DNA from: Cellulomonas sp. KRMCY2
Lineage (GTDB): Bacteria > Actinomycetota > Actinomycetes > Actinomycetales > Cellulomonadaceae
Direction: 5' to 3'
NCBI RefSeq assembly: GCF_000526515.1
Contig: NZ_JAGF01000001.1
Coordinates: 3,100,001-3,164,000 of the forward strand
Length of the DNA stretch: 64,000 nucleotides
Below, in pieces: positions 1 to 64,000 of this stretch. The stretch's first letter is position 1. Every line of letters starts with the position of its first letter. Under the pieces are notes generated by a model. The model was not told where the DNA came from. It made no database searches and saw only the letters and a list, made by a program, of their open reading frames with translations. A program made the position numbers and the translations under genes.

Positions 1-1
1 C

Positions 2-439
2 GTCTTCAGCAGGGACCAGGTGGACCGGTGGTGCGCCGGGGTCTCCGCGCGGGAAGACCGGCTCGACCTGGCCATCACGCACGGCACCGACGAGTACCTC
101 GGCGAGATCGTGCTCAACGAGATGGATGCGTACGCCCGCAGCGCGAACCTGCGCCTGGTGCTGCGACCGGGACAGCGGGGCCGGGGCTTCGGCGGTGAGG
201 CGATCTCGCTCGTCCTGGGTCATGCCTTCGCCGAGCCCCCCGAAGGTCTCGGGCTGCACCGGGTGTCCCTCGACGTCCTGAGCATCAACCCCCGTGCCCG
301 GATGCTCTACGAGAGCCTCGGCTTCGTGGTCGAGGGCCGGCTCCGCGAGAGCCACCGCGACGGCGACTTCTGGTGCGACAGCATCGTCATGGCCGTCCTC
401 GAGGACGACTTCCGTGCGGCCCAGGCCACCTCCGCGTGA
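2..439 (+). CDS. GNAT family N-acetyltransferase, 5' end missing
   Basis: The frame is open from the first base of the window, so the true start lies upstream; the GTG at 20 is only the first possible start inside the window. The visible 145 residues contain a GNAT acetyl-CoA-binding loop (GQRGRGFGGEA) and the C-terminal NPRARMLYESLGF signature typical of RimJ/RimL-like acetyltransferases, which transfer acetyl from acetyl-CoA to an amine. The substrate cannot be deduced. Its stop overlaps the GTG start of the next gene (GTGA), so the two are probably cotranscribed. Confidence 0.85.
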   Translation, partial: VFSRDQVDRWCAGVSAREDRLDLAITHGTDEYLGEIVLNEMDAYARSANLRLVLRPGQRGRGFGGEAISLVLGHAFAEPPEGLGLHRVSLDVLSINPRARMLYESLGFVVEGRLRESHRDGDFWCDSIVMAVLEDDFRAAQATSA

Positions 440-1407
440 GCGCCGGAGGCCCGGCTCGGCTGACGGTGACCCTTGCCCATGCCGACCTGCTCGAGGCCGT
501 CGGCCACCGGCTCGCCGGCCAGGGCGACCAGGCGGCGGTCCGGCTCGTGCCCTGGGACATGCGCGGACCGCTGCCGGGCGGGACCGACCCGGCGGAGGTC
601 GACGTCGTCGTCGTCCCGAACTACTTCGTCACTCCCGATGGGCTGCGCCGCCTGCGTGACCTGCCGAACCTGCGCGTGATCCAGCTGCCCAGCGCGGGCT
701 ACGAGCACGCCGTGGCGTACGTCCCGGCCGGGGTCACGCTGTGCAACGGGCGCGGGGTGCACGATGCCGGGACCGCGGAGCTCGCCGTGGCACTGACGCT
801 CGCCTCCCAGCGCGGGGTCGACGACGCGGTCCGGGCCATGGCGCAGGGCCGGTGGGCGCCGGTGCACCGGTCGTCGCTCGCCGACCGTCGGGTCATGGTG
901 CTGGGCGCCGGGTCGATCGGCGGGGCGATCGCCCGACGGCTCGAGGCGTTCGAGGTCGACGTCGTCCTGGTCGGCCGAAAGGCCCGCGACGAGGCGATCG
1001 GCCACGTGCACGGACGTGACGAGCTCGCCACCTTGGTGCCCACGGTCGACGTCGTCATCGTGATCGTGCCGCTCTCGCCGGAGACCGCCGGCCTCGTCGA
1101 CGTGGAGTTCCTGGCGCGGATGCGCGACGGCGCCCTGCTGGTCAACGTCGCCCGCGGCAAGATCGTCGACACCGCGGCCCTGCTGGCCGAGGTGCGGTCC
1201 GGGCGGCTGCGCGCCGCGCTCGACGTCACCGACCCCGAGCCGCTGCCCGCCGACCATCCGCTGTGGCGGGCACCCGGTGTGATCATCACGCCGCACGTGG
1301 GCGGCTTCACCGACGCGACCACACCGCGGCTGGTCGGCCTGGTGCTCCGTCAGATCGGGCACCTGCTCGCCGGACGCGAGCCGGTCAACGTCGTCCTGCG
1401 GGCCTGA
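436..1407 (+). CDS. D-isomer specific 2-hydroxyacid dehydrogenase
   Basis: A 323-residue NAD(P)-dependent oxidoreductase of the D-2-hydroxyacid dehydrogenase family, which interconverts 2-oxoacids and D-2-hydroxyacids. It has the Rossmann glycine motif (LGAGSIGGAIARRL), the catalytic Arg in LLVNVARGKIVD, Glu in DVTDPEPLPADHPLW and His in ITPHVGG. I chose GTG at 436 because it overlaps the upstream TGA (GTGA) and leaves a normal short N-terminus; an in-frame upstream ATG would lie inside the acetyltransferase. The substrate is unknown. Imperfect tandem repeats follow the stop codon. Confidence 0.88.
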   Translation: MSAGGPARLTVTLAHADLLEAVGHRLAGQGDQAAVRLVPWDMRGPLPGGTDPAEVDVVVVPNYFVTPDGLRRLRDLPNLRVIQLPSAGYEHAVAYVPAGVTLCNGRGVHDAGTAELAVALTLASQRGVDDAVRAMAQGRWAPVHRSSLADRRVMVLGAGSIGGAIARRLEAFEVDVVLVGRKARDEAIGHVHGRDELATLVPTVDVVIVIVPLSPETAGLVDVEFLARMRDGALLVNVARGKIVDTAALLAEVRSGRLRAALDVTDPEPLPADHPLWRAPGVIITPHVGGFTDATTPRLVGLVLRQIGHLLAGREPVNVVLRA

Positions 1408-1488
1408 GGGTCCCGGCCCGACCTGCCGGGTCTGAGGGTTCGCTCTGACCGGCCGGGTCTGAGGGTCCCGCTCCGACCGGCCGGGTCA
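1401..1488. repeat. Imperfect 27-bp tandem repeat after a stop codon
   Basis: The 12-mer GGGTCTGAGGGT occurs at 1428-1439 and 1455-1466, 27 bp apart, inside a longer imperfect unit (CCGGCCGGGTCTGAGGGT-like), with a third degenerate copy running into the end of the LacI gene. Each copy carries a TGA, as does the true stop of the dehydrogenase just before it. Confidence 0.7.
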
Positions 1489-2490
1489 GATCGGCCGGCA
1501 GGACCGCCGCTCGACGAGCTCGGTGGGCAGGGTGATGTGGGTGCTGCCCTGCGTGGTCCCGTTCATCAGGCCGATCAGGAGCATGATCGCCTCCGAGCCC
1601 ATCTGGCGGATCGGCTGGTTGATCGTCGTCAGGGGCGGCCGGGTCAGTGCCGACTCGGGGACGTTGTCGAACCCGATGATCGACACGTCCTGCGGCACGG
1701 ACAGGCCGAGGGAGTACGCGACGTCCATGGTGCGGATCGCCGAGAGGTCGTTGGCCGCGAAGATCGCCGTCGGCCGCTCCCGCATGGTCAGCAGCTCGTG
1801 CGCGGGCTGGTCGGCGGTCTCCGGGCGGTAGCCGCCGACCCGCATCAGCGAGGGGTCGACAGCGATGCCGGCGTTGGCCAGCGCCTTGCGGTAGCCCTCC
1901 TCGCGCAGGCGGGCCGACTCGAGGTCCGACCGGCCGCCGAGGAAGCCGATCCGGCGGTGGCCGAGCGCCAGCAGGTGCTCGGTCGCCAGGACGGCGCCGC
2001 GCATGTTGTCCGAGTCGACCGTCGGGAGGCCGGTGGGGCCGGTGTGCGGGTCGACCGCGACCACCGGGATCCCGGGGTGCGCATCGACGACCGTCGGCGT
2101 GACGAGGATGGCGCCGTCGATCAGGGTGCCGCTGAGCCGGGAGAGGTAGCGCCGCTCCCAGCCCACGTTGCTGCCGTGCCGTCCGCCGCCGGAGTAGGCC
2201 AGGAGCTCGTAGCCCGTCCCGCCGACCGCTGCCGAGGTGCCCTTGAGCAGCTCGGTGCTGAACGGCTCGAACTCCGCGACGAGGATCCCGATCACGTTGG
2301 TGCGGTGGCTGCGCAGGCTGCGGGCGACCAGGCTCGACTCGTAGCCGAGCCTGTCGATGACCTCCTGGACCCTGACGGAGGTCGAGACGGCCACGCCGTA
2401 GCGGCCGTTCACCACCTTCGAGACGGTCGCCACGGAGACACCAGCGGTACGTGCCACATCGCTGATGGTCACTCTGCCCTGAGGTTCCAC
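1486..2490 (-). CDS. LacI family transcriptional regulator
   Basis: A 334-residue sugar-responsive DNA-binding repressor. The N-terminus holds the LacI helix-turn-helix (VTISDVARTAGVSVATVSKVVNG) followed by the hinge helix (GYESSLVARSLRS) and a periplasmic-binding-protein-like effector domain. It starts at a GTG preceded at 2498-2503 by TACGCT on the minus strand, 7 nt upstream, so its mRNA may be leaderless. It is divergent from the sugar ABC importer operon, and the shared 110-bp gap holds a palindromic operator candidate. It most likely represses that operon and itself until the transported sugar or a derivative binds; the sugar is unknown. Confidence 0.92.
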   Translation of the reverse strand: MEPQGRVTISDVARTAGVSVATVSKVVNGRYGVAVSTSVRVQEVIDRLGYESSLVARSLRSHRTNVIGILVAEFEPFSTELLKGTSAAVGGTGYELLAYSGGGRHGSNVGWERRYLSRLSGTLIDGAILVTPTVVDAHPGIPVVAVDPHTGPTGLPTVDSDNMRGAVLATEHLLALGHRRIGFLGGRSDLESARLREEGYRKALANAGIAVDPSLMRVGGYRPETADQPAHELLTMRERPTAIFAANDLSAIRTMDVAYSLGLSVPQDVSIIGFDNVPESALTRPPLTTINQPIRQMGSEAIMLLIGLMNGTTQGSTHITLPTELVERRSCRPI

Positions 2491-2510
2491 GCCTCGGAGC
2501 GTACCGTGTC

Positions 2511-2532
2511 GAAATCGATATCGAAAACGATT
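2511..2532. promoter_or_regulatory. Candidate LacI-family operator
   Basis: This AT-rich island in GC-rich DNA contains a perfect 10-bp palindrome, TCGATATCGA (2515-2524), overlapping an imperfect one, ATCG-AAAA-CGAT (2520-2531). It lies between the divergent LacI gene and the importer and abuts the importer -35 hexamer, as expected for the LacI operator. It does not resemble the CelR box TGGGAGCGCTCCCA. Confidence 0.6.
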
Positions 2533-2560
2533 GACACTCCCAATTTCAGCGTGCCAGACT
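2531..2560 (+). promoter_or_regulatory. Promoter of the sugar ABC importer operon
   Basis: A perfect -35 TTGACA at 2531-2536 is followed after 18 bp by CAGACT (2555-2560), a weak -10 hexamer. The -35 overlaps the right end of the operator candidate, so a bound repressor would block polymerase. The importer start lies 40 bp downstream with an AAGGAA ribosome binding site. Confidence 0.6.
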
Positions 2561-2600
2561 CGCCCCGTCCGAGCGTCGACGATGACTAAGGAACCGAATC

Positions 2601-3902
2601 ATGGCGAGATTCCGAGCGCGATCAGCCGTCGCGCTGATCGCGAGTGCTGCTCTCCTGGCCGCATGCAGCGGCGGCACCACCGACGAGTCGGCTGCCGAAG
2701 GCGACGGCGGCGAGGACGGCGGCGGCAGCGACGTCACCATCACCTGGTGGCACAACTCCAACACCGACCCCGGCATGGGGTACTACGCGGAGGTGGCCGA
2801 CAAGTTCGAGACCGACAACCCCGGCGTGACCATCGAGATCGAGGCCATGCCCCACGAGGACATGACCACCCAGCTGGAGGCCGCGTTCCAGTCCGGCAAC
2901 ATGCCCGACATCTACATGGAGCGTGGCGGTGGCGAGCTCCGTGCCCACGTCGCCGCGGGCCTGACCAAGGACATCTCCGAGGCGGCCGCCGAGACGATCG
3001 AGACCATCGGCGCGTCGGCCAACGGCTGGCAGGTCGACGGCAAGACCTACGGCCTGCCGTTCTCCCTGGGCGTCGTCGGCTTCTGGTACAACACCCAGAT
3101 CTGGGCGGACAACGGCCTCGAGGCGCCGGCCACGTGGGACGACTTCTACGCGGCGATCGAGACCCTCAAGGCGGCCGGCGTCGCGCCGCTGTCCGTGGGT
3201 GCGGCCTCGTCCTGGCCGCTGGCCCACTACTACTACTACTTCGCGCTGCGCGAGTGCTCGCAGGAGACCGTCGAGACCGGTCTGGCCGAGTTCGACTTCT
3301 CCGACGGGTGCTGGACCAAGGCTGCGGACGACCTGAAGGTGTTCGTCGACTCCGAGCCGTTCAACGACGGCTTCCTCGCGACCGTCGCCCAGGAGGGCCC
3401 GACCTCGGCGTCCGGCCTGCTGGCCAACGGCCAGGTGTCCGCGGAGATGCAGGGACACTGGGAGCCCGGCGTCATGCAGGGCCTCAACGACGGTGAGCCC
3501 GTCGAGAACATCGACTGGTTCCCGTTCCCCGCGATCGAGGGTGGCGAGGGTGACGCCGCAGCCGCCATCGGTGGCGGCGACGCCTGGGCCGCTTCGGCGG
3601 ACGCCCCGGACGAGGCGGTGGACTTCATGATCTACCTGCTCTCGGACGAGGTCCAGACCGGCTTCGCCGAGCTCAACATGGGCCTGCCGACCAACCCGAA
3701 CGCCACGGGTGCCGTCGCCGACATGACGCTGGCCTCGCTGCTCGAGTTCCGTGAGGCCTCGCCGTACATCCAGCTGTACTTCGACACGGCGCTCGGCACG
3801 AACGTCGGCAACGCCATGAACGCGGCGGTCGTCAACGTGTTCGCGGGGGCAGACCCGGCGAGCATCATTGCCGACACGCAGGCGGCAGCTGAGCTGGAGT
3901 GA
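2601..3902 (+). CDS. Sugar ABC transporter substrate-binding lipoprotein
   Basis: A 433-residue extracellular solute-binding protein of the carbohydrate (CUT1, MalE/UgpB-like) type. It starts with a signal peptide and lipobox LLAAC, with the lipidated cysteine at residue 22, so it is tethered outside the cytoplasmic membrane. An acidic Gly-rich linker follows, then DVTITWWHNSNTDPG, typical of cluster-1 binding proteins. AAGGAA 7 nt before the ATG sets the start. It captures a sugar or oligosaccharide and delivers it to the two permeases encoded next. The substrate cannot be read from the sequence. Confidence 0.93.
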   Translation: MARFRARSAVALIASAALLAACSGGTTDESAAEGDGGEDGGGSDVTITWWHNSNTDPGMGYYAEVADKFETDNPGVTIEIEAMPHEDMTTQLEAAFQSGNMPDIYMERGGGELRAHVAAGLTKDISEAAAETIETIGASANGWQVDGKTYGLPFSLGVVGFWYNTQIWADNGLEAPATWDDFYAAIETLKAAGVAPLSVGAASSWPLAHYYYYFALRECSQETVETGLAEFDFSDGCWTKAADDLKVFVDSEPFNDGFLATVAQEGPTSASGLLANGQVSAEMQGHWEPGVMQGLNDGEPVENIDWFPFPAIEGGEGDAAAAIGGGDAWAASADAPDEAVDFMIYLLSDEVQTGFAELNMGLPTNPNATGAVADMTLASLLEFREASPYIQLYFDTALGTNVGNAMNAAVVNVFAGADPASIIADTQAAAELE

Positions 3903-4951
3903 CAGAAGTGGCAGACGAAGCGCCCGCCCGTAGCGGCGGAACCGCCTCGACTGCGACGCCGATCCCGACCGAGGCCGCTGGCAGCGCTCATGCGCTGCCG
4001 GCGGCCCCGGCACGGGCGGGGCGGCGCGGGACGAGACCAGGCCTGCGCAAGGGCCTCGAGATTGCCTTCTTCGTGACGCCGGCCCTGGTGGTCTTCTTCG
4101 GGTTCGTCATCTGGCCCGTCGGCAAAGCGATCCAGTACTCGATGTACAACTGGAAGGGCTACGGCCCGATGGTCGACTTCGTCGGCCTGAAGAACTTCGT
4201 GTACGTCCTGGGAAGCGAGGTGTTCCAGGCAGCGCTCGTCCACAACCTGGTCATCATCGTCGCGTCCATCGTGATCCAGCTGCCGCTGGGTCTGGCGCTC
4301 GCGCTGCTGCTCAACCGCAAGATCCGGGGCCGGAACCTGCTCCGGACGATCGTCTTCGTGCCGTATGTGCTGGCCGAGGTCGTCGCGGGCGTCATCTGGC
4401 GTCAGATGCTGCAGGCCGACTACGGGCTGCTCGAGACGATCTTCAACTTCGTCGGGATCCCGACCCCTCAGCAGGGCTTCATCGGCGACCCGGACTTCGC
4501 CCTGGGCGCCGTCATGGTGGTGCTCACCTGGAAGTACCTCGGGCTCGCCGTGGTGCTCTTCCTCGCCGGTCTCTCCGGTGTTCCCGAGGAGCTCAACGAA
4601 GCGGCGCAGATCGACGGCGCCACCTGGTGGCAGATCCAGCGCGGCATCACGCTCCCGCTGCTGGGTCCCACGGTCCGCCTGTGGGGCTTCCTGTCCATGA
4701 TCGGTTCGATCCAGGTCTTCGACATGGTGTGGATCCTCACCCGCGGCGGCCCCGCCGAGTCGACGGCCACGATGGCCACGTTCCTGTATGGGTTCGGCGT
4801 CGACCGCAACCTCATCGGCGTCGCGTCCGCGGCCTCGGTCGTCCTGTTTGTCATCGCGCTCATCTTCGCCCTGACCTACCAGCGATTCATCCTGCGCAAC
4901 GACCTCCGGGGTACGGACCTCGCGGCGCCGGGCAAGGGGAGGAAGCGATGA
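3899..4951 (+). CDS. Sugar ABC transporter permease (MalF type)
   Basis: A 350-residue inner-membrane permease with about six membrane segments and the ATPase-contacting EAA loop ELNEAAQIDGATWWQIQ. The first 55 residues are a polar, low-complexity cytoplasmic extension before the first membrane helix. GTG at 3899 overlaps the stop of the binding-protein gene, and its own stop overlaps the next permease start (ATGA), so translation is probably coupled. The operon encodes no ATPase; in many actinobacteria such importers share a distant ATPase (MsiK type), and that is the likely arrangement here. Confidence 0.93.
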   Translation: MTEVADEAPARSGGTASTATPIPTEAAGSAHALPAAPARAGRRGTRPGLRKGLEIAFFVTPALVVFFGFVIWPVGKAIQYSMYNWKGYGPMVDFVGLKNFVYVLGSEVFQAALVHNLVIIVASIVIQLPLGLALALLLNRKIRGRNLLRTIVFVPYVLAEVVAGVIWRQMLQADYGLLETIFNFVGIPTPQQGFIGDPDFALGAVMVVLTWKYLGLAVVLFLAGLSGVPEELNEAAQIDGATWWQIQRGITLPLLGPTVRLWGFLSMIGSIQVFDMVWILTRGGPAESTATMATFLYGFGVDRNLIGVASAASVVLFVIALIFALTYQRFILRNDLRGTDLAAPGKGRKR

Positions 4952-5829
4952 GCACGTCCACGCTCGAGAAGCAGGCCGTGCGCACCAGGCGGCCACGCCG
5001 CACCGAGGGATCCCGCCGGAGCAACCTCTTCGTCTACGCGATCGCCGCCGTCGTGGTGGCCGTCACGCTCGGTCCGGTGCTCTACGGGGTCCTGTCCGGC
5101 TTCCGCACCAACACGGACCTGTCGCGCAACCCGTCGGGGTGGCCGGAGGTCTTCACGCTCGCCAACTACACGAACATCCTCACCGGTGACCGCTTCTGGG
5201 GTTACGCCTTCAACTCCACCATGATCGCCCTCATCACGACCGCGATCGTGGTGGTGACCGGGATCATGGCCGCGTACCCGCTGGCTCGCTATCAGTTCCG
5301 GCTCCGCGAACCGCTGTACATGGTCTTCGTCCTCGGCCTCCTCTTCCCGGTCGCCGTGGCGGTGATCCCCCTGTTCATCATGATCACGAACGACCTGGGC
5401 TGGGGCGACACGTGGTGGGGGGTGGCGCTCCCGCAGGCGGCGTTCGCCCTGCCGACGACGGTCATCATCATGCGACCGTTCCTCGCGGCGCTGCCCAAGG
5501 AGCTGGAGGAGGCGGCCCTCATCGACGGCGCCTCCCGCATCGGCTTCTTCTGGCGGATCCTGCTCCCGCTGTCGGGGCCGGGCATGGTCACCGTCGGCGT
5601 CCTGGCGTTCGTCGGTTCGTGGAACGCCTACCTGTTGCCGCTGCTGCTGCTGCGGGACGACACCATGAAGACCCTCCCGCTGGGCGTTGCCGACTTCTCC
5701 ACCCGCTACGCGAGCGACATGGTCGGCATCTTCGCCTACACCTCGCTGGCGATGATCCCGGCGCTGGTGTTCTTCCTCGCCCTGCAGAACCGGATCGTCA
5801 ACGGCCTGCAGGGCGCCGTGAAGGGCTGA
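4948..5829 (+). CDS. Sugar ABC transporter permease (MalG type)
   Basis: A 293-residue permease partner of the upstream MalF-like protein, with six predicted membrane helices and the EAA loop LEEAALIDGASRIGFFWRI. I start it at ATG 4948, which overlaps the upstream TGA and follows a GGGGAGGAAG ribosome binding site; longer in-frame starts would lie inside the preceding gene. It ends the operon and is followed by a strong hairpin. It forms the membrane channel of the CUT1 importer. Confidence 0.93.
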   Translation: MSTSTLEKQAVRTRRPRRTEGSRRSNLFVYAIAAVVVAVTLGPVLYGVLSGFRTNTDLSRNPSGWPEVFTLANYTNILTGDRFWGYAFNSTMIALITTAIVVVTGIMAAYPLARYQFRLREPLYMVFVLGLLFPVAVAVIPLFIMITNDLGWGDTWWGVALPQAAFALPTTVIIMRPFLAALPKELEEAALIDGASRIGFFWRILLPLSGPGMVTVGVLAFVGSWNAYLLPLLLLRDDTMKTLPLGVADFSTRYASDMVGIFAYTSLAMIPALVFFLALQNRIVNGLQGAVKG

Positions 5830-5884
5830 GCCCGGCGCGCGCGTCCCGCCGCCGCTGCTCGGGTCCCGCCGAGCACGGCGGATC

Positions 5885-5924
5885 CCGGCCGGTCGCTTCC
5901 CCCTGCGGGGGAGCGACCGGCCGG
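5885..5924. terminator. Bidirectional hairpin between convergent genes
   Basis: A perfect 13-bp stem, CCGGCCGGTCGCT pairing with AGCGACCGGCCGG, is extended by C/G pairs around a small loop. It lies between the end of the ABC importer operon and the end of the MerR gene. No T-run follows on either strand. Confidence 0.75.
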
Positions 5925-5946
5925 AGGTCCGTCAGGCGAGCACCCG

Positions 5947-6795
5947 TCAGGCCATCCGGGTCGAGGCGTGGTGCTCGATCGCGTCACGCAGGTACACCGC
6001 GAGTCCCGGCGCCACGGCGTCGTAGGTCGCCGCGAACCGCTCGTCGTCGACGTACATCTGCCCCAGCCCGCGGTAGGCCTCCGCGGTCGGCGTCCAGAAG
6101 ACGTCGATCTGCGCCCGGTGCCGGGCGACCATGTCCTGGACCCGGTCGTCGCTCACCGGCACGCCGTCGGCCATGAACGCGGCCAGCCCGGCGTTGACCG
6201 CGCGGCCCTCCTCGGCGAACGCGGCCTGCCCGTCTGGGCCGAGCCGCTCCCAGGCGCCGTTGCCGCGGTCGACGGCGTCGTCGCCCCAGCGGTCGCGCGC
6301 CTCGGCCTCGTACTGGCTGTTGTCGAACCCTGCGTAGAGGTCCTTCGCTGCCATGTCGTGCCCCCCTTCCAGGGACTCGATGGTGGAGGCGACGGTGGCC
6401 GCGAGCCGGTCGAACCGGTCCCGCTCGGCCACCAGGCGCTCGTGGTGCTCCCGGAGCAGCGCGACCCGGCGCGGGCCCGCGGACGGGCTCGACGCGGGTG
6501 ACCCGTTCCCCGAGCCGTCGAGGATCTCCGCGACGGTCGGCAGGTCGACGTCGAGCTCCCGCAGGACGAGGATCTGCTGCAGTCGCAACAGCTCGTCGTG
6601 CCCGTAGAGCCGACGCCCCCCTGCGGCCACGTCGACCGGAGCCAGGAGCCCGATCGCGTCGTAGTGCCGCAGGGTGCGTGAGGTGACACCGGAGAGCCGT
6701 GCGAGGTCCCCGATGGTCCAGGTCCGCCTGCCGGCGGGGGTGCAGGCAGGGCTGCCGGCCGGCCTGCCGGCAGGTGTCGGAACCTGCTGGGACAT
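5947..6795 (-). CDS. MerR family regulator with TipAS-like drug-binding domain
   Basis: A 282-residue TipA-type regulator. Residues ~25-95 form the MerR winged helix (WTIGDLARLSGVTSRTLRHY), followed by a linking coiled coil and, after an internal Met, a C-terminal TipAS domain (LYAGFDNSQYEAEARDRWG). In Streptomyces, TipAL binds thiopeptide antibiotics covalently through a Cys in this domain; here the TipAS part contains no cysteine, so covalent capture is not expected. I choose ATG 6795 because the minus strand carries a near-perfect ribosome binding site, GAGGTGAT, 4 nt upstream; the GTG at 6804 lies inside it. A MerR-type promoter lies upstream. Confidence 0.9.
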   Translation of the reverse strand: MSQQVPTPAGRPAGSPACTPAGRRTWTIGDLARLSGVTSRTLRHYDAIGLLAPVDVAAGGRRLYGHDELLRLQQILVLRELDVDLPTVAEILDGSGNGSPASSPSAGPRRVALLREHHERLVAERDRFDRLAATVASTIESLEGGHDMAAKDLYAGFDNSQYEAEARDRWGDDAVDRGNGAWERLGPDGQAAFAEEGRAVNAGLAAFMADGVPVSDDRVQDMVARHRAQIDVFWTPTAEAYRGLGQMYVDDERFAATYDAVAPGLAVYLRDAIEHHASTRMA

Positions 6796-6852
6796 CGGGA
6801 TCACCTCGGTCTCTCGCGCCTCCTGGCGGCGGTCTCTCCGCCGTCCCGGCCG

Positions 6853-6883
6853 ACTGTAGAAGTTGACGGTACGTCAACCGCAA
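6853..6883 (-). promoter_or_regulatory. MerR-type promoter with operator dyad in a 19-bp spacer
   Basis: On the minus strand TTGCGG and TACAGT are separated by exactly 19 bp, 2 bp longer than a normal promoter. The spacer is filled by the palindrome GTTGACG-TAC-CGTCAAC (6862-6878). This is the architecture MerR regulators need: the bound activator twists the over-long spacer. It drives the TipA-like gene, so autoactivation by ligand is predicted. Confidence 0.8.
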
Positions 6884-6934
6884 GCCCGATGGCGAGAACT
6901 GCCTGGCGGGTGTCGGCCCCCGGTGCGACAGTGT

Positions 6935-6990
6935 CCCGATGACAGACCGCGCCCCGATGACAGACGGTGTCCCGATGACAGACGGTGTCC
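6935..6990. repeat. 18-bp tandem repeat, three copies
   Basis: Units starting at 6935, 6953 and 6971 share CCCGATGACAGAC; the last two are identical over 18 bp and a partial fourth runs into the next gene start. Each copy contains an ATG in a different frame from the downstream coding sequence, which makes the start of the next gene ambiguous. Confidence 0.85.
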
Positions 6991-6991
6991 G

Positions 6992-7657
6992 ATGATCACG
7001 CTCGATGCCGCAACGATCAGCGCCCGGGTCGACGAGCGGCACTGGCGTGTCCTGCTCGACAAGATCCACGCCACCTTCCGCACCGGGACCTTCGTGCGGG
7101 GTCTGGAGCTGGTCGATCGGGTCGCCGAGGCGGCTGAGCGGGCCGGTCACCATCCCGACGTCGACCTGCGCTACCCGACCGTGCACCTGGTCCTGGTCTC
7201 GCACGAAGACGGCGGGATGACCGAGCGGGACGTCGCGCTCGCGGCGGAGATCACTGCGATCGCCGACGAGCTCGGCATCGAGGCCGACCCTGCGGCACCC
7301 ATGGCGCTCGAGATCGCGATCGACGCCCTGGACATCGCGTCGATCGCGCCGTTCTGGCACGCCGTCCTCGGGTACGAGGTCGAGCGGATCGATGCGGAGG
7401 ACCCCTCGCCGGCCCTGGTCGACCCCGGCGGCATCGGGCCGGCCGTGTGGTTCCAGCAGATGGATGTCCCGCGGCCGCAGCGCAACCGGATCCACCTGGA
7501 CGTGACCGTCCCGCACGACGTCGCGGTCGCGCGCGTAGCGGCCGCCATCGCCGCCGGCGGCCACCTCGTCAGCGACCGGCGCGCCCCGGCGTTCTGGGTC
7601 CTGGCAGACGCCGAGGGCAACGAGGCGTGCGTGTGCACCTGGCAGAGCAGGGGTTGA
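6992..7657 (+). CDS. Fusion of 4a-hydroxytetrahydrobiopterin dehydratase-like and glyoxalase/VOC domains
   Basis: A 221-residue two-domain protein. Residues ~1-95 resemble pterin-4a-carbinolamine dehydratase, with [20 protein letters not shown] and [15 protein letters not shown] matching the HHP...Y...V...GG(L/M)T..D pattern. Residues ~105-221 form a vicinal-oxygen-chelate (glyoxalase-like) domain ([14 protein letters not shown]). Such fusions occur in actinobacteria, but the reaction of the fused protein is not established. The start is uncertain: ATG 6992 lacks a good ribosome binding site, and an in-frame extension would read through the tandem repeat. Confidence 0.8.
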
Positions 7658-7709
7658 GGATCGGTGGGCGGCGGCCGTCCTGGAAGCCAGCCGTCCTAGA
7701 CTCCGGATC

Positions 7710-9425
7710 ATGAGCGAAGCCACCGCGCCGGAGCCCGTTGTCGACATCAAGCCCCGCAGCCGCACGGTCACCGACGGCCTGGAGGCCACGGCCGCGCGGG
7801 GCATGCTGCGGGCCGTCGGCCTCGGTGACGACGACTTCGCCAAACCGCAGATCGGCGTCGCCTCGTCCTGGAACGAGATCACCCCGTGCAACCTGTCGCT
7901 CGACCGGCTGGCCAAGGCAGCCAAGGCCGGGGTGCACGCGGCGGGCGGCTACCCGCTCGAGTTCGGCACCATCTCGGTCTCCGACGGCATCTCGATGGGC
8001 CATGAGGGGATGCACTTCTCGTTGGTCAGCCGCGACATCATCGCCGACTCCGTCGAGACGGTCATGCAGGCCGAGCGTCTGGACGGCTCCGTCCTGCTGG
8101 CCGGCTGTGACAAGTCGCTGCCTGGCATGCTCATGGCCGCCGCACGACTCGACCTGGCGAGCGTGTTCCTCTACGCCGGCTCGATCATGCCGGGCTTCGT
8201 GAGGCTCACCGACGGCACCGAGAAGGACGTCACGATCATCGACGCCTTCGAGGCGGTCGGCGCGTGCGCGCGGGGTCTGATGAGCCGCGAGGACGTCGAC
8301 CTCATCGAGCGTGCGATCTGCCCGGGGGAGGGCGCCTGCGGTGGCATGTACACCGCGAACACGATGGCGTCCGTCGCCGAGGCGATCGGCATGTCGATCC
8401 CGGGGTCTGCAGCGCCGCCGTCCGCGGACCGTCGCCGCGACGTGTTCGCGCACAAGTCCGGCGAGGCGGTCGTCGGGCTGCTGCGCCAGGGGATCACGGC
8501 CCGCCAGATCATGACGAAGGAGGCGTTCGAGAACGCCATCGCCGTGGTGATGGCCTTCGGCGGGTCGACGAACGCCGTGCTGCACCTCCTGGCGATCGCG
8601 TACGAGGCGGAGGTCGACCTGACACTCGACGACTTCACGCGCGTGGCGGCACGCGTGCCGCACCTCGGCGACCTCAAGCCGTTCGGGCGGTACGTGATGA
8701 ACGACGTCGACCGCATCGGCGGCGTGCCCGTCGTGATGAAGGCGCTGCTCGACGCCGGCCTGCTGCACGGGGACTGCCTGACGGTGACCGGCAAGACCGT
8801 CGCCGAGAACCTCGCCGACATCGCGCCGCCGGACCCGGACGGCAAGATCCTGCGGGCCATGGACAACCCCATCCACCGAACCGGCGGGATCACGATCCTG
8901 CGCGGATCGCTCGCACCGGACGGCGCAGTGGTCAAGTCCGCCGGCTTCGACTCCGACGTGTTCGAGGGGACCGCGCGTGTCTTCGACCGTGAGCGGGCCG
9001 CGATGGACGCGCTCGAGGACGGCACCATCGTGGCCGGCGACGTCGTGGTGATCCGCTACGAGGGCCCCAAGGGCGGCCCGGGCATGCGCGAGATGCTCGC
9101 CATCACCGGGGCGATCAAGGGCGCCGGCCTCGGCAAGGACGTCCTGCTGCTCACGGACGGGCGGTTCTCCGGCGGTACGACCGGTCTGTGCGTCGGGCAC
9201 GTGGCGCCCGAGGCTGTCGACGCCGGCCCGATCGCCTTCGTCCGGAGCGGTGACCGGATCCGGCTCGACGTCGCCAACGCCACGCTCGACCTGCTGGTGG
9301 ACGAGGACGAGCTGGCGCGCCGCAAGGTCGGCTGGACCCCGCTCGCACACGCCTACACGCGGGGCGTCCTCGCCCGGTACGCCAAGCTCGTCCAGTCGGC
9401 GTCCACGGGTGCCGTGCTCGCCTGA
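7710..9425 (+). CDS. ilvD: Dihydroxy-acid dehydratase, three-cysteine type
   Basis: A 571-residue IlvD that dehydrates 2,3-dihydroxy-isovalerate and dihydroxy-methylvalerate in valine, leucine and isoleucine synthesis. Three cluster cysteines are visible, in [20 protein letters not shown] and [16 protein letters not shown]. That is the set found in oxygen-tolerant [2Fe-2S] dehydratases such as the mycobacterial and plant enzymes. The transcript is probably leaderless: TAGACT at 7697-7702 lies 7 nt before the ATG and there is no ribosome binding site. A second, different ilvD lies at 18.9 kb. Tandem repeats follow the stop. Confidence 0.95.
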
Positions 9426-9459
9426 GGGTGGTGCTCGCCTGATAGTGGGGCTCGCCTGA
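9414..9459. repeat. 17-bp tandem repeat that copies a stop codon
   Basis: The last codons and stop of ilvD (GTGCTCGCCTGA, 9414-9425) are repeated exactly at 9431-9442 and as GCTCGCCTGA at 9450-9459, a 17-bp period. Each copy keeps its TGA. Confidence 0.85.
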
Positions 9460-9487
9460 GGATGGGGCCGAGCGACCGTGCCCACAA

Positions 9488-9533
9488 GGGACGTCTGTCC
9501 CATATGGCGGATCCGTGAACCACGATGTGAGAC
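9488..9533. promoter_or_regulatory. Inverted repeats upstream of the ilvB promoter
   Basis: GGGAC-GTCT-GTCCC (9488-9501) is a perfect 5-bp inverted repeat. A wider dyad pairs GTCCCATAT (9497-9505) with ATGTGAGAC (9525-9533), 7 of 9 positions complementary, just upstream of the -35. It is a candidate operator; GAGACG half-sites also occur in the ndgR/leuC gap. The protein that binds is not shown by the sequence. Confidence 0.4.
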
Positions 9534-9547
9534 GCAGGAGGTGTCGC

Positions 9548-9577
9548 GTGACAAGTCGACCTGCGCGGGCGTAGTGT
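9548..9577 (+). promoter_or_regulatory. ilvB operon promoter
   Basis: GTGACA (9548-9553, five of six to TTGACA) and TAGTGT (9572-9577) are 18 bp apart. Seven nt after the -10 comes the GTG of a short leader peptide, so transcription probably starts at or next to that codon. Confidence 0.7.
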
Positions 9578-9584
9578 GCCGAGC

Positions 9585-9614
9585 GTGCAGATGATCGTCG
9601 TAGTACCCACCTAG
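9585..9614 (+). CDS. ilvB operon leader peptide (attenuation)
   Basis: A nine-codon ORF reading (f)M-Q-M-I-V-V-V-P-T-stop: one Ile codon followed by three Val codons in a row. It begins at the predicted transcription start (7 nt after TAGTGT) and an intrinsic terminator lies 38 nt after its stop. This is the classical attenuator layout: ribosomes stalling at Ile/Val codons when charged tRNA is scarce would favour readthrough into ilvB. Candidate leader peptides with terminators upstream of ilvB are known for Corynebacterium, Mycobacterium and Streptomyces. I could not define the antiterminator pairing by eye. Confidence 0.8.
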
Positions 9615-9652
9615 CGCCGGCAGGCCGCCACGCCAGGTCTCGTCCGCGCGCA

Positions 9653-9689
9653 CCCCTCGAGAGCCCCCTGACGGGCCGAGGGGTTTTTT
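9653..9689 (+). terminator. Intrinsic terminator of the ilvB attenuator
   Basis: CCCCTCG (9653-9659) pairs with CGAGGGG (9677-9683), followed immediately by six T residues (9684-9689). It is one of only two clear T-tailed terminators in the window and it sits before, not after, a gene. Confidence 0.85.
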
Positions 9690-9720
9690 CATGTCAGGAC
9701 GACGGGGTCGGCGACACCGC

Positions 9721-9780
9721 ACCGCACAGCAGGACCGCACAGCAGGACCGCACAGCAGGACCGCGCAGCACGACCGCACG
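9721..9780. repeat. 13-bp tandem repeat in the ilvB 5' region
   Basis: ACCGCACAGCAGG is repeated exactly at 9721, 9734 and 9747, with a degenerate fourth copy at 9760 and a partial fifth. It lies between the attenuator terminator and the ilvB coding start, in a frame that stays open into ilvB. It could be untranslated leader or part of a low-complexity N-terminal extension. Confidence 0.85.
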
Positions 9781-9963
9781 AACCAGCTCGACACGAGCCA
9801 GACCGAAGCCAGGGAGAGCAACGATGGTCCAGGGCCCGAGCCCGGCGCCCCCGCCGGGGGCAGCCGTCCGACGCCGGAGCAGCACGCTCCGCGACCGCAC
9901 GCGCCGGGCGTCACGCCCGCCGACGCCGCACGCCCCGCGCCGGTGACGGTCCAGGGTGAGCCG

Positions 9964-11706
9964 ATGAATGGTGCGCAGTCGATCGTCCGTTCCCTCGAGG
10001 CCGCCGGTGCGGAGGTCGTCTTCGGCATCCCGGGCGGCGCCATCCTGCCGACCTACGACCCGCTGATGGACTCCAAGCTGCTCCGCCACATCCTGGTGCG
10101 GCACGAGCAGGGCGCCGGTCACGCAGCGTCCGGCTACGCCTACACCAGCGGCAAGGTCGGCGTGTGCATGGCCACCTCGGGTCCCGGTGCGACGAACCTG
10201 GTCACGCCGCTCGCGGACGCCAACATGGACTCCGTCGCCGTCGTCGCGATCACCGGGCAGGTCGGCGCCGCCATGATCGGGACCGACGCCTTCCAGGAGG
10301 CCGACATCGTCGGCATCACCCTGCCGGTCACCAAGCACAACTTCCTCGTGACCAACGCGGACGACATCCCGCGGGTGATCGCCGAGGCCTTCCACATCGC
10401 CGCCACCGGCCGGCCGGGTCCGGTGCTCGTCGACATCGCGAAGTCCGCGATGCAGGCCCGCACGACCTTCTCGTGGCCGCCGGCGATCGAGCTGCCGGGC
10501 TACCACCCGGTCACCAAGCCGCACGCCAAGCAGATCCGTGAGGCCGCCAGGCTGCTGGCCACCGCCCGCCGTCCGGTGCTCTACGTCGGCGGTGGTGCGA
10601 TCCGTTCGGGCGCCAGCGCCGAGCTCCGCGCACTGGCCGACGCGTCCGGGGCGCCGGTCGTGACGACCCTGATGGCCCGCGGCGCGCTGCCGGACTCCCA
10701 CCCGCAGAACCTCGGCATGCCCGGCATGCACGGGACGGTGCCGGCCGTGGCCGCCCTGCAGAAGGCGGACCTGATCGTCGCCCTCGGCACCCGCTTCGAC
10801 GACCGCGTGACCGGCAAGCTGTCGTCCTTCGCGCCGCACGCGACGATCGTGCACGCGGACATCGACCCGGCCGAGATCGGCAAGAACCGCCGGGTGGACG
10901 TGCCGATCGTCGGCGACCTCAAGGAGGTCATCGCCGACCTGCTGCCCGAGCTCGCCCGCGAGCACGCGCAGCACGGCAAGCCGGACCTCGAACGCTGGTG
11001 GCGGCAGATCGACGACTGGCGCGAGACCTTCCCGCTCGGCTACACCGAGACCGACGACGGGCACCTGGCCCCGCAGTACGTGATCCAGCGGATCGGCGAG
11101 ATCGCGGGCCCGGAGGCGGTGTACGTCTCGGGCGTCGGCCAGCACCAGATGTGGGCGGCGCAGTTCATCCGCTACGAGCGGCCCAACGCGTGGCTCAACT
11201 CGGGTGGCCTGGGCACCATGGGCTACTCGGTGCCCGCAGCGATGGGCGCCAAGGTCGGCGACCCGAGCCGCACGGTCTGGTCCATCGACGGCGACGGCTG
11301 CTTCCAGATGACCAACCAGGAGCTCGCGACCTGCGCGATCAACGACATCCCGATCAAGGTCGCGGTGATCAACAACTCGTCGCTCGGCATGGTGCGGCAG
11401 TGGCAGACGCTCTTCTACGAGTCGCGCTACTCGAACACCGATCTGCACACCGGCCACGGCACGGTCCGGATCCCGGACTTCGTCAAGCTCGCCGACGCGT
11501 ACGGCTGCGTCGGGCTGCGGTGCGAGACGAAGGCCGACGTCGACGCGACGATCAAGCGCGCGATGGAGATCAACGACCAGCCCGTCGTGATCGACTTCAC
11601 CGTCTCGCGCGACGCGATGGTCTGGCCGATGGTCGCCGCGGGGGTCAGCAACGACGAGATCCAGTACGCCCGCGGCATCAGCCCGGCCTGGGACCGGGAG
11701 GAGTAG
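9964..11706 (+). CDS. ilvB: Acetolactate synthase, catalytic subunit
   Basis: At least 580 residues of the thiamine-diphosphate enzyme that condenses two pyruvates to acetolactate, or pyruvate with 2-oxobutyrate to acetohydroxybutyrate. The N-terminal domain carries the catalytic Glu ([14 protein letters not shown]), the middle domain binds FAD, and the C-terminal domain has the ThDP motif from [11 protein letters not shown] to INN. The start is uncertain: ATG 9964 follows GGGTGAG, but homologs have a short polar extension, and GTG 9943 or earlier in-frame codons are possible. Expression is under the upstream leader-peptide attenuator. Its stop overlaps the next gene. Confidence 0.93.
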
Positions 11707-12430
11707 TGCGCCGCATCGGACTGCTCGGCGGGACGTCCTGGGAGTCCACGGTCGGGTACTACCGCCTGCTCAACGAGGGCGTCCGGGATCGGCTCGGCGG
11801 CAAGCACTCCGCCGACCTCCTGCTGCGCTCGTTCGAGTTCGCCGAGATCTGCGAGCTGCAGGAGGCGGACGACTGGGCGGCTCTCGGAGCGATCTACGCC
11901 ACCGAGGCGGCGGTGCTGCGCGACGGCGGCGCTCGGGTGCTGGGCATCTGCGCCAACACGATGCACCTGGTGTACGACGACGTCGTCCAGGGCTCCGGAC
12001 TGCCGGTGGTCCACGTCGTCGAGGCGGTGGCCGATGCCGCCCAGGCAGCGGGGATCGAGCGGCTGGCGCTGCTCGGGACGCGCTACACGATGGGCAGCGA
12101 CCTCTACCCGTCCCGGCTCGCGCCCCGCGGCATCGAGGTCCTCGTCCCCGACACCGAGGACGCGGCCGAGGTCAACCGGTTGATCCACGACGAGCTCGTC
12201 CTCGGGCAGGTCGGGGAGCTCTCGGCGCGGCGCCTGCGGGGGATCGTCGACCGGCTCGTCGCACGTGGCGCCCAGGGCGTCGTCCTGGGGTGCACGGAGC
12301 TCGGCATGGTCATCGACCCGGCCGACCCGACGCTCCCGGTGCCGGCTCTGGACAGCCTGACCCTTCACGTCAACGCCCTCCTCGACGCGGCTCTCGAGCC
12401 GCTGACCACGTCACTGGAAGAAGGTGCAGC

Positions 12431-12434
<4 letters not shown>
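11706..12434 (+). CDS. Aspartate/glutamate racemase family protein
   Basis: A 242-residue PLP-independent amino-acid racemase homolog. The fold starts with IGLLGGTSWESTVGYY and both expected catalytic cysteines are present, in ICANTMH and LGCTELGM. Family members invert Asp or Glu, and relatives such as the YgeA group act on broader substrates; the substrate here is not known. GTG 11706 overlaps the ilvB stop, and its TGA overlaps the ilvN ATG, so it is translationally locked between the two subunits of acetolactate synthase. That position is unusual and suggests a link to branched-chain metabolism. Confidence 0.88.
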
Positions 12435-14120
<1,686 letters not shown>

Positions 14121-14133
14121 GGAGGCAGGGACC

Positions 14134-14502
14134 GTGATCCGTGGGGTTGTGCTCGCCGAGAGCCTGCGTGTCGGCAGCGAGCTCAGGCTCGACGGCCTCA
14201 CGGTCACGGTCCGCCGGCAGGACGTGAGCCCCGGCGCGGTGGCCGGCCAGCCCGCGGTGTGGACGTTCCTCGAGATCGAGGGACCGGACGACCGCGCCGA
14301 GGAGCTGGCCGGCTCGCTCGCGCGGTGCCTGCTCGCGGAGGGTGGCTGGTACGCCGACTTCGCCCTCGGGCAGGACCACGTCGTGGTCTTCGCCGGCCGG
14401 GTCTTCCGCTACCGCGCAGGGGACGCGGCCCGGCGTGCCGAGGCCCAGGACTACGCCAGGAGCGTCGGGGTCCCCGAGCACCAGCTCGACTGGCCGGGCT
14501 AG
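14134..14502 (+). CDS. Conserved-looking hypothetical protein
   Basis: A 122-residue cytoplasmic protein with no signal peptide or membrane segment and no domain that I recognise. Its composition is alpha/beta, with GWYADFALGQDHVVVFAGRV followed by a short helix rich in Arg and Ala and the C-terminus VPEHQLDW. GTG 14134 follows a good ribosome binding site (GGAGG, 9 nt upstream) and lies 13 nt after ilvC, so it is probably cotranscribed with it. I recall similar small proteins in other actinobacteria but cannot name a family. Confidence 0.7.
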   Translation: MIRGVVLAESLRVGSELRLDGLTVTVRRQDVSPGAVAGQPAVWTFLEIEGPDDRAEELAGSLARCLLAEGGWYADFALGQDHVVVFAGRVFRYRAGDAARRAEAQDYARSVGVPEHQLDWPG

Positions 14503-14590
14503 GCCCGCTCCTGGCGCGGCCCGCACGGTTCGGCGCGGATCAGACTGACCGGAGGATGAGACAATGCGTCCCGCTGGATGGGATGCGGAT

Positions 14591-14596
14591 TAGGTT
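14591..14596 (+). promoter_or_regulatory. Predicted -10 of a leaderless leuB promoter
   Basis: TAGGTT matches the actinobacterial TANNNT -10 and sits 6 nt before the ATG; no convincing -35 is visible. GAGAC-N5-GTCCC lies at 14558-14572, about where a -35 or an operator would be. Confidence 0.5.
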
Positions 14597-14602
14597 GGGA
14601 TC

Positions 14603-15646
14603 ATGACACGCAGCGTCAGACTCGCAGTCGTCGCCGGGGACGGCATCGGTACCGAGGTCGTCGAACAGGGTCTGAGGGTCCTGGACGCGGCACTTGCGGG
14701 CTCCGACGTGGCGGTCACCACCACGGACTTCGACCTCGGGGCGCGACGATGGCACGCGACGGGGGAGACCCTGACGGACGCCGACCTCGCAGCCATCCGC
14801 GAGCACGACGTCATCCTGCTCGGCGCGATCGGTGACCCCGGCGTGCCGTCGGGCGTGCTCGAGCGCGGACTGCTGCTCCGGCTGCGCTTCGAGCTCGACC
14901 ACCACGTCAACCTGCGGCCGGCGCGGCTGTACCCCGGAGTCCGCTCGCCGCTCGCCGACCCCGGCGAGATCGATTTCGTGGTCGTGCGCGAGGGCACCGA
15001 GGGGCCCTACGTCGGCAACGGCGGTGCGATCCGGGTGGGCACCCCGCACGAGGTCGCGACCGAGGTCAGCATCAACACCGCGTTCGGCGTCGAGCGCGTC
15101 GTCCGGGACGCCTTCGCCCGGGCGGCCGCCCGTCCGCGCAAGCACCTGACCCTCGTGCACAAGCACAACGTGCTGGTGCACGCCGGCCACCTGTGGCGGC
15201 GGACGGTCGAGGCGGTCAATGCCGACTTCCCCGACGTGACCACCGACTACCTGCATGTCGACGCGGCGACGATCTTCATGACCACCAAGCCGTCACGCTT
15301 CGACGTCATGGTCACCGACAACCTCTTCGGCGACATCCTCACCGATCAGGCTGCCGCCATCACCGGCGGCATCGGCCTCGCGGCGTCGGGCAACATCAAC
15401 CCGGACCGGACGACACCGTCGATGTTCGAGCCCGTGCACGGCTCGGCCCCGGACATCGCCGGCCAGGGCAAGGCCGACCCGACGGCGACAGTGATGAGCG
15501 TGAGCATGATGCTGGCGCACCTCGGGCTGGACGACGCCGCCGCACGGGTCGAGGCAGCGGTCGCGGCGGACCTGGCCGAGCGTGGGGACCGAGTACGGTC
15601 GACGGCCGAGGTGGGCGCGGATCTCGCGGCGCGGGTCGCCGGCTGA
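14603..15646 (+). CDS. leuB: 3-isopropylmalate dehydrogenase
   Basis: A 347-residue NAD-dependent decarboxylating dehydrogenase. It has the N-terminal [12 protein letters not shown], substrate arginines in [12 protein letters not shown], the catalytic Lys in LVHKHNVL and the metal/NAD motif [13 protein letters not shown], then [12 protein letters not shown]. It oxidises 3-isopropylmalate (leucine); with citramalate-derived 3-methylmalate the same enzyme would give 2-oxobutyrate (isoleucine), which fits the cimA gene nearby. A TAGGTT at 14591-14596 lies 6 nt before the ATG, so the mRNA may be leaderless. leuC and leuD are 28 kb away. Confidence 0.94.
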
Positions 15647-15727
15647 GCGTCCGCACCCCGTCGGCCGTCACCGCAGGTACCGTCAGACCGAGCTCCTCGG
15701 TCACCACCTGGTGAAAGGATCCCCGAC

Positions 15728-16846
15728 ATGAGCACCACGCACGCCCCCGAGCTGTCCTCCGCAGCGGCCGCGTTCGACATCCGGCGCACCGACGCGCCGC
15801 GCGACGACGTCGAGCGCGCCGCGCTGCTCGAGTCACCGGCCTTCGGGACGGTCTTCACCGACCACATGGCACGCATCACCTGGACCGCCGACGGTGGCTG
15901 GCAGGACCGCCGCGTCGAGAAGCACGGACCGCTGCTGCTCGACCCCGCTGCCGCCGTCCTGCACTACGGCCAGGAGATCTTCGAGGGCCTCAAGGCGTAC
16001 CGGCACGCCGACGCGTCGGTGTGGACCTTCCGCGCGCACGCCAACGCCGCGCGCTTCGCCGCCTCCGCCCGGCGGCTCGCGCTGCCGGAGCTGCCGGCCG
16101 AGGACTTCCTCGGCTCGATCGAGGCCCTCGTCGCGACGGACGCAGCCTGGGTTCCCGACGGGGACGAGACCAGCCTGTACCTGCGGCCCTTCATGTACGC
16201 CTCGGAGTCCTTCCTCGGGGTCCGCCCGGCCCGCGCCGTGGAGTACCTCGTCATCGCCTCGCCGGTGGGCCCCTACTTCGCCAGCGGTGTGCACCCCGTG
16301 GCGATCTGGGTCGCCGAGGACTTCCACCGCGCCGGCCCGGGCGGCACGGGCGCCGCCAAGTGCGGCGGCAACTACGCCGCGAGCCTGCTCCCGCAGCAGG
16401 AGGCGTACGAGAAGGGCTGTGAGCAGGTCTGCTTCCTCGACGCCGCCACGAACACCCAGCTCGAGGAGCTCGGTGGGATGAACGTCTTCTTGGTCGGCGC
16501 GTCGGGCACCGTGACGACGCCGGCGCTGAGCGGCACGATCCTCGAGGGCGTGACGCGCTCCTCGGTGATCGCGCTGCTGCGTGCGGCGGGGCGCGAGGTC
16601 GTCGAGCGTTCGATCCCCCTCGCCGAGCTGCGTACCGGGCTGCAGGACGGCTCGGTCGCCGAGGTGTTCGCCTGCGGCACCGCGGCCGTCGTCACGCCGA
16701 TCGGCCGGCTCGCCGGCGAGGACTTCGACCTGACGGTCGGCGACGGGGCCACCGGGACCGTGACGGCTGCGGTCCGCCGCGAGCTCACCGACATCCAGTA
16801 CGGCCGCGTCCCCGACCCGCACGGCTGGATGCACCGCCTGGTCTGA
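15728..16846 (+). CDS. ilvE: Branched-chain amino acid aminotransferase
   Basis: A 372-residue fold-IV PLP enzyme that transfers the amino group between glutamate and the 2-oxo acids of Leu, Ile and Val. The PLP lysine is in GTGAAKCGGNYAASL (about residue 210), and LEELGGMNVF and GVTRSSVIAL are typical of the long BCAT group found in actinobacteria. AAAGGA 9 nt before the ATG sets the start. It is the last step of the pathway formed with the surrounding ilv genes. Confidence 0.95.
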   Translation: MSTTHAPELSSAAAAFDIRRTDAPRDDVERAALLESPAFGTVFTDHMARITWTADGGWQDRRVEKHGPLLLDPAAAVLHYGQEIFEGLKAYRHADASVWTFRAHANAARFAASARRLALPELPAEDFLGSIEALVATDAAWVPDGDETSLYLRPFMYASESFLGVRPARAVEYLVIASPVGPYFASGVHPVAIWVAEDFHRAGPGGTGAAKCGGNYAASLLPQQEAYEKGCEQVCFLDAATNTQLEELGGMNVFLVGASGTVTTPALSGTILEGVTRSSVIALLRAAGREVVERSIPLAELRTGLQDGSVAEVFACGTAAVVTPIGRLAGEDFDLTVGDGATGTVTAAVRRELTDIQYGRVPDPHGWMHRLV

Positions 16847-16874
16847 CCCGGCCGCGGTGGGGGTGGGACGGTGG

Positions 16875-16903
16875 TTCTCAGGTCGGGGGACGTGTGGCAT
16901 GAT
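16875..16903 (+). promoter_or_regulatory. Promoter of the cimA leader
   Basis: TTCTCA (16875-16880) and CATGAT (16898-16903, four of six to TATAAT) are 17 bp apart. Six nt downstream begins the GTG of the leader peptide, so the transcript is probably leaderless. Confidence 0.6.
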
Positions 16904-16909
16904 GCGCAC

Positions 16910-16939
16910 GTGGCTCGCTTCACCCTCATTATCGAGTAG
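16910..16939 (+). CDS. Leader peptide upstream of citramalate synthase (attenuation)
   Basis: A nine-codon ORF reading (f)M-A-R-F-T-L-I-I-E-stop, with Leu-Ile-Ile near the end; one Ile codon is ATT, rare in this GC-rich DNA. It begins 6 nt after the predicted -10. A perfect 9-bp hairpin starts on the base right after its stop and an intrinsic terminator follows. This matches leader-peptide attenuation, with Ile (and Leu) availability sensed before cimA. In actinobacteria the analogous region is usually discussed for leuA (LEU element); here the controlled gene is of the citramalate synthase type. Confidence 0.75.
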   Translation: MARFTLIIE

Positions 16940-16964
16940 CGCGTTCGGAACACCACCGAACGCG
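16940..16964 (+). promoter_or_regulatory. Hairpin directly after the leader peptide stop
   Basis: CGCGTTCGG (16940-16948) pairs perfectly with CCGAACGCG (16956-16964) around a 7-nt loop. It starts on the base after the leader TAG, so a terminating ribosome would cover its left arm. It could be a pause or competing structure of the attenuator. Confidence 0.7.
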
Positions 16965-16965
16965 C

Positions 16966-16994
16966 AGACCTCCCGTACCCCGGGGGGTCTTTTT
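16966..16994 (+). terminator. Intrinsic terminator of the cimA attenuator
   Basis: AGACCTCCC (16966-16974) pairs with GGGGGGTCT (16982-16990) including one G-U pair, followed by a run of T ending at 16994. The cimA start is 187 bp further on, so transcription must read through it. Confidence 0.85.
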
Positions 16995-17181
16995 GTTGGT
17001 CGGGCACCACCCCCGCCCCGCCGACACCGTCGTCCGCAGCCCGGCACCACCCCGCCGGCGCCCCGCCAACCGGAGCGTGGATGACGCAGGTCCAGCACGA
17101 TGCGCAGCAGGAGAGCCAGCAGGTCCACCAGCAGTCCCGCCCGGCGGCGCCGCCGGGCGGCTCGACCGAGGAGAGCATCCC

Positions 17182-18816
17182 GTGGCATCCACGACCTTCG
17201 ACGTCTACGACACGACCCTGCGCGACGGGGCGCAGCAGGAGGGCATGAACCTGTCCGTCATGGACAAGCTCGCCATCGCCCCGCTGCTCGACGAGCTCGG
17301 TGTCGGTTTCATCGAGGGCGGCTGGCCCGGCGCGATCCCGAAGGACACCGAGTTCTTCAAGCGCGCCGCCAAGGAGCTCGACTTCCGCAACGCCGAGCTC
17401 GCGGCGTTCGGCTCGACCCGCAAGGCCGGCGCCCGGGCGCACGACGACGCCCAGGTCCGCGCGCTGATGGACTCCGAGGCGCCGGTGGTCACGCTGGTGG
17501 CCAAGAGCGACATCCGGCACGTGGAGCGGGCGCTGCGCACCACCGGCGAGGAGAACCTCGCGATGATCTCGGACACGGTGGCCTACCTGCGAGGCGAGGG
17601 GCGCCGGGTGATCCTGGACGCCGAGCACTTCTTCGACGGGTTCCGCTTCGACCCGGAGTACGCCCTGCGCGCCGCCGTCGCCGCGTTCGCGGCCGGCGCT
17701 GAGGTCGTCACCCTGTGCGACACGAACGGCGGCATGCTGCCGGACTGGGTGCACGAGGTCGTCGCCAGGGTCCGGGCCGAGACCGACGGGCGGATCGGCA
17801 TGCACGCCCACAACGACACCGGGTGCGCCGTGGCGAACACGCTCGCCGCCGTCGCGGCCGGTGCGATGCACGTCCAGGGCACCGTCAACGGGTACGGGGA
17901 GCGCACCGGCAACGCGGACCTCGGCGCGGTCGTCGCGAACCTCCAGATCAAGCTGGGCCGGTCGGTGCTGCTCGGCGACGGACTGCGTGAGCTGACGCGC
18001 ATCTCGCACGCCATCAGTGAGATCACCAACATCGCGCCGTTCGCGCGGCAGCCGTACGTCGGCGCGAGCGCGTTCGCGCACAAGGGCGGTCTGCACGCCA
18101 GCGCCATCAAGGTCGACCCGAACATGTACCAGCACACCGACCCGATGGTCGTCGGCAACGACATGCGCATGCTGGTCTCGGACATGGCGGGCCGCGCGTC
18201 CATCGAGCTCAAGGGCCGCGAGTTCGGCATCGACCTCTCCGGTCAGGGCGAGCTGCTGACGAGGGTCACCAACCGGGTCAAGGACGCCGAGGCGCAGGGC
18301 TACACCTACGACGCCGCCGACGCGTCCTTCGAGCTGCTGCTGCGCGAGGAGCTCGACGGCTCCAGGCCGTCGTTCTTCTGCACCGAGAGCTGGCGCGTGA
18401 TCGTCGAGACGGTGCCGGGCAGGCCGTCCGAGGCCGGCGCCGAGGGGACCGTCAAGATGCACGTCGGCGGGGAGCGGATGGTCGCGACGGCGGAGGGCAA
18501 CGGCCCGGTCAACGCCCTGGACGCCGCGCTGCGCAAGGCCGTCGCCCCCACCTACCCGGAGATCGAGCGGTTCGAGCTGATCGACTTCAAGGTGCGGATC
18601 CTGGACACCGAGCACGGCACCGATGCCGTCACGCGGGTGCTCGTCGAGACCATGGACACCGGTGCGGAGACCACTTGGATGACCGTCGGGGTCGGGCCGA
18701 ACATCGTCGAGGCGTCCTGGGAGGCGCTGGTCGACGCCATCGTCTACGGGTTGCTCCGTGCCGGTGTGGAGAACCGTTCCGAGACGCCCGAGGGTGTCGA
18801 CACCGACTGCCACTAG
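17182..18816 (+). CDS. cimA: (R)-citramalate synthase
   Basis: A 544-residue protein of the isopropylmalate/citramalate synthase family. The N-terminal TIM barrel has YDTTLRDGAQQEG (metal site), FIEGGWPGAIPKD and the MHAHNDTGCAVANT His motif (about residue 208); the C-terminal part is the LeuA-type allosteric domain. GAQQEG and IEGGWPG are typical of the citramalate branch rather than of leucine-pathway LeuA. It would condense acetyl-CoA with pyruvate to citramalate, the threonine-independent entry to isoleucine, continued by LeuCD and LeuB. GTG 17182 follows GAGGAGAG. It lies under the leader-peptide attenuator. No leuA is in this window. Confidence 0.87.
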   Translation: MASTTFDVYDTTLRDGAQQEGMNLSVMDKLAIAPLLDELGVGFIEGGWPGAIPKDTEFFKRAAKELDFRNAELAAFGSTRKAGARAHDDAQVRALMDSEAPVVTLVAKSDIRHVERALRTTGEENLAMISDTVAYLRGEGRRVILDAEHFFDGFRFDPEYALRAAVAAFAAGAEVVTLCDTNGGMLPDWVHEVVARVRAETDGRIGMHAHNDTGCAVANTLAAVAAGAMHVQGTVNGYGERTGNADLGAVVANLQIKLGRSVLLGDGLRELTRISHAISEITNIAPFARQPYVGASAFAHKGGLHASAIKVDPNMYQHTDPMVVGNDMRMLVSDMAGRASIELKGREFGIDLSGQGELLTRVTNRVKDAEAQGYTYDAADASFELLLREELDGSRPSFFCTESWRVIVETVPGRPSEAGAEGTVKMHVGGERMVATAEGNGPVNALDAALRKAVAPTYPEIERFELIDFKVRILDTEHGTDAVTRVLVETMDTGAETTWMTVGVGPNIVEASWEALVDAIVYGLLRAGVENRSETPEGVDTDCH

Positions 18817-18867
18817 CCTCACCTCGACGCGTCCCGATCGGGGTGCGGCCCACGGAAGGAGCACGAC

Positions 18868-20721
18868 ATGCCCGCGCTGCGGTCCCGGACGGTCACCCAC
18901 GGGCGGAACATGGCGGGGGCGAGGGCGCTGCTGCGGGCCGCCGGCGTGGACGCTGCGGACTTCGGCAAGCCGATCATCGCCGTCGCGAACAGCTTCACCG
19001 AGTTCGTCCCGGGGCACACCCACCTGCAGCCCGTCGGTCGCATCGTCTCCGAGGCGATCCACGCGGCCGGGGGCATCGCGCGGGAGTTCAACACGATCGC
19101 GGTCGACGACGGGATCGCGATGGGCCACAGCGGCATGCTCTACTCGCTGCCCTCCCGGGACCTGATCGCCGACAGCGTCGAGTACATGGTCAACGCGCAC
19201 TGCGCCGACGCCCTGGTCTGCATCTCCAACTGCGACAAGATCACCCCCGGGATGCTCATGGCCGCGCTGCGCCTGAACATCCCGACGGTCTTCGTCTCCG
19301 GGGGGCCGATGGAGGGCGGCACCGCCGTGCTCGTGGACGGGACCGTGCGTCGCCGGCTCCACCTGGTCGACGCGATGTCGGACGCCGTCTCGGACACGGT
19401 CTCCGACGAGGACCTGCTCCGGGTCGAGGAGGCGGCCTGCCCGACCTGCGGCTCGTGCTCCGGCATGTTCACCGCGAACTCGATGAACTGCCTGGTCGAG
19501 GCGCTGGGGCTGGCCCTGCCCGGCAACGGCTCGGTGCTGGCCACCCACACGGCGCGCAAGGACCTGTACGAGGCGGCCGGGGCGACGGTCGTCGAGCTGA
19601 CCCGGCGGTACTACGGCACCGACGACCCGAGCGTGCTGCCGCGGGCGATCGCCACCCGCGCGGCGTTCGAGAACGCGATGGCCCTGGACGTCGCGATGGG
19701 CGGGTCGACCAACACCGTCCTGCACCTGCTGGCCGCCGCGCACGAGGCTGAGGTCGACTTCACGATGCCGGACATCGACGCCCTCTCGCGCCGCGTCCCG
19801 TGCCTGTCCAAGGTCGCCCCGAACGGCACCTACCTGATGGAGGACGTGCACCGCGCCGGCGGGGTGCCGGCGATCCTCGGTGAGCTGGACCGGGCGGGGC
19901 TGCTGCGTCAGGACGTGCACGCCGTGCACGCCGACTCGCTGGCCGCCTGGCTCAAGGAGTGGGACATCCGGGGCGGGTCACCGGCCCCGGCGGCCGTCGA
20001 GCTGTTCCACGCGGCGCCCGGCTGCGTACGGTCGGCGACGGCGTTCTCCCAGTCGGAGCGGTGGGCGACGCTCGACGACGACGCCGCGGGCGGCTGCATC
20101 CGCGACGTCGCGCACGCCTACACGGCCGACGGCGGACTCGCCGTCCTGCGCGGGAACCTCGCCGCGGACGGCTGCGTCGTCAAGACGGCGGGGGTCGACG
20201 CCTCGGTGCTGGTCTTCAGCGGACCGGCAGTCGTCGTGGAGTCCCAGGAGGAGGCCTGCGAAGCCATCCTGGCCGACCGCGTGGTCGCCGGGGACGTCGT
20301 CGTGGTCCGGTACGAGGGCCCGAGCGGCGGACCGGGGATGCAGGAGATGCTCTACCCGACGGCCTACCTCAAGGGTCGGCGCCTGGGTGCCGTGTGCGCC
20401 CTGGTGACCGACGGCCGGTTCTCCGGGGGGACGTCCGGCCTGTCGATCGGCCACGTGTCGCCCGAGGCGGCCGCCGGCGGGGTCATCGCCCTGGTCCAGG
20501 ACGGCGACCTGATCGAGATCGACATCCCCGGCCGCCGGATCGAGGTCAAGGTCGACGAGGCCGAGCTCGCCCGGCGGCGGGCCGCGGTCGAGGCGTCGGG
20601 GGGCTACCGCCCGCGGACCCGGCAGCGGGTCGTCTCGCCGGCGCTCCGGGCCTATGCCGCGATGGCGACGTCGGCCGACCGGGGCGCCGTGCGCGACGTG
20701 GACCGGCTCCCGCTGGTCTGA
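18868..20721 (+). CDS. ilvD: Dihydroxy-acid dehydratase, E. coli type
   Basis: A 617-residue IlvD, second in the window and of the other subfamily: it matches the E. coli enzyme over its length ([48 protein letters not shown]). The first cluster Cys of the three-Cys type is replaced here (FVPGH instead of ITPCN), as in the oxygen-labile [4Fe-4S] E. coli enzyme. GGAAGGAG precedes the ATG by 7 nt. It follows cimA by 51 bp and is probably cotranscribed, so it may serve isoleucine synthesis specifically. Transfer from a proteobacterial donor is possible but not shown by base composition. Confidence 0.94.
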
Positions 20722-20773
20722 CACCGTCCTGCAGGCAGCTGCTCCGCTTCGCGGCGAGACATAGGATGACTGG

Positions 20774-21823
20774 ATGCGCGGTGAGTACAAGGTGCCCGGT
20801 GGCAAGCTCGTGGCGGTCGACCTCGAGGTCACCGACGGGCGGGTGAGCAGGGCTGCGGTCAGCGGGGACTTCTTCCTCGAACCCGACGAGGCGCTCGAGA
20901 GCATCGACGGTGCGCTGCTCGGGATGCCGGAGACGGCCACCGTCGCCCAGCTGACCCATGTGGTCGACAGCGTCCTGGGCGAGGGCGTGACGATGGTCGG
21001 GTTCTCGGCCGAGTCGGTGGCCATCGCAGTGCGACGTGCCCTCGGTCACGCGACCCGCTGGGAGGACCACACCTTCGAGATCGTGCACGAGGGCCCGCAG
21101 TCGCCGGCGATGCACATGGCCCTGGACCAGGCGCTCGCCGAGGCTGTCGGCGCCGGGACCCGCGGCCCGACGCTGCGGATCTGGGAGTGGGGTGCGCCGG
21201 CGGTCGTGATCGGCTCGTTCCAGTCCCTGCGCAACGAGGTCGACCCCGAGGGGGCCGAGCGGCACGGCATCACCGTCGTCCGCCGGATCTCCGGCGGCGG
21301 CGCGATGTTCATCGAGCCGGGCAACACGATCACCTACTCGCTGACCGTTCCCGGATCGCTGGTCGAGGGTCTGAGCTTCGAGCGGTCCTACGCGTTCCTG
21401 GACGACTGGGTGCTCGGCGCGCTGCGCGAGCTGGGCATCGACGCGACCTACGTCCCGCTGAACGACATCGCCTCGCCGACCGGGAAGATCGCCGGCGCCG
21501 CCCAGAAGCGTCTGTCGAACGGCACGGTCCTGCACCACGTGACCATGGCCTACGACATCGACGCCGACACGATGCTCGAGGTGCTGCGCATCGGCCGCGA
21601 GAAGATGTCGGACAAGGGCACGAAGAGCGCCAACAAGCGCGTCGACCCGCTCCGTTCGCAGACCGGCCTGCCCCGCGCCGACGTCATCGAGGCGTTCAAG
21701 AACCACTTCCGCTCCCGGTACGCGACTGTCGACGGCGGCGTCACGCCGGCCGAGCAGGCCAGGGCCGACGAGCTCGTCTCGACCAAGTTCGGCACGCCGG
21801 AGTGGACCGCCCGGGTGCCCTGA
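20774..21823 (+). CDS. lplA: Lipoate-protein ligase with N-terminal accessory domain
   Basis: A 349-residue protein that would attach lipoate to lipoyl domains. Residues 1-85 (EYKVPGGKLVAVDLEVTDG, SGDFFLEPDE) resemble the C-terminal accessory domain of E. coli LplA, and residues ~95-349 are the catalytic ligase domain, with the lipoate-binding RRISGGGAMFIEPGNTITYS and the lysine motif GKIAGAAQKR. The domain order is therefore the reverse of E. coli LplA. TAGGAT lies 6 nt before the ATG (20762-20767), suggesting a leaderless transcript. It converges on a methyltransferase gene. Confidence 0.88.
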   Translation: MRGEYKVPGGKLVAVDLEVTDGRVSRAAVSGDFFLEPDEALESIDGALLGMPETATVAQLTHVVDSVLGEGVTMVGFSAESVAIAVRRALGHATRWEDHTFEIVHEGPQSPAMHMALDQALAEAVGAGTRGPTLRIWEWGAPAVVIGSFQSLRNEVDPEGAERHGITVVRRISGGGAMFIEPGNTITYSLTVPGSLVEGLSFERSYAFLDDWVLGALRELGIDATYVPLNDIASPTGKIAGAAQKRLSNGTVLHHVTMAYDIDADTMLEVLRIGREKMSDKGTKSANKRVDPLRSQTGLPRADVIEAFKNHFRSRYATVDGGVTPAEQARADELVSTKFGTPEWTARVP

Positions 21824-21840
21824 GCCGATCCGGCATCCGA

Positions 21841-21860
21841 CCGGGCTCCTAGGAGTCCGG
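21841..21860. terminator. Palindrome at convergent gene ends
   Basis: CCGGGCTCCTAGGAGTCCGG is palindromic except for one mismatched pair. It lies between lplA and the methyltransferase gene and includes the methyltransferase stop codon. It may act as a bidirectional terminator, but there is no T-run and no proper loop. Confidence 0.4.
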
Positions 21861-22463
21861 CCGGGTCGCGGCCCGCGCCACGACGTGGAAGACGTGCCAG
21901 TGCTTGGGGCCCGAGAACGAGCCGCCCTCGGCGTCCTCCTCCCGCCAGTGCACGATCTCGAGCCCGGCCAGCAGCGCACGGACCTCAGGCTCGGCGTGGA
22001 AGGTCATCCCGGCGGTGCCGGCCATGCCGTCGCGCGGGCCGAACAGCTGGCACGCGATGACGCCACCCGGGACCAGCGCCCGCCGGGCGAGCTGCCAGAC
22101 CCGGTCGAAGGCCTCCGGCGGGCAGTAGGGGAGCGCGTAGGACGAGTGCACCAGCGCCGCCGCCGGCAGCTCCTCGAGGTCCTGGTAGGCGCTGTGGTGC
22201 GGGTGCAGGCGGGTGGTCCCGACGTCGGACCGCTGGGCCAGCCGTCGGAGGCCCGCCGCGTCGCCGTCGACCGCGTGCACCGTCCACCCGTCGGCGAGCA
22301 GGGCCGCGACCTCGACACCCTCGCCGCAACCGAGGTCGATCGCCACGCGCTGGTCCGGGAGCAGGTCGGGCTCGACGGCGTCGAGCGCCCGCCCGAGCAG
22401 GGGCCGCACCTGTCGGCCCCACTGGCTGGCGTTGTACTCGTCCCAGGTGAAGGTCTCCGGCAC
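21849..22463 (-). CDS. Class I SAM-dependent methyltransferase
   Basis: A 204-residue methyltransferase with SAM motif I VAIDLGCGEGVEVAALLADG, the acidic motif II HAVDGD and motif III region ALVHSSYALPYCP. The C-terminal FSGPKHWHVFHVVAR resembles small methyltransferases of the tellurite-resistance TehB-like group. The substrate is unknown. GTG at 22463 is preceded on the minus strand by TAGTGT at 7 nt (22471-22476), so it is probably leaderless. It stands alone. Confidence 0.85.
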   Translation of the reverse strand: MPETFTWDEYNASQWGRQVRPLLGRALDAVEPDLLPDQRVAIDLGCGEGVEVAALLADGWTVHAVDGDAAGLRRLAQRSDVGTTRLHPHHSAYQDLEELPAAALVHSSYALPYCPPEAFDRVWQLARRALVPGGVIACQLFGPRDGMAGTAGMTFHAEPEVRALLAGLEIVHWREEDAEGGSFSGPKHWHVFHVVARAATRPDS

Positions 22464-22495
22464 GGGCGCAACACTAGACCGCCACCGGGGGTGGG

Positions 22496-22930
22496 TCAGA
22501 TCCGGCGGTCGACGGCGACGAAGGACAGGACGGCGGTGGCCAGCAGGAGGAACGGAAGCGCCCGGACGATCACGTCCCCCGAGGCGCCGAGGTAGGTCGC
22601 GGCGCTGCCGAACGCGCTGAGCATGATCGCGACGAGTCCCACCCAGGCGAGGCTGGCGGTGTGGACCCTATGGTCCCGTTCGTCGCCCTGATGGGCGAGC
22701 AGCCGCTGTGCGGTCCCGGCGCGATCCGGTCGGCGTGCGATCCGCAGCGCGGCGACGACCGCGGCGACGATGACGGTCAGGCCACCTGTGGCGATGCCCG
22801 CGGCCGTGTCCGTCTCGCCGGTGCCCGCGACGGCGGCCGCCAGGCCGAGCACCACGACGGTGGCGACCAGGAGAGAGAGCCACACGCTCCTGCGGGTACG
22901 GGTGCGGGTCGGGCGGTCAGTCGTCGACAT
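22496..22930 (-). CDS. Four-helix membrane protein of the XRE/CPBP operon
   Basis: A 144-residue integral membrane protein: four hydrophobic segments (SLLVATVVVLGLAAAVAG, TGGLTVIVAAVVAALRIA, WVGLVAIMLSAFGSAATYL, ALPFLLLATAVLSFVAV) and an Arg/Thr-rich cytoplasmic N-terminus. No family is recognised with confidence. Its ATG lies 14 nt inside the end of the upstream XRE gene, so the two are translationally coupled. It is the last gene of the three-gene operon. Confidence 0.75.
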   Translation of the reverse strand: MSTTDRPTRTRTRRSVWLSLLVATVVVLGLAAAVAGTGETDTAAGIATGGLTVIVAAVVAALRIARRPDRAGTAQRLLAHQGDERDHRVHTASLAWVGLVAIMLSAFGSAATYLGASGDVIVRALPFLLLATAVLSFVAVDRRI

Positions 22931-23111
22931 GGAAGATCTCCTCGATGGTGAGCCCGAAGTACCGAGCGATGGTGAAGGCGAGCGGGAGGGACGGGTCGTA
23001 GCGGCCGTTCTCCAAGGAGTTGACCGTCTGGCGCGAGACGCCGAGATCGGTGCCGAGCGTCGCCTGGGACAGCGCGCGCTCCTCACGGAGGTGCCGGATC
23101 TCGTTCTTCAT
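22917..23111 (-). CDS. Small XRE-family HTH regulator
   Basis: A 64-residue stand-alone Cro/C1-type helix-turn-helix protein; ALSQATLGTDLGVSRQTVNS is the DNA-binding helix pair and YFGLTIEEIF the usual C-terminus of this small group (YozG/SinR-like). It lies between a CPBP membrane protein and a four-helix membrane protein, with a 10-nt gap upstream and a 14-nt overlap downstream. It probably represses the operon through the paired operators before the CPBP gene. Confidence 0.9.
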   Translation of the reverse strand: MKNEIRHLREERALSQATLGTDLGVSRQTVNSLENGRYDPSLPLAFTIARYFGLTIEEIFHVDD

Positions 23112-23121
23112 CGGCGGGCTC

Positions 23122-23952
23122 TCATGTGCTCACCGGATCGTGGCCAGGGACGACCGACCGTGAGCCCGGTGACGCGGGAACGGCCTCCGGGTCGTCGGTC
23201 GGCGGGGCGACGACCGACGGGATGAGCAGCGCACGCAGATCGATCAGGCAGTGGACCAGGATCGGCAGCAGGAGGCTCCCGGTGACCAGGTACAGGCCGG
23301 TCAGCAGCGCGCCGGCCAGCCCGGTCGACAGCATCCCGGCGCGCCCCTGGTACCAGTGCGCCAGGCCGAAGAGCACCGCGAGGCCGAGAACGAGCAGTCC
23401 GGGTGGGAGGTCCGGCGCGAGAGCGGTGACGACCAGGACGAGCAGCCCGCGGTACAGGATCTCCTCGGTGATGCCCGCGGTCACGCTCACGCCGGCCCAT
23501 CCCCAGCGGCCACGACGCGTCGTCGGGAGCATGGGCCGGACCGCCTCGAGGTTGGGTGGATCCTGCGACCGTCCGCGGCGCACGGCGACGGCGAGCAGCA
23601 CGACGCCGAGGACCAGGCCGATCGCGAAGCCGGACAGCATCGAGGGGCTCAGGGTGATGCCCAGCCCGGTCAGTGGCCGGTTCAGGTCCTGCCGGCGCAG
23701 GCCGAGCTCGGCGAGCCCGACCTCCGGCAGGACCACGACTGCACCGGTCACGAGGACCGCCCAGGCCCAGCCCTGCGCGATCCATCGGGCGTAGTGGCGC
23801 AGACGTGCCGGCTCGCCCCGGTCGGCGACCTCGGCCAGGAAGTGGCGGTACTGAGCCCTGCCGACCACCGGCTCGCTCAGGACGAGGGCGACGGCGAGCA
23901 CGACGAGGACGACGATCGTGACCGGCGGGAGGTCGGACGGCAGGCGCGGCAT
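23122..23952 (-). CDS. CPBP family intramembrane metalloprotease-like protein
   Basis: A 276-residue multi-pass membrane protein of the CPBP (Abi/CAAX-protease) family. The conserved motifs are present: EEILYRG (Glu-Glu...Arg), a His in LFGLAHWYQGRAG and a final His in LPILVHCLIDLRA. Members include prenyl-protein proteases, bacteriocin immunity proteins and proteins with no known peptidase activity. It is the first gene of an operon with an XRE regulator and another membrane protein. Its start is right behind two operator-like repeats; a TTGACA at 23983-23988 would be the -35. Confidence 0.87.
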   Translation of the reverse strand: MPRLPSDLPPVTIVVLVVLAVALVLSEPVVGRAQYRHFLAEVADRGEPARLRHYARWIAQGWAWAVLVTGAVVVLPEVGLAELGLRRQDLNRPLTGLGITLSPSMLSGFAIGLVLGVVLLAVAVRRGRSQDPPNLEAVRPMLPTTRRGRWGWAGVSVTAGITEEILYRGLLVLVVTALAPDLPPGLLVLGLAVLFGLAHWYQGRAGMLSTGLAGALLTGLYLVTGSLLLPILVHCLIDLRALLIPSVVAPPTDDPEAVPASPGSRSVVPGHDPVST

Positions 23953-23953
23953 G

Positions 23954-24000
23954 TGTCAAGGATGCTTGTCATGCCGCTCGGATGTCAAGTGTCCTTGTCA
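23954..24000 (-). promoter_or_regulatory. Twin operators and promoter of the CPBP/XRE operon
   Basis: Two copies of the same 18-bp element, TGTCAAG-N4-CTTGTCA, lie at 23954-23971 and 23983-24000, centres 29 bp apart. On the minus strand the second contains a perfect TTGACA -35; 18 bp on, CATCCT could be the -10, 6 nt before the ATG. Repressor on both copies would cover both the -35 and the start site. The local XRE protein is the obvious candidate. Confidence 0.75.
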
Positions 24001-24034
24001 CGCGGGTCGCATCGGCGGGCCCAGGCCGGCGGGC

Positions 24035-24775
24035 TCAGGCCGGCGGCCTGCTGCCGAAGACGGCCGAGCCGACCCGGACGATCGTCGCGCCCTCCGCGAT
24101 CGCGTCCTCGAGGTCGCCGCTCATGCCCATCGACAGCTCGCGTGCCGTCGCCGCGCCCGGGGCGTCCGAGGCCACCAGCTCGTCCCGCACCTCGCGCAGG
24201 CGGGAGAAGCCCGCCAGGACGAGCCCGGTGTCGCGCGTGTTGGCCCCGATGGTCATGAAGCCGACGAGCTGCAGCCCGGGCAGGGCGGCCACCTGGGTCG
24301 CGAGGTCGACGGCGGCCTCGGGCGGCACGCCCGACTTCGTCGGCTCACCCGAGACGTTGACCTGGACCATCACGTCCAGGACGCGGTCGGTCGTGGCGCA
24401 GCGCAGGGACAGGCGCCCGGCCAGGTCGAGCGTCGCGACGGTCTGCACGCAGTCCACGGCCCGGAGCGCGTGGTTGATCTTGTTCGACTGCAGCGGCCCG
24501 ATCAGGTGGATCTGCGGGTGCAGGTCCGCGAGCCCGGTCGCCGTGGTGACGGCCTCCTGGACGCGGTTCTCACCGAGCAGGACGGGGACGAGCCCGGACG
24601 CCACGCAGGCCACCGTGTCCGCGAGCAGGGCGGCGCGGATGACGGCCGCCGACTGCGTCTTCGTGGCGAGCATGAGGCGGACCTCGCCCGGTGGACGTCC
24701 GGCGGTCTGCTCGGCACGCGCGACCCTGGCGCGCACGGTCGACAGTCGCGCCGCGATCGCGGCGTCCTCGCTCAT
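24035..24775 (-). CDS. YggS family pyridoxal phosphate homeostasis protein
   Basis: A 246-residue PLP-binding TIM-barrel protein (YggS/PROSC/PLPBP). The PLP lysine is in LMLATKTQSA, followed by the family motif LLGENRVQEA and HLIGPLQSNKINHAL; LSMGMSGDLEDAI and VRVGSAVFGSR form the C-terminal phosphate-binding region. It has no known catalytic activity and buffers PLP and vitamin B6. TAGGGT lies 7 nt upstream of the ATG on the minus strand, so the mRNA may be leaderless. In many actinobacteria yggS is near ftsZ; here it is alone. Confidence 0.92.
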   Translation of the reverse strand: MSEDAAIAARLSTVRARVARAEQTAGRPPGEVRLMLATKTQSAAVIRAALLADTVACVASGLVPVLLGENRVQEAVTTATGLADLHPQIHLIGPLQSNKINHALRAVDCVQTVATLDLAGRLSLRCATTDRVLDVMVQVNVSGEPTKSGVPPEAAVDLATQVAALPGLQLVGFMTIGANTRDTGLVLAGFSRLREVRDELVASDAPGAATARELSMGMSGDLEDAIAEGATIVRVGSAVFGSRPPA

Positions 24776-24859
24776 GGCTCGCACCCTAGCGCCGGACCCG
24801 GGGCGGATCAGGGGTGTCCCGGATACCGGCGCGGGCCGCCGTCCGGCACAGTGGCATGC

Positions 24860-25249
24860 GTGAACACTCTGCTCAACGTCATCTGGCTGGTCTTCGCGGG
24901 ACTCTGGCTCGCGGTCGGCTACGTCGTCGCCGGCATCCTGTGCTGCGTGCTGATCGTGACGATCCCGTTCGGCATCGCGTCCTTCCGGATCGCCGGCTAC
25001 GTCCTGTGGCCGTTCGGGCGGACGGTCGTCGACAAGCCCGGGGCCGGCGCGTGGTCGACGATCGGCAACGTCATCTGGGTGGTCGTCGCCGGCATCTGGC
25101 TCGCGATCGGGCACGTCGTCACCGCGATCCCGCTCTTCATCTCGATCATCGGCATCCCGATGGGCATCGCGAACCTCAAGCTCGTCCCGGTGTCGCTGCT
25201 GCCGCTCGGCAAGGAGATCGTGCCGACCAACCGGGCCTTCGGCAGGTGA
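24860..25249 (+). CDS. YccF domain-containing membrane protein
   Basis: A 129-residue inner-membrane protein made of two similar halves, each starting WLVFAGLWLAVGYV or WVVVAGIWLAIGHV, with membrane segments and the IPFGIASFRIAGYVLWPFGR / IPMGIANLKL motifs of the YccF (DUF307) family. Function is unknown. GTG 24860 is preceded by CACAGT 7 nt upstream. It is divergent from yggS and convergent with ybaK. Confidence 0.88.
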   Translation: MNTLLNVIWLVFAGLWLAVGYVVAGILCCVLIVTIPFGIASFRIAGYVLWPFGRTVVDKPGAGAWSTIGNVIWVVVAGIWLAIGHVVTAIPLFISIIGIPMGIANLKLVPVSLLPLGKEIVPTNRAFGR

Positions 25250-25270
25250 GCCGGCGGGCGGGCCGCGAGC

Positions 25271-25768
25271 TCAGCCGCGTGCGACGTCCGCGACGACGGC
25301 CCTGGTCAGTGCGATGAGGTCGGCCGGCGCGAGGCCGACGTCCAGCCCGCGTCGACCGCCCGAGACGTAGACGGTGTCGAACAGATCGACGGTCTCGTCG
25401 ACCACGGTCGGGTGGGCGGCCTTCTGACCCAGCGGTGAGATGCCGCCCACCACGTACCCGGTAGCACGCTCCGCTGCGGCCCGCTCGGCCATGGCCGCCT
25501 TCTTGCCGCCGACGGCCGCGGCGAGCGCCTTGAGGTCGAGCTTGCCCGTGACCGGCACGACGGCGACAGTCAGGGTGCCGTCGACGACGGTCATCAGGGT
25601 CTTGAAGACCTGCTCGGCGGGGATGCCCAGCACCTGGGCCGCTTCCAGCCCGTAGCCCACGTCGTTGCCCGCGTCGTGGTCGTACGCGTGCACCGTGTGC
25701 GCGACGCCGGCCACCTCGAGCGCGACGACCGCCGGCGTGCCGCCCCGTCCGCCCCTCTTCGCTGCCAC
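25271..25768 (-). CDS. ybaK: YbaK/EbsC family aminoacyl-tRNA deacylase
   Basis: A 165-residue trans-editing protein. YbaK-type proteins hydrolyse Cys-tRNA(Pro) formed by prolyl-tRNA synthetase. Typical features are the N-terminal VHAYDHD, VFKTLMTVVDG, the catalytic Lys in VGGKKAAMAERA and GGISPLGQKAAHPTV. GTG 25768 is preceded on the minus strand by TACAGT 6 nt upstream (25775-25780), indicating a leaderless transcript. Confidence 0.92.
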   Translation of the reverse strand: MAAKRGGRGGTPAVVALEVAGVAHTVHAYDHDAGNDVGYGLEAAQVLGIPAEQVFKTLMTVVDGTLTVAVVPVTGKLDLKALAAAVGGKKAAMAERAAAERATGYVVGGISPLGQKAAHPTVVDETVDLFDTVYVSGGRRGLDVGLAPADLIALTRAVVADVARG

Positions 25769-25854
25769 GCCAGCACTGTACGAGGTGCGGCCACCACGGA
25801 GCGGACGGGGTCAGTGGACGGTGCGGCAGTGTCGGGACGACCAGGTGGAACGGG

Positions 25855-28479
25855 TCACAGACGTCCCGCAGCCGTGATGGTCAGGACCACCTCGCCGCGG
25901 GCGTCGCTCGCGGCCAGGTCGACCAAGGCATCTATCCGCCAGTCGTGGTCGCCGGCGGGATCGTCGAACACCTGCCGGACGTCCCAGAGCTCGCCGCCCG
26001 TGGGGACCGGTCGCACGGTCACCATGTGCAGGGCAGGACCGCGTGCGGCCGGACCGGTGCCCAGATCCTCGTGGTCGTCGAAGTACGGGTCGAGCGCGTC
26101 GCGCCACCGGGCGGTGTCCCAGGCCTCGCCGTCGGCGTCCAGGTCGCCCAGCGCACCCAGCTCGGCCCAGCGTTCCCGCGAGACGAGCTCGACCCGGCGG
26201 AACAGGGCGTTGCGGACCAGCACCCGGAACGCCCGTGCGTTCGCCGTGATCGACGGCGGACCCTCGTCGTGCGCGTGGCCGCCCGCCGCGGCGGCGTCGA
26301 CGGCGTCGGGGTTGCTCAGCCGCTCCCACTCGTCCAGCAGGCTCGAGTCGGTGCTCCGGACGAGCTCGCCGAGCCACTCGACGACGTCCTCGAGCTCGTC
26401 GTTGCGTCGCTCGGCCGGGACGGTCTGGCGCAGGGCTCGGTAGGCGTCGGCCAGGTACCGCAGCAGGACGCCCTCGGTGCGCTCCAGCGCGTAGTAGGAG
26501 ATGTACTCGGTGAAGGTCATCGCGCGCTCGTGCAGGTCACGGACGACCGACTTGGGGGAGAGCTCGTGATCGGCGACCCACGGGTTGGTGCGACGGTAGA
26601 TCGCGAACGTCGCGGCGAGCAGCTCGGCGAGCGGCTTCGGGTAGCTGATGTCGTCCAGCGCCGCCATCCGCTCGTCGTAGTCGTAGCCCTCGGCCTTCAT
26701 CGCACCGATGGCTTCACCGCGCGCCTTCTTCTCCTGGGCGTAGAGCACCTGCCGCGGGTCGTCGAGGGTCGACTCGATCACCGACAGGACGTCCACGGCG
26801 TACGACGGCGACTCGGGGTCGAGCACGTCGAGCGCCGCGTAGGCGAACGGCGACAGCGCCTGGTTGAGCGCGAAGTCGGCCGGCAGGTCGACGGTCAGGC
26901 GCACCGTCCTGCCGCGACCGTCGGGCCGCGGGACGCGCTCGATCACGCCGGAGGCGCGCAGCGAGCGGTAGACGGCCACGGCCTTGCGGACATGACGGCC
27001 GCGGGACGCCTCAGGCTCGTGGTTGTCGGTGAGCAGGTGGGTCATCGCCTCGATCGGGTCGCCCGGCCGGGCCAGCACGTTGAGCACCATGGCGTGGCTG
27101 ACGGCAAAGCTCGAGGTCAGCGGCTCGGGTGGGGCGTCGCGGAGCCGCTCGAAGGTCTTGTCCGTCCAGTTGACCGCACCCTCCGGTGCCTTCTTCCGGA
27201 CGATCTTCCGGATCTTCTTCGGGTCGTCGCCCGCCTTGGCGAGCAGCTTGCGGTTCTCGATCACGTGGTCGGGGGCCATCACGATGACCTCGCCGACCGT
27301 GTCGAAGCCGGCTCGGCCGGCCCGCCCGGCGATCTGGTGGAACTCGCGCGCGGACAGGTGGCGCATCCGCACGCCGTCGTACTTGACCAGCGACGTCAGC
27401 ACCACGGTCCGGATCGGCACGTTGATGCCCACCCCGAGCGTGTCGGTGCCGCACACCACCGTCAGCAGACCGCGCTGGGTGAGCCGTTCGACGACCCGCC
27501 GGTAGCGCGGCAGCATCCCCGCGTGGTGCACGCCGACGCCGTGCCGCAGCAGCCGGGAGAGCGTCCTGCCGAAGCCCGTGCCGAACCGGAACCCGCCGAT
27601 CTCCGTGGCGATGGCGTCACGCTGCTCGCGCGAGGCCACGGTGCTGGACATCAGCGCCTGTGCCTGGTCGACCGCGTCCTTCTGGGTGAAGTGCACCAGG
27701 TACACCGGGGCCCGCCGGGTGTGGACCAGGTCCTCGACCACCTCATGCAGCGGCTCGACCACGTAGTTGAAGATCAACGGGACGGGACGCTCGGTGTGGG
27801 TCACCGTCGCCACCGGACGGGTGCTGCGACGCTCGAGGTCCTCGGCGAAGAAGTCGACCTCGCCGAGCGTCGCGGACATCAGCAGGAACTGGGTGCGGGG
27901 CAGCTCGATCAGGGGCACCTGCCAGGCCCAGCCGCGCTGCGGGTCCGCGTAGAAGTGGAACTCGTCCATCACGACCTGGCCGACGGCGTCCTCGCCCGGC
28001 ACGGCCGGATCGTCGGGGTGGCCCGGCTGCTCGGCCGTCCCGCCACCCGTGCGCAGCGCGATGTTGGCCAGGATCTCCGCGGTGCAGCAGATGATCGGCG
28101 CACCGGCGTTGACGCTGCTGTCGCCGGTCATCATCCCGACGTTCTGCGACCCGAAGGCCTTGACGAGGTCGAAGAACTTCTCGCTGACCAGGGCCTTGAG
28201 CGGCGCCGTGTAGTACGTCCGTCGGCCCTCGGCCAGGGCGACGAAGTGCGCCGCGACCGCCACCAGCGACTTCCCCGAACCGGTCGGGGTGGACAGGATC
28301 ACGTGCGAGCCCGTGACGAGCTCGAGCAGAGCCTCCTGCTGGGCGGGGTACAGCTCGAAGCCCTGGTCGTGCGCCCAGCCGAGGAACGCCTCGTGCAGGG
28401 CGTCGGGGTCGGTGCGCAGATCGCCGGCGGGCATGCGGTCGGCGAGGTTGCGGCGGCGGTCCAGCGGCTGGGGGCTCAT
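25855..28479 (-). CDS. Ski2-like DEAD/DEAH-box RNA helicase
   Basis: An 874-residue superfamily-2 helicase. Motif I is STPTGSGKSLVAVA, motif II VMDEFHFYAD, motif III LLMSATLG and motif VI HQIAGRAGRAGFD, with SLVKYDGVRMRHLS in between. The C-terminal third has no obvious catalytic motif and is all-alpha/beta, as in the long actinobacterial helicases annotated with DUF3516. Processing or unwinding of structured RNA is likely from the family. ATG 28479 is used because it precedes the conserved start by a short distance; longer in-frame extensions are Arg/Pro-rich and look non-coding. It is a single-gene unit. Confidence 0.9.
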   Translation of the reverse strand: MSPQPLDRRRNLADRMPAGDLRTDPDALHEAFLGWAHDQGFELYPAQQEALLELVTGSHVILSTPTGSGKSLVAVAAHFVALAEGRRTYYTAPLKALVSEKFFDLVKAFGSQNVGMMTGDSSVNAGAPIICCTAEILANIALRTGGGTAEQPGHPDDPAVPGEDAVGQVVMDEFHFYADPQRGWAWQVPLIELPRTQFLLMSATLGEVDFFAEDLERRSTRPVATVTHTERPVPLIFNYVVEPLHEVVEDLVHTRRAPVYLVHFTQKDAVDQAQALMSSTVASREQRDAIATEIGGFRFGTGFGRTLSRLLRHGVGVHHAGMLPRYRRVVERLTQRGLLTVVCGTDTLGVGINVPIRTVVLTSLVKYDGVRMRHLSAREFHQIAGRAGRAGFDTVGEVIVMAPDHVIENRKLLAKAGDDPKKIRKIVRKKAPEGAVNWTDKTFERLRDAPPEPLTSSFAVSHAMVLNVLARPGDPIEAMTHLLTDNHEPEASRGRHVRKAVAVYRSLRASGVIERVPRPDGRGRTVRLTVDLPADFALNQALSPFAYAALDVLDPESPSYAVDVLSVIESTLDDPRQVLYAQEKKARGEAIGAMKAEGYDYDERMAALDDISYPKPLAELLAATFAIYRRTNPWVADHELSPKSVVRDLHERAMTFTEYISYYALERTEGVLLRYLADAYRALRQTVPAERRNDELEDVVEWLGELVRSTDSSLLDEWERLSNPDAVDAAAAGGHAHDEGPPSITANARAFRVLVRNALFRRVELVSRERWAELGALGDLDADGEAWDTARWRDALDPYFDDHEDLGTGPAARGPALHMVTVRPVPTGGELWDVRQVFDDPAGDHDWRIDALVDLAASDARGEVVLTITAAGRL

Positions 28480-28795
28480 TGTGCCCCATCCTCCCAGGCT
28501 CACGGCCCTTGGCGGAGCCCGTGCCGGGACAAGCGGCAGGTGAGTCTCGGGGAGGTCGCTCGGGCGCCGCTGCACCAGGCCGATCCGTCGGTCGTGCACG
28601 CGATCCCTCCGATTCCCCGGACCACTGACGACCTCGTCGCGCTCGAGGCCTGGACAGCAGCCACCGCCGACTCGCTCGAGGAAGCCGCGACGCAGGCGAG
28701 TCGACGGGCGGACCCGCGCCGCCCGTGGCGGCGGCGGGCTGGGGCGTATTGTCACCCAGACGGAGCCGCCGCGGTTCCCCTTCGAGGGAGCGACC
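28480..28795. other. Intergenic gap between divergent genes
   Basis: A 316-bp stretch without a convincing coding sequence. A possible -10 TATTGT (28747-28752) faces the plus strand before the next gene, without a clear -35. A GAGGGA ribosome binding site precedes that gene. Nothing else is recognised. Confidence 0.5.
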
Positions 28796-29962
28796 GTGAA
28801 TGCGAAGACCCTGGGGATCCTGTCCTCGTGCCGCAAGGCCGACGAGCTACGGCTGCCGCTCCACCCCGACCATCTGGACCGGATCGACCCCGCATTGCGG
28901 GCCCGGATCACCCTCGAAGAGGGGTACGGCGAGCGTTTCGGTCTCACCGACGAGCAGCTCGGCCCACAGGTCGGCCGGATCGCGTCGCGTCGTGAGGTGC
29001 TCGCCGGGTCCGACGTGATCCTGCTGCCCAAGCCGCAGGCGGCGGACCTCGCCGAGCTGCACGAGGGGCAGGTCCTGTGGGGCTGGCCGCACTGCGTGCA
29101 GGATCGCGCCGTGACGCAGGTGGCGATCGACCGCCGGCTGACGTTGATCGCTTTCGAGTCGATGCACCACTGGTCGAGCGACGGTTCGTTCGGCCTCCAC
29201 GTGTTCCACAAGAACAACGAGCTCGCCGGTTACTGCTCCGTGCTGCACGCGCTCCAGCTCGCGGGCTCGACGGGGGACTACGGCCGTCGGCTGCGGGCCG
29301 TGGTGATCGGCTTCGGCGCGACCGCGCGCGGCGCCGTCACGGCCCTCAATGCTCACGGCGTCCACGACGTGCACGTCCTGACCAGTCGGAGCGTGGCAGC
29401 TGTCGCCGCGCCGATCCACTCGGTCACGATGGCGCACTTCGACCAGGACGACACGGCGCCGCTGAGCGAGGTGGTGGTCGACGGCCGGCGCGTGCCGATC
29501 GCGCCGTACCTCGGTGAGCACGACATCGTGGTGAACTGCACGCTGCAGGACACGGACGCACCCCTGACGTACCTGCACGATGTCGACCTTGGCGCCTTCC
29601 GCCCCGGCAGCCTGCTCATCGACGTGTCATGCGACGCGGGCATGGGCTTCAGCTGGGCGCGACCGACCTCGTTCCGCTCTCCTACCTTCGAGGTCGGTGA
29701 CCACCTGCGCTACTACGCGGTGGACCACAGCCCTTCCTACCTCTGGGCCTCGGCCTCGTGGGAGATCAGCGAGGCCCTGCTGCCCTTCATGGAGTCCGTC
29801 ATGGCGGGGCCTGCAGGTTGGGCCGCCGACGAGACGGTGCGGCGGGCGATCGAGATCCGGGACGGTCAGGTGGTCAACCCGCGCATCCTGTCGTTCCAGG
29901 ACCGTGCCTCCGACTACCCCTACCCGCCGCGCCCCGCCGACGTCGCGCCGATGACCGCCTGA
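28796..29962 (+). CDS. N5-(carboxyethyl)ornithine synthase-like dehydrogenase
   Basis: A 388-residue protein of the alanine dehydrogenase / pyridine nucleotide transhydrogenase superfamily. The N-terminal substrate domain (KTLGILSSCRKADELRLPLH) resembles N5-(carboxyethyl)ornithine synthase, which reductively joins pyruvate to ornithine or lysine; AVVIGFGATARGAVTALNAHG is the NAD(P)-binding glycine motif and IDVSCDAGMGFSWARPT a conserved late segment. The true substrate is unproven. GTG 28796 follows GAGGGA. No ornithine, opine or siderophore gene is adjacent. Confidence 0.75.
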   Translation: MNAKTLGILSSCRKADELRLPLHPDHLDRIDPALRARITLEEGYGERFGLTDEQLGPQVGRIASRREVLAGSDVILLPKPQAADLAELHEGQVLWGWPHCVQDRAVTQVAIDRRLTLIAFESMHHWSSDGSFGLHVFHKNNELAGYCSVLHALQLAGSTGDYGRRLRAVVIGFGATARGAVTALNAHGVHDVHVLTSRSVAAVAAPIHSVTMAHFDQDDTAPLSEVVVDGRRVPIAPYLGEHDIVVNCTLQDTDAPLTYLHDVDLGAFRPGSLLIDVSCDAGMGFSWARPTSFRSPTFEVGDHLRYYAVDHSPSYLWASASWEISEALLPFMESVMAGPAGWAADETVRRAIEIRDGQVVNPRILSFQDRASDYPYPPRPADVAPMTA

Positions 29963-30068
29963 CACACCACCAGCGGGCGTGCCCGCAGGGGCCGCCGGTG
30001 AGGGGGGCGCGGCAGGACCGGAGCGGCTCGCTCTTGCCGGACGGGACGCCGACGAGTGGGATGGTCGT

Positions 30069-30779
30069 GTGACCGCTGACCTGGACGTGACCCTCGAGCA
30101 GATCCGCTACATCGACCGCCTCCTGCTGTGGGCTCTGCACGGCCTGACGGACGAGCTGGTGGTCGGACCCTCCGGCCTGCCCGACTGGACCCGCGGGCAC
30201 GTCCTGGCCCACATCGTCGGCGTGGGATCGGCCGGCGCCCGTCAGATCGAGACGGCGGCAGCCGGCGGGCTCGTCGACTTCTACGACGGCGGCCGCCCGG
30301 CGCGCGACGCAGCGATCGACGCGGGTGCGGGTGCCGCAGCGGCCGAGCACGTCCGCCTGGTCGGCGCGACGGTTGCGCGGATGGAGGCGGCGCTCGACCG
30401 GCTGACCCCGGAGGTGCTCGACCGGCCGACCGGCTACCGCGATCGCCCCGCCGCGTCGATCGCGCTGCTGTGGTGGCGCGAGGCCGGCATCCACCTGACC
30501 GACCTGGACCTCGGGGTCGACAACACCGCCTGGGACCTGGCGCTGCGCAACCACCTCGCGGACTACCTGGTCGACCGGGTGCCGGACGGGACGCGGCTCG
30601 AGCTCGAGCCGACCGACGTCGACGAGCCGCGGTCGCTCGGCACGGGGGAGTCGGTCACGGTGCGTGGCGCCGCCGGCGACGTCATCGCGTGGCTGGCCGG
30701 CCGCGAGCCGCTCGCCCCGGTCGTCGGCGAGCGCGGTGGACGCCCGTGCCCGCTGCCCGAGCTGCGTCCCTGGCCCTGA
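30069..30779 (+). CDS. Mycothiol-dependent maleylpyruvate isomerase family protein
   Basis: A 236-residue protein with an N-terminal DinB-like four-helix domain of the MDMPI type (YIDRLLLWALHGLTDELVVG, LPDWTRGHVLAHIVG) and a C-terminal SCP2-like domain. Family members use mycothiol, the actinobacterial thiol, as cofactor or bind metal; the substrate here is unknown. GTG 30069 is chosen because the domain begins shortly after. TGA-containing repeats follow its stop (30777-30804). Confidence 0.8.
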   Translation: MTADLDVTLEQIRYIDRLLLWALHGLTDELVVGPSGLPDWTRGHVLAHIVGVGSAGARQIETAAAGGLVDFYDGGRPARDAAIDAGAGAAAAEHVRLVGATVARMEAALDRLTPEVLDRPTGYRDRPAASIALLWWREAGIHLTDLDLGVDNTAWDLALRNHLADYLVDRVPDGTRLELEPTDVDEPRSLGTGESVTVRGAAGDVIAWLAGREPLAPVVGERGGRPCPLPELRPWP

Positions 30780-30879
30780 GCCGCCAGCCGCCTGAGCTGC
30801 CTGAGCTGCCTGGGCCCGCTCGGCGCCTGGACGCGCGGCGACGCGCACCGGGCCGGGTGCCGGCCGTAAGGTGTGCGCC

Positions 30880-31350
30880 ATGCCCACGGCCGACCTGACC
30901 TCCACCGCGGACCCGTCGGAGGTCGCGATCTGGACCGACGGCGCCTGCAAGGGCAACCCGGGACTTGGTGGCTGGGGCGCCTGGTTGCGGTCCGGCGACC
31001 ACGAGCGCGAGCTGTTCGGCGGTGAGGTCCTGACGACCAACAACCGGATGGAGCTGACGGCCGTCATCGAGGCCCTGCGCGCTCTCAAGCGGCCCTGCGC
31101 CGTGACCCTGCACGTGGACTCGACCTACGTCATGAACGGCATGGGCCGGTGGCTCGCAGGCTGGAAGCGCAACGGCTGGAAGACCGGGGACAAGAAGCCG
31201 GTGAAGAACAAGGAGCTCTGGCAGGCGCTCGATGCCGAGATCGCGCGGCACGACGTCACCTGGGTCTGGGTCAAGGGCCACTCGGGAGATCCGGGCAACG
31301 AGCGGGCCGACGAGCTCGCCAACCGCGGGGTCGACTCCGTCCGGCCCTGA
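30880..31350 (+). CDS. rnhA: Ribonuclease HI
   Basis: A 156-residue RNase HI that cleaves the RNA of RNA-DNA hybrids. The catalytic residues are visible: Asp20 ([11 protein letters not shown]), Glu58 ([13 protein letters not shown]), Asp80 ([11 protein letters not shown]) and the last Asp in [10 protein letters not shown], plus the His in [15 protein letters not shown] at 30867-30872 ends 7 nt before ATG 30880, so the transcript is probably leaderless and this ATG is preferred over the upstream GTG. Confidence 0.95.
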
Positions 31351-31418
31351 GGTCCGCCATGCGAGACGTGTCGTCTTAGGACTTGATACCACGGGTTGAC
31401 GTGGTGGTTACTGAGCAG

Positions 31419-32231
31419 GTGACCATCCAGGACGTCTACACGCACGGCCACCACGAGAGCGTGCTGCGCTCGCACCGCTGGCGCACGGCGCAGAACTCCG
31501 CGGGCTACCTGCTGCCGCTGCTCGAGCCGGGGCTGCGGCTGCTCGACGTCGGGTGCGGTCCTGGGACCGTCACGGCCGACCTCGCGGCGCTCGTCGCACC
31601 CGGCGAGGTCGTCGGGCTGGACACCTCGGCCGCCGTCCTCGACCTCGCCCGGGCGACCGCCGCGCAGGCCGGGGTCATGAACGTCACGTTCCGCACCGCC
31701 GACGCGACGGCGCTGCCGTTCGAGGACGCGAGCTTCGACGTCGTGCACGCCCACCAGGTCCTCCAGCACCTGACGGATCCGGTCGCGGCGCTGCGGGAGA
31801 TGCGTCGCGTGACCCGTCCCGGAGGCGTCGTCGCGGTGCGCGACGCCGACTACGCCGCCATGACCTGGTACCCGCCGTCGAGCGGGCTCGACGAGTGGCT
31901 GGCGCTCTACCACGAGGTCACTGTCGCGAACCGTGCCGAGGCCGATGCCGGACGGCGCCTGCTGAGCTGGACCCGTGCGGCCGGCTTCGACCCGGCCGGG
32001 ATCACACCGAGCGCCGGTGTCTGGTGCTACGCCACGCCGGAGGACCGCACCTGGTGGGCCGACGTCTGGGCCGAGCGGGTGACCTCCTCGGCCTTCGCCC
32101 AGCAGGCGGTCGGCTACGGCCTGGCGGACGACGTCGCGCTCGAGCTCCTGGCCGAGGCGTGGCGCGCCTGGGGCCAGGCCGACGACGGCTGGTTCGCGAT
32201 CCTGCACGGGCAGGTGCTGGCGCGCGTCTGA
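31419..32231 (+). CDS. Class I SAM-dependent methyltransferase
   Basis: A 270-residue UbiE-like methyltransferase. Motif I is LLDVGCGPGTVTADLA, then the acidic LDTSAAV, ALPFEDASFDVVHAHQVLQH and RVTRPGGVVAVRDAD. The N-terminal YTHGHHESVLRSHRWRTA is a well-kept signature of one actinobacterial/fungal subgroup whose substrate I do not know. I choose GTG 31419, six nt after a possible -10 GTTACT (31407-31412) with TTGATA 18 bp upstream; GTG 31401 and TTG 31383 are alternatives. A dyad ACCACG-N6-CGTGGT (31388-31405) lies in that promoter spacer. Confidence 0.85.
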   Translation: MTIQDVYTHGHHESVLRSHRWRTAQNSAGYLLPLLEPGLRLLDVGCGPGTVTADLAALVAPGEVVGLDTSAAVLDLARATAAQAGVMNVTFRTADATALPFEDASFDVVHAHQVLQHLTDPVAALREMRRVTRPGGVVAVRDADYAAMTWYPPSSGLDEWLALYHEVTVANRAEADAGRRLLSWTRAAGFDPAGITPSAGVWCYATPEDRTWWADVWAERVTSSAFAQQAVGYGLADDVALELLAEAWRAWGQADDGWFAILHGQVLARV

Positions 32232-32252
32232 GCGTCGGGCTGCGCGTCGTCC

Positions 32253-33281
32253 TCAGTCGACCGGCACCGGCTCGGCGACCGGTGCGACCCGGTCACCGAC
32301 CCATGACGACACCCGGTGCAGCAGCCGTTCGAGCGGTCCGCGTCCCCACCGCAGGCGCCATGCCGTCGTCGCCACCAGGGTGACCACCACGAACGCCAGC
32401 CACACGCTCGTGCGCGGCGCGTAGACCACGCCGGGTCCGAGGGTGGCCAGCACGACGATGTGCGTGGCGTAGGCGGTCAGGGCGAGGGCGCCCGTCGCGG
32501 CGACAGGTGTGACGAGCCGCGGGGCGCGTTCGGCGATCGCCAGGCAGGCGACGAGCACGACCAGCACGACGCCGGTGTTCCCCACGACCTCGGTGGCGGT
32601 GTCGGCGTGCGGCTCCGCCGTCAGCAGGGCCCTCAGGGCCGGCTCGTGCACGAGCCGCATCGCTGCCGCCGACGTGCCGTAGCCGACCAGGACGCACGCC
32701 GCACCCGCGCCGAGCAGGACCCGTCGCACGACCGGTGCCGACAGGTCGCTGCGACCGACGGCGAGCCCGACGAGCAGGTAGGCGAACCAGACCAGGGCCG
32801 GGTAGTACTCACCGACGACCAGCTCGGCCATGAAGGAGCGCTCCGGCAGGCCGGCCAGCCGCGCGGCCTGGACGACGGGCGGCCCGAGGAGGACCACGAC
32901 GAGGGCGGCACCGACCAGCACCCGACGTGGCCAGCGCAGTGCACCGGTGAGCAGGACGAACATGAGCGCGTAGCCGGGCAGGATGACCGCGACGGGCGTA
33001 CCCAGAGCCATCAGGGCCAGGCCGATCAGGCCGATCAGTGCCGCGCGCGCGACGATCCGCGCACGTGCCCTGCGCAGCGGGACCGAGGGTGTCCGGCCCC
33101 CGCTCAGGAGTGCGGCGGACACCCCGGCGAGCAGGGCGAACGTCGCCGCCGACCTGCCGTCGGCGACCTGGAGCCAGCCGGTCGGCGACCAGAAGTCGTC
33201 TGCCGCCGGGCCGACGTGCGCCGTGAACATCCCGAGGACCGCGAGGCCTCGCGCCACGTCGATGCCGACGACTCGCTGCAC
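32253..33281 (-). CDS. DUF1624 / heparan-alpha-glucosaminide acetyltransferase-like membrane protein
   Basis: A 342-residue membrane protein with about ten hydrophobic segments. The N-terminus VVGIDVARGLAVLGMFTAHV carries the D-x-x-R-G-L motif of the YeiB/DUF1624 acyltransferase-like family; later there are short polar loops and an Arg-rich C-terminus. Relatives transfer acetyl groups across the membrane onto sugars; activity here is unproven. It starts 13 bp after the stop of the GGDEF-EAL gene on the same strand, so the two probably form an operon. Confidence 0.82.
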   Translation of the reverse strand: MQRVVGIDVARGLAVLGMFTAHVGPAADDFWSPTGWLQVADGRSAATFALLAGVSAALLSGGRTPSVPLRRARARIVARAALIGLIGLALMALGTPVAVILPGYALMFVLLTGALRWPRRVLVGAALVVVLLGPPVVQAARLAGLPERSFMAELVVGEYYPALVWFAYLLVGLAVGRSDLSAPVVRRVLLGAGAACVLVGYGTSAAAMRLVHEPALRALLTAEPHADTATEVVGNTGVVLVVLVACLAIAERAPRLVTPVAATGALALTAYATHIVVLATLGPGVVYAPRTSVWLAFVVVTLVATTAWRLRWGRGPLERLLHRVSSWVGDRVAPVAEPVPVD

Positions 33282-33294
33282 GTGCGCAGCGTAG

Positions 33295-34650
33295 TCACAT
33301 GGCAGCGGTCATCTGGTGCGGGACGGTGGTCCTGAACGCGGCCACCGGCGCCGGAGCGGCCCATGCGGACGCACCGAGCGCGACCTCCGCGACCGCGACG
33401 GGCCGGGCGAGCAGGAAGCCCGATGCGGCATCGCAGCCGGTGAGCCGCAGCTGGCTCAGCTGCTGCGCCGTCTCGACCCCTTCGGCGATCACGTCCGCCC
33501 CGAGCCCCTTGGCGAGGGTCACGATGCCGTTGACGACCGCGTCGCCGGTGATCGAGCCGAGCGCGTTGACGAAGGACCGGTCGATCTTGATCACGTCGAC
33601 CGGGAACCGGACGAGCCGGGCCAGCGAGCTGTAGCCGGTGCCGAAGTCGTCGATCGCGACCTGGACGCCCAGCGCCTCGACCCGCCGGAGCTCGGCCGTG
33701 GCGTCGTTCTTGTGCGCCAGCGCCGACTCGGTCACCTCGATGCCGAAGCGGTGCGCCGGGAGCCCGACCCGGTCGAGCTCCGATCGGAGCATCACCGCGA
33801 GCCCCTCGTGCGAGAGCTGGCGGGGCGAGACGTTGACCCACACGGTGAAGCCCTCGAGGTCGGACCAGAGGGCTGCCTGGTCCATCGCCGTGCGGATGAC
33901 CCACGCGCCGAGCGGCTCGATGAGGCCGCACTCCTCGGCCATCTCGATGACCTCGAGCGGCGGGATCACCCCGCGGACGGGGTGGTGCCAGCGCAGCAGG
34001 GCCTCGACGCCGATCACCTTGCCGGTGCCGAGGTCGAAGGCGGTCTGGTAGTGCAGCTGGAGCTGGGTGGTCTGCAGGGCGATGACCAGGTCCCGCTCGA
34101 GGGATGCCATGTGCATCCGCTCGGCGAGGTCGGCGTCCTGCTGCTCGCCGAACCAGGCGGCCTGATCACGTCCGGAGGCCTTGGCGCTCTGCAGCGCGAG
34201 GTCGGCCCGCCGCAGCACGGTGTCGGCCTGGGAGCCGTGCTCGACGGTGGCCAGGCCGATGCTCGCGGTGACCCGGAGCTCCTTGTCGGCGACCGGCACG
34301 GGTTCACGAACGAGGGCGAGCACCGCGCGGGCCAGCTCGTCGACCGCTGCGGGGTCGGTGCTCTGCAGGGCCAGGAGGAACTCGTCGCCGCCGAAGCGAC
34401 CCACGAGCAGCCCGGGGCGCGCCAGCGTGCTGAGCCGCGCGCCGAGCGTCGCGAGCACGCGGTCCCCGGCGGAGTGCCCGGCCGTGTCGTTGAGGAGGGT
34501 GAAGTGATCGATGTCGACGGTCAGGAGACTCACGCCGGCCGTCCGGTCCGCTGCGAGTCCTGCGTCGAGCAGCGTCGTCATGTGCTGTCGCCCCAGGAGA
34601 CCGGTCAGAGGATCGCGCACCGCTCGGGCTCGCCGGGTGTCCTTCGGCAT
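33295..34650 (-). CDS. Soluble GGDEF-EAL cyclic-di-GMP enzyme
   Basis: A 451-residue protein with a GGDEF diguanylate cyclase domain (~10-165) and an EAL phosphodiesterase domain (~185-440). Both signature motifs are intact: GRFGGDEFLLAL, and EALLRWHHP, EVTESAL, DDFGTGYSSL, VIAEGVET. The RxxD inhibitory site normally five residues before GGDEF is absent (RPGL). There is no sensor or membrane domain, so input may come from a partner. ATG 34650 follows GAGGGGAA on the minus strand. It precedes a membrane acyltransferase-like gene, a possible output target. Confidence 0.92.
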   Translation of the reverse strand: MPKDTRRARAVRDPLTGLLGRQHMTTLLDAGLAADRTAGVSLLTVDIDHFTLLNDTAGHSAGDRVLATLGARLSTLARPGLLVGRFGGDEFLLALQSTDPAAVDELARAVLALVREPVPVADKELRVTASIGLATVEHGSQADTVLRRADLALQSAKASGRDQAAWFGEQQDADLAERMHMASLERDLVIALQTTQLQLHYQTAFDLGTGKVIGVEALLRWHHPVRGVIPPLEVIEMAEECGLIEPLGAWVIRTAMDQAALWSDLEGFTVWVNVSPRQLSHEGLAVMLRSELDRVGLPAHRFGIEVTESALAHKNDATAELRRVEALGVQVAIDDFGTGYSSLARLVRFPVDVIKIDRSFVNALGSITGDAVVNGIVTLAKGLGADVIAEGVETAQQLSQLRLTGCDAASGFLLARPVAVAEVALGASAWAAPAPVAAFRTTVPHQMTAAM

Positions 34651-34772
34651 GCGTTCCCCTCGTCCTCGCGCCGTCCTGGCACGACAGCTTCCGGCACGTC
34701 CTGTGCTCGTCTGTTCTCTCGGCAGGTCCCGGTCGTACATGAGAGATCTTGTGCAGCGAATACGCTGCGAGC

Positions 34773-35558
34773 ATGCGCATCGCCAGGTTCAGCACCGGAG
34801 ACGACCCCCGCTACGCCATGGTCGACGGCGAGCCCGGCGCCGAGGAGCTGGTCGTGCTGCGTGGCGACCCGATCTTCATGCCGGTGCAGCAGACGGGGGA
34901 GACCATCCCGCTGAATCGGGACGACGTCCGGCTGCTCGCCCCCGTGATCCCGCGCTCCAAGGTCATCGGGGTGGGCCGCAACTACGCGGACCATGCGGCC
35001 GAGATGGGCAACGAGCTGCCGGCCGTGCCGATCCTCTTCCTCAAGCCGAACACGAGCGTGATCGGCCCCGACGACCCGATCGTCCTGCCGCGCTGGTCGC
35101 ACGAGGTGCACCACGAGGCCGAGCTCGCGGTCGTGATCGGCAAGGTCACCAAGGACGTCTCGCCCGAGCACGCCCTCGAGCGGGTCTTCGGCTTCACCGT
35201 GGCCAACGACGTCACCGCCCGTGACCTGCAGCGTGCCGAACCCCAGTGGACGCGGGCCAAGGGCTTCGACTCCTCGTGCCCGCTCGGGCCCTGGGTCGTC
35301 CCGGGGCTCGACGTCGACGACCTCGCCGTCCTGGCGCGGGTCAACGGCACGACGAGGCAGGACGGCAACACGTCCCAGATGGTCTTCGACGTCGCGCAGC
35401 TCATCGCGTTCGCCTCGCAGGTGTTCACGCTGCTGCCCGGCGACGTGATCCTGACCGGCACCCCGGCCGGCGTCGGACCGATCGTGCACGGGGACGTCGT
35501 CGAGGTCGAGGTCGAGGAGATCGGCGTGCTGCGCAACCCCGTCGTCCGACGGGACTGA
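34773..35558 (+). CDS. Fumarylacetoacetate hydrolase family protein
   Basis: A 261-residue FAH-superfamily enzyme. The typical core is present: VIGVGRNYADHAAEMGNE, PILFLKPNTSVIGPDDPI, metal-binding Glu residues in VHHEAELAVVIGK and the late LLPGDVILTGTPAGVGP. Members hydrolyse or decarboxylate diketo/oxo acids; this short form is often an acylpyruvase or oxaloacetate decarboxylase-like protein. TACGCT (34761-34766) lies 6 nt before ATG 34773, suggesting a leaderless transcript. It precedes gltX by 44 bp, a pairing often seen in actinobacteria. Confidence 0.9.
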   Translation: MRIARFSTGDDPRYAMVDGEPGAEELVVLRGDPIFMPVQQTGETIPLNRDDVRLLAPVIPRSKVIGVGRNYADHAAEMGNELPAVPILFLKPNTSVIGPDDPIVLPRWSHEVHHEAELAVVIGKVTKDVSPEHALERVFGFTVANDVTARDLQRAEPQWTRAKGFDSSCPLGPWVVPGLDVDDLAVLARVNGTTRQDGNTSQMVFDVAQLIAFASQVFTLLPGDVILTGTPAGVGPIVHGDVVEVEVEEIGVLRNPVVRRD

Positions 35559-35602
35559 GCACCCCGAACGGCCCAGGTCGCCCCGGCTAGGCTGGGTCCA
35601 CC

Positions 35603-37132
35603 ATGACTGAGAACCTCCCTGCTGCCCCCGTGCGCTCCGCCGAGGGCTCCGCGATCCGTGTCCGTTTCTGCCCCTCGCCGACCGGGACCCCGCACGTCGG
35701 GCTGATCCGCACGGCCCTGTTCAACTGGGCCTATGCCCGCCACGTCGGGGGCACCTACGTCTTCCGGATCGAGGACACCGACGCAGCGCGCGACAGCCAG
35801 GAGAGCTACCTGCAGCTGCTCGACGCCCTGCGCTGGCTCGGGCTCGACTGGGACGAGGGTGTCGAGGTCGGTGGCCCGCACGAGCCGTACCGCCAGTCCG
35901 AGCGGCTGGACATCTACCGGGACGTCGCGGCGCGGCTGCTCGAGGCGGGGTTCGCCTACGAGTCCTTCTCGACGCCCGAGGAGGTCGAGGCCCGCCACCG
36001 CGCCGCCGGCCGTGACCCCAAGCTCGGCTATGACGGCTTCGACCGTGACCTGACGCCGGAGCAGATGGCTGCCTACCGCGACCAGGGCCGTGAGGCCGTG
36101 CTGCGGATCCGGATGCCGGCCGGTGACGTGGTCTTCACCGATCTGATCCGCGGCGAGCTGTCGTTCAAGGCCGGTTCGGTCCCGGACTTCGTCATCGTGC
36201 GGGGCAACGGCCAGCCGCTCTACACGCTCACCAACCCGGTCGACGACGCCCTGATGGGGATCACCCACGTGCTGCGCGGTGAGGACCTGCTGTCCTCGAC
36301 GCCGCGTCAGGTGGTGCTGTACCGGGCCCTGATGGCGATCGGGGTCGCGCAGGTCGAGCCGGTCTACGGTCACCTGCCGTACGTCCTGGGCGAGGGCAAC
36401 AAGAAGCTGTCCAAGCGTGACCCCGAGTCGAGCCTCTTCCTGCACCGCGAGCGGGGCTTCACGCCTGAAGGCCTGCTCAACTACCTCGCCCTGCTCGGCT
36501 GGGGGATCGCACCGGACAACGACATCTTCACCGTCGAGGAGATGGTCGCCGCCTTCGACGTCGCCGACGTCAACCCGAGCCCGGCGCGCTTCGACCTCAA
36601 GAAGGCCGAGGCGATCAACGCCGTGCACGTGCGCATGCTCGCCCCCGCGGTGTTCCGCGAGCGCCTGGTGCCCTACCTGCACGCGGCCGGTGTCGTCTCG
36701 GCCGCAACCTACGCCGGGCTGCGCGACGGCGAGCGCACCGTGCTGGACGCCGGCGCGCCTCTGGTCCAGGAGCGGATGACGCTGCTGGGTGAGGCCGTCG
36801 GGATGCTCGGCTTCCTGTTCGTCGCCGACGACGCCCTCGTGGTCGAGGACGACGCCCGCTCCGCCCTGCGCGAGGATGCCGGCCGGGTCCTCGACGCCGC
36901 CATCGGCGCGCTCGGGCCGATCCCGGCGGAGGCGTTCACGACGGGCGCGACCCAGGACGCGCTCGCGGCCGCGCTGGTCGAGGGCATGGGCCTCAAGCCC
37001 CGGCTCGCGTTCACCCCGTTGCGCACGGCGGTCTCCGGTCGCCGGGTCTCGCCGCCGCTCTTCGAGTCGATGGAGATCCTCGGCAAGGCGTCGACGCTGG
37101 CGCGGCTCGACGCACTGCGTTCGAGCCTGTGA
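35603..37132 (+). CDS. gltX: Glutamyl-tRNA synthetase
   Basis: A 509-residue class I aminoacyl-tRNA synthetase that charges tRNA-Glu, and possibly tRNA-Gln for later amidation. The HIGH motif appears as [12 protein letters not shown] and the KMSKS motif as [11 protein letters not shown]; the C-terminal anticodon-binding domain follows. A TAGGCT at 35588-35593 is 9 nt upstream of the ATG, so the leader is at most a few nt. The stop overlaps the next gene (GTGA). Both tRNA-Gln and tRNA-Glu genes occur 5.5 kb downstream. Confidence 0.96.
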
Positions 37133-37953
37133 GCGGTTCGACGCCGCCGTCGAGCACCGCGCGTGCGGATGCCGGGGGCCGGCTCATCGACGGTGTCCTG
37201 TTCGACGTCGACGACACGCTGATCGACACCCGGGGCGCCTTCGGGGTGGCCCTCGACCAGATCGTCCGCGCCTACCTGCCGGACGTCGACGGCACCCGGC
37301 GCGACGAGGTCGTCGCGGTGTGGCGTGCCGATGCCACGGGCCACTACGCCCGGTACGCAAGGGGCGAGATGGGCTACCAGGAGCAGCGGATGGCCCGGGC
37401 CAACGAGCTGCAGGCGACCTTCGGCGGCGCCCTCCTCGACGACGAGGCGTACGGGGCCTGGAACGCGGTCTTCGAGGACGGCTTCACCCGCGCGTGGGCC
37501 GCGCACCCCGACGCGCACGACACCGTCGACCTCCTGCTCGCGGCGGGCGTCGCCGTCGGTGCGCTGTCCAACGCCGCGGTGGCGTACCAGACGAGCAAGC
37601 TCGACCGGGTGGGGCTCAGCGGCCGGGTGCCCATGCTGGTCGGTGTCGACACCCTCGGCGTCGGCAAGCCGGACCCGCGGGTGTTCCTCGAGGCCTGCCG
37701 TCGACTGGGCACCGAACCGGCGCGCACCGCCTATGTCGGCGACGAGCTCGACGTCGACGCGCGTGCGGCCGTTGCGGCGGGGCTGTCGGGCGTCTGGGTC
37801 GACCGACCTGGCCCGCGTCGCGTCGAGGTCCCCGATGACGACATCGCGGCCGCCCGCGAGGCCGGGATCCTGGTCGTCACCTCGCTCACCGACCTGCCAG
37901 CGGCGCTGGGGCTCGTCGGGCCTCAGCAGGTGAACTGGCCGACGAGCTGTTGA
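37129..37953 (+). CDS. HAD family hydrolase
   Basis: A 274-residue haloacid-dehalogenase-type phosphatase. Motif I is [13 protein letters not shown] (nucleophile and acid Asp), motif II VGALSN, motif III Lys in [10 protein letters not shown] and motif [15 protein letters not shown]. The cap domain is all-helical (C1). Substrate unknown. GTG 37129 overlaps the gltX stop, so translation is coupled. Its last 31 nt overlap, antisense, the 3' end of the chemoreceptor gene. Confidence 0.9.
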
Positions 37954-39539
37954 AGGTCGGACGCCATCCGGGCCAGCTCGGTCGCCGCCTCCGAGGTGCT
38001 ACCGGCCGCGGTCTGGGTGTCTGAGGCAGTCAGTGCGATACCTGTGATGTTCGAGGCGATCTCGGTCGACCCGGTCGCGGCCTCGCTCACGTTGCGGGCC
38101 ATCTCGTTCGTGGTCGCCGTCTGCTCCTCGATCGCCGAGGCGATCGTCGACTGGGTGTCGTTGATCTGCCCGATGATCTCCGAGATCTGGTTGATCGCCG
38201 CCACGGCGGCCTTGGTGTCGGTCTGGATCGCGTCGATCCGACTCCCGATGACCTCGGTCGCCTTCGACGTCTCCTGAGCCAGCTCCTTGACCTCGCCGGC
38301 CACCACCGCGAACCCCTTGCCCGCCTCACCGGCACGCGCGGCCTCGATCGTCGCGTTCAGCGCCAACAGGTTGGTCTGCTCGGCGATCTGGTTGATCACC
38401 TTGATCACGTTGCCGATCTCCTCGGAGGACGCACCGAGCTTGGCCACCGTCACACTCGCGCTGTGCGCCACCTGCACAGCCTGCGCCGCAACGTCCGCGG
38501 CGCTGGTGGTGTTCTTGGCGATCTCCCGGATCGAGGCCGACATCTCCTCCGTCGCGGCCGCAACGGTCTGCACGTTGGTCGACACCTGCTCCGCGGCCGC
38601 CGACACGATTCCGGCCTGGGCCGCCGAGTCCTCCGCCGATCCCTTCATCTGCGCCGACACGGCCGAGAGCTCCTCGGAGGATGACGCGAGGCCCTGCGCG
38701 TTGTCGCCCATGGCGCCGATCGCCGCTCGCAGCTTGACCATCGCGCGGTTGAGCGCCGAGGCCATCTGGCCGACCTCGTCCCTGGTGCTCACGTCCAGCT
38801 GCTGGTCCAGGCGACCCTCTGCCAGGCCCTCCAGGATCTCCACCGTCTTGCGCAGCGGACGAGCGATCATCCGCCCGATCCCGACGGCGAGCCCGATCGA
38901 CAGGGCGAGGGCGGCGAGGATGACTCCGATGATCAGGGCGCGGGCGCTCTGGTACTCGGCCTGCGAGTCGGCCAGGGCCTGCGCCGCGGCGGTGTCCTCG
39001 ACCTCGGCGAGGCCCTCGAGGTTCGTGGCGACCCGGTTGATCAGCGGGACGATCTGCTCATCGCGCAGCTCGATGAACTCGGCTGTCTTGCCGGCCTCGA
39101 TCAGCGGGATGATCTGCCCTTCGCGGATCTCGCGGTAGTCGGCCATCGCCGCGACGTAGTCGTCGCGGAACGCCTCGCGACCGGTCATGTCGGTGGCCGT
39201 GTACTTGGCCCAGTTCTCGTCGATCCGGCCGTCCAGCTCGACGATCTTCGCCTTGATGGCGGCCTGCGCCGTGGGGTCGGCCGCCAGCGCCAGCTCCAGG
39301 ACCTGACGGCGCACCGACTCGAAGTCGCTCTCGACGCTGCCGAGCCACGCGATCGCCTGCAGGCTGTCGCGGTACATCGCGTCGAGGTGCGCCTGGGCGG
39401 TCGCGAGCTTCGAGATGCCGATGGCGCCCACGCCGACCATCAGCATGGACACGGCGAGGAATCCGACCAGGAGCTTCTGCGCCGTCTTCATGTTGCGGAA
39501 GAAGGCGAGCGGACCCGTACGCGTTCGGTTCTGCGACAT
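37923..39539 (-). CDS. Methyl-accepting chemotaxis protein
   Basis: A 538-residue membrane chemoreceptor. A short cytoplasmic N-terminus is followed by membrane segment 1 (LLVGFLAVSMLMVGVGAIG), a four-helix-bundle extracellular sensor (4HB_MCP type, with TATDMTGREAFRDDY), membrane segment 2 (IIGVILAALALSIGLAVG), a HAMP domain and a long coiled-coil signalling domain with the highly conserved hairpin tip NQIAEQTNLLALNATIEAAR. ATG 39539 follows GAAGGGA on the minus strand. Its ligand is unknown, and no other chemotaxis gene is in this window. Confidence 0.95.
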   Translation of the reverse strand: MSQNRTRTGPLAFFRNMKTAQKLLVGFLAVSMLMVGVGAIGISKLATAQAHLDAMYRDSLQAIAWLGSVESDFESVRRQVLELALAADPTAQAAIKAKIVELDGRIDENWAKYTATDMTGREAFRDDYVAAMADYREIREGQIIPLIEAGKTAEFIELRDEQIVPLINRVATNLEGLAEVEDTAAAQALADSQAEYQSARALIIGVILAALALSIGLAVGIGRMIARPLRKTVEILEGLAEGRLDQQLDVSTRDEVGQMASALNRAMVKLRAAIGAMGDNAQGLASSSEELSAVSAQMKGSAEDSAAQAGIVSAAAEQVSTNVQTVAAATEEMSASIREIAKNTTSAADVAAQAVQVAHSASVTVAKLGASSEEIGNVIKVINQIAEQTNLLALNATIEAARAGEAGKGFAVVAGEVKELAQETSKATEVIGSRIDAIQTDTKAAVAAINQISEIIGQINDTQSTIASAIEEQTATTNEMARNVSEAATGSTEIASNITGIALTASDTQTAAGSTSEAATELARMASDLQQLVGQFTC

Positions 39540-39700
39540 GGGATGTCCCTTCGCCGTTGCCGGCATGAGTGAACTGCTCGAGGGGTGGGTGCTCCTGCCC
39601 TGCCATCGGCCCACGTGCCGCATTCATGAAGGTTCGGACGCCCTTGGGGGTTCTGGCGCGCAGCGAGAGTGGTAGGCAACGGACCCGTCGCGAACCGCTG

Positions 39701-40498
39701 TCAGCGGTTGACGGCGATCGCGACGGCGGCCGCGAGAGCCACGACCACGATCAGGGTGCGCAGCACCGGTGCCGGGATCCGGCGGCCCACGCGTGCGCCG
39801 AGCACGCCACCGACGGCCGAACCCACCGCGATGAGCGCCGCCAGCTGCCAGTCGACGACCCCGCCGACGACGAAGACCGTTGCCGAGACCAGGTTGGCGA
39901 CCCCGGCGAGGACGTTCTTGGCACCGTTGGCCCGCTGCAGGTCGGTCGTCCAGGCGATCCCGAGCAGCGCGACCAGGACGACGCCCTGCGCCGCGCCGAA
40001 GTAGCCGCCGTAGACGCCGGTCGCGGCGATGCCGACGCCGAGCCCCACGGTCAACGGCAGGGTCGAGATGTCCGCGTGGTGGGTCTGTGTGACGTTCGCG
40101 CCGACGCCCTGGGCGTGTCGCCGGAGGTGTGCCGCCACCCGGGGCTGGACAGCGGCGAGGACGGCGGCCAGGACCAGGAGCCACGGGACGACAGCGGTGA
40201 AGGACTCGGCCGGGGCGGCCAGCAGGAGCAGCCCACCGCCGACGCCACCGAGCGCCGAGAGCGTCGCCATCCTGGCCACCGTCGGCCAGTGCCCGCGGAG
40301 CTCGCGTCGGTAGCCCCAGGCCCCTGTCACGGCTGCAGGGACCAGGCCGACGGTGTTGGAGACGTTGGCGGTCAGCGGCGGGACGCCGAGGGCGACCAGC
40401 AGCGGGAAGGTGATCAGGGTCCCGGCGCCGACGACGGTGTTGATCGTCCCGGCCAGGATCCCTGCCAGCAGCACGATCCCGAGCTCGAACGGCTCCAT
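39701..40498 (-). CDS. TauE/SafE family sulfite/organosulfur exporter
   Basis: A 265-residue membrane protein with eight hydrophobic segments and the duplicated TauE/SafE signature: GTINTVVGAGTLITFPLL with NVSNTVGLVPAA in the first half and GVYGGYFGAAQGVVLVALL with ANGAKNVLAGVANL in the second. Family members move sulfite, sulfoacetate or related organosulfur anions. It starts one nt after the end of the gamma-glutamyltransferase gene on the same strand, so the two are cotranscribed and may handle glutathione- or thiol-derived sulfur together (inference). Confidence 0.9.
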   Translation of the reverse strand: MEPFELGIVLLAGILAGTINTVVGAGTLITFPLLVALGVPPLTANVSNTVGLVPAAVTGAWGYRRELRGHWPTVARMATLSALGGVGGGLLLLAAPAESFTAVVPWLLVLAAVLAAVQPRVAAHLRRHAQGVGANVTQTHHADISTLPLTVGLGVGIAATGVYGGYFGAAQGVVLVALLGIAWTTDLQRANGAKNVLAGVANLVSATVFVVGGVVDWQLAALIAVGSAVGGVLGARVGRRIPAPVLRTLIVVVALAAAVAIAVNR

Positions 40499-40499
40499 C

Positions 40500-42368
40500 T
40501 CAGCGGCCCGCCGCGTAGGCCTGCATGCTGCGTGGCGTCGCGGCCGCGTGCAGCATGCCGTCCGGGCGGACCCCGACAGCGGTCAGGCGCCCCAGCGACC
40601 ACGGGCCGGTCTCGGTGACGGCGTGCCCCCGGCGTCGCAGGTCGGCGAGGACGTCGGGGCCCAGCCGGACCTCGGCGTGCAGACCACGGAGCTCCACGTC
40701 CCGGGGGTCGAACGACGAGACCAGGTGCGTCGTGTGCCAGGTCGGTGCGTCGACGGACTCCTGCAGGTCCATCCCGTACACGAGGTGGTTGAGCAGGAAC
40801 GGGACCTGCCACTGGTCCTGCTGGTCGCCGCCCGGCGTGCCGCACGCCAGCTCGGGCACCCCGTCGCGCAGGACGAGCGTCGGGCTCAGCGTCGTGCGGG
40901 GACGTCGTCGGGGGCCGAGCGAGCCGGGCAGGCCGCGTTCCAGCCAGAACATCTGCGCCCGGGTGGGCAGCGCGAAGCCGAGCGCCGGGATCACCGGTGA
41001 GCTCTGCAACCAGCCGCCGCTCGGGGTGACGGAGACGATGTTGCCGGCCCGGTCGACCACGTCGAGGTGGCAGGTGTCACCCCGGGTCGTCCCGTCCGCC
41101 GCGGTCTCACCGGAGGGTGCGGGTGCGAACGTCGGCTCACCGGCGCCGACGGCGGGCTGCTGCGGATCCGTGGTCCGGCCGGCTGTCGCCAGGAACCGGG
41201 CCCGGGCGACCTGGGCGACGACCCGCCGCGGGAGTCGTGGCCAGGCTCCCGCGTAGCCGGGGCGCAGCAGGTCGGAGGCGTCCGGCCCGATCAGCCGACG
41301 TCGCTCGTCGGCGTACGGCTCGGACAGCAGGATCCCCAGCGGCACGTCGGTGTGGTCCGGGTCGCCGTACCACGCGTCGCGGTCGGCGAAGGCGAGCTTG
41401 GCGGTCTCGACGACGGTGTGGACCAGCTCGGCGGAGCCGGGCCGCGTGTCGGCCAGGTCCATCCCCGCCAGCACGGTGAGCTGCTGGAGCATGGCCGGTC
41501 CCTGTCCCCACGGCCCGGTCTTCGCGATGGTCCGGCCGGCGAACTCGACAGTGACCGGCGCCTCCTCGCGCACGCGCCACGTCGCGAGGTCGTCGAAGGT
41601 GAGCAGCCCCGTGTGCGGGCGACCGGAGGAGTCCATGACGGCCGTCGTGCAGAACCGGGCGATCTCCTCGGCGACGAAGCCCTCGTAGAACGCGACCCGG
41701 GCGGCCTCGATCCCCGCCTCACGGTCCGGTCCCGCCGCCTCGGCCGCCGCGGCTAGGCGTTCGAGCGTGCCGGCCAGGGCCTCGTTGCGGAACCGGGCCA
41801 TCGGTGCCGGTGCCCGCCCGCCCTCGAGGTACACCGCGGCCGACGTCGGCCAGTGCTCGGTGAACAGGTCGGCGACCCGGGCGATCGTCGCCGCAGCCTG
41901 GGCCAGGAGCGGGTAGCCGTCCCGTGCGTAGCCGATGGCGTAGGCGAGCACATCGGCGGCCGGCCAGGTCCCGTAGCGGGCCAGCAGGTCCATCCAGGTG
42001 CCGAAGGCACCCGGCACCACGGCGGCGAGCAGCCCGGTCCCGGGCACGACGTCGAGCCCGAGGTCCTCGAACGCCTCGGGGGTCGCGGCGGCGGGGGAGC
42101 TGCCTTGTCCGCACAGGACGAAGGGCTCGCCCGAGCCGGCCGTGCAGCCGATCACCGGGACGTCGCCGCCGAGCCCGTTGAGGTGCGGCTCGACGACGTG
42201 CAGGACGAGCCCGGCGGCCACCGCGGCGTCGAAGGCGTTGCCGCCCCGCTCGAGCACGGCCGCACCGGTCTGCGAGGCGAGCCAGTGCGTCGAGGCCACC
42301 ATCCCGTGCGTCCCGACGAGCTCGGGTCGGGTGGTGAAGGGTGGGGCGCCGGAGGTCACGACGGGCAT
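40500..42368 (-). CDS. Gamma-glutamyltransferase family protein
   Basis: A 622-residue Ntn-hydrolase of the GGT family, which cleaves gamma-glutamyl bonds of glutathione and related compounds. The N-terminal VASTHWLASQTGAAVLERGG and VVEPHLNGLGGD are typical; the autoprocessing nucleophile Thr is expected at TRGDTCHLDVVD, and SVTPSGGWLQSSPVIP is the substrate-site strand. No signal peptide is visible, so it is probably cytoplasmic, unlike E. coli GGT. ATG 42368 is chosen over longer Pro/Arg-rich extensions. Actinobacteria usually lack glutathione, so the natural substrate may be another gamma-glutamyl compound. Confidence 0.88.
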   Translation of the reverse strand: MPVVTSGAPPFTTRPELVGTHGMVASTHWLASQTGAAVLERGGNAFDAAVAAGLVLHVVEPHLNGLGGDVPVIGCTAGSGEPFVLCGQGSSPAAATPEAFEDLGLDVVPGTGLLAAVVPGAFGTWMDLLARYGTWPAADVLAYAIGYARDGYPLLAQAAATIARVADLFTEHWPTSAAVYLEGGRAPAPMARFRNEALAGTLERLAAAAEAAGPDREAGIEAARVAFYEGFVAEEIARFCTTAVMDSSGRPHTGLLTFDDLATWRVREEAPVTVEFAGRTIAKTGPWGQGPAMLQQLTVLAGMDLADTRPGSAELVHTVVETAKLAFADRDAWYGDPDHTDVPLGILLSEPYADERRRLIGPDASDLLRPGYAGAWPRLPRRVVAQVARARFLATAGRTTDPQQPAVGAGEPTFAPAPSGETAADGTTRGDTCHLDVVDRAGNIVSVTPSGGWLQSSPVIPALGFALPTRAQMFWLERGLPGSLGPRRRPRTTLSPTLVLRDGVPELACGTPGGDQQDQWQVPFLLNHLVYGMDLQESVDAPTWHTTHLVSSFDPRDVELRGLHAEVRLGPDVLADLRRRGHAVTETGPWSLGRLTAVGVRPDGMLHAAATPRSMQAYAAGR

Positions 42369-42478
42369 GGTCGCACGGTCGGGCCGGTCCGGGCTGCAGG
42401 ACGTCCCTGCCGGGCCACCGGACGGCCGTCGCAGGGGCCTCGACGGATGGTTCGCGGGTCCGTCACCGCGCACCACGT

Positions 42479-42507
42479 TTGGTGCCACCCCTCGCCTCGG
42501 GTAGAGT
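42479..42507 (+). promoter_or_regulatory. Candidate promoter of tRNA-Gln
   Basis: TTGGTG (42479-42484) and TAGAGT (42502-42507) are 17 bp apart, placing the start near 42514 and giving a ~75-nt precursor leader. The same TAGAGTT-plus-pyrimidine motif precedes the tRNA-Glu gene. Confidence 0.5.
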
Positions 42508-42588
42508 TCCCCGCCGGTACGACGTCCGGTTCTCGAGGTGTCCCGTCCCGTCCCGGGGCAGGTGCTCAGAGGGCCGCGTTATACCCCA

Positions 42589-42660
42589 TGGGGTATGGTG
42601 TAATTGGCAGCACGACTGGTTCTGGTCCAGTTAGTCTAGGTTCGAGTCCTGGTACCCCAG
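42589..42660 (+). tRNA. tRNA-Gln (anticodon CTG)
   Basis: A 72-nt cloverleaf: acceptor TGGGGTA pairs with TACCCCA, the anticodon stem ACTGG/CCAGT encloses the loop TTCTGGT with anticodon CTG, and the T-arm contains GGTTCGAGTCC. The discriminator base is G and no CCA is encoded. The 5' flank TACCCCA (42582-42588) is an exact extra copy of the 3' acceptor strand. Confidence 0.93.
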
Positions 42661-42715
42661 CGCATGTCACCCGGTGCCGACCGACTCGTCGACCGGGCTG
42701 AGGACGCGCATGATG

Positions 42716-42721
42716 TAGAGT
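42716..42721 (+). promoter_or_regulatory. Candidate -10 of tRNA-Glu
   Basis: TAGAGT followed by TTCC, the same string as before tRNA-Gln, lies 40 nt upstream of tRNA-Glu. The -35 is not evident, so the two tRNAs may have separate promoters or be cotranscribed. Confidence 0.4.
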
Positions 42722-42760
42722 TTCCGCGGTCGATCCCCCCAGTGGGGAGAGATCGTCCAG

Positions 42761-42833
42761 GCCCCCATCGTCTAGAGGCCTAGGACGCCGCCCTCTCACG
42801 GCGGTAACAGGGGTTCGAATCCCCTTGGGGGTA
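42761..42833 (+). tRNA. tRNA-Glu (anticodon CTC)
   Basis: A 73-nt cloverleaf: acceptor GCCCCCA pairs with TGGGGGT, the anticodon stem CCGCC/GGCGG encloses the loop CTCTCAC with anticodon CTC, and the T-arm contains GGTTCGAATCC. The discriminator is A and no CCA is encoded. A terminator follows 6 nt later. Confidence 0.95.
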
Positions 42834-42839
42834 CGTACG

Positions 42840-42869
42840 AAGCCCGGTCACCTTGCGGTGACCGGGCTT
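42840..42869 (+). terminator. Terminator of the tRNA genes
   Basis: A perfect 13-bp stem AAGCCCGGTCACC / GGTGACCGGGCTT around a TTGC loop, followed by CTTTCG. It ends the tRNA transcript and may also serve the convergent ndgR gene. Confidence 0.85.
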
Positions 42870-42914
42870 CTTTCGTCGGTGCGGCCGTGCGGGTCGGTCA
42901 GCCGTGCGGGTCGG

Positions 42915-43634
42915 TCAGTCCGCCGTGCGGCGAAGGACCTCGGTGAGGCGGTTGGCCGCCGCCACCACGGCGCCGGCGTGCAGGCGGCCGGGCTGGCGGC
43001 TGAGCCGCTCGACCGGACCGGAGATCGAGACCGCCGCGACGACGCGCCCCGACGGGCCGCGCACCGGCGCGGAGACCGACGCGACGCCGGCCTCCCGCTC
43101 CGAGACCGACTGGGCCCAGCCGCGCCGTCGGACACCGGACAGGATCGTCGCGGTGAACTTCGCACCCTGCAGACCGCGGTGCAGGCGGTCCGGCTCCTCC
43201 CAGGCGAGCAGGATCTGGGCGGCGGAGCCGGCCTGCATCGTCAGGGTCGCACCGACCGGGATCGAGTCGCGCAGACCGATCGGGCGTTCGGCTGCCGCGA
43301 CGCAGATCCGCTGGTCACCCTGGCGGCGGTACAGCTGGGCGCTCTCGCTGCAGTGGTCGCGCAGCGCGATCAGGACGGGGTTGGCGGCCGCCAGCAGACG
43401 GTCCTCTCCGGCGGCGGTGCTGAGCTCGGACAGACGCGGCCCGAGGACGAAGCGTCCCTGCATGTCGCGGGCGACGAGCCGGTGGTGCTCGAGGGCGACA
43501 GCGAGCCGATGTGCCGTCGGTCGGGCAAGATGGGTGGCGGCCACCAGCTGTGCAAGGGTCGCCGGACCCGCCTCGAGGGCGCTGAGTACCGAAGCGGCCT
43601 TGTCCAGCACGCCGACTCCGCTAGAGTTGTCCAT
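42915..43634 (-). CDS. ndgR: IclR family regulator (NdgR/LtbR type)
   Basis: A 239-residue IclR-type regulator: N-terminal winged helix (GVLDKAASVLSALEAGPATL, THLARPTAHRLAVALE) and C-terminal effector domain. Size and position, divergent from leuCD, match NdgR of Streptomyces and LtbR of Corynebacterium, which control leucine and other amino-acid genes. ATG 43634 lies 6 nt after a possible -10 (CAGTAT) with TTGCGT 17 bp upstream, again a leaderless arrangement. It probably represses leuCD and itself in response to amino-acid supply. Confidence 0.9.
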   Translation of the reverse strand: MDNSSGVGVLDKAASVLSALEAGPATLAQLVAATHLARPTAHRLAVALEHHRLVARDMQGRFVLGPRLSELSTAAGEDRLLAAANPVLIALRDHCSESAQLYRRQGDQRICVAAAERPIGLRDSIPVGATLTMQAGSAAQILLAWEEPDRLHRGLQGAKFTATILSGVRRRGWAQSVSEREAGVASVSAPVRGPSGRVVAAVSISGPVERLSRQPGRLHAGAVVAAANRLTEVLRRTAD

Positions 43635-43647
43635 AGGTCGATACTGT

Positions 43648-43666
43648 CGTCTCGCGGGCTGAGACG
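43648..43666. promoter_or_regulatory. Candidate NdgR operator in the ndgR-leuC gap
   Basis: CGTCTC (43648-43653) and GAGACG (43661-43666) form a perfect inverted repeat with a 7-bp centre, lying exactly within the -35/-10 spacer of the predicted ndgR promoter. The divergent leuC begins 66 bp away, so one bound repressor could affect both. Confidence 0.55.
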
Positions 43667-43731
43667 CAAGTCTTTCGGCCGGATTGGTTCCAGGGCCACC
43701 CGTCCGGGTGCAGAACGCGAGAGGACAGCAC

Positions 43732-45183
43732 ATGGCCGGCACGCTGGCGGAGAAGGTCTGGGACGCACACATCGTGCGTCGGGGGAGCGACGGGGCGCCC
43801 GACCTGCTCTACATCGACCTGCACCTCGTGCACGAGGTCACCAGTCCGCAGGCCTTCGAGGGCCTGCGGCTCGCGGGCCGCCCGGTACGCCGACCGGACC
43901 TGACGATAGCCACCGAGGACCACAACACGCCCACCCTGGACATCGACCGGCCGATCGCCGACCTGACCAGTCGCACCCAGATCCAGACCCTGCGCAACAA
44001 CGCGGCCGAGTTCGGTGTCCGGCTGCACTCGCTCGGCGACGCCGACCAGGGGATCGTCCACCAGGTCGGGCCGCAGCTGGGTCTGACGATGCCGGGTCTG
44101 ACGGTCGTGTGCGGCGACTCGCACACCTCGACCCACGGCGCGTTCGGCGCGCTGGCCTTCGGGATCGGCACGAGCGAGGTCGAGCACGTCCTGGCGACCC
44201 AGACCCTGCCGCTGGCCCCCTTCAAGACCATGGCGATCACCGTGGACGGGATCCTTCCGGTCGGGACGACCTCCAAGGACATCATCCTGGCGATCATCGC
44301 CAAGATCGGCACCGGCGGCGGCCAGGGCTACGTGCTCGAGTACCGCGGCGAGGCGATCCGGGCGCTGTCGATGGAGGCCCGCATGACGGTCTGCAACATG
44401 TCGATCGAGGCGGGTGCGCGCGCGGGGATGATCGCGCCGGACGAGACCACCTTCGAGTACCTCAAGGGTCGCCCGCACGCCCCGGAGGGCGCCGACTGGG
44501 ACGCCGCCGTCGAGTACTGGCGCACGCTGCGCACCGAGGACGACGCGGTCTTCGACGCCGAGGTGGTCCTCGGCGCCGCCGACCTCGAGCCCTTCGTGAC
44601 GTGGGGGACCAACCCCGGGCAGGGCCTCCCGCTGTCGGCCAACGTCCCGGTGCCCGCCGAGATCGCCGACGAGCACGAGCGCGTTGCCGCCGAGCGAGCA
44701 CTCGAGTACATGGGCCTGCGGCCCGGCATGCCGCTGCGCGAGATCGCCGTGGACACGGTCTTCATCGGCTCGTGCACCAACGGTCGGATCGAGGACCTGC
44801 GATCGGTCGCCAAGCTGGTCAAGGGACGCAAGAAGGCCGACTCCCTGCGCGTCCTGGTGGTCCCCTCGTCCGCGCGGGTCCGCCTGCAGGCCGAGGCCGA
44901 GGGCCTCGACACGATCTTCCTGGACTTCGGGGCCGAGTGGCGCAACGCAGGATGCTCGATGTGTCTGGGGATGAACCCCGACCAGCTCGCGCCGGGGGAG
45001 CGGAGCGCCTCGACGTCGAACCGCAACTTCGAGGGCCGCCAGGGCAAGGGCGGACGGACCCACCTGGTCTCCCCGCTCGTGGCCGCCGCCACGGCGATCC
45101 GGGGGACGTTGTCCTCGGTCGCCGACCTCGGCGCCGACGTCGTCGTGCCCGACGGCAGCCCGTTGACCGACCAGTCCGCCTGA
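43732..45183 (+). CDS. leuC: 3-isopropylmalate dehydratase large subunit
   Basis: A 483-residue aconitase-family subunit. The [4Fe-4S] cysteines are in [14 protein letters not shown] and [31 protein letters not shown] is the aconitase signature. With LeuD it isomerises 2- to 3-isopropylmalate and, given cimA in this genome, probably also citramalate to methylmalate. GAGAGGA precedes ATG 43732. The operon lies opposite ndgR, whose product likely controls it. Confidence 0.96.
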
Positions 45184-45214
45184 GCCCACGCACGAAGAGA
45201 GTGTGAGAAGCACG

Positions 45215-45886
45215 ATGGAGAAGTTCAGCCAGCACACCGGTGTCGGGGTCCCGCTGCGGCGCAGCAACGTCGACACCGACCAGATCATCCCTGCGGTCTA
45301 CCTCAAGCGGGTGACCCGTACGGGCTTCGAGGACGCGCTGTTCGCCGCATGGCGCAGCGACCCGGCGTTCGTCCTCAACCAGGACGCGTACGCAGCAGGT
45401 TCGGTGCTGGTCGCCGGACCGGACTTCGGCACCGGCTCCTCGCGTGAGCACGCCGTGTGGGCGCTCAAGGACTACGGCTTCCGCGCCGTGCTCTCGGCCC
45501 GGTTCGCCGACATCTTCCGCGGCAACTCCGGCAAGCAGGGGCTGCTCGCGGCCCAGCTGGCCCAGGAGGACATCGAGCTGATCTGGAAGATGCTCGAGAC
45601 CCGGCCCGGCACCGCGGTCACCGTCGACCTGGTGGCCAAGCAGGTCCGCTGTGCCGACGTCATCGTGCCGTTCGAGGTGGACGGCTACACCCGGTGGCGC
45701 CTGATGGAGGGCCTCGACGACATCGGTCTGACCCTCAAGCACGAGGCGGAGATCACCGAGTTCGAGACGACACGTGCCTCGTGGCGCCCGCGGACCCTGC
45801 CGGCCAAGCACCTGCCGCCGGTCGAGATCGTGGCCGCACGCCCCGTCACACCGAGGATCCCGACCGGCGACGACGCCCTGGCCTGA
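45215..45886 (+). CDS. leuD: 3-isopropylmalate dehydratase small subunit
   Basis: A 223-residue swivelling subunit with [20 protein letters not shown] and [17 protein letters not shown], which carry the substrate-contacting residues of the aconitase swivel domain. It follows leuC by 31 bp. ATG 45215 is preferred over an in-frame GTG 12 nt upstream because the family begins MEKF. The C-terminal ~20 residues beyond the core are Pro-rich and poorly conserved. Confidence 0.95.
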
Positions 45887-45966
45887 CGAGCGGGCCCGGC
45901 CCGATCGATGCCGGCGGGACCGGCCCGATCGGCGCCGACGTGCTCGCGCGGCGCGATGGACCGCGC

Positions 45967-45987
45967 GAACGCTTGCCCGTAGCGTTC
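45967..45987. promoter_or_regulatory. Inverted repeat upstream of the HU gene
   Basis: GAACGC (45967-45972) and GCGTTC (45982-45987) form a perfect dyad with a 9-bp centre; TAGCGT at 45980-45985 within it could be a -10. It is 58 bp upstream of the HU start. The spacing does not fit the actinobacterial LexA box (GAAC-N4-GTTC). Confidence 0.4.
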
Positions 45988-46044
45988 AGGGGTGCTGCGC
46001 GCCGGACGCGTGTCCTTGCGCACACCCGACCCGGAGGTGTCTGG

Positions 46045-46560
46045 ATGAACAAGACCGAGCTCCTTGCGATGCTGGAGGTCCGGCTGGGGAGCCGCGGAGC
46101 CGCTGTCGCCGCGCTCGACACGGTCCTCGACGAGATCCAACAGGCGATCGCGGCCGGCGAGCGGGTGACCCTCACCGGGTTCGGCACCTTCGAGCGGGTC
46201 GAACGCCCGGCCCGGATCGGACGCAACCCACGCACCGGTGCGGCCCTCGAGATCGCCGCGTCCGCCGGCGCCAGGTTCCACGCCGGATCGGCGCTGAAGG
46301 CGGCTGTCGCCGGTGGCGCGCCGGCGACGCGCACCGCCGTGGTCGTCGCATCGTCGGGCCCGAGCGCGTCGGTCGCCGCGAAGGGCACCGTCACCACGAA
46401 GGGCACCGCCGCGAAGGGCACAGTCACGAAGAGCACCGCCGCCAAGCCGACGGCTGCGGCCTCGACGAAGAAGCCCAAGGTCAAGAAGGCCGAGAAGCCG
46501 GGCAAGAAGTCGAGCTCAGGCAAAGCTGCCGGCGCCAAGAAGGCGAAGAAGAAGAAGTAG
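46045..46560 (+). CDS. HU-family DNA-binding protein with lysine-rich tail
   Basis: A 171-residue nucleoid protein. Residues 1-92 are an HU domain (MNKTELLAMLEVRLGSRGAA, VTLTGFGTFERVERPARIGR, the DNA-wrapping arm); residues ~93-171 are a low-complexity tail with repeated AKGTVT/TKGT segments ending in a run of Lys and Ala. This histone-H1-like layout is typical of actinobacterial HupB/HupS. A strong GGAGGTG ribosome binding site precedes ATG 46045. The HU half shows some differences from canonical HupB (for example no clear PFKAGKAL), so it may be an accessory paralog. Confidence 0.85.
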   Translation: MNKTELLAMLEVRLGSRGAAVAALDTVLDEIQQAIAAGERVTLTGFGTFERVERPARIGRNPRTGAALEIAASAGARFHAGSALKAAVAGGAPATRTAVVVASSGPSASVAAKGTVTTKGTAAKGTVTKSTAAKPTAAASTKKPKVKKAEKPGKKSSSGKAAGAKKAKKKK

Positions 46561-46626
46561 CCCGCCCCGGCCTGAGCGCGTTCAGGGACCTGGGCGACGT
46601 CCGCGAGCTGCTCGACACCGATCGCG

Positions 46627-47481
46627 TCACAGGACCGGCGGCCCTTGGCGGATCCGAGCCAGGAGCGACTCGGGCGTGTCCCGGTCGTCCCAGCGCGACT
46701 CGACCCACCACGTCGCGCCGGCTCGGGCGTAGGGACGCAGGTGCTCTGCCGCAGCATCGGCGTCGTCCGACAGGCGTCCCTGCAGCACGACGTCGAACAC
46801 CGCGCCGGTCGGCGGAGACACGGCGTCGACCGAGCCCTCGGCGCGGCGGCGGCCGAGCCACTCGACCGCCGCCGCGACGTCGTCGGGCGGGAACTCCGCC
46901 TCCGTGCCGCGCTGCTGCAGGACGATCCCGTCCCAGCGGGCCGCCCGGGCCATCGACCGCTCGTAGGGCCACACCCCGACCGTCCAGACCGGGATCCGCG
47001 GCCGTTGCACGGGCCGCGGCGCGATGACCAGGTCGGTCACCGTGTGGTGGGTGCCGGCATACGAGAACGGCTCGCCGGTCCACGCCAGGTCGAGGATCGC
47101 GAGCGCCTCGTCGAGCCTCGCCGCGCGCTCGCGGTAGGTGCCGGCCTCGCCGCCGACGTGGGAGAAGCCGCCGTCCTCGGTCGCGCCGAGACCCACCGGC
47201 AGCACGAGGCGGCCGCCGGAGAGGTGGTCGACGGTCAGTGCCTCCCGCGCGACCTTCCACGGCCGCCGCCGGGCCAGCGGGAAGACCATCGCGCCGAGCC
47301 GGATGCGCTCGGTGCGCACCGCGACGGCCGCGAGCACCGCCCACGGGTCCCAGGTGTCCATCGGGCCGATGCTGATCCCGTCCCAGGTGAAGAAGCCGTC
47401 CCAGCCGCAGGCCTCGGCCTCCTGCGCCATCGCGACCACCTCGTGGGCGCTGCCGTGGCTTGCGACGAACCCGAACCTCAT
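46627..47481 (-). CDS. LLM-class flavin-dependent oxidoreductase
   Basis: A 284-residue luciferase-like monooxygenase/F420-dependent reductase homolog: TIM-barrel start MRFGFVASHGSAHEVVAMAQEAE, WDPWAVLAAVAVRTERIRLG, VDHLSGGRLVLPVGLG, and VWTVGVWPYERSMARAARWDG. Family members use FMN or F420; the substrate is unknown. ATG 47481 follows a strong GGAGGT site on the minus strand. It lies alone between the convergent HU gene and the divergent murA. Confidence 0.88.
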   Translation of the reverse strand: MRFGFVASHGSAHEVVAMAQEAEACGWDGFFTWDGISIGPMDTWDPWAVLAAVAVRTERIRLGAMVFPLARRRPWKVAREALTVDHLSGGRLVLPVGLGATEDGGFSHVGGEAGTYRERAARLDEALAILDLAWTGEPFSYAGTHHTVTDLVIAPRPVQRPRIPVWTVGVWPYERSMARAARWDGIVLQQRGTEAEFPPDDVAAAVEWLGRRRAEGSVDAVSPPTGAVFDVVLQGRLSDDADAAAEHLRPYARAGATWWVESRWDDRDTPESLLARIRQGPPVL

Positions 47482-47639
47482 GGTCGACCTCCTGTGCCGG
47501 CTCGATCCTGGCCCGATGCCCGTGCGGGTGCTCGCCCGGCGCTCACCCGATCGGCCCAGCCGCATCCGAGCGTAGGTGAGACGACCGACACGCCCCCCGG
47601 GCCTGCTGCGATGTGACGTACCGCGTTCCGTAGGCGACC

Positions 47640-48965
47640 ATGGGGTCCATGCAGGATGTCCTTCACGTCAACGGCGGCACTCCCTTGCACGGCGAGATCA
47701 CCGTCCGGGGCGCCAAGAACTTCGTCTCCAAGGCCATGGTCGCCGCACTCCTGGGCGACGGGCCGAGCGTCCTCCGCAACGTCCCGGTGATCCGGGACGT
47801 CGGCGTCGTCACCGGGCTGCTCGAGCTCCACGGTGTCGATGTCGTCGCCGACACGCAGGCCGGCGTGCTGACCCTCGACCCGAGCAAGGTCGAGTCGGCG
47901 CACGTCGCGGACATCGACGCGCACGCCGGCTCGAGCCGGATCCCGATCCTGTTCTGTGGTCCGCTCCTGCACCGCCTCGGTGAGGCGTTCATCCCCGACC
48001 TGGGTGGTTGCCGGATCGGCGACCGGCCGATCAACTACCACCTCGACATCCTGCGGCAGTTCGGCGCGATCGTGGAGAAGCGCGAGCAGGGGATCCACAT
48101 CCATGCTCCGCGCGGCCTGTTCGGGACGAAGGTCGAGCTGCCCTACCCGAGCGTCGGCGCGACCGAGCAGCTCTTGCTCACCGCCGTCCGCGCCGACGGC
48201 ATCACCGAGCTGACCAACGCCGCGATCGAGCCGGAGATCCTCGACCTGATCAACGTGCTGCAGAAGATGGGCGCGGTGATCTCGGTCGACACCGACCGGG
48301 TGATCCGGATCGAGGGTGTCCCTCGGCTCAGCGGCTACCGGCACACGGCGCTCTCGGACCGCATCGAGGCGGCGTCGTGGGCGTCCGCGGCGCTCGCCAC
48401 CCACGGCGACGTCATGGTGCGCGGGGCGAGCCAGCCGGAGATGACCGCCTTCCTCAACACCTTCCGCAAGGTCGGTGGCGAGTTCGAGGTCGAGGACGAG
48501 GGCATCCGGTTCTTCCACCCGGGTGGCGACCTGAGGTCGATCGTCCTGGAGACCGACGTCCACCCCGGCTTCATGACCGACTGGCAGCAGCCGCTCGTCG
48601 TGGCACTGACCCAGGCCAAGGGGCTGTCGATCGTGCACGAGACGGTCTACGAGAACCGCTTCGGCTTCACCGATGCGCTGCGGGGCATGGGGGCCACGAT
48701 CCAGGTCTACCGCGAGTGCCTCGGCGGCCACCCGTGCCGGTTCGGGCAGCGGAACTTCTACCACTCCGCCGTCATCTCGGGCCCGACGCCGCTGGCCGGG
48801 GCCGACATCGAGGTCCCTGACCTGCGCGGCGGCTTCAGCCACCTCATCGCGGCGCTGACCGCCAAGGGCTCGTCCTCGGTACGCGGCATCGGCCTGATCG
48901 ACCGTGGCTACGAGTTCTTCACCGAGAAGCTCACGGCGCTCGGGGCCGAGTTCTCCCGGGACTGA
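47640..48965 (+). CDS. murA: UDP-N-acetylglucosamine 1-carboxyvinyltransferase
   Basis: A 441-residue EPSP-synthase-fold enzyme that transfers enolpyruvate from PEP to UDP-GlcNAc, the first committed step of peptidoglycan synthesis, in the cytoplasm. The catalytic loop Cys, target of fosfomycin, is present in FIPDLGGCRIGDRP. GAKNFVSKAMVAALL and YRECLGGHPCRFGQRNF show the actinobacterial form. ATG 47640 and ATG 47649 are both possible starts; neither has a strong ribosome binding site. It is divergent from the LLM gene and followed by plsC and gpsA. Confidence 0.93.
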   Translation: MGSMQDVLHVNGGTPLHGEITVRGAKNFVSKAMVAALLGDGPSVLRNVPVIRDVGVVTGLLELHGVDVVADTQAGVLTLDPSKVESAHVADIDAHAGSSRIPILFCGPLLHRLGEAFIPDLGGCRIGDRPINYHLDILRQFGAIVEKREQGIHIHAPRGLFGTKVELPYPSVGATEQLLLTAVRADGITELTNAAIEPEILDLINVLQKMGAVISVDTDRVIRIEGVPRLSGYRHTALSDRIEAASWASAALATHGDVMVRGASQPEMTAFLNTFRKVGGEFEVEDEGIRFFHPGGDLRSIVLETDVHPGFMTDWQQPLVVALTQAKGLSIVHETVYENRFGFTDALRGMGATIQVYRECLGGHPCRFGQRNFYHSAVISGPTPLAGADIEVPDLRGGFSHLIAALTAKGSSSVRGIGLIDRGYEFFTEKLTALGAEFSRD

Positions 48966-49000
48966 ACCCGGACCGGGGCCGACCGGTAGCATCGGCTCCC

Positions 49001-49726
49001 GTGCCAGCCCCCGAGCGTTCGAACCGCGCGTACCGCAACGTCGCCCGCGTCGTGCGGCCCGTGCTCCTGGCCTGCACGCTGCGTGACTGGCGTGGTGCGG
49101 AGCACCTGCCGAAGGACACCGGCTTCATCGCCACGGCCAACCACATGTCGAACATCGACCCGCTCACGTTCGCCCACTTCCTGTACGACAACGGCTTCGC
49201 CCCGAAGGTCCTGGCCAAGGCCTCGCTCTTCTCGGTCCCGATCGTCGGTCGCGTCCTGCGGGCGAGCGGCCAGATCCCGGTCGACCGCGACACCGCTGCG
49301 GCCGGCAGGTCCCTGGACGCGGCGATCGTGGCGATCGAGGCCGGTGAGTGCGTCGCGGTCTTCCCCGAGGGCACCCTGACCCGCGAGCCCGACCTGTGGC
49401 CGATGGCCGGCAAGACGGGGGTCGCGCGTCTCGCCCTGTCGACCCGTGCCCCGGTGATCCCGTGCGCGCAGTGGGGGCCGCAGAACCTGCTCGGCCGCTA
49501 CAAGAAGCTCTTCAAGCCCATCCCGCGCAAGAAGGTCACGATCGTGGCCGGCCCACCCGTCGACCTGTCGGACCTGTACGACCGGCCCCAGGACACGGCG
49601 GTGCTGCGCGAGGCGACCGAGCGGGTGATGGCAGCCATCACGACCCTCCTCGAGGAGATCCGCGGTGAGACCGCACCGGCGGAGCGATTCGTCTGGCGTC
49701 GCCCCAAGCCGGGAGGTCCGGCGTGA
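49001..49726 (+). CDS. plsC: 1-acyl-sn-glycerol-3-phosphate acyltransferase
   Basis: A 241-residue membrane-associated acyltransferase of the PlsC family, which acylates lysophosphatidate to phosphatidate. The catalytic motif NHMSNID and the phosphate-binding FPEGTLT are intact. TAGCAT 8 nt upstream of GTG 49001 suggests a short or absent leader. The stop overlaps gpsA (GTGA), so plsC and gpsA, which supplies glycerol-3-phosphate, are cotranslated. Confidence 0.92.
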   Translation: MPAPERSNRAYRNVARVVRPVLLACTLRDWRGAEHLPKDTGFIATANHMSNIDPLTFAHFLYDNGFAPKVLAKASLFSVPIVGRVLRASGQIPVDRDTAAAGRSLDAAIVAIEAGECVAVFPEGTLTREPDLWPMAGKTGVARLALSTRAPVIPCAQWGPQNLLGRYKKLFKPIPRKKVTIVAGPPVDLSDLYDRPQDTAVLREATERVMAAITTLLEEIRGETAPAERFVWRRPKPGGPA

Positions 49727-50736
49727 GCGCGCCGATCACCCGCGCGACAGTCCTGGGCACCGGGAGCTGGGGGACGACGTTCGCCGCGGTCCTGGCCGAC
49801 GCCGGCCGTGAGGTCACCCTGTGGGGGCGCCGCGCGGCGGTCTGCGAGCAGATCACGAACGAGCACCGCAACGAGGAGTACCTGCCCGGTCTCCGGCTGC
49901 CGGAGAGCATCCGCGCGACGACCGACGCCGCTGCGGCGCTGCGCGGTGCGGACCTCGTCGCCGTCGCTGTCCCGTCGCAGTCCGCGCGCGCGACGCTCGA
50001 GCCCCTCGCCGGACTGATCGAGCCGCACACCGTCGTCGTGTCCTTGATGAAGGGCGTCGAGCTGAGCTCGGACCGACGGATGAGCGAGCTGATCGGCGAG
50101 GCGCTCGGAGTACCCGTCGAGCGCATCGCCGTGGTCTCGGGGCCGAACCTGGCCCGTGAGATCGCCGCGCACCAGCCGACCGCGACGGTCGTGGCCTCGA
50201 CCAGCGAGTCCACCGCGCAGCGGGTGGCCATGGCGTGCGCCTCGCAGTACTTCCGGCCCTACACGAACACCGACGTGGTCGGTGTCGAGCTGTGCGGGGC
50301 GGTCAAGAACGTCATCGCCGTGGCCGTCGGGATCGCCCAGGGCAGCGGCTTCGGGCACAACACCATGGCGACGGTGATCACCCGCGGCCTGGTCGAGATC
50401 ACCCGGCTCGGGCTGGCGCTCGGGGCCGATGCCGAGACCTTCGCCGGCCTCGCCGGCATGGGTGACCTCGTGGCGACGTGCGTCTCGCCGTTGTCGCGCA
50501 ACCACACGCTCGGCGTGCACATCGGCGAGGGGATGACGCTCGACCAGGCCATCGCCGCCACCGGCGGCACGGCTGAGGGCGTCAAGTCCTCGGCGTCGGT
50601 GCTCGAGCTGGCCGGCAAGGTCGGCGTGGAGATGCCGATCACCGCCGCCGTGGTGGCGCTGCTGCACCAGGGCCTCCCGGTCGAGGACATGGCCCAGCTG
50701 CTGCTGGCCCGGCCGCGCAAGGCCGAGGGCGTCTGA
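49723..50736 (+). CDS. gpsA: Glycerol-3-phosphate dehydrogenase [NAD(P)+]
   Basis: A 337-residue cytoplasmic dehydrogenase that makes glycerol-3-phosphate for phospholipids. VLGTGSWGTTFAAVLADAG binds NAD(P), the catalytic Lys lies in VELCGAVKNVIAVAVG, and AGMGDLVATCVSPLSRNH binds the substrate. GTG 49723 overlaps plsC, with GGAGG upstream. It is followed by a convergent PLP-enzyme gene. Confidence 0.96.
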   Translation: MSAPITRATVLGTGSWGTTFAAVLADAGREVTLWGRRAAVCEQITNEHRNEEYLPGLRLPESIRATTDAAAALRGADLVAVAVPSQSARATLEPLAGLIEPHTVVVSLMKGVELSSDRRMSELIGEALGVPVERIAVVSGPNLAREIAAHQPTATVVASTSESTAQRVAMACASQYFRPYTNTDVVGVELCGAVKNVIAVAVGIAQGSGFGHNTMATVITRGLVEITRLGLALGADAETFAGLAGMGDLVATCVSPLSRNHTLGVHIGEGMTLDQAIAATGGTAEGVKSSASVLELAGKVGVEMPITAAVVALLHQGLPVEDMAQLLLARPRKAEGV

Positions 50737-50773
50737 GGAACGAGCAGCCGGGCGCTCCGTCCGGGCCGTCCGG

Positions 50774-51949
50774 CTAGCGCTCGGTGTCGAGCGCCTGCTC
50801 GAGATCCGCCCAGAGGTCCTCGACGTCCTCGATGCCGACGGACAGCCGGAGCAGGTCCGCCGGGACCGTGGGCGACTCGGTGGGGAAGCGCCGACGACGC
50901 TCGAGGCTCGACTCCACCCCGCCCAGGCTCGTCGCGGGGAGCCACAGGCGCACGGCGTCGACGACGGCGTCGGCCGCGGCCGGGCCGCCCCGGGGGCGGA
51001 TGCCGATGATCGAGCCGTAGCCACGCAGCAGGCGCGACGCGCGGACGTGCCCAGGGTCGTCGGGCAGGCTCGGGTGGCGGACCTCGGCGACCCGAGGGTG
51101 ACGCGACAGCCGCCAGGCCAGCACCGCCGCGTTGTCCTGGGCCCGCTCGACCCGCAGGGCGAGGGTGCGAAGGCCGCGCAGCGCCAGCCAGACCTCCCAC
51201 GGCCCCGCGATCGCGCCGTGCACCGTCCGGTAGGTGGCCATCCGCTCGCGCAGCGCGGGGTTGTCGGTCACCGCCGCTCCGAGCACGACGTCGGAGTGCC
51301 CCGCCAGGTACTTGGTCACCGAGTGAACGACCACGTCCGCGCCCATCCGCAAGGGCTGCTGCCCGAGGGGCGTCGAGAACGTGTTGTCGACCACGACGAG
51401 CGCGCCGGCGGCGCGGGCACCGGCTGCCAGGGCCGGCAGGTCGGCGATCTCGAGCATCGGGTTCGTCGGTGACTCGATCCAGAGCAGGTCCGCTGCCGGT
51501 CGGCCGTCCGTGCCGCGCACGGCGGCGAGCGTGGCGTCGGTGTCGGCGATGTCGACGGTCTCGACCTGCAGGCCGGTGCGGGTGGTCAGATCGGCCATGA
51601 GCGCAAGGCTCATCTGGTACGAGTGGCGCGGCAGCACCAGGCGCCCACCCGCGGGGACCAGCGAGACGGCGGCGGCGATGGCAGCCATGCCGGAGCCGAA
51701 CACCAGGGCCGGTAGACGGGCGTCCTCGAGCGCGCTGAGGGCTTCCTCGAACGGCTGCCAGGTCTCGGTGCCGTTGCGCGTGTACAGCAGCTCACCCGGT
51801 CCGGGGACGCCCGACGAGACGTAGGTGGAGGAGAGCACGACCGGCGGGTTGACCGGCCCGCCCTGGGTGCGCGTCGGACGGCCCGCCGTGACGGCGATGG
51901 TTGCGGGGGAGTGGTCGGTCGTCGGTCCGGTCGCGGAGGGGTCGTTCAC
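50774..51949 (-). CDS. Cystathionine gamma-synthase/lyase family PLP enzyme
   Basis: A 391-residue fold-I PLP enzyme of the trans-sulfuration group. The PLP lysine is in VVVHSVTKYLAGHSDVVLGA, with WIESPTNPMLEIADL and VVVDNTFSTPLGQQPL typical of the family; TRNGTETWQPFEEALSALE is the N-terminal signature. It could act in cystathionine synthesis or cleavage or as an O-acetylhomoserine enzyme; sequence alone does not decide. GTG 51949 lies 7 nt after TAGGCT on the minus strand (51957-51962), so its mRNA is probably leaderless. Confidence 0.88.
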   Translation of the reverse strand: MNDPSATGPTTDHSPATIAVTAGRPTRTQGGPVNPPVVLSSTYVSSGVPGPGELLYTRNGTETWQPFEEALSALEDARLPALVFGSGMAAIAAAVSLVPAGGRLVLPRHSYQMSLALMADLTTRTGLQVETVDIADTDATLAAVRGTDGRPAADLLWIESPTNPMLEIADLPALAAGARAAGALVVVDNTFSTPLGQQPLRMGADVVVHSVTKYLAGHSDVVLGAAVTDNPALRERMATYRTVHGAIAGPWEVWLALRGLRTLALRVERAQDNAAVLAWRLSRHPRVAEVRHPSLPDDPGHVRASRLLRGYGSIIGIRPRGGPAAADAVVDAVRLWLPATSLGGVESSLERRRRFPTESPTVPADLLRLSVGIEDVEDLWADLEQALDTER

Positions 51950-52019
51950 GCGGGCCAGCCTAGTTGCGCGCGCGAGGTCCCGACATGAGCGCCCGCAGTC
52001 CGGCTGGTAGCCTCGACGC

Positions 52020-52871
52020 GTGCTGACGGTCTTGGCGGGGGACGTGCTCGCCGACCGGATCGGCGCTGCTCCGCCACGCGTCCTCGCGCTGCACGGCTGG
52101 TTCCGGTCCGGCGCGGACTTCTCCCGGATCCTCGAGGGAACCGACGCTCTCGCGGTCCACCTGCACGGCTTCGGCACGACTGCCCCGCCGCCGACGGCCT
52201 GGGGGAGTGCCGACTACGCCGAGCACCTCGCCGCTGGGCTCGACGAGGCCTACGGTCCGCCGGACCAGGCCGTCGCCGCTGCACCTGATCGGCCTGGTCG
52301 CCCGGGTCGCTACGTCGTCGTCGGTCACTCCTTCGGTGGCCGGGTGGCGGTCCGGCTGGCCGCGTCCCGCCCGGACCTCGTGCACAGCCTCGTGCTCAGC
52401 GGCGTCCCGCTGGTGCGCGCGACCCCACCACCGCGCCCGAGGCTCCTGCTGCGGGTCGCCAAGCGACTGCGGACGGCGCACCTGCTGCCGGGCTCGGCGA
52501 TCGAGCGAATCCGCCGCAGCTCCGGGTCCGCCGACTACCGCGCGGCGCAGGGCGTCATGCGCGACGTGCTCGTGCGGGTCGTCTCGGAGGACTACCGGGA
52601 GCAGCTGCGCACGTTGACGGTGCCCGTGCACATGGTCTGGGGCGAGCTCGACGACGCGGCACCGCTCGCCGGGGCCCGGCTGGCGGCCGAGATGCTGCCC
52701 GACGCCCGGCTCGACGTCGTCCCCGGTGCCGGGCACCTGCTCGACGGTGCGCTCGAGGCGAAGGTCCGCTCCGCGGTGCTCGAGGCGCTCGCACGGCTGG
52801 AGCCGACGGAGCCGACGGTGCCGACGGAGCAATCGGTGCCGACGGAGCCGCTCGGTCAGGACGGCCGGTGA
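52020..52871 (+). CDS. Alpha/beta hydrolase, first gene of the Mur-ligase-like operon
   Basis: A 283-residue alpha/beta hydrolase. The nucleophile elbow is VVVGHSFGGRVA, with the oxyanion region RVLALHGWFRSGADF, an Asp in VPVHMVWGELDDAAP and the catalytic His in VVPGAGHLLDGALEA. The last 25 residues are a PTE-rich repeat tail. GTG 52020 is preceded by TAGCCT six nt upstream. It overlaps the membrane Mur-ligase-like gene by 4 nt (GTGA), so it probably acts in the same process. The substrate is unknown. Confidence 0.88.
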   Translation: MLTVLAGDVLADRIGAAPPRVLALHGWFRSGADFSRILEGTDALAVHLHGFGTTAPPPTAWGSADYAEHLAAGLDEAYGPPDQAVAAAPDRPGRPGRYVVVGHSFGGRVAVRLAASRPDLVHSLVLSGVPLVRATPPPRPRLLLRVAKRLRTAHLLPGSAIERIRRSSGSADYRAAQGVMRDVLVRVVSEDYREQLRTLTVPVHMVWGELDDAAPLAGARLAAEMLPDARLDVVPGAGHLLDGALEAKVRSAVLEALARLEPTEPTVPTEQSVPTEPLGQDGR

Positions 52872-54412
52872 ACGCCGCGCTGGTCGCCGTGGTCGTCGCA
52901 TGCAGCGTCGCGGCCGTCGCGCTCGCCGGCGTGCGCTGGCTGCGGGTCGCCCAGCGCGAGCACTACCTCGCCGGCCGGGTCAGCCGGATCGCGGTGCTCT
53001 GGCTCTCGCGGTCGCGGCTCGACCTGCTGCTCGCCGTCGTGGCCGGGCTGCTGGCCGGTGCCGCCTGCGTGCGGTCGCTGGCGATCCTGGCCGTCCCGGC
53101 TGCGGTCCTCGTGGTCGTCCTGCCGCGTGGTCTGGGCGTCCGGGGCAGCACCTCGGCCCTGGGCTGGACGGCCCGGCTCCGCCGGCTCGTCGCCGTGTGG
53201 GCCGTGCTCGAGCTGGGCATCGGCACCCTGCTCGTCTGGCTCCTGGGGCCCGGTGCGCTCGCGCTGCTCGCCGTGGCGACCCCGGTGACCCTCGACGCGG
53301 CGCTGGCCCTGATGGAGATCGTCGAGCGCAGGCTCTCGGCACCCTTCGTCGCCCAGGCGCAACGGCGTCTGGCGCGGGTGCGCCCCCAGGTGGTCGCCGT
53401 GACCGGCTCGTACGGCAAGACGTCGACCAAGGGCTACATCGCGCACCTGCTCAGCGCGAGCACGGCCGTCGTCGCGTCGCCGGCCAGCTTCAACAACCGG
53501 CTCGGCCTGTCGCGTGCGGTCAACGACGGCCTGGTCGACGGGACCGAGGTGTTCGTCGCGGAGATGGGCACCTACGGCCCGGGCGAGATCCGCGAGCTGT
53601 GCCGGCTGTTCCCGCCGGACATCGCCGTGATCACGACGATCGGCGAGGCGCACCTCGAACGGATGCGCACGACAGCGACAGTGCTGGCCGCGAAGTCGGA
53701 GATCACCGAACGGGCCGGGACGGTGGTGCTGCCGGTGGACGCGCCTGAGCTCGCCGCGCTCGCCGAGCGGTGCCGCGCGGCGGGCAAGCGCGTGGTGACC
53801 TGCACGGTGGCCGGTGTGCTGGCGGACGTCAGCGTCGATCTGGCCGGCGGCCTCGTGACGCTCGTCGCGCCGGACGGCACGACGACGACCCATCCGGTCG
53901 GCGCCGGTGTCGCGCACGCGGTGAACCTCGCCGTCGCGCTCGGGGTCGTCCTGGCGGTCGGGGCCGACCGGGGGTCCCTCACGTCCCGGCTGCGGTCGTT
54001 GCCGCGCGCCGCGCACCGCGCCGAGCTCCAGGACACGGGCACCGGCCTGCTCGTCATCGACGACACGTACAACGCCAACCCGATCGGTGCCCGGGCGGCG
54101 CTCGCCGAGGCTGGCGCGCTGGCGAAGGACCGCGACGGCACCCTCGTGGTCGTGACGCCGGGGATCGTCGAGCTCGGCCCCGTCCAGGCGGAGCGGAACG
54201 CCGAGTTCGCGCGGGCCGCCGCGCAGGCCGGTGCACACCTGGTCGTGGTGGGCCGGACGAACCGCGCCGCGCTCGTCGCCGGTGCGCAGCAGGGTGACGG
54301 GACGTTCGACGTCGTCGACCAGCGGGCCCAGGCCGTGCCGCTGGCCACCGCGAAGGCGGGCCCGGCGGGCGTCATACTCTACGAGAACGATCTCCCGGAC
54401 CACTATCCGTGA
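52868..54412 (+). CDS. Membrane-anchored MurF-like Mur ligase
   Basis: A 514-residue Mur-ligase-family protein. The first ~150 residues hold four or more hydrophobic helices in place of the substrate-binding N-terminal domain of MurF. The central ATPase domain begins at the P-loop VVAVTGSYGKTSTK (residues ~177-190), with the Mur lysine/metal region EAHLERM and TATVLAAKSEIT; the C-terminal domain has the MurF-specific LLVIDDTYNANP (~395). True MurF adds D-Ala-D-Ala to UDP-MurNAc-tripeptide; here the nucleotide-sugar pocket is missing, so the acceptor may be a lipid-linked or polymeric substrate. It is translationally coupled to the hydrolase and followed by a Ddl-like ligase. Confidence 0.87.
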   Translation: MNAALVAVVVACSVAAVALAGVRWLRVAQREHYLAGRVSRIAVLWLSRSRLDLLLAVVAGLLAGAACVRSLAILAVPAAVLVVVLPRGLGVRGSTSALGWTARLRRLVAVWAVLELGIGTLLVWLLGPGALALLAVATPVTLDAALALMEIVERRLSAPFVAQAQRRLARVRPQVVAVTGSYGKTSTKGYIAHLLSASTAVVASPASFNNRLGLSRAVNDGLVDGTEVFVAEMGTYGPGEIRELCRLFPPDIAVITTIGEAHLERMRTTATVLAAKSEITERAGTVVLPVDAPELAALAERCRAAGKRVVTCTVAGVLADVSVDLAGGLVTLVAPDGTTTTHPVGAGVAHAVNLAVALGVVLAVGADRGSLTSRLRSLPRAAHRAELQDTGTGLLVIDDTYNANPIGARAALAEAGALAKDRDGTLVVVTPGIVELGPVQAERNAEFARAAAQAGAHLVVVGRTNRAALVAGAQQGDGTFDVVDQRAQAVPLATAKAGPAGVILYENDLPDHYP

Positions 54413-54453
54413 CAGGTGGCCGGTGGCAGCTACCGACGAGGCGAAGGTTGGCG

Positions 54454-55599
54454 ATGTCCGAACGCTCGAGCTGGGCCGTGGTGTTCGGGGGACCTTCCCC
54501 GGAGCACGAGATATCGATCCTCACGGGTCTGCAGAGCGAGCGGGTCCTGACCCGCGCGGGGGAGTCGGTGATCCCGCTGTACTGGTCACCGACGGGCGCC
54601 TGGTTCGTCGTGCCGTCCGGCACCGAGGCCCGTGACTACCTCGAGGGCGCGCCGTCCGGCTCGCGGCCGGTCGAGATCCGGCTCGGCGCCGACCCCGGTC
54701 TGTTCGTCAAGGGCCGCATGCGGTCCGAGCGCCTGGACATCGACGCGGCCCTGAGCTGCCTGCACGGCGGCATCGGCGAGGGCGGCGGCTTCGCCGGCCT
54801 GTTCGCCCTGCTCGGCGTCCCGGCCACCGGCTCGAGCCTCTACGCGTCGGCGCTCGGCATGGACAAGCTGGCCTTCGGTGCGGTCATGGTTGCCGCCGGC
54901 GTCCCGTCCCTCGAGCGTGCCCCGCTGGACGCCGTGAGCGAGCCCGCCTTCGACGGCCCCTACATCGTCAAGCCGCGGTTCGGCGGCTCCTCGATCGGGA
55001 TCGAGATCGTCGACGACCTCGCGGCCGCCCGCGTGCTGCTGCGGACGAGCACCCACCTGCGCGCCGGCGCCGTCGTCGAGCCGTTCCGGTCGGACCTCGT
55101 CGACCTCAACATCTCGTTCCGCACCGCGCCGACGCTGGAGGTCTCCGACCTCGAGCGGCCGCTGCGGGGCACCGAAGGCGGCGTCTACTCCTACGCGGAG
55201 AAGTACCTGGCCGGTCAGGCCGGCGAGCAGGCGGGCCTGGCCACCGCACCGCGCGAGCTGCCGGCGCAGGTCCCGGCCGAGGTGACGACCCTCTCCGGGG
55301 ACCTCGCCCGGCGGGTGGCGGCCGTGACGCGGCTGACCGGCGTCGTGCGGGTCGACCTCCTGTACAACCCGACGACCCTGGATCTGTACGTCAACGAGGT
55401 CAACTCGGTGCCCGGCGCGATGGCCCTGTACCTGTGGGCACCGAAGCACGGCGCGGGCGAGATCCTGCTGGACGCTCTCGTCGAGGCACGGGACGCAGGC
55501 GTGCCGACGGTGGCCAGTGGGTTCGGCTCCGGGGCAGCGCTGCGCGCAGCAGGAGGGATCAGCGGCAAGCTGGTCGGCCTGGAGGGCCCGCGCGGCTGA
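54454..55599 (+). CDS. Divergent D-Ala-D-Ala ligase-like ATP-grasp protein
   Basis: A 381-residue ATP-grasp ligase of the Ddl family. Conserved parts include VVFGGPSPEHEISILTG, CLHGGIGEGGGFAGLFALLG, PRFGGSSIGIEIV, the YSYAEKYL loop and the metal motif YVNEVNSVPG. After this, canonical Ddl has a T-x-x-S-x-x-P stretch that contacts D-Ala; here it reads AMALYLWAP, so the substrate may differ. ATG 54454 follows AAGG; a GTG at 54409 overlapping the upstream stop is an alternative. It is the third gene of the operon and could supply a dipeptide or analog to the MurF-like protein. Confidence 0.85.
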   Translation: MSERSSWAVVFGGPSPEHEISILTGLQSERVLTRAGESVIPLYWSPTGAWFVVPSGTEARDYLEGAPSGSRPVEIRLGADPGLFVKGRMRSERLDIDAALSCLHGGIGEGGGFAGLFALLGVPATGSSLYASALGMDKLAFGAVMVAAGVPSLERAPLDAVSEPAFDGPYIVKPRFGGSSIGIEIVDDLAAARVLLRTSTHLRAGAVVEPFRSDLVDLNISFRTAPTLEVSDLERPLRGTEGGVYSYAEKYLAGQAGEQAGLATAPRELPAQVPAEVTTLSGDLARRVAAVTRLTGVVRVDLLYNPTTLDLYVNEVNSVPGAMALYLWAPKHGAGEILLDALVEARDAGVPTVASGFGSGAALRAAGGISGKLVGLEGPRG

Positions 55600-55623
55600 G
55601 GCCGGACTCGTCGGCCGGGCGTC

Positions 55624-55700
55624 CGCGCGCGCTCAGACGGTCCGGGCGTGCTCAGACTCGGTCGCGCCTGCTCAGACCCGGCCGCGTGCTCAGACGCAGG
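55624..55700. repeat. Tandem ~19-bp repeats between convergent ligase genes
   Basis: GCTCAGAC recurs at 55631, 55650, 55670 and 55688, each in a ~19-bp imperfect unit. Read on the minus strand, each copy is GTCTGAGC and includes a TGA, following the true TGA of the downstream Ddl gene. Confidence 0.75.
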
Positions 55701-55704
55701 GTCC

Positions 55705-56664
55705 TCAGGCGCCGGCGCGCTGGTGGGCCTTGCGCAGCAGGTCGGCCAGCAGGTGACCGAGCGGGCGACCGACCTCGGCCGCGGCCAGCGGCAGGACGGA
55801 CGTCTCGGTCAGGCCCGGGGAGGTCGACGCCTCGAGGAACCATGGCGTGCCGGCCTCGTCGACGATGAGGTCGGTGCGCGAGAGGTCGCGAAGTCCCAGC
55901 ACCCGGTGGGCCAGCTCGGCTGCACGGGCCGAGGCGTCCAGGGCGGCGTCGGGCAGCGGTGCGGGCAGCGAGATCGTGATGAGGTCGGCTGCGTAGCGGG
56001 CCTCGAACGAGAACGGGGACGTCCCGGGATTGTCGAAGGCAGCGGGCGGCAGCGCGGTCGGCACCTCGTCCTCGACCACGACGACCTCGATCGTTCGTCC
56101 CACGACGTACTGCTCGATCAAGGCGACCTCACCGAAGGTGAAGCACCGCACCAGGGCCGACGGGAGGTCGGCAGCGTCCTCGACGAGGCTCATCCCGAGG
56201 GTCGAGCCGCTGGTCGCAGGCTTGACCACGACCGGAAGGCCCAGCTTCTCGGCGATCGAGCGGACGATCTGCGGCGGTGCGAGCTCGCGGAAGGAGCGGG
56301 ACGAGATCGCGACCCAGGCCGGCGTCGCGAGGTCCGCCCGCGACATGAGCTCCTTCGACACGACCTTGTCCCAGGCGAGGTGGCATGCGCCGGGCGGGGA
56401 GCCGACGTACGGCATGCCGATCAGCTCGAGTGCCGTCTGGAGGGAGCCGTCCTCGCCACTGGCTCCGTGCACGGCGATGTAGGCCGCGTCGATGTGGTCG
56501 CTGACGAGCCGGTCCAGCAAGGACTCGTCGGCGTCGTACAGCGCCGCGTCGAGACCTGCCTGGCCGAGGGCGTACAGAGCTCGTCGCCCCGAGCGCATGG
56601 AGACCTCGCGCTCGTTCGACAGCCCTCCGGCGATCACTGCGACCCGTTCGAGCTCGGTTGTCAC
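55705..56664 (-). CDS. D-alanine--D-alanine ligase family protein
   Basis: A 319-residue ATP-grasp ligase. The N-terminus VIAGGLSNEREVSMRSGR, HGASGEDGSLQTALELIGMPY, VVVKPATSGSTLGMSLV and RTDLIVDE identify the Ddl family, which joins two D-alanines for peptidoglycan. The metal-binding Asn of canonical Ddl is Ser here (WFLEASTSPGLTETSVLP instead of E-x-N-T). GTG 56664 follows AAGGGA on the minus strand. Its place between gpsA and thiL matches the usual actinobacterial ddl, but it is inverted, and a second Ddl-like gene lies next to it, so which one is the housekeeping enzyme is not certain. Confidence 0.82.
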   Translation of the reverse strand: MTTELERVAVIAGGLSNEREVSMRSGRRALYALGQAGLDAALYDADESLLDRLVSDHIDAAYIAVHGASGEDGSLQTALELIGMPYVGSPPGACHLAWDKVVSKELMSRADLATPAWVAISSRSFRELAPPQIVRSIAEKLGLPVVVKPATSGSTLGMSLVEDAADLPSALVRCFTFGEVALIEQYVVGRTIEVVVVEDEVPTALPPAAFDNPGTSPFSFEARYAADLITISLPAPLPDAALDASARAAELAHRVLGLRDLSRTDLIVDEAGTPWFLEASTSPGLTETSVLPLAAAEVGRPLGHLLADLLRKAHQRAGA

Positions 56665-56730
56665 GCCGGGACTCCCTTCGTCGTCACGTCTGGCGCGATC
56701 CTATCGGCGCGCGACCCGTCGGTGGCCGCA

Positions 56731-56795
56731 CCGGCAGGTCCGTGTCACCGGCAGGCTCGTGGCACAGCAGGTCCGTGTCACAGGCAGGTCCGGGT
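56731..56795. repeat. Tandem repeats after the DUF3515 stop codon
   Basis: On the minus strand TGACACGGACCTGC occurs twice, about 33 bp apart, first at the true stop of the DUF3515 gene and again downstream, with related CGGACCTGC and CGAGCCTGCC copies between and before. This is another case of a repeated unit that includes the stop codon. Confidence 0.65.
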
Positions 56796-57269
56796 CTGGT
56801 CGACCCGCGAGACGGCCTCGCCCAGGTCGAGCAGGAAGGACGTCGAGCGGGACGCGGTGACGGACGCGGGCACGCGCACCTCGACGGCCGGCGACCTGCC
56901 GTACGTCGTGAAGGTCCACGGGGCGTTGCCGTCCTCGTCGGCCGGACCGGAGACTGCCACCCAGTCCACGCTCGTCCGGCCGTCGTCGGCCACGACGCAC
57001 GGGTCCGTCGTCGGCCCCGGTGGCTCGACGCCGCAGCGCAGGACGATCGGGTCGAGCCGGTCGCCCCACGCGACGGTCGCCTGGCTGCCGGTCTCCAGAC
57101 GCCCCAGGTCACCGAGATCCCGCGGCAGGGCCAGGACGACCTCCGCGCACAGCGGGTCGCCCGCGTAGGGCGCGACCGGCACCGGGACCGGCTGCGAGCA
57201 TCCGGTCATGAGGGTGGCGGTGAGCCCGAGCACGGTCAGTGGTCCGAGACGTCCGAGATCACAGCGCAC
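56778..57269 (-). CDS. DUF3515 family lipoprotein
   Basis: A 163-residue secreted lipoprotein. The N-terminal hydrophobic stretch ends in the lipobox LMTGCS with the lipidated Cys at residue 24. Later residues CAEVVLALPRDLG and VAWGDRLDPIVLRCGVEPP are the DUF3515 signature. Function is unknown, but the family sits beside ddl and thiL across actinobacteria. GTG 57269 is 6 nt after TAGCGT on the minus strand (57276-57281), so it is probably leaderless. It is divergent from thiL. Confidence 0.88.
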   Translation of the reverse strand: MRCDLGRLGPLTVLGLTATLMTGCSQPVPVPVAPYAGDPLCAEVVLALPRDLGDLGRLETGSQATVAWGDRLDPIVLRCGVEPPGPTTDPCVVADDGRTSVDWVAVSGPADEDGNAPWTFTTYGRSPAVEVRVPASVTASRSTSFLLDLGEAVSRVDQTRTCL

Positions 57270-57333
57270 GACGCAACGCTAGCCCCGGACGCGTGGTCGG
57301 TGGGCGCGGGTGTCGCTCGGTAGCGTGGCAGCC

Positions 57334-58374
57334 GTGGAACACCTGCGCAGCAGCGCGCCCGGACCGACCGTTGCCGACCTGGGCGAGGACGCGCTCCTCG
57401 CGCAGGTCTTCCCCCTGCTGCCGACCGGCGACGCGACGCTGCTCGGTCCCGGCGACGACGCCGCCGTGCTCGCGGCACCCGACGGTCGCGTCGTGATCTC
57501 GACCGATGTCCTGGTCTCAGGTCGGCACTTCCGCCTGGACTGGTCGTCCGGGTACGACGTCGGCTGGCGGGCCGCGGTGCAGAACCTGTCCGACATCGCC
57601 GCGATGGGGGCTGCACCCACGGCGCTGGTCGTCGGCCTCGTCCTGCCCACCGACCTTCCGGTCCGGTGGGTGCTCGACCTCGCAGGCGGCCTCGCTGCGG
57701 CGTGCCGCCCGCACGGGGTCGGCGTCGTGGGCGGTGACCTCTCGGGCGGCACCGAGGTCGTCGTGGCGGTCACGGTCCTCGGCGACCTCGGCGGCCGGGC
57801 GGCTGTCCTGCGCCGCGGTGCCAGGCCGGGAGACGTCGTCGCCCATGCGGGCACGTGCGGTCGCTCGGCCGCGGGTCTCGCGCTGCTGACGGCGGGTGCC
57901 GGCGGAGGTGACGGCGGCGCTGACGGGACCCACGGCTCCGGCGGTGCCGACGAGCAGCTTCTGGCGGCCTACCGCCGCCCGGTCGCCCCGGTGCGGGCCG
58001 GGCTGCTCGCAGCGGAGCACGGTGCCACGGCGATGCTGGACGTGTCGGACGGCCTCCTGCGGGATGCGGCGCGCCTGGCCCGCGCCGGCGGCGTCGTCGT
58101 CGACCTGGTCGAGCCGCGGCGGGCTTTCGGCGAGGATCTCGGCGTGCTCGAGCCCGTCGCACGCCGGCTCGGCGCCGACGCGCTCGCGTGGGTCCTGGCC
58201 GGCGGCGAGGACCACGGTCTGCTCGCGACCTTCCCGCCGGACGCCGTGCTGCCGCCGCCGTTCCGTCCCGTCGGTCGGGTGCGGGCGGTGGACGGCGGGT
58301 CGGTCGCGGGCGTGCTGGTCGACGGTGGCCCCTCCCCGGTCGCGGCAACCGGCTGGGACCACTTCCGGGCCTGA
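57334..58374 (+). CDS. thiL: Thiamine-monophosphate kinase
   Basis: A 346-residue AIR-synthase-fold kinase that phosphorylates thiamine monophosphate to the diphosphate. LLGPGDDAAVLAAPDGRVVIS and VQNLSDIAAMGAAPTALVVG carry the metal and nucleotide sites, AMLDVSDGLLRDAARLA the C-terminal half. A Gly-rich linker (residues ~187-205) is longer than usual. I choose GTG 57334 because TAGCGT ends exactly 7 nt upstream; GTG 57310 and 57325 are alternatives inside or before that -10. Confidence 0.93.
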   Translation: MEHLRSSAPGPTVADLGEDALLAQVFPLLPTGDATLLGPGDDAAVLAAPDGRVVISTDVLVSGRHFRLDWSSGYDVGWRAAVQNLSDIAAMGAAPTALVVGLVLPTDLPVRWVLDLAGGLAAACRPHGVGVVGGDLSGGTEVVVAVTVLGDLGGRAAVLRRGARPGDVVAHAGTCGRSAAGLALLTAGAGGGDGGADGTHGSGGADEQLLAAYRRPVAPVRAGLLAAEHGATAMLDVSDGLLRDAARLARAGGVVVDLVEPRRAFGEDLGVLEPVARRLGADALAWVLAGGEDHGLLATFPPDAVLPPPFRPVGRVRAVDGGSVAGVLVDGGPSPVAATGWDHFRA

Positions 58375-58384
58375 CGACCCTCGG

Positions 58385-58906
58385 TCAGCCGCGGCGGTAG
58401 CGGACCTCGCGGTGCCGTTCGCCGCCGATCTCCTCGAGCCGCTCGACCCCGTCGGCGGTGAACCCGTTGCGGCGGTAGAAGTGGCGCGCCCGTTCGTTGG
58501 CGGCCAGGACCCACAGGGTCACCGGCGCGCCGTCCGGCACGCTCGACAGGACCGTGCGCATGAGCTCGCGGGCCACGCCGTGCCCCCAGAAGGTCGGCTC
58601 GAGGTAGATCGTGTAGATCTGCAGCGTGTTCCGCTCGGCGTCCTCGTCGATGCTCGGGCCCAGGGACGAGAACCCGACGACACGTCCCTCGTCCTGAGCG
58701 ACCCACACGCGCAGGCCGCGGGTGGCTCCACCGAGGTGCTCCCGCCACCAGGCTGCGCGGCTCGTCACGTCCAGACCGGCGAGGTAGTCCTCCGCCACGA
58801 CACCCGTGTAGGCCTGCCGCCAGGAGGCGACGTGAACCTGGGCGATCGCCTCTGCGTCGTCGACCGTCGCCGGTCGGATGGTCACGTCGATCAGGTCCTC
58901 CACCAT
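58385..58906 (-). CDS. GNAT family N-acetyltransferase
   Basis: A 173-residue GNAT acetyltransferase with the start IRPATVDDAEAIAQVHVASWRQAY, typical of the aminoglycoside/PhnO-like group, the acetyl-CoA region PTFWGHGVARELMRTVL and the late NERARHFYRRNGF. The substrate is unknown. ATG 58906 is chosen because the family begins only a few residues later. It converges on thiL with a 10-bp gap. Confidence 0.88.
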   Translation of the reverse strand: MVEDLIDVTIRPATVDDAEAIAQVHVASWRQAYTGVVAEDYLAGLDVTSRAAWWREHLGGATRGLRVWVAQDEGRVVGFSSLGPSIDEDAERNTLQIYTIYLEPTFWGHGVARELMRTVLSSVPDGAPVTLWVLAANERARHFYRRNGFTADGVERLEEIGGERHREVRYRRG

Positions 58907-58998
58907 GACGGACACCCTGCCATCGGAATCCGATGCGGGCCAGTCCTTGCCTCGTTCTTGGTCGTCTCTTGGACGGGCAGGGCGGCCCCGGACAGCAC

Positions 58999-59027
58999 GA
59001 CGCCCGCGGAGGATCTCCGCGGGCGTC
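58999..59027 (-). terminator. Terminator of rpmB
   Basis: A perfect 12-bp stem GACGCCCGCGGA / TCCGCGGGCGTC around GGATC lies 58 bp downstream of rpmB on the minus strand. Only a weak T-rich stretch follows. Confidence 0.75.
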
Positions 59028-59085
59028 GAGAGCTGTTCGGGGTGCGGCCGGTACCCGGGCGTGCGAGCCCGGCGCGGCCGAACGG

Positions 59086-59277
59086 TCAGGCGGGGCGCTG
59101 GACCTTGCCGGCCTTGAGGCACGAGGTGCACACGTGCAGGCGCTTCGGCGAGCCGGCGACCACAGCGCGCACCCGCTGGATGTTGGGGTTCCAGCGACGC
59201 TTGGTGCGGCGGTGGGAGTGCGAGATGCTGTGCCCGAAGCCCGGGCCCTTGCCGCAGACGTCGCAGTTGGCAGCCAC
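59086..59277 (-). CDS. rpmB: 50S ribosomal protein L28
   Basis: A 63-residue L28. It is the zinc-binding (C+) form, with CDVCGKG at the N-terminus and [12 protein letters not shown] near the C-terminus. GTG 59277 follows AGGAGA on the minus strand. The gene is divergent from the DAK2-recG operon, a usual arrangement in actinobacteria. Having the four-Cys form matters because many actinobacteria also keep a zinc-free paralog for zinc starvation. Confidence 0.96.
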
Positions 59278-59485
59278 GTTCTCTCCTGATCGTCATGCAG
59301 GCCACGCGCTCATGACGAGGGCGGCGAGGTATCTGTCTGGTTGCGCGAGCGGCTCGGCACCAGATCGGTACAGCCCCTCGCGGTGCCCAGGCGTGGCCGG
59401 GCAACCTCGATAGGGTATCCGATCGCAGGCGCGGTCCCAAACGGAACCGCCGGCTCGACTGCTCGACGCGGAGGAGGCAGGGTCG

Positions 59486-61234
59486 GTGAACGCTCAGCCC
59501 ACCGGACCGGTGCACGTCGACGCCGCCACCGCGCGTCGCTGGGCCCGGCTGGCTGCGACGTCGGTCCAGGCTCATCGGGCCGAGCTCGACTGGCTCAACG
59601 TCTTCCCGGTGGCGGACTCCGACACCGGCACCAACCTGTACCTCACCCTGGCCGAGGCGCGCGACGCCGTGGCACGCCTTCCGCAGGCGGCCGGGCTCGG
59701 CGACGTCGTCCGGGCGATCGCCCGCGGCGCGCTGATCGGGGCGCGCGGCAACTCCGGCGTGATCGTCAGCCAGTACCTGGGAGCCTTCCTGCGCGGTGTG
59801 GTCGCCGCATCGGGCGCCGCCGCTGCCGGCGGGGGGTCGACGGTCGCAGGCGCCACGAGCGTCGAGGTCTCCGCGCGCGCCGTCGTCGCGGGCCTCCGGA
59901 ACGCGACCGACGCCGCCTACCAGGCCGTCGCGCAGCCGGTCGAGGGCACCGTGCTGACGATCGCCCGTGCCGTCAGCGAGGGCGCCCAGGCGGCGCAGGA
60001 CGCCGCGCTGCCCGGCGCGGACGACACCCTCGTCGTGCTCGAGGCCGGCATCAGCCGCGGGTACGAGGCCCTGCGCAGGACGCCGTCCCAGCTCCCCGCG
60101 TTGCGCGCGGCAGGTGTGCTCGACGCCGGGGCATGGGGGCTGCTCGTCGTGCTCGACGCCCTCGCTCAGGCGCTCGGTCGGCCGGTGTCGTCGGCGCCGT
60201 GCGCCGGCCACGAGGGCTGCGGGACGCACGACGGTGCCACCCACGACGGCGCCACTCACGGTGCCACCGACGACGGTGCCACCAGCGGGGACCGGCGCGG
60301 TGACCGGGTGGGTCAGGTCGAGGCGGCGACTACGGCGTCGACGGGGGGTGTCGGCGAGTTCGAGGTCATGTACCTCGTCGTCGCCGAGCCGGCCGACCAC
60401 CCTGGAGCCGACGACGCCGTCGCGGCCGCCCTGCGCGCGGCGCTGTCCGGTGTGGGGCAGTCGGTCGCCGTCGTCGGTGGGGACGGTCTGTGGCAGGCCC
60501 ACGTGCACACCGACCGACCGGTCGAGGCGATCGGTGCGCCGTCGGTCGTCGGGGCGGCGCCGAGCCAGATCAGGGTGCGGCACCTGGCCAGCCAGTCCGG
60601 CGTGCACGGCCGGCACCGGCCGACGCTCGGGCTGGTCACCGTCACGGGTTCGCCGGGACTCGTACCCGACCTGGCGCGCGCGGGAGCGGTCGTCGTCCTG
60701 GTGCCCCCTGGTGGGACGGCCGGTGCCGAGCTGTGGCGCGCGGTCGACGACACGGGCGCCGACCGCGTCCTCCTGCTGGCGGCCGCCGATCTGCTGCCGG
60801 CCACCGAGGACGCGATGACACGGATGGGCCAGTCCGACGGGCGACCCGCCCGACCCGTCGTCGACGTCCTGGACCGGCTCGACGAGATCCAGGTCGTCGT
60901 CGGCGCGGCAACCCTCGCGAGCAGGGCCGACGCCCCCGTGCCGGAGCTCCTGGCCGAGGTCACGGGTGCGGTCGTCGCGGTCCGCACCGCCGCCGTGCCG
61001 GCCCCGGCCGAGGCGGATGTCAGCGGGGACCTGCACGCTGAGCAGATGCTCGCCGTCGCCCTGTCGATGCTGGCCGCCGGTGGTTCGCTGGTCACCGTCC
61101 TGGCGGCGGAGGGCACCGTGCCGCAGGCGCTCGACCGTCTGCGTGCCGCTCTCGCGACCGCCCGGGCCGACGTCGAGATCGTCGTGCTGAGCGGTGGTGG
61201 TCCCGGCGGTGCGGTCGCGCTGGGGGTCGAGTGA
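59486..61234 (+). CDS. DAK2 domain protein (FakA-like fatty acid kinase subunit)
   Basis: A 582-residue protein: an N-terminal DhaL/DAK2 ATP-binding domain (~10-240) with NVFPVADSDTGTNLYLTL and ARGNSGVIVSQYL, a linker with four near-identical DGAT(H) repeats (residues ~245-265), and a C-terminal DegV-associated (FakA middle/C) domain. In Firmicutes FakA phosphorylates fatty acids bound by FakB. In the usual PxDGDTGTN motif the Gly is Ser here. GTG 59486 follows GGAGGAGG. It overlaps recG (GTGA), an association seen in many Gram-positives. Confidence 0.9.
   Translation: MNAQPTGPVHVDAATARRWARLAATSVQAHRAELDWLNVFPVADSDTGTNLYLTLAEARDAVARLPQAAGLGDVVRAIARGALIGARGNSGVIVSQYLGAFLRGVVAASGAAAAGGGSTVAGATSVEVSARAVVAGLRNATDAAYQAVAQPVEGTVLTIARAVSEGAQAAQDAALPGADDTLVVLEAGISRGYEALRRTPSQLPALRAAGVLDAGAWGLLVVLDALAQALGRPVSSAPCAGHEGCGTHDGATHDGATHGATDDGATSGDRRGDRVGQVEAATTASTGGVGEFEVMYLVVAEPADHPGADDAVAAALRAALSGVGQSVAVVGGDGLWQAHVHTDRPVEAIGAPSVVGAAPSQIRVRHLASQSGVHGRHRPTLGLVTVTGSPGLVPDLARAGAVVVLVPPGGTAGAELWRAVDDTGADRVLLLAAADLLPATEDAMTRMGQSDGRPARPVVDVLDRLDEIQVVVGAATLASRADAPVPELLAEVTGAVVAVRTAAVPAPAEADVSGDLHAEQMLAVALSMLAAGGSLVTVLAAEGTVPQALDRLRAALATARADVEIVVLSGGGPGGAVALGVE
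60226..60290 (+). repeat. In-frame 15-bp repeat in the DAK2 linker
   Basis: Units of the form ACGACGGTGCCACC are repeated about four times in frame, encoding THDGAT-type repeats. The array lies in the linker between the two domains and keeps the frame. Confidence 0.75.
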
Positions 61235-63534
61235 CGACGGACCGCCTGATGGGCTCCGATCGGCTCGGCGAGTCGCTCGACCGGCTCCTCGGTCCACGAA
61301 CCGCCGGCCCGCTGGCCAAGCTCGGCCTGCACACGAGCTCGGACCTGCTGCGGCACTACCCGCGTCGGTACTCCGAGCCGGGTCGGCTGACCGACCTCTC
61401 GTCGATCGCCGTCGGCGAGCACGTCACGGTGATGGCCGAGGTCCGGCAGGCCACGGTGCGGGACATGCGCTCACGTGGCGGCGCGATGCTGCAGGCGACA
61501 GTCACCGACGGTCGGCGTGAGCTCTCGCTGACCTTCTTCGCCAAGCGGCGTGGATCGCTCGGCGGTCACGAGGCCAAGCTCCGGCCCGGCCGGGTCGGCC
61601 TGTTCACCGGCACGGTCGGCGCCTACCGCGGCGAGCTGCAGCTGACCCACCCGGACTACCAGATCGTCGGGGTGGACGCCGAGGACGAGGAGGCTGCGCT
61701 GGTCGAGGTGAGCCGTCCGATCCCGATCTACCCGGCGAGCGCCGCGGTGCCCACCTGGCGGATCCAGCGGGCCGTGCGCACCGTCCTCGACCCGCTGACG
61801 CCCGGTGACCTGCCCGACCCGATCCCGGCGTCGGTCCGCGAGCGTCGCGGTCTGATCGGCCTGCACCAGGCGCTCAAGGACGTGCACGAGCCGTTCACCG
61901 CAGCCGACTGGCGCGGGGCGCGGCGGCGTCTGCGCTACGAGGAGGCCTTCGTCCTGCAGGCCGCACTGGCCCGACGGCGCGCCGAGGTCGCCGGCCAGGA
62001 CGCCGTGGCCCGGACCGGTGCCGCGCCGGGTGCGCCGAGCCTGCTCGCGGCCTTCGACGCGCGGCTGCCGTTCACGCTGACCGGCGGGCAGCGGGAGGTC
62101 GGCGGCCAGATCGCCGAGGACCTGGCCCGGCCGCGGCCGATGCAGCGCCTGCTCCAGGGCGAGGTCGGCTCCGGCAAGACGGTCGTCGCGCTGCGCGCCA
62201 TGCTCCAGGTGGTCGACTCCGGTGGCCAGACCGCCCTGCTGGCGCCCACCGAGGTGCTCGCGTCCCAGCACCTGCGCACGTTGCGGTCGCTGCTCGGACC
62301 CCTGGCCGAGCAGGGCATGCTCGGCGGTGCGGAGAACGCCACCCGGATCGCGCTGCTGACCGGGTCGCAGTCGACGGCGGCCCGCCGCGAGGCGCTGCTG
62401 GACGCCGCCTCGGGCCGTGCCGGCATCGTCGTCGGCACCCATGCGCTGCTCGGTGAGAAGGTCCAGTTCGCCGACCTCGGCCTCGTGGTGGTCGACGAGC
62501 AGCACCGGTTCGGGGTCGAGCAGCGCGACGAGCTGCGGACCCGTGGCGCGACGGTCGTGCACCTGCTGGTGATGACGGCGACGCCGATCCCGCGCACGGT
62601 CGCGATGACTGTCTTCGGTGACCTCGAGGTGTCGACCCTCGCCGAGGTCCCCGCCGGACGACCGGGTGTGACGACCCATGTCGTCCCGTCCGGCAACGTC
62701 GCGTGGACGGCGCGGACGTGGCAGCGGGTCCGCGAGGAGATCGACGCCGGCCATCGCGTCTACGTGGTGTGTCCCCGGATCAGCCCGGACGACCCGGCCT
62801 GCGTCGGCGACGCGACCGATGACGCCGACCTGGTCACCGATCTTGTCGGCCCCGGTGACGGTGCCGACGACGGCTGGGAGCCCATGGTCGCCCCGGCGGC
62901 TCAGGAGCCCGAGCGCCGGTCGCTGCGCGCGGTGCTCGAGGTCGCGCAGGAGCTCGCCGCCCATCCGGCGCTGTCCGGGATCCGGATCGGCGTGCTGCAC
63001 GGCAGGCTGCCCGCGGGGGAGAAGGACGTCGTGATGGCCCGGTTCGCCGCGGGCGAGGATCAGCTGCTGGTCAGCACGACGGTGATCGAGGTGGGCGTCG
63101 ACGTCCCCGAGGCGACGGTGATGGTCGTGCTCGACGCCGACCGGTTCGGCCTGTCCCAGCTGCACCAGCTCCGCGGACGGGTCGGTCGTGGCACTGCCCC
63201 GGGGCTGTGCCTGCTGGTCTCGGAGGCGCCGGAGGGCAGCGACGCGGCGACCCGGGTCCAGACGCTCGCCGAGACGACCGACGGCTTCCGGCTGGCCACC
63301 GTCGACCTGGAGCTGCGCCGCGAGGGCGACGTCCTGGGTGCGTCGCAGTCCGGTGGTGCGAGCTCGCTGCGGCTGCTGCGGGTCGTACGCGATGCCGACG
63401 TGATCGCCGAGGCCCGCGAGGACGCCGCCGAGATCGTGGCGCAGGACCCGGACCTGGCAGCGTCGCCGGCCCTGCGCAGCGCGATCGAGACCTGGCTCGA
63501 CCCGACGCGCGAGGAGTTCCTCGACCGGGCCTGA
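61231..63534 (+). CDS. recG: ATP-dependent DNA helicase RecG
   Basis: A 767-residue helicase that reverses stalled replication forks and migrates Holliday junctions. An N-terminal wedge (OB-fold) domain is followed by helicase motif I GEVGSGKTVVAL, motif II VVVDEQHRFGVEQRD, motif III LLVMTATPIPRT, and QLHQLRGRVGRG in motif VI; the C-terminal part is complete. It has a ~25-residue Asp/Gly-rich insertion (after ATDDADLVTD) between helicase halves. GTG 61231 overlaps the DAK2 gene stop. Confidence 0.95.
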   Translation: MTTDRLMGSDRLGESLDRLLGPRTAGPLAKLGLHTSSDLLRHYPRRYSEPGRLTDLSSIAVGEHVTVMAEVRQATVRDMRSRGGAMLQATVTDGRRELSLTFFAKRRGSLGGHEAKLRPGRVGLFTGTVGAYRGELQLTHPDYQIVGVDAEDEEAALVEVSRPIPIYPASAAVPTWRIQRAVRTVLDPLTPGDLPDPIPASVRERRGLIGLHQALKDVHEPFTAADWRGARRRLRYEEAFVLQAALARRRAEVAGQDAVARTGAAPGAPSLLAAFDARLPFTLTGGQREVGGQIAEDLARPRPMQRLLQGEVGSGKTVVALRAMLQVVDSGGQTALLAPTEVLASQHLRTLRSLLGPLAEQGMLGGAENATRIALLTGSQSTAARREALLDAASGRAGIVVGTHALLGEKVQFADLGLVVVDEQHRFGVEQRDELRTRGATVVHLLVMTATPIPRTVAMTVFGDLEVSTLAEVPAGRPGVTTHVVPSGNVAWTARTWQRVREEIDAGHRVYVVCPRISPDDPACVGDATDDADLVTDLVGPGDGADDGWEPMVAPAAQEPERRSLRAVLEVAQELAAHPALSGIRIGVLHGRLPAGEKDVVMARFAAGEDQLLVSTTVIEVGVDVPEATVMVVLDADRFGLSQLHQLRGRVGRGTAPGLCLLVSEAPEGSDAATRVQTLAETTDGFRLATVDLELRREGDVLGASQSGGASSLRLLRVVRDADVIAEAREDAAEIVAQDPDLAASPALRSAIETWLDPTREEFLDRA

Positions 63535-63624
63535 CCGTCGCTCCCGCGCCTGCGGCCCGCTCGGGCCCCGCCGGGCGGACGTCGCGCTCGTGCCGGCGGC
63601 GACGTGGGGCCTAGCCTGGTGGCC

Positions 63625-64000
63625 GTGACGAGGATCGTGGCCGGAGCGGCGGGTGGGCGCACCCTGCGGGTCCCGGGCACGGGCACCCGCCCGACGAGCG
63701 ACCGGGTCCGCGAGGCGCTGTTCTCCCGGCTCGAGCACTCGGGCGTCCTCGAGGGCGCCCGAGTGCTCGACCTCTACGCGGGGTCGGGGGCGATGGGCCT
63801 CGAGGCGGCGAGCCGCGGCGCGCGGGACGTCGTCCTGGTCGAGTCGGCGCGTGCGGCTGCTGAGGTGTGTCGCCAGAACATCGCGACGCTCGGGCTGCCC
63901 GGCGTGCGCGTCGTCGTCGAGAAGGTGCTCCCGTTCGTGTCCCGCCCCTCCGGCGACCCGGTGGACCTCGTGCTCGTCGACCCGCCGTACGAGCTGGCCG
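63625..64000 (+). CDS. rsmD: 16S rRNA (guanine(966)-N(2))-methyltransferase RsmD, 3' end missing
   Basis: The first 125 residues of RsmD are visible and the frame is open to the window end. The N-terminal RIVAGAAGGRTLRVPGTGTR and SDRVREALFSRL are typical, followed by SAM motif I LDLYAGSGAMGLEAASRGA and the catalytic DPPYE at the end of the window. It methylates G966 of 16S rRNA. TAGCCT (63612-63617) ends 7 nt before GTG 63625, suggesting a leaderless transcript separate from recG. Confidence 0.93.
   Translation, partial: MTRIVAGAAGGRTLRVPGTGTRPTSDRVREALFSRLEHSGVLEGARVLDLYAGSGAMGLEAASRGARDVVLVESARAAAEVCRQNIATLGLPGVRVVVEKVLPFVSRPSGDPVDLVLVDPPYELA

Follow-up and report, generated by a model that had tools for sequence, protein, structure and literature searches.

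What governs the expression of cimA in Cellulomonas sp. KRMCY2, where the gene is preceded by a promoter-like site, a nine-codon open reading frame (ORF), a hairpin and an intrinsic terminator? All four parts, which an earlier sequence-only reading had listed, can be seen in the sequence of the 64-kb stretch analysed here (64,000 nucleotides, hereafter the window; features given with coordinates lie on its + strand). The observations presented below are best accounted for by a leader that senses isoleucine and determines how frequently transcription ends ahead of cimA, a reading to which we assign a probability of roughly 0.77.

Citramalate synthase catalyses the first step of the threonine-independent route to isoleucine, and the gene had been assigned to this enzyme and not to LeuA. 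Profile searches bear the assignment out: the product of cimA (17182..18816, GTG start) scores 624.7 bits against TIGR00977 (citramal_synth), for which the cut-off is 450, whereas the LeuA profile models among the matches listed all remain under their own cut-offs. Profile models identify the upstream neighbour as ilvE (15728..16846) and the downstream neighbour as ilvD (18868..20721).

The leader element extends from 16875 to 16994. Its promoter-like site (16875..16903) consists of TTCTCA at 16875-16880, a 17-nt spacer and CATGAT at 16898-16903, extended as TGGCATGAT. The hexamers of the proposed promoter are thus present and its extended TG is conserved, but a sigma-70-type consensus scan at its threshold calls no promoter at the leader, and the assignment therefore rests on conservation. 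Six bases past CATGAT, at 16910, begins the leader ORF (16910..16939), which reads GTG GCT CGC TTC ACC CTC ATT ATC GAG TAG and encodes MARFTLIIE*; from sequence, codon alignment and geometry, its start is predicted to lie at or beside the RNA 5' end, as in a leaderless transcript. The predicted regulatory codons are ATT ATC at 16928..16933, in keeping with the occurrence of Ile in codon columns 7-9 (67/73) and 10-12 (62/73) of cimA leaders. A small hairpin around the Ile codons is present in part of the folds listed.

Sequence, covariation and geometry define the hairpin P1 at 16939..16965, with arms at 16939-16948 and 16956-16965 (CGCGTTCGG/CCGAACGCG from the first base past the stop). It had been described as a 9-bp hairpin directly after the stop codon; the hairpin is indeed there, but because the G of TAG pairs as well, it comprises 10 bp and its first base is the last base of the stop. 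Flush with P1 lies the intrinsic terminator (16966..16994), a 10-bp stem (16966-16975 with 16981-16990) followed by a T-run (16990-16994), which is supported by covariation, geometry and a terminator scan giving three overlapping calls at the leader, where shuffled sequences average 0.1. The terminator stands about 190 nt ahead of the cimA start, and 242 nt separate the leader stop from the cimA GTG. When Rfam models were run over the 64-kb window, only two tRNAs reached gathering scores, with no match for the leader element or for a T-box.

The comparison with related actinobacteria that the sequence-only reading had called for was carried out, and it shows that relatives conserve the hairpin and the terminator as well as the short ORF and its Ile codons. 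Two covariance models were used: R1, trained on 36 cimA leaders, and R2, trained on a set of 18 more distant leaders from which L001-L034 and L040, the loci of the window's genus and the nearest named genera, are absent. Both models contain the codon columns and so lean towards Ile, and both still matched ilvB leaders. Over the whole genome, with E up to 10, the cimA leader is the sole match to R2 (76.8 bits, E 4.5e-17); with filters off and the window alone as target, three additional weak matches appear (E 0.35-0.79), one of which is the opposite strand of P1. For the best 30 CimA matches among 59 relatives, the leader element is present in 30 of 30. A search of the loci with R1, covering 95 of 110, places a match just upstream of the gene in 61 of 77 CimA loci (L001-L077), 36 of those 61 being the training set of the model itself. 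Among the named carriers are Cellulomonas, Isoptericola, Demequina, Pedococcus, Nocardioides, Motilibacter, Nonomuraea, Amycolatopsis, Kutzneria, Lentzea and Pseudonocardia.

Across 197 genomes of the window's class, R2 (E 0.001) matches in 130 and CimA (E 1e-120) in 155; for at least 109 of the 150 class CimA matches listed, R2 matches the same strand 18-230 nt upstream, while for 41 there is no element among the matches listed. Of 296 genomes of the phylum, 69 gave an R1 match and 218 had CimA. The cimA leader is widespread in Actinobacteria. Furthermore, the two stems covary: in the alignment of 36 leaders, 96.7% of cells are paired, 11 of 20 pairs have changed on both sides, and the covariation score was reached by none of 500 shuffles.

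This distribution bears on the simplest account of the locus, namely that it is merely the terminator of ilvE followed by the promoter of cimA, with an accidental ORF between them. Lying about 120 nt past ilvE, the terminator would end ilvE transcripts too. At 13 of the 16 CimA loci without a leader, moreover, a same-strand upstream frame ends no more than 46 nt from the CimA match; the leader element therefore seems to accompany cimA genes that have their own promoter. An accidental ORF is nevertheless very hard to reconcile with the conservation of the Ile codons, of the register between stop and hairpin and of the extended -10, or with an element that precedes cimA at 61 loci, and we regard this account as highly improbable.

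If the ORF is part of the element, the question becomes which residue it would report. Codons were counted in 120 elements, including 73 cimA, 37 ilvB and 8 leuA or leuS leaders. Ile occurs within the final six codons of all 73 cimA leaders, and an Ile pair in 66 of them, counts for which the search pattern asked for two Ile codons, with L025, L027-L030, L032 and L088 added by hand, most of them first shown by a pattern without the Ile requirement. The seven leaders lacking the pair end in, for example, RRVIR, RCLIS or AIYIV. An Ile pair is found in none of the 37 ilvB leaders, which are mixtures of Leu, Val and Ile with Val in 36 of 37; the eight leuA and leuS leaders are built on Leu and have no Ile. 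Expressed as a share of Ile, Leu and Val codons together, Ile accounts for 165 of 237 in cimA leaders versus 29 of 152 in ilvB leaders (Fisher p 3e-23, which is not a probability of independent events, because the leaders counted are related and belong in part to different lineages).

The influence of lineage was controlled in 19 family genomes in which both leaders could be read. There, the Ile pair occurs in 18 of 19 cimA leaders versus 1 of 19 ilvB leaders, and Val in all 19 ilvB leaders; within these same genomes, the ilvB leaders read, for example, ILVVLT, LVVLA or ILLVLG, and those of cimA LIIE, LIIV or LIIA. The class search supplied 17 more ilvB loci, and the 16 of these that entered the count all lack an Ile pair. 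The Ile codons of the cimA leaders also differ in kind from those of ordinary genes, ATT making up 78 of 165 in the leaders versus 0 of 150 in seven genes of the window, as would be expected if a rare codon sharpened sensing. The leader had been described as a Leu-Ile-Ile leader; its Ile codons are conserved, but Leu occupies its position in only 34 of 73 cimA leaders. The predicted regulatory residue is isoleucine, not leucine.

Several choices define these counts. The family ilvB leaders were selected for Ile, Leu or Val content and the leuA leaders for at least three Leu, so that the presence of a leader at ilvB and leuA is partly a matter of choice, while the contrast between Ile, Leu and Val is not; 7 of 30 family ilvB loci gave no clear leader under this rule. 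L156, L159 and L172 (two leu, one ilvB) were counted out of frame, and their right frames, ALLLSPPR, LELLLR and LVLLLVSR, add no Ile. Loci at which neither a branched-chain gene nor leuS was identified were left out (L127, L129, L157, L169, L170, L171 and L175-L179, with L178 a chance match inside an open frame), as was the ilvB locus L249, whose frame is unclear; L031, which duplicates L017, was omitted.

The five basal pairs of P1, GCGCG with CGCGC, are identical in all 36 aligned sequences and hence show no paired changes. Such invariance would suit control by a factor, in which a protein binds P1 and the Ile codons are of little importance, and protein binding has been proposed for the LEU element of leuA in the accessible text of PMC1262725. 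Against a protein speaks that codon identity tracks the downstream gene; in addition, ATT and ATC are both used as Ile codons, and ilvB members of the class have other bases in P1. Control by a factor bound to P1 is thus considered improbable, and Ile-specific leader control of cimA, as predicted from the comparison of sequences, is well supported.

The spacing of the parts suggests how the codons could act. A -10-like hexamer was called in 70 of 73 cimA leaders, and under a rule preferring such spacing, the start codon lies 6-7 nt past it in 65 of 70; the extended TG, which the rule does not require, is present as T in 64 of 70 and as G in 64 of 70. Together these features form the layout expected for leaderless transcripts. 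At the other end of the ORF, the first base of P1 coincides, in 65 of 72 cimA leaders, with the third base of the stop-codon position, and the stop at that position is TAG in 84 of 84 cases, which fits a G serving as the first base of P1. The linker between P1 and the terminator measures 0-2 nt in 71 of 72 cimA and 28 of 35 ilvB leaders. Where the ORF runs into P1, as in Nonomuraea, Amycolatopsis and the family designated f21, the position of the Ile codons shifts by no more than one codon. This fixed distance between the Ile codons and P1 points to a ribosome that, when positioned on these codons, would occupy the base of P1.

The same anatomy is not confined to cimA. At 69 loci read from the phylum-wide R1 search (L112-L180), it stands before several genes: 36 precede acetolactate synthase (ilvB), 12 a CimA of more than 50% identity, four 2-isopropylmalate synthase, four leucyl-tRNA synthetase and two a leuB-type gene with cimA about 2 kb downstream on the same contig, while the remaining 11 have no gene assignment or are chance matches. 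Genes at these loci were called with NCBIfam for samples of ilvB, leuA, leuS and leuB, and with BLAST for the others. In the class, 20 of the 41 R2 matches distant from cimA were also inspected, and 17 of these 20 lie before ilvB. A sister leader can be recognized in the window itself, where sequence, family comparison and geometry delineate an ORF encoding VQMIVVVPT* (9585..9614), followed in the fold by a P1-like hairpin and a terminator with a T-run (9614..9689), and then by the open frame of ilvB (9691..11706), the true start of which is probably further in, as the NCBIfam match begins at residue 78. R1 matches this leader weakly, at 9597-9693 (12.0 bits, E 0.32). At the leuA loci of relatives, a mini-ORF with LLL was found in 15 of 20, and that of the same genome reads VTLSGLLLRRRGEV.

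A single covariance model matches both cimA and ilvB leaders, including one whose peptide is identical to IlvL. The cimA leader is a member of the leader class that Actinobacteria are known to have at ilvB, leuA and leuS. The suggestion of a distinct attenuator class has to be qualified: the Ile version at cimA is not isolated, since the same anatomy precedes ilvB, leuA and leuS in other Actinobacteria and ilvB in the same window.

Taken together, these features can be arranged into a mechanism. Transcription would begin at the GTG or right next to it, with a ribosome loading straight onto the 5' end. With ample Ile-tRNA, the ribosome would pass the two Ile codons, reach the UAG and depart, whereupon P1 would fold, the terminator would fold right behind it, and transcription would end. 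With scarce Ile-tRNA, the ribosome would be expected to stall at the Ile codons with its leading edge within the 5' strand of P1, so that P1 could not form; the stall would thereby relieve termination, and the polymerase would continue into cimA.

In a classical attenuator, the RNA freed by such a stall would be expected to form an antiterminator. Pairing was therefore assessed with a 26-nt ribosome footprint centred on the first Ile codon, against shuffles and with six E. coli leaders as control; the sample comprised the 60 cimA leaders of the first set, without 12 from the phylum-wide search, and L116 gave no terminator. Between the freed RNA and the terminator 5' arm, the 60 cimA leaders average -5.8 kcal/mol, with a z of +0.80 and none below -2. 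The ilvB leaders give a z of +0.27, with 1 of 34 below -2, and the leu leaders -12.2 kcal/mol and a z of +0.24, with 0 of 8 below -2. The E. coli controls (thrL, leuL, trpL, ilvL, hisL and ivbL) reach -17.8 kcal/mol and a z of -2.63, with 4 of 6 below -2, a threshold that would miss trpL (-1.28) and leuL (-1.24). A repeat with another terminator rule, covering 116 of the 120 elements, gave a z of +0.57 for cimA, with 1 of 72 below -2, and 0 of 35 below it for ilvB. The stronger cases are the leu leader L160 (-19.0 kcal/mol, z -1.33), and some cimA leaders of family f21, which reach -11.6 to -12.5 kcal/mol with the 5' arm, among them L148 (z -2.05). At cimA and ilvB, an antiterminator formed with the terminator 5' arm was rejected, as the pairing is no stronger than in shuffles. 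Moreover, masking the P1 base leaves the terminator in 72 of 72 cimA folds and in 116 of 116 elements overall.

Alternatively, as proposed for the ilvB-II motif in the accessible text of PMC10272879, blocking P1 could free its C-rich loop to pair with the G-run in the 3' strand of the terminator. The P1 loops of the 60 cimA leaders are suited to this in composition (53% C, 7% G), and the freed RNA pairs with the terminator 3' arm at -11.6 kcal/mol on average, equalling the terminator in some leaders (in L012, -17.7 versus -17.4 kcal/mol). This pairing barely surpasses that of shuffles, however (mean z -0.35, 4 of 60 below -2; in the repeat, z -0.20, 5 of 72), and an antiterminator with the 3' arm was thus unsupported in the same two tests. 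In the window it amounts to -8.1 versus -17.4 kcal/mol for the terminator (z +0.43), and the terminator's own 5' arm is both nearer and fully paired. An alternative structure of this kind is accordingly judged unlikely. Loop pairing of the ilvB-II type is the main rival to the proposal, set out next, that P1 is a helper of termination.

Since no helix that would exclude the terminator was found, the cimA leader does not qualify as a classical attenuator, although it probably works to the same end. The designation as an attenuator is thus upheld as regards the leader ORF with cognate codons and the terminator, but not as regards the classical antiterminator, which was sought in the window and not found. 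If control by isoleucine acts via termination, a non-classical switch must accomplish it. Efficient termination may require P1 itself, which would stack on the terminator or hold the polymerase. We advance this proposal tentatively and hold it to be somewhat less than evenly likely; it is the least certain step of the mechanism, because no competing antiterminator helix was found. More speculative still is the extension of this proposal to an Actinobacteria-wide family of attenuators without an antiterminator, in which the stalled ribosome would cover the P1 base, P1 would be a required helper of termination, and the versions at cimA (Ile), ilvB (Leu/Val/Ile) and leuA or leuS (Leu) would differ mainly in their codons.

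Other routes from the codons to cimA were set aside. That the ribosome might cover the terminator directly was rejected, since P1, which spans 27 nt in the window, reaches about 70 nt in family f21. Translational coupling or reinitiation was rejected in view of the 242 nt between the leader stop and the cimA start, and a role of P1 as a DNA operator is unlikely, its arms being separated by loops of very different length.

The leader would give citramalate synthase in Actinobacteria a control signal of its own, separate from those of ilvB and leuA, and more enzyme could probably be made when isoleucine is short. As one genome carries leaders with different codons at cimA, ilvB and leuA, one can test cleanly there whether the choice of codons is enough to determine which amino acid is sensed. 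The leader consensus can furthermore aid the annotation of cimA. In the accessible text of PMC1262725, leaders of Actinobacteria are portrayed as attenuators that lack some of their parts; this old puzzle becomes testable, in that cimA and ilvB leaders share both the gap and a fixed geometry, which suggests another mode of action.

A full-text search of the open literature for citramalate or citramalate synthase together with leader peptide or attenuator in Actinobacteria returned, in the text so available, no description of such a leader at cimA. The accessible part of PMC1262725 catalogues leaders at trp, trpS, cys, ilvB, leuS and leuA, and the word cimA is absent from it; the motif papers of 2023 and 2024 (including PMC10272879) deal, in their accessible parts, with ilvB in Corynebacterium. 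The functional record of related leaders is mixed. As far as the available text of PMC13236596 describes it, the ilvB1 leader of M. tuberculosis, with its LVVI codons, yields a short terminated RNA with premature ends in the leader, and ilvB1 is induced upon inhibition of the enzyme, an induction abolished when LVVI is changed to Ala, which provides a precedent for amino-acid sensing by leaders of this kind. In S. coelicolor, as stated in the available text of PMC1262725, codon changes in the ilvB leader were reportedly without effect, and the effect of codon changes at leuA was not consistent with attenuation. For Streptomyces lividans, the accessible part of PMC8079986 reports leader peptides, IlvL among them, that are leaderless.

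Of the known systems, the actinobacterial ilvB leaders, such as Streptomyces IlvL (MRTRILVLGKRVG) and the LVVI upstream ORF (uORF) of M. tuberculosis ilvB1, resemble the cimA leader in having an ORF at or near the RNA 5' end, branched-chain codons that abut a hairpin, and an intrinsic terminator behind it. Unlike in these leaders, the conserved codons at cimA are Ile and the P1 base GCGCG is nearly fixed; furthermore, the authors of the ilvB1 study draw an antiterminator, according to its accessible text, whereas none stands out at cimA. The ilvB-II motif shares with the cimA leader a uORF with branched-chain codons, P1 and a terminator, P2, yet in the sources as available it is reported only from Corynebacterium ilvB, and its antiterminator between the P1 loop and P2 is not detectable in the window. 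The LEU element of actinobacterial leuA similarly has a mini-ORF with a run of cognate codons, but it is a pseudoknot that pairs the Leu codons with the ribosome site of leuA, where the cimA leader instead has a terminator; neither the run of Leu codons nor the downstream LeuA that mark this element was found at the cimA leader. A T-box senses tRNA charging, as is proposed here for the cimA leader, which differs in having an ORF and no Rfam T-box match. The trp, his, leu, thr and ilv attenuators of E. coli likewise combine a leader peptide bearing cognate codons with a hairpin and a terminator, but at cimA no 2:3 antiterminator was found, P1 lies flush on the terminator, and the ORF is probably leaderless. 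On this comparison, we rate the cimA leader as a new, Ile-specific version of a known actinobacterial kind of leader.

The cimA leader is not the only element of its class in the window, as ilvB is preceded by a leader of its own (9585-9689), which likewise consists of a mini-ORF (VQMIVVVPT-stop), a hairpin and a terminator. Directly after ilvB, between ilvB and ilvN, an Asp/Glu racemase domain is encoded at approximately 11724-12377 (Pfam PF01177, 133.6 bits). The branched-chain cluster is itself flanked by two dihydroxy-acid dehydratase genes, at 7710-9425 and 18868-20721, which belong to different NCBIfam subfamilies.

Between the cimA terminator and the gene, the region 16995-17075 contains additional GC hairpins 3' of the terminator, of the forms GGTCCGGGC-ACCACCCCC-GCCCGGACC and CCGGCACCACCCCGCCGG. 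These extra hairpins, with loops of the ACCACCCC type, are kept in several relatives. Upstream of P1, the hairpin that in the window begins at the last base of the leader stop codon, a third hairpin encloses the Ile codons in the leader loci L045, L047 and L049 (Nonomuraea, Acrocarpospora and Planotetraspora), as exemplified by CTGCT-CATTATC-AGCAG. Since this third hairpin adjoins P1, the leaders of this group present a row of three hairpins without linkers.

Similar leaders were also read before other genes. At locus L127, a frame matching prephenate dehydratase lies downstream of a leader ending in RVLLIT-stop, an association that may be accidental. At L157, L169 and L171, a hairpin and terminator follow mini-ORFs with the endings FVAIA, FVGSA or FVGSH; the gene that comes next is isocitrate lyase (NCBIfam) at L157, and a homologue of isocitrate lyase at L169. 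Finally, the Ile-rich leaders MFALVIIM-stop and MFTPRIII-stop (L238 and L239) have the form of the class and lie upstream of small frames, one of which gives a sub-threshold ACT-domain match; the genomes of both loci also carry the cimA leader.
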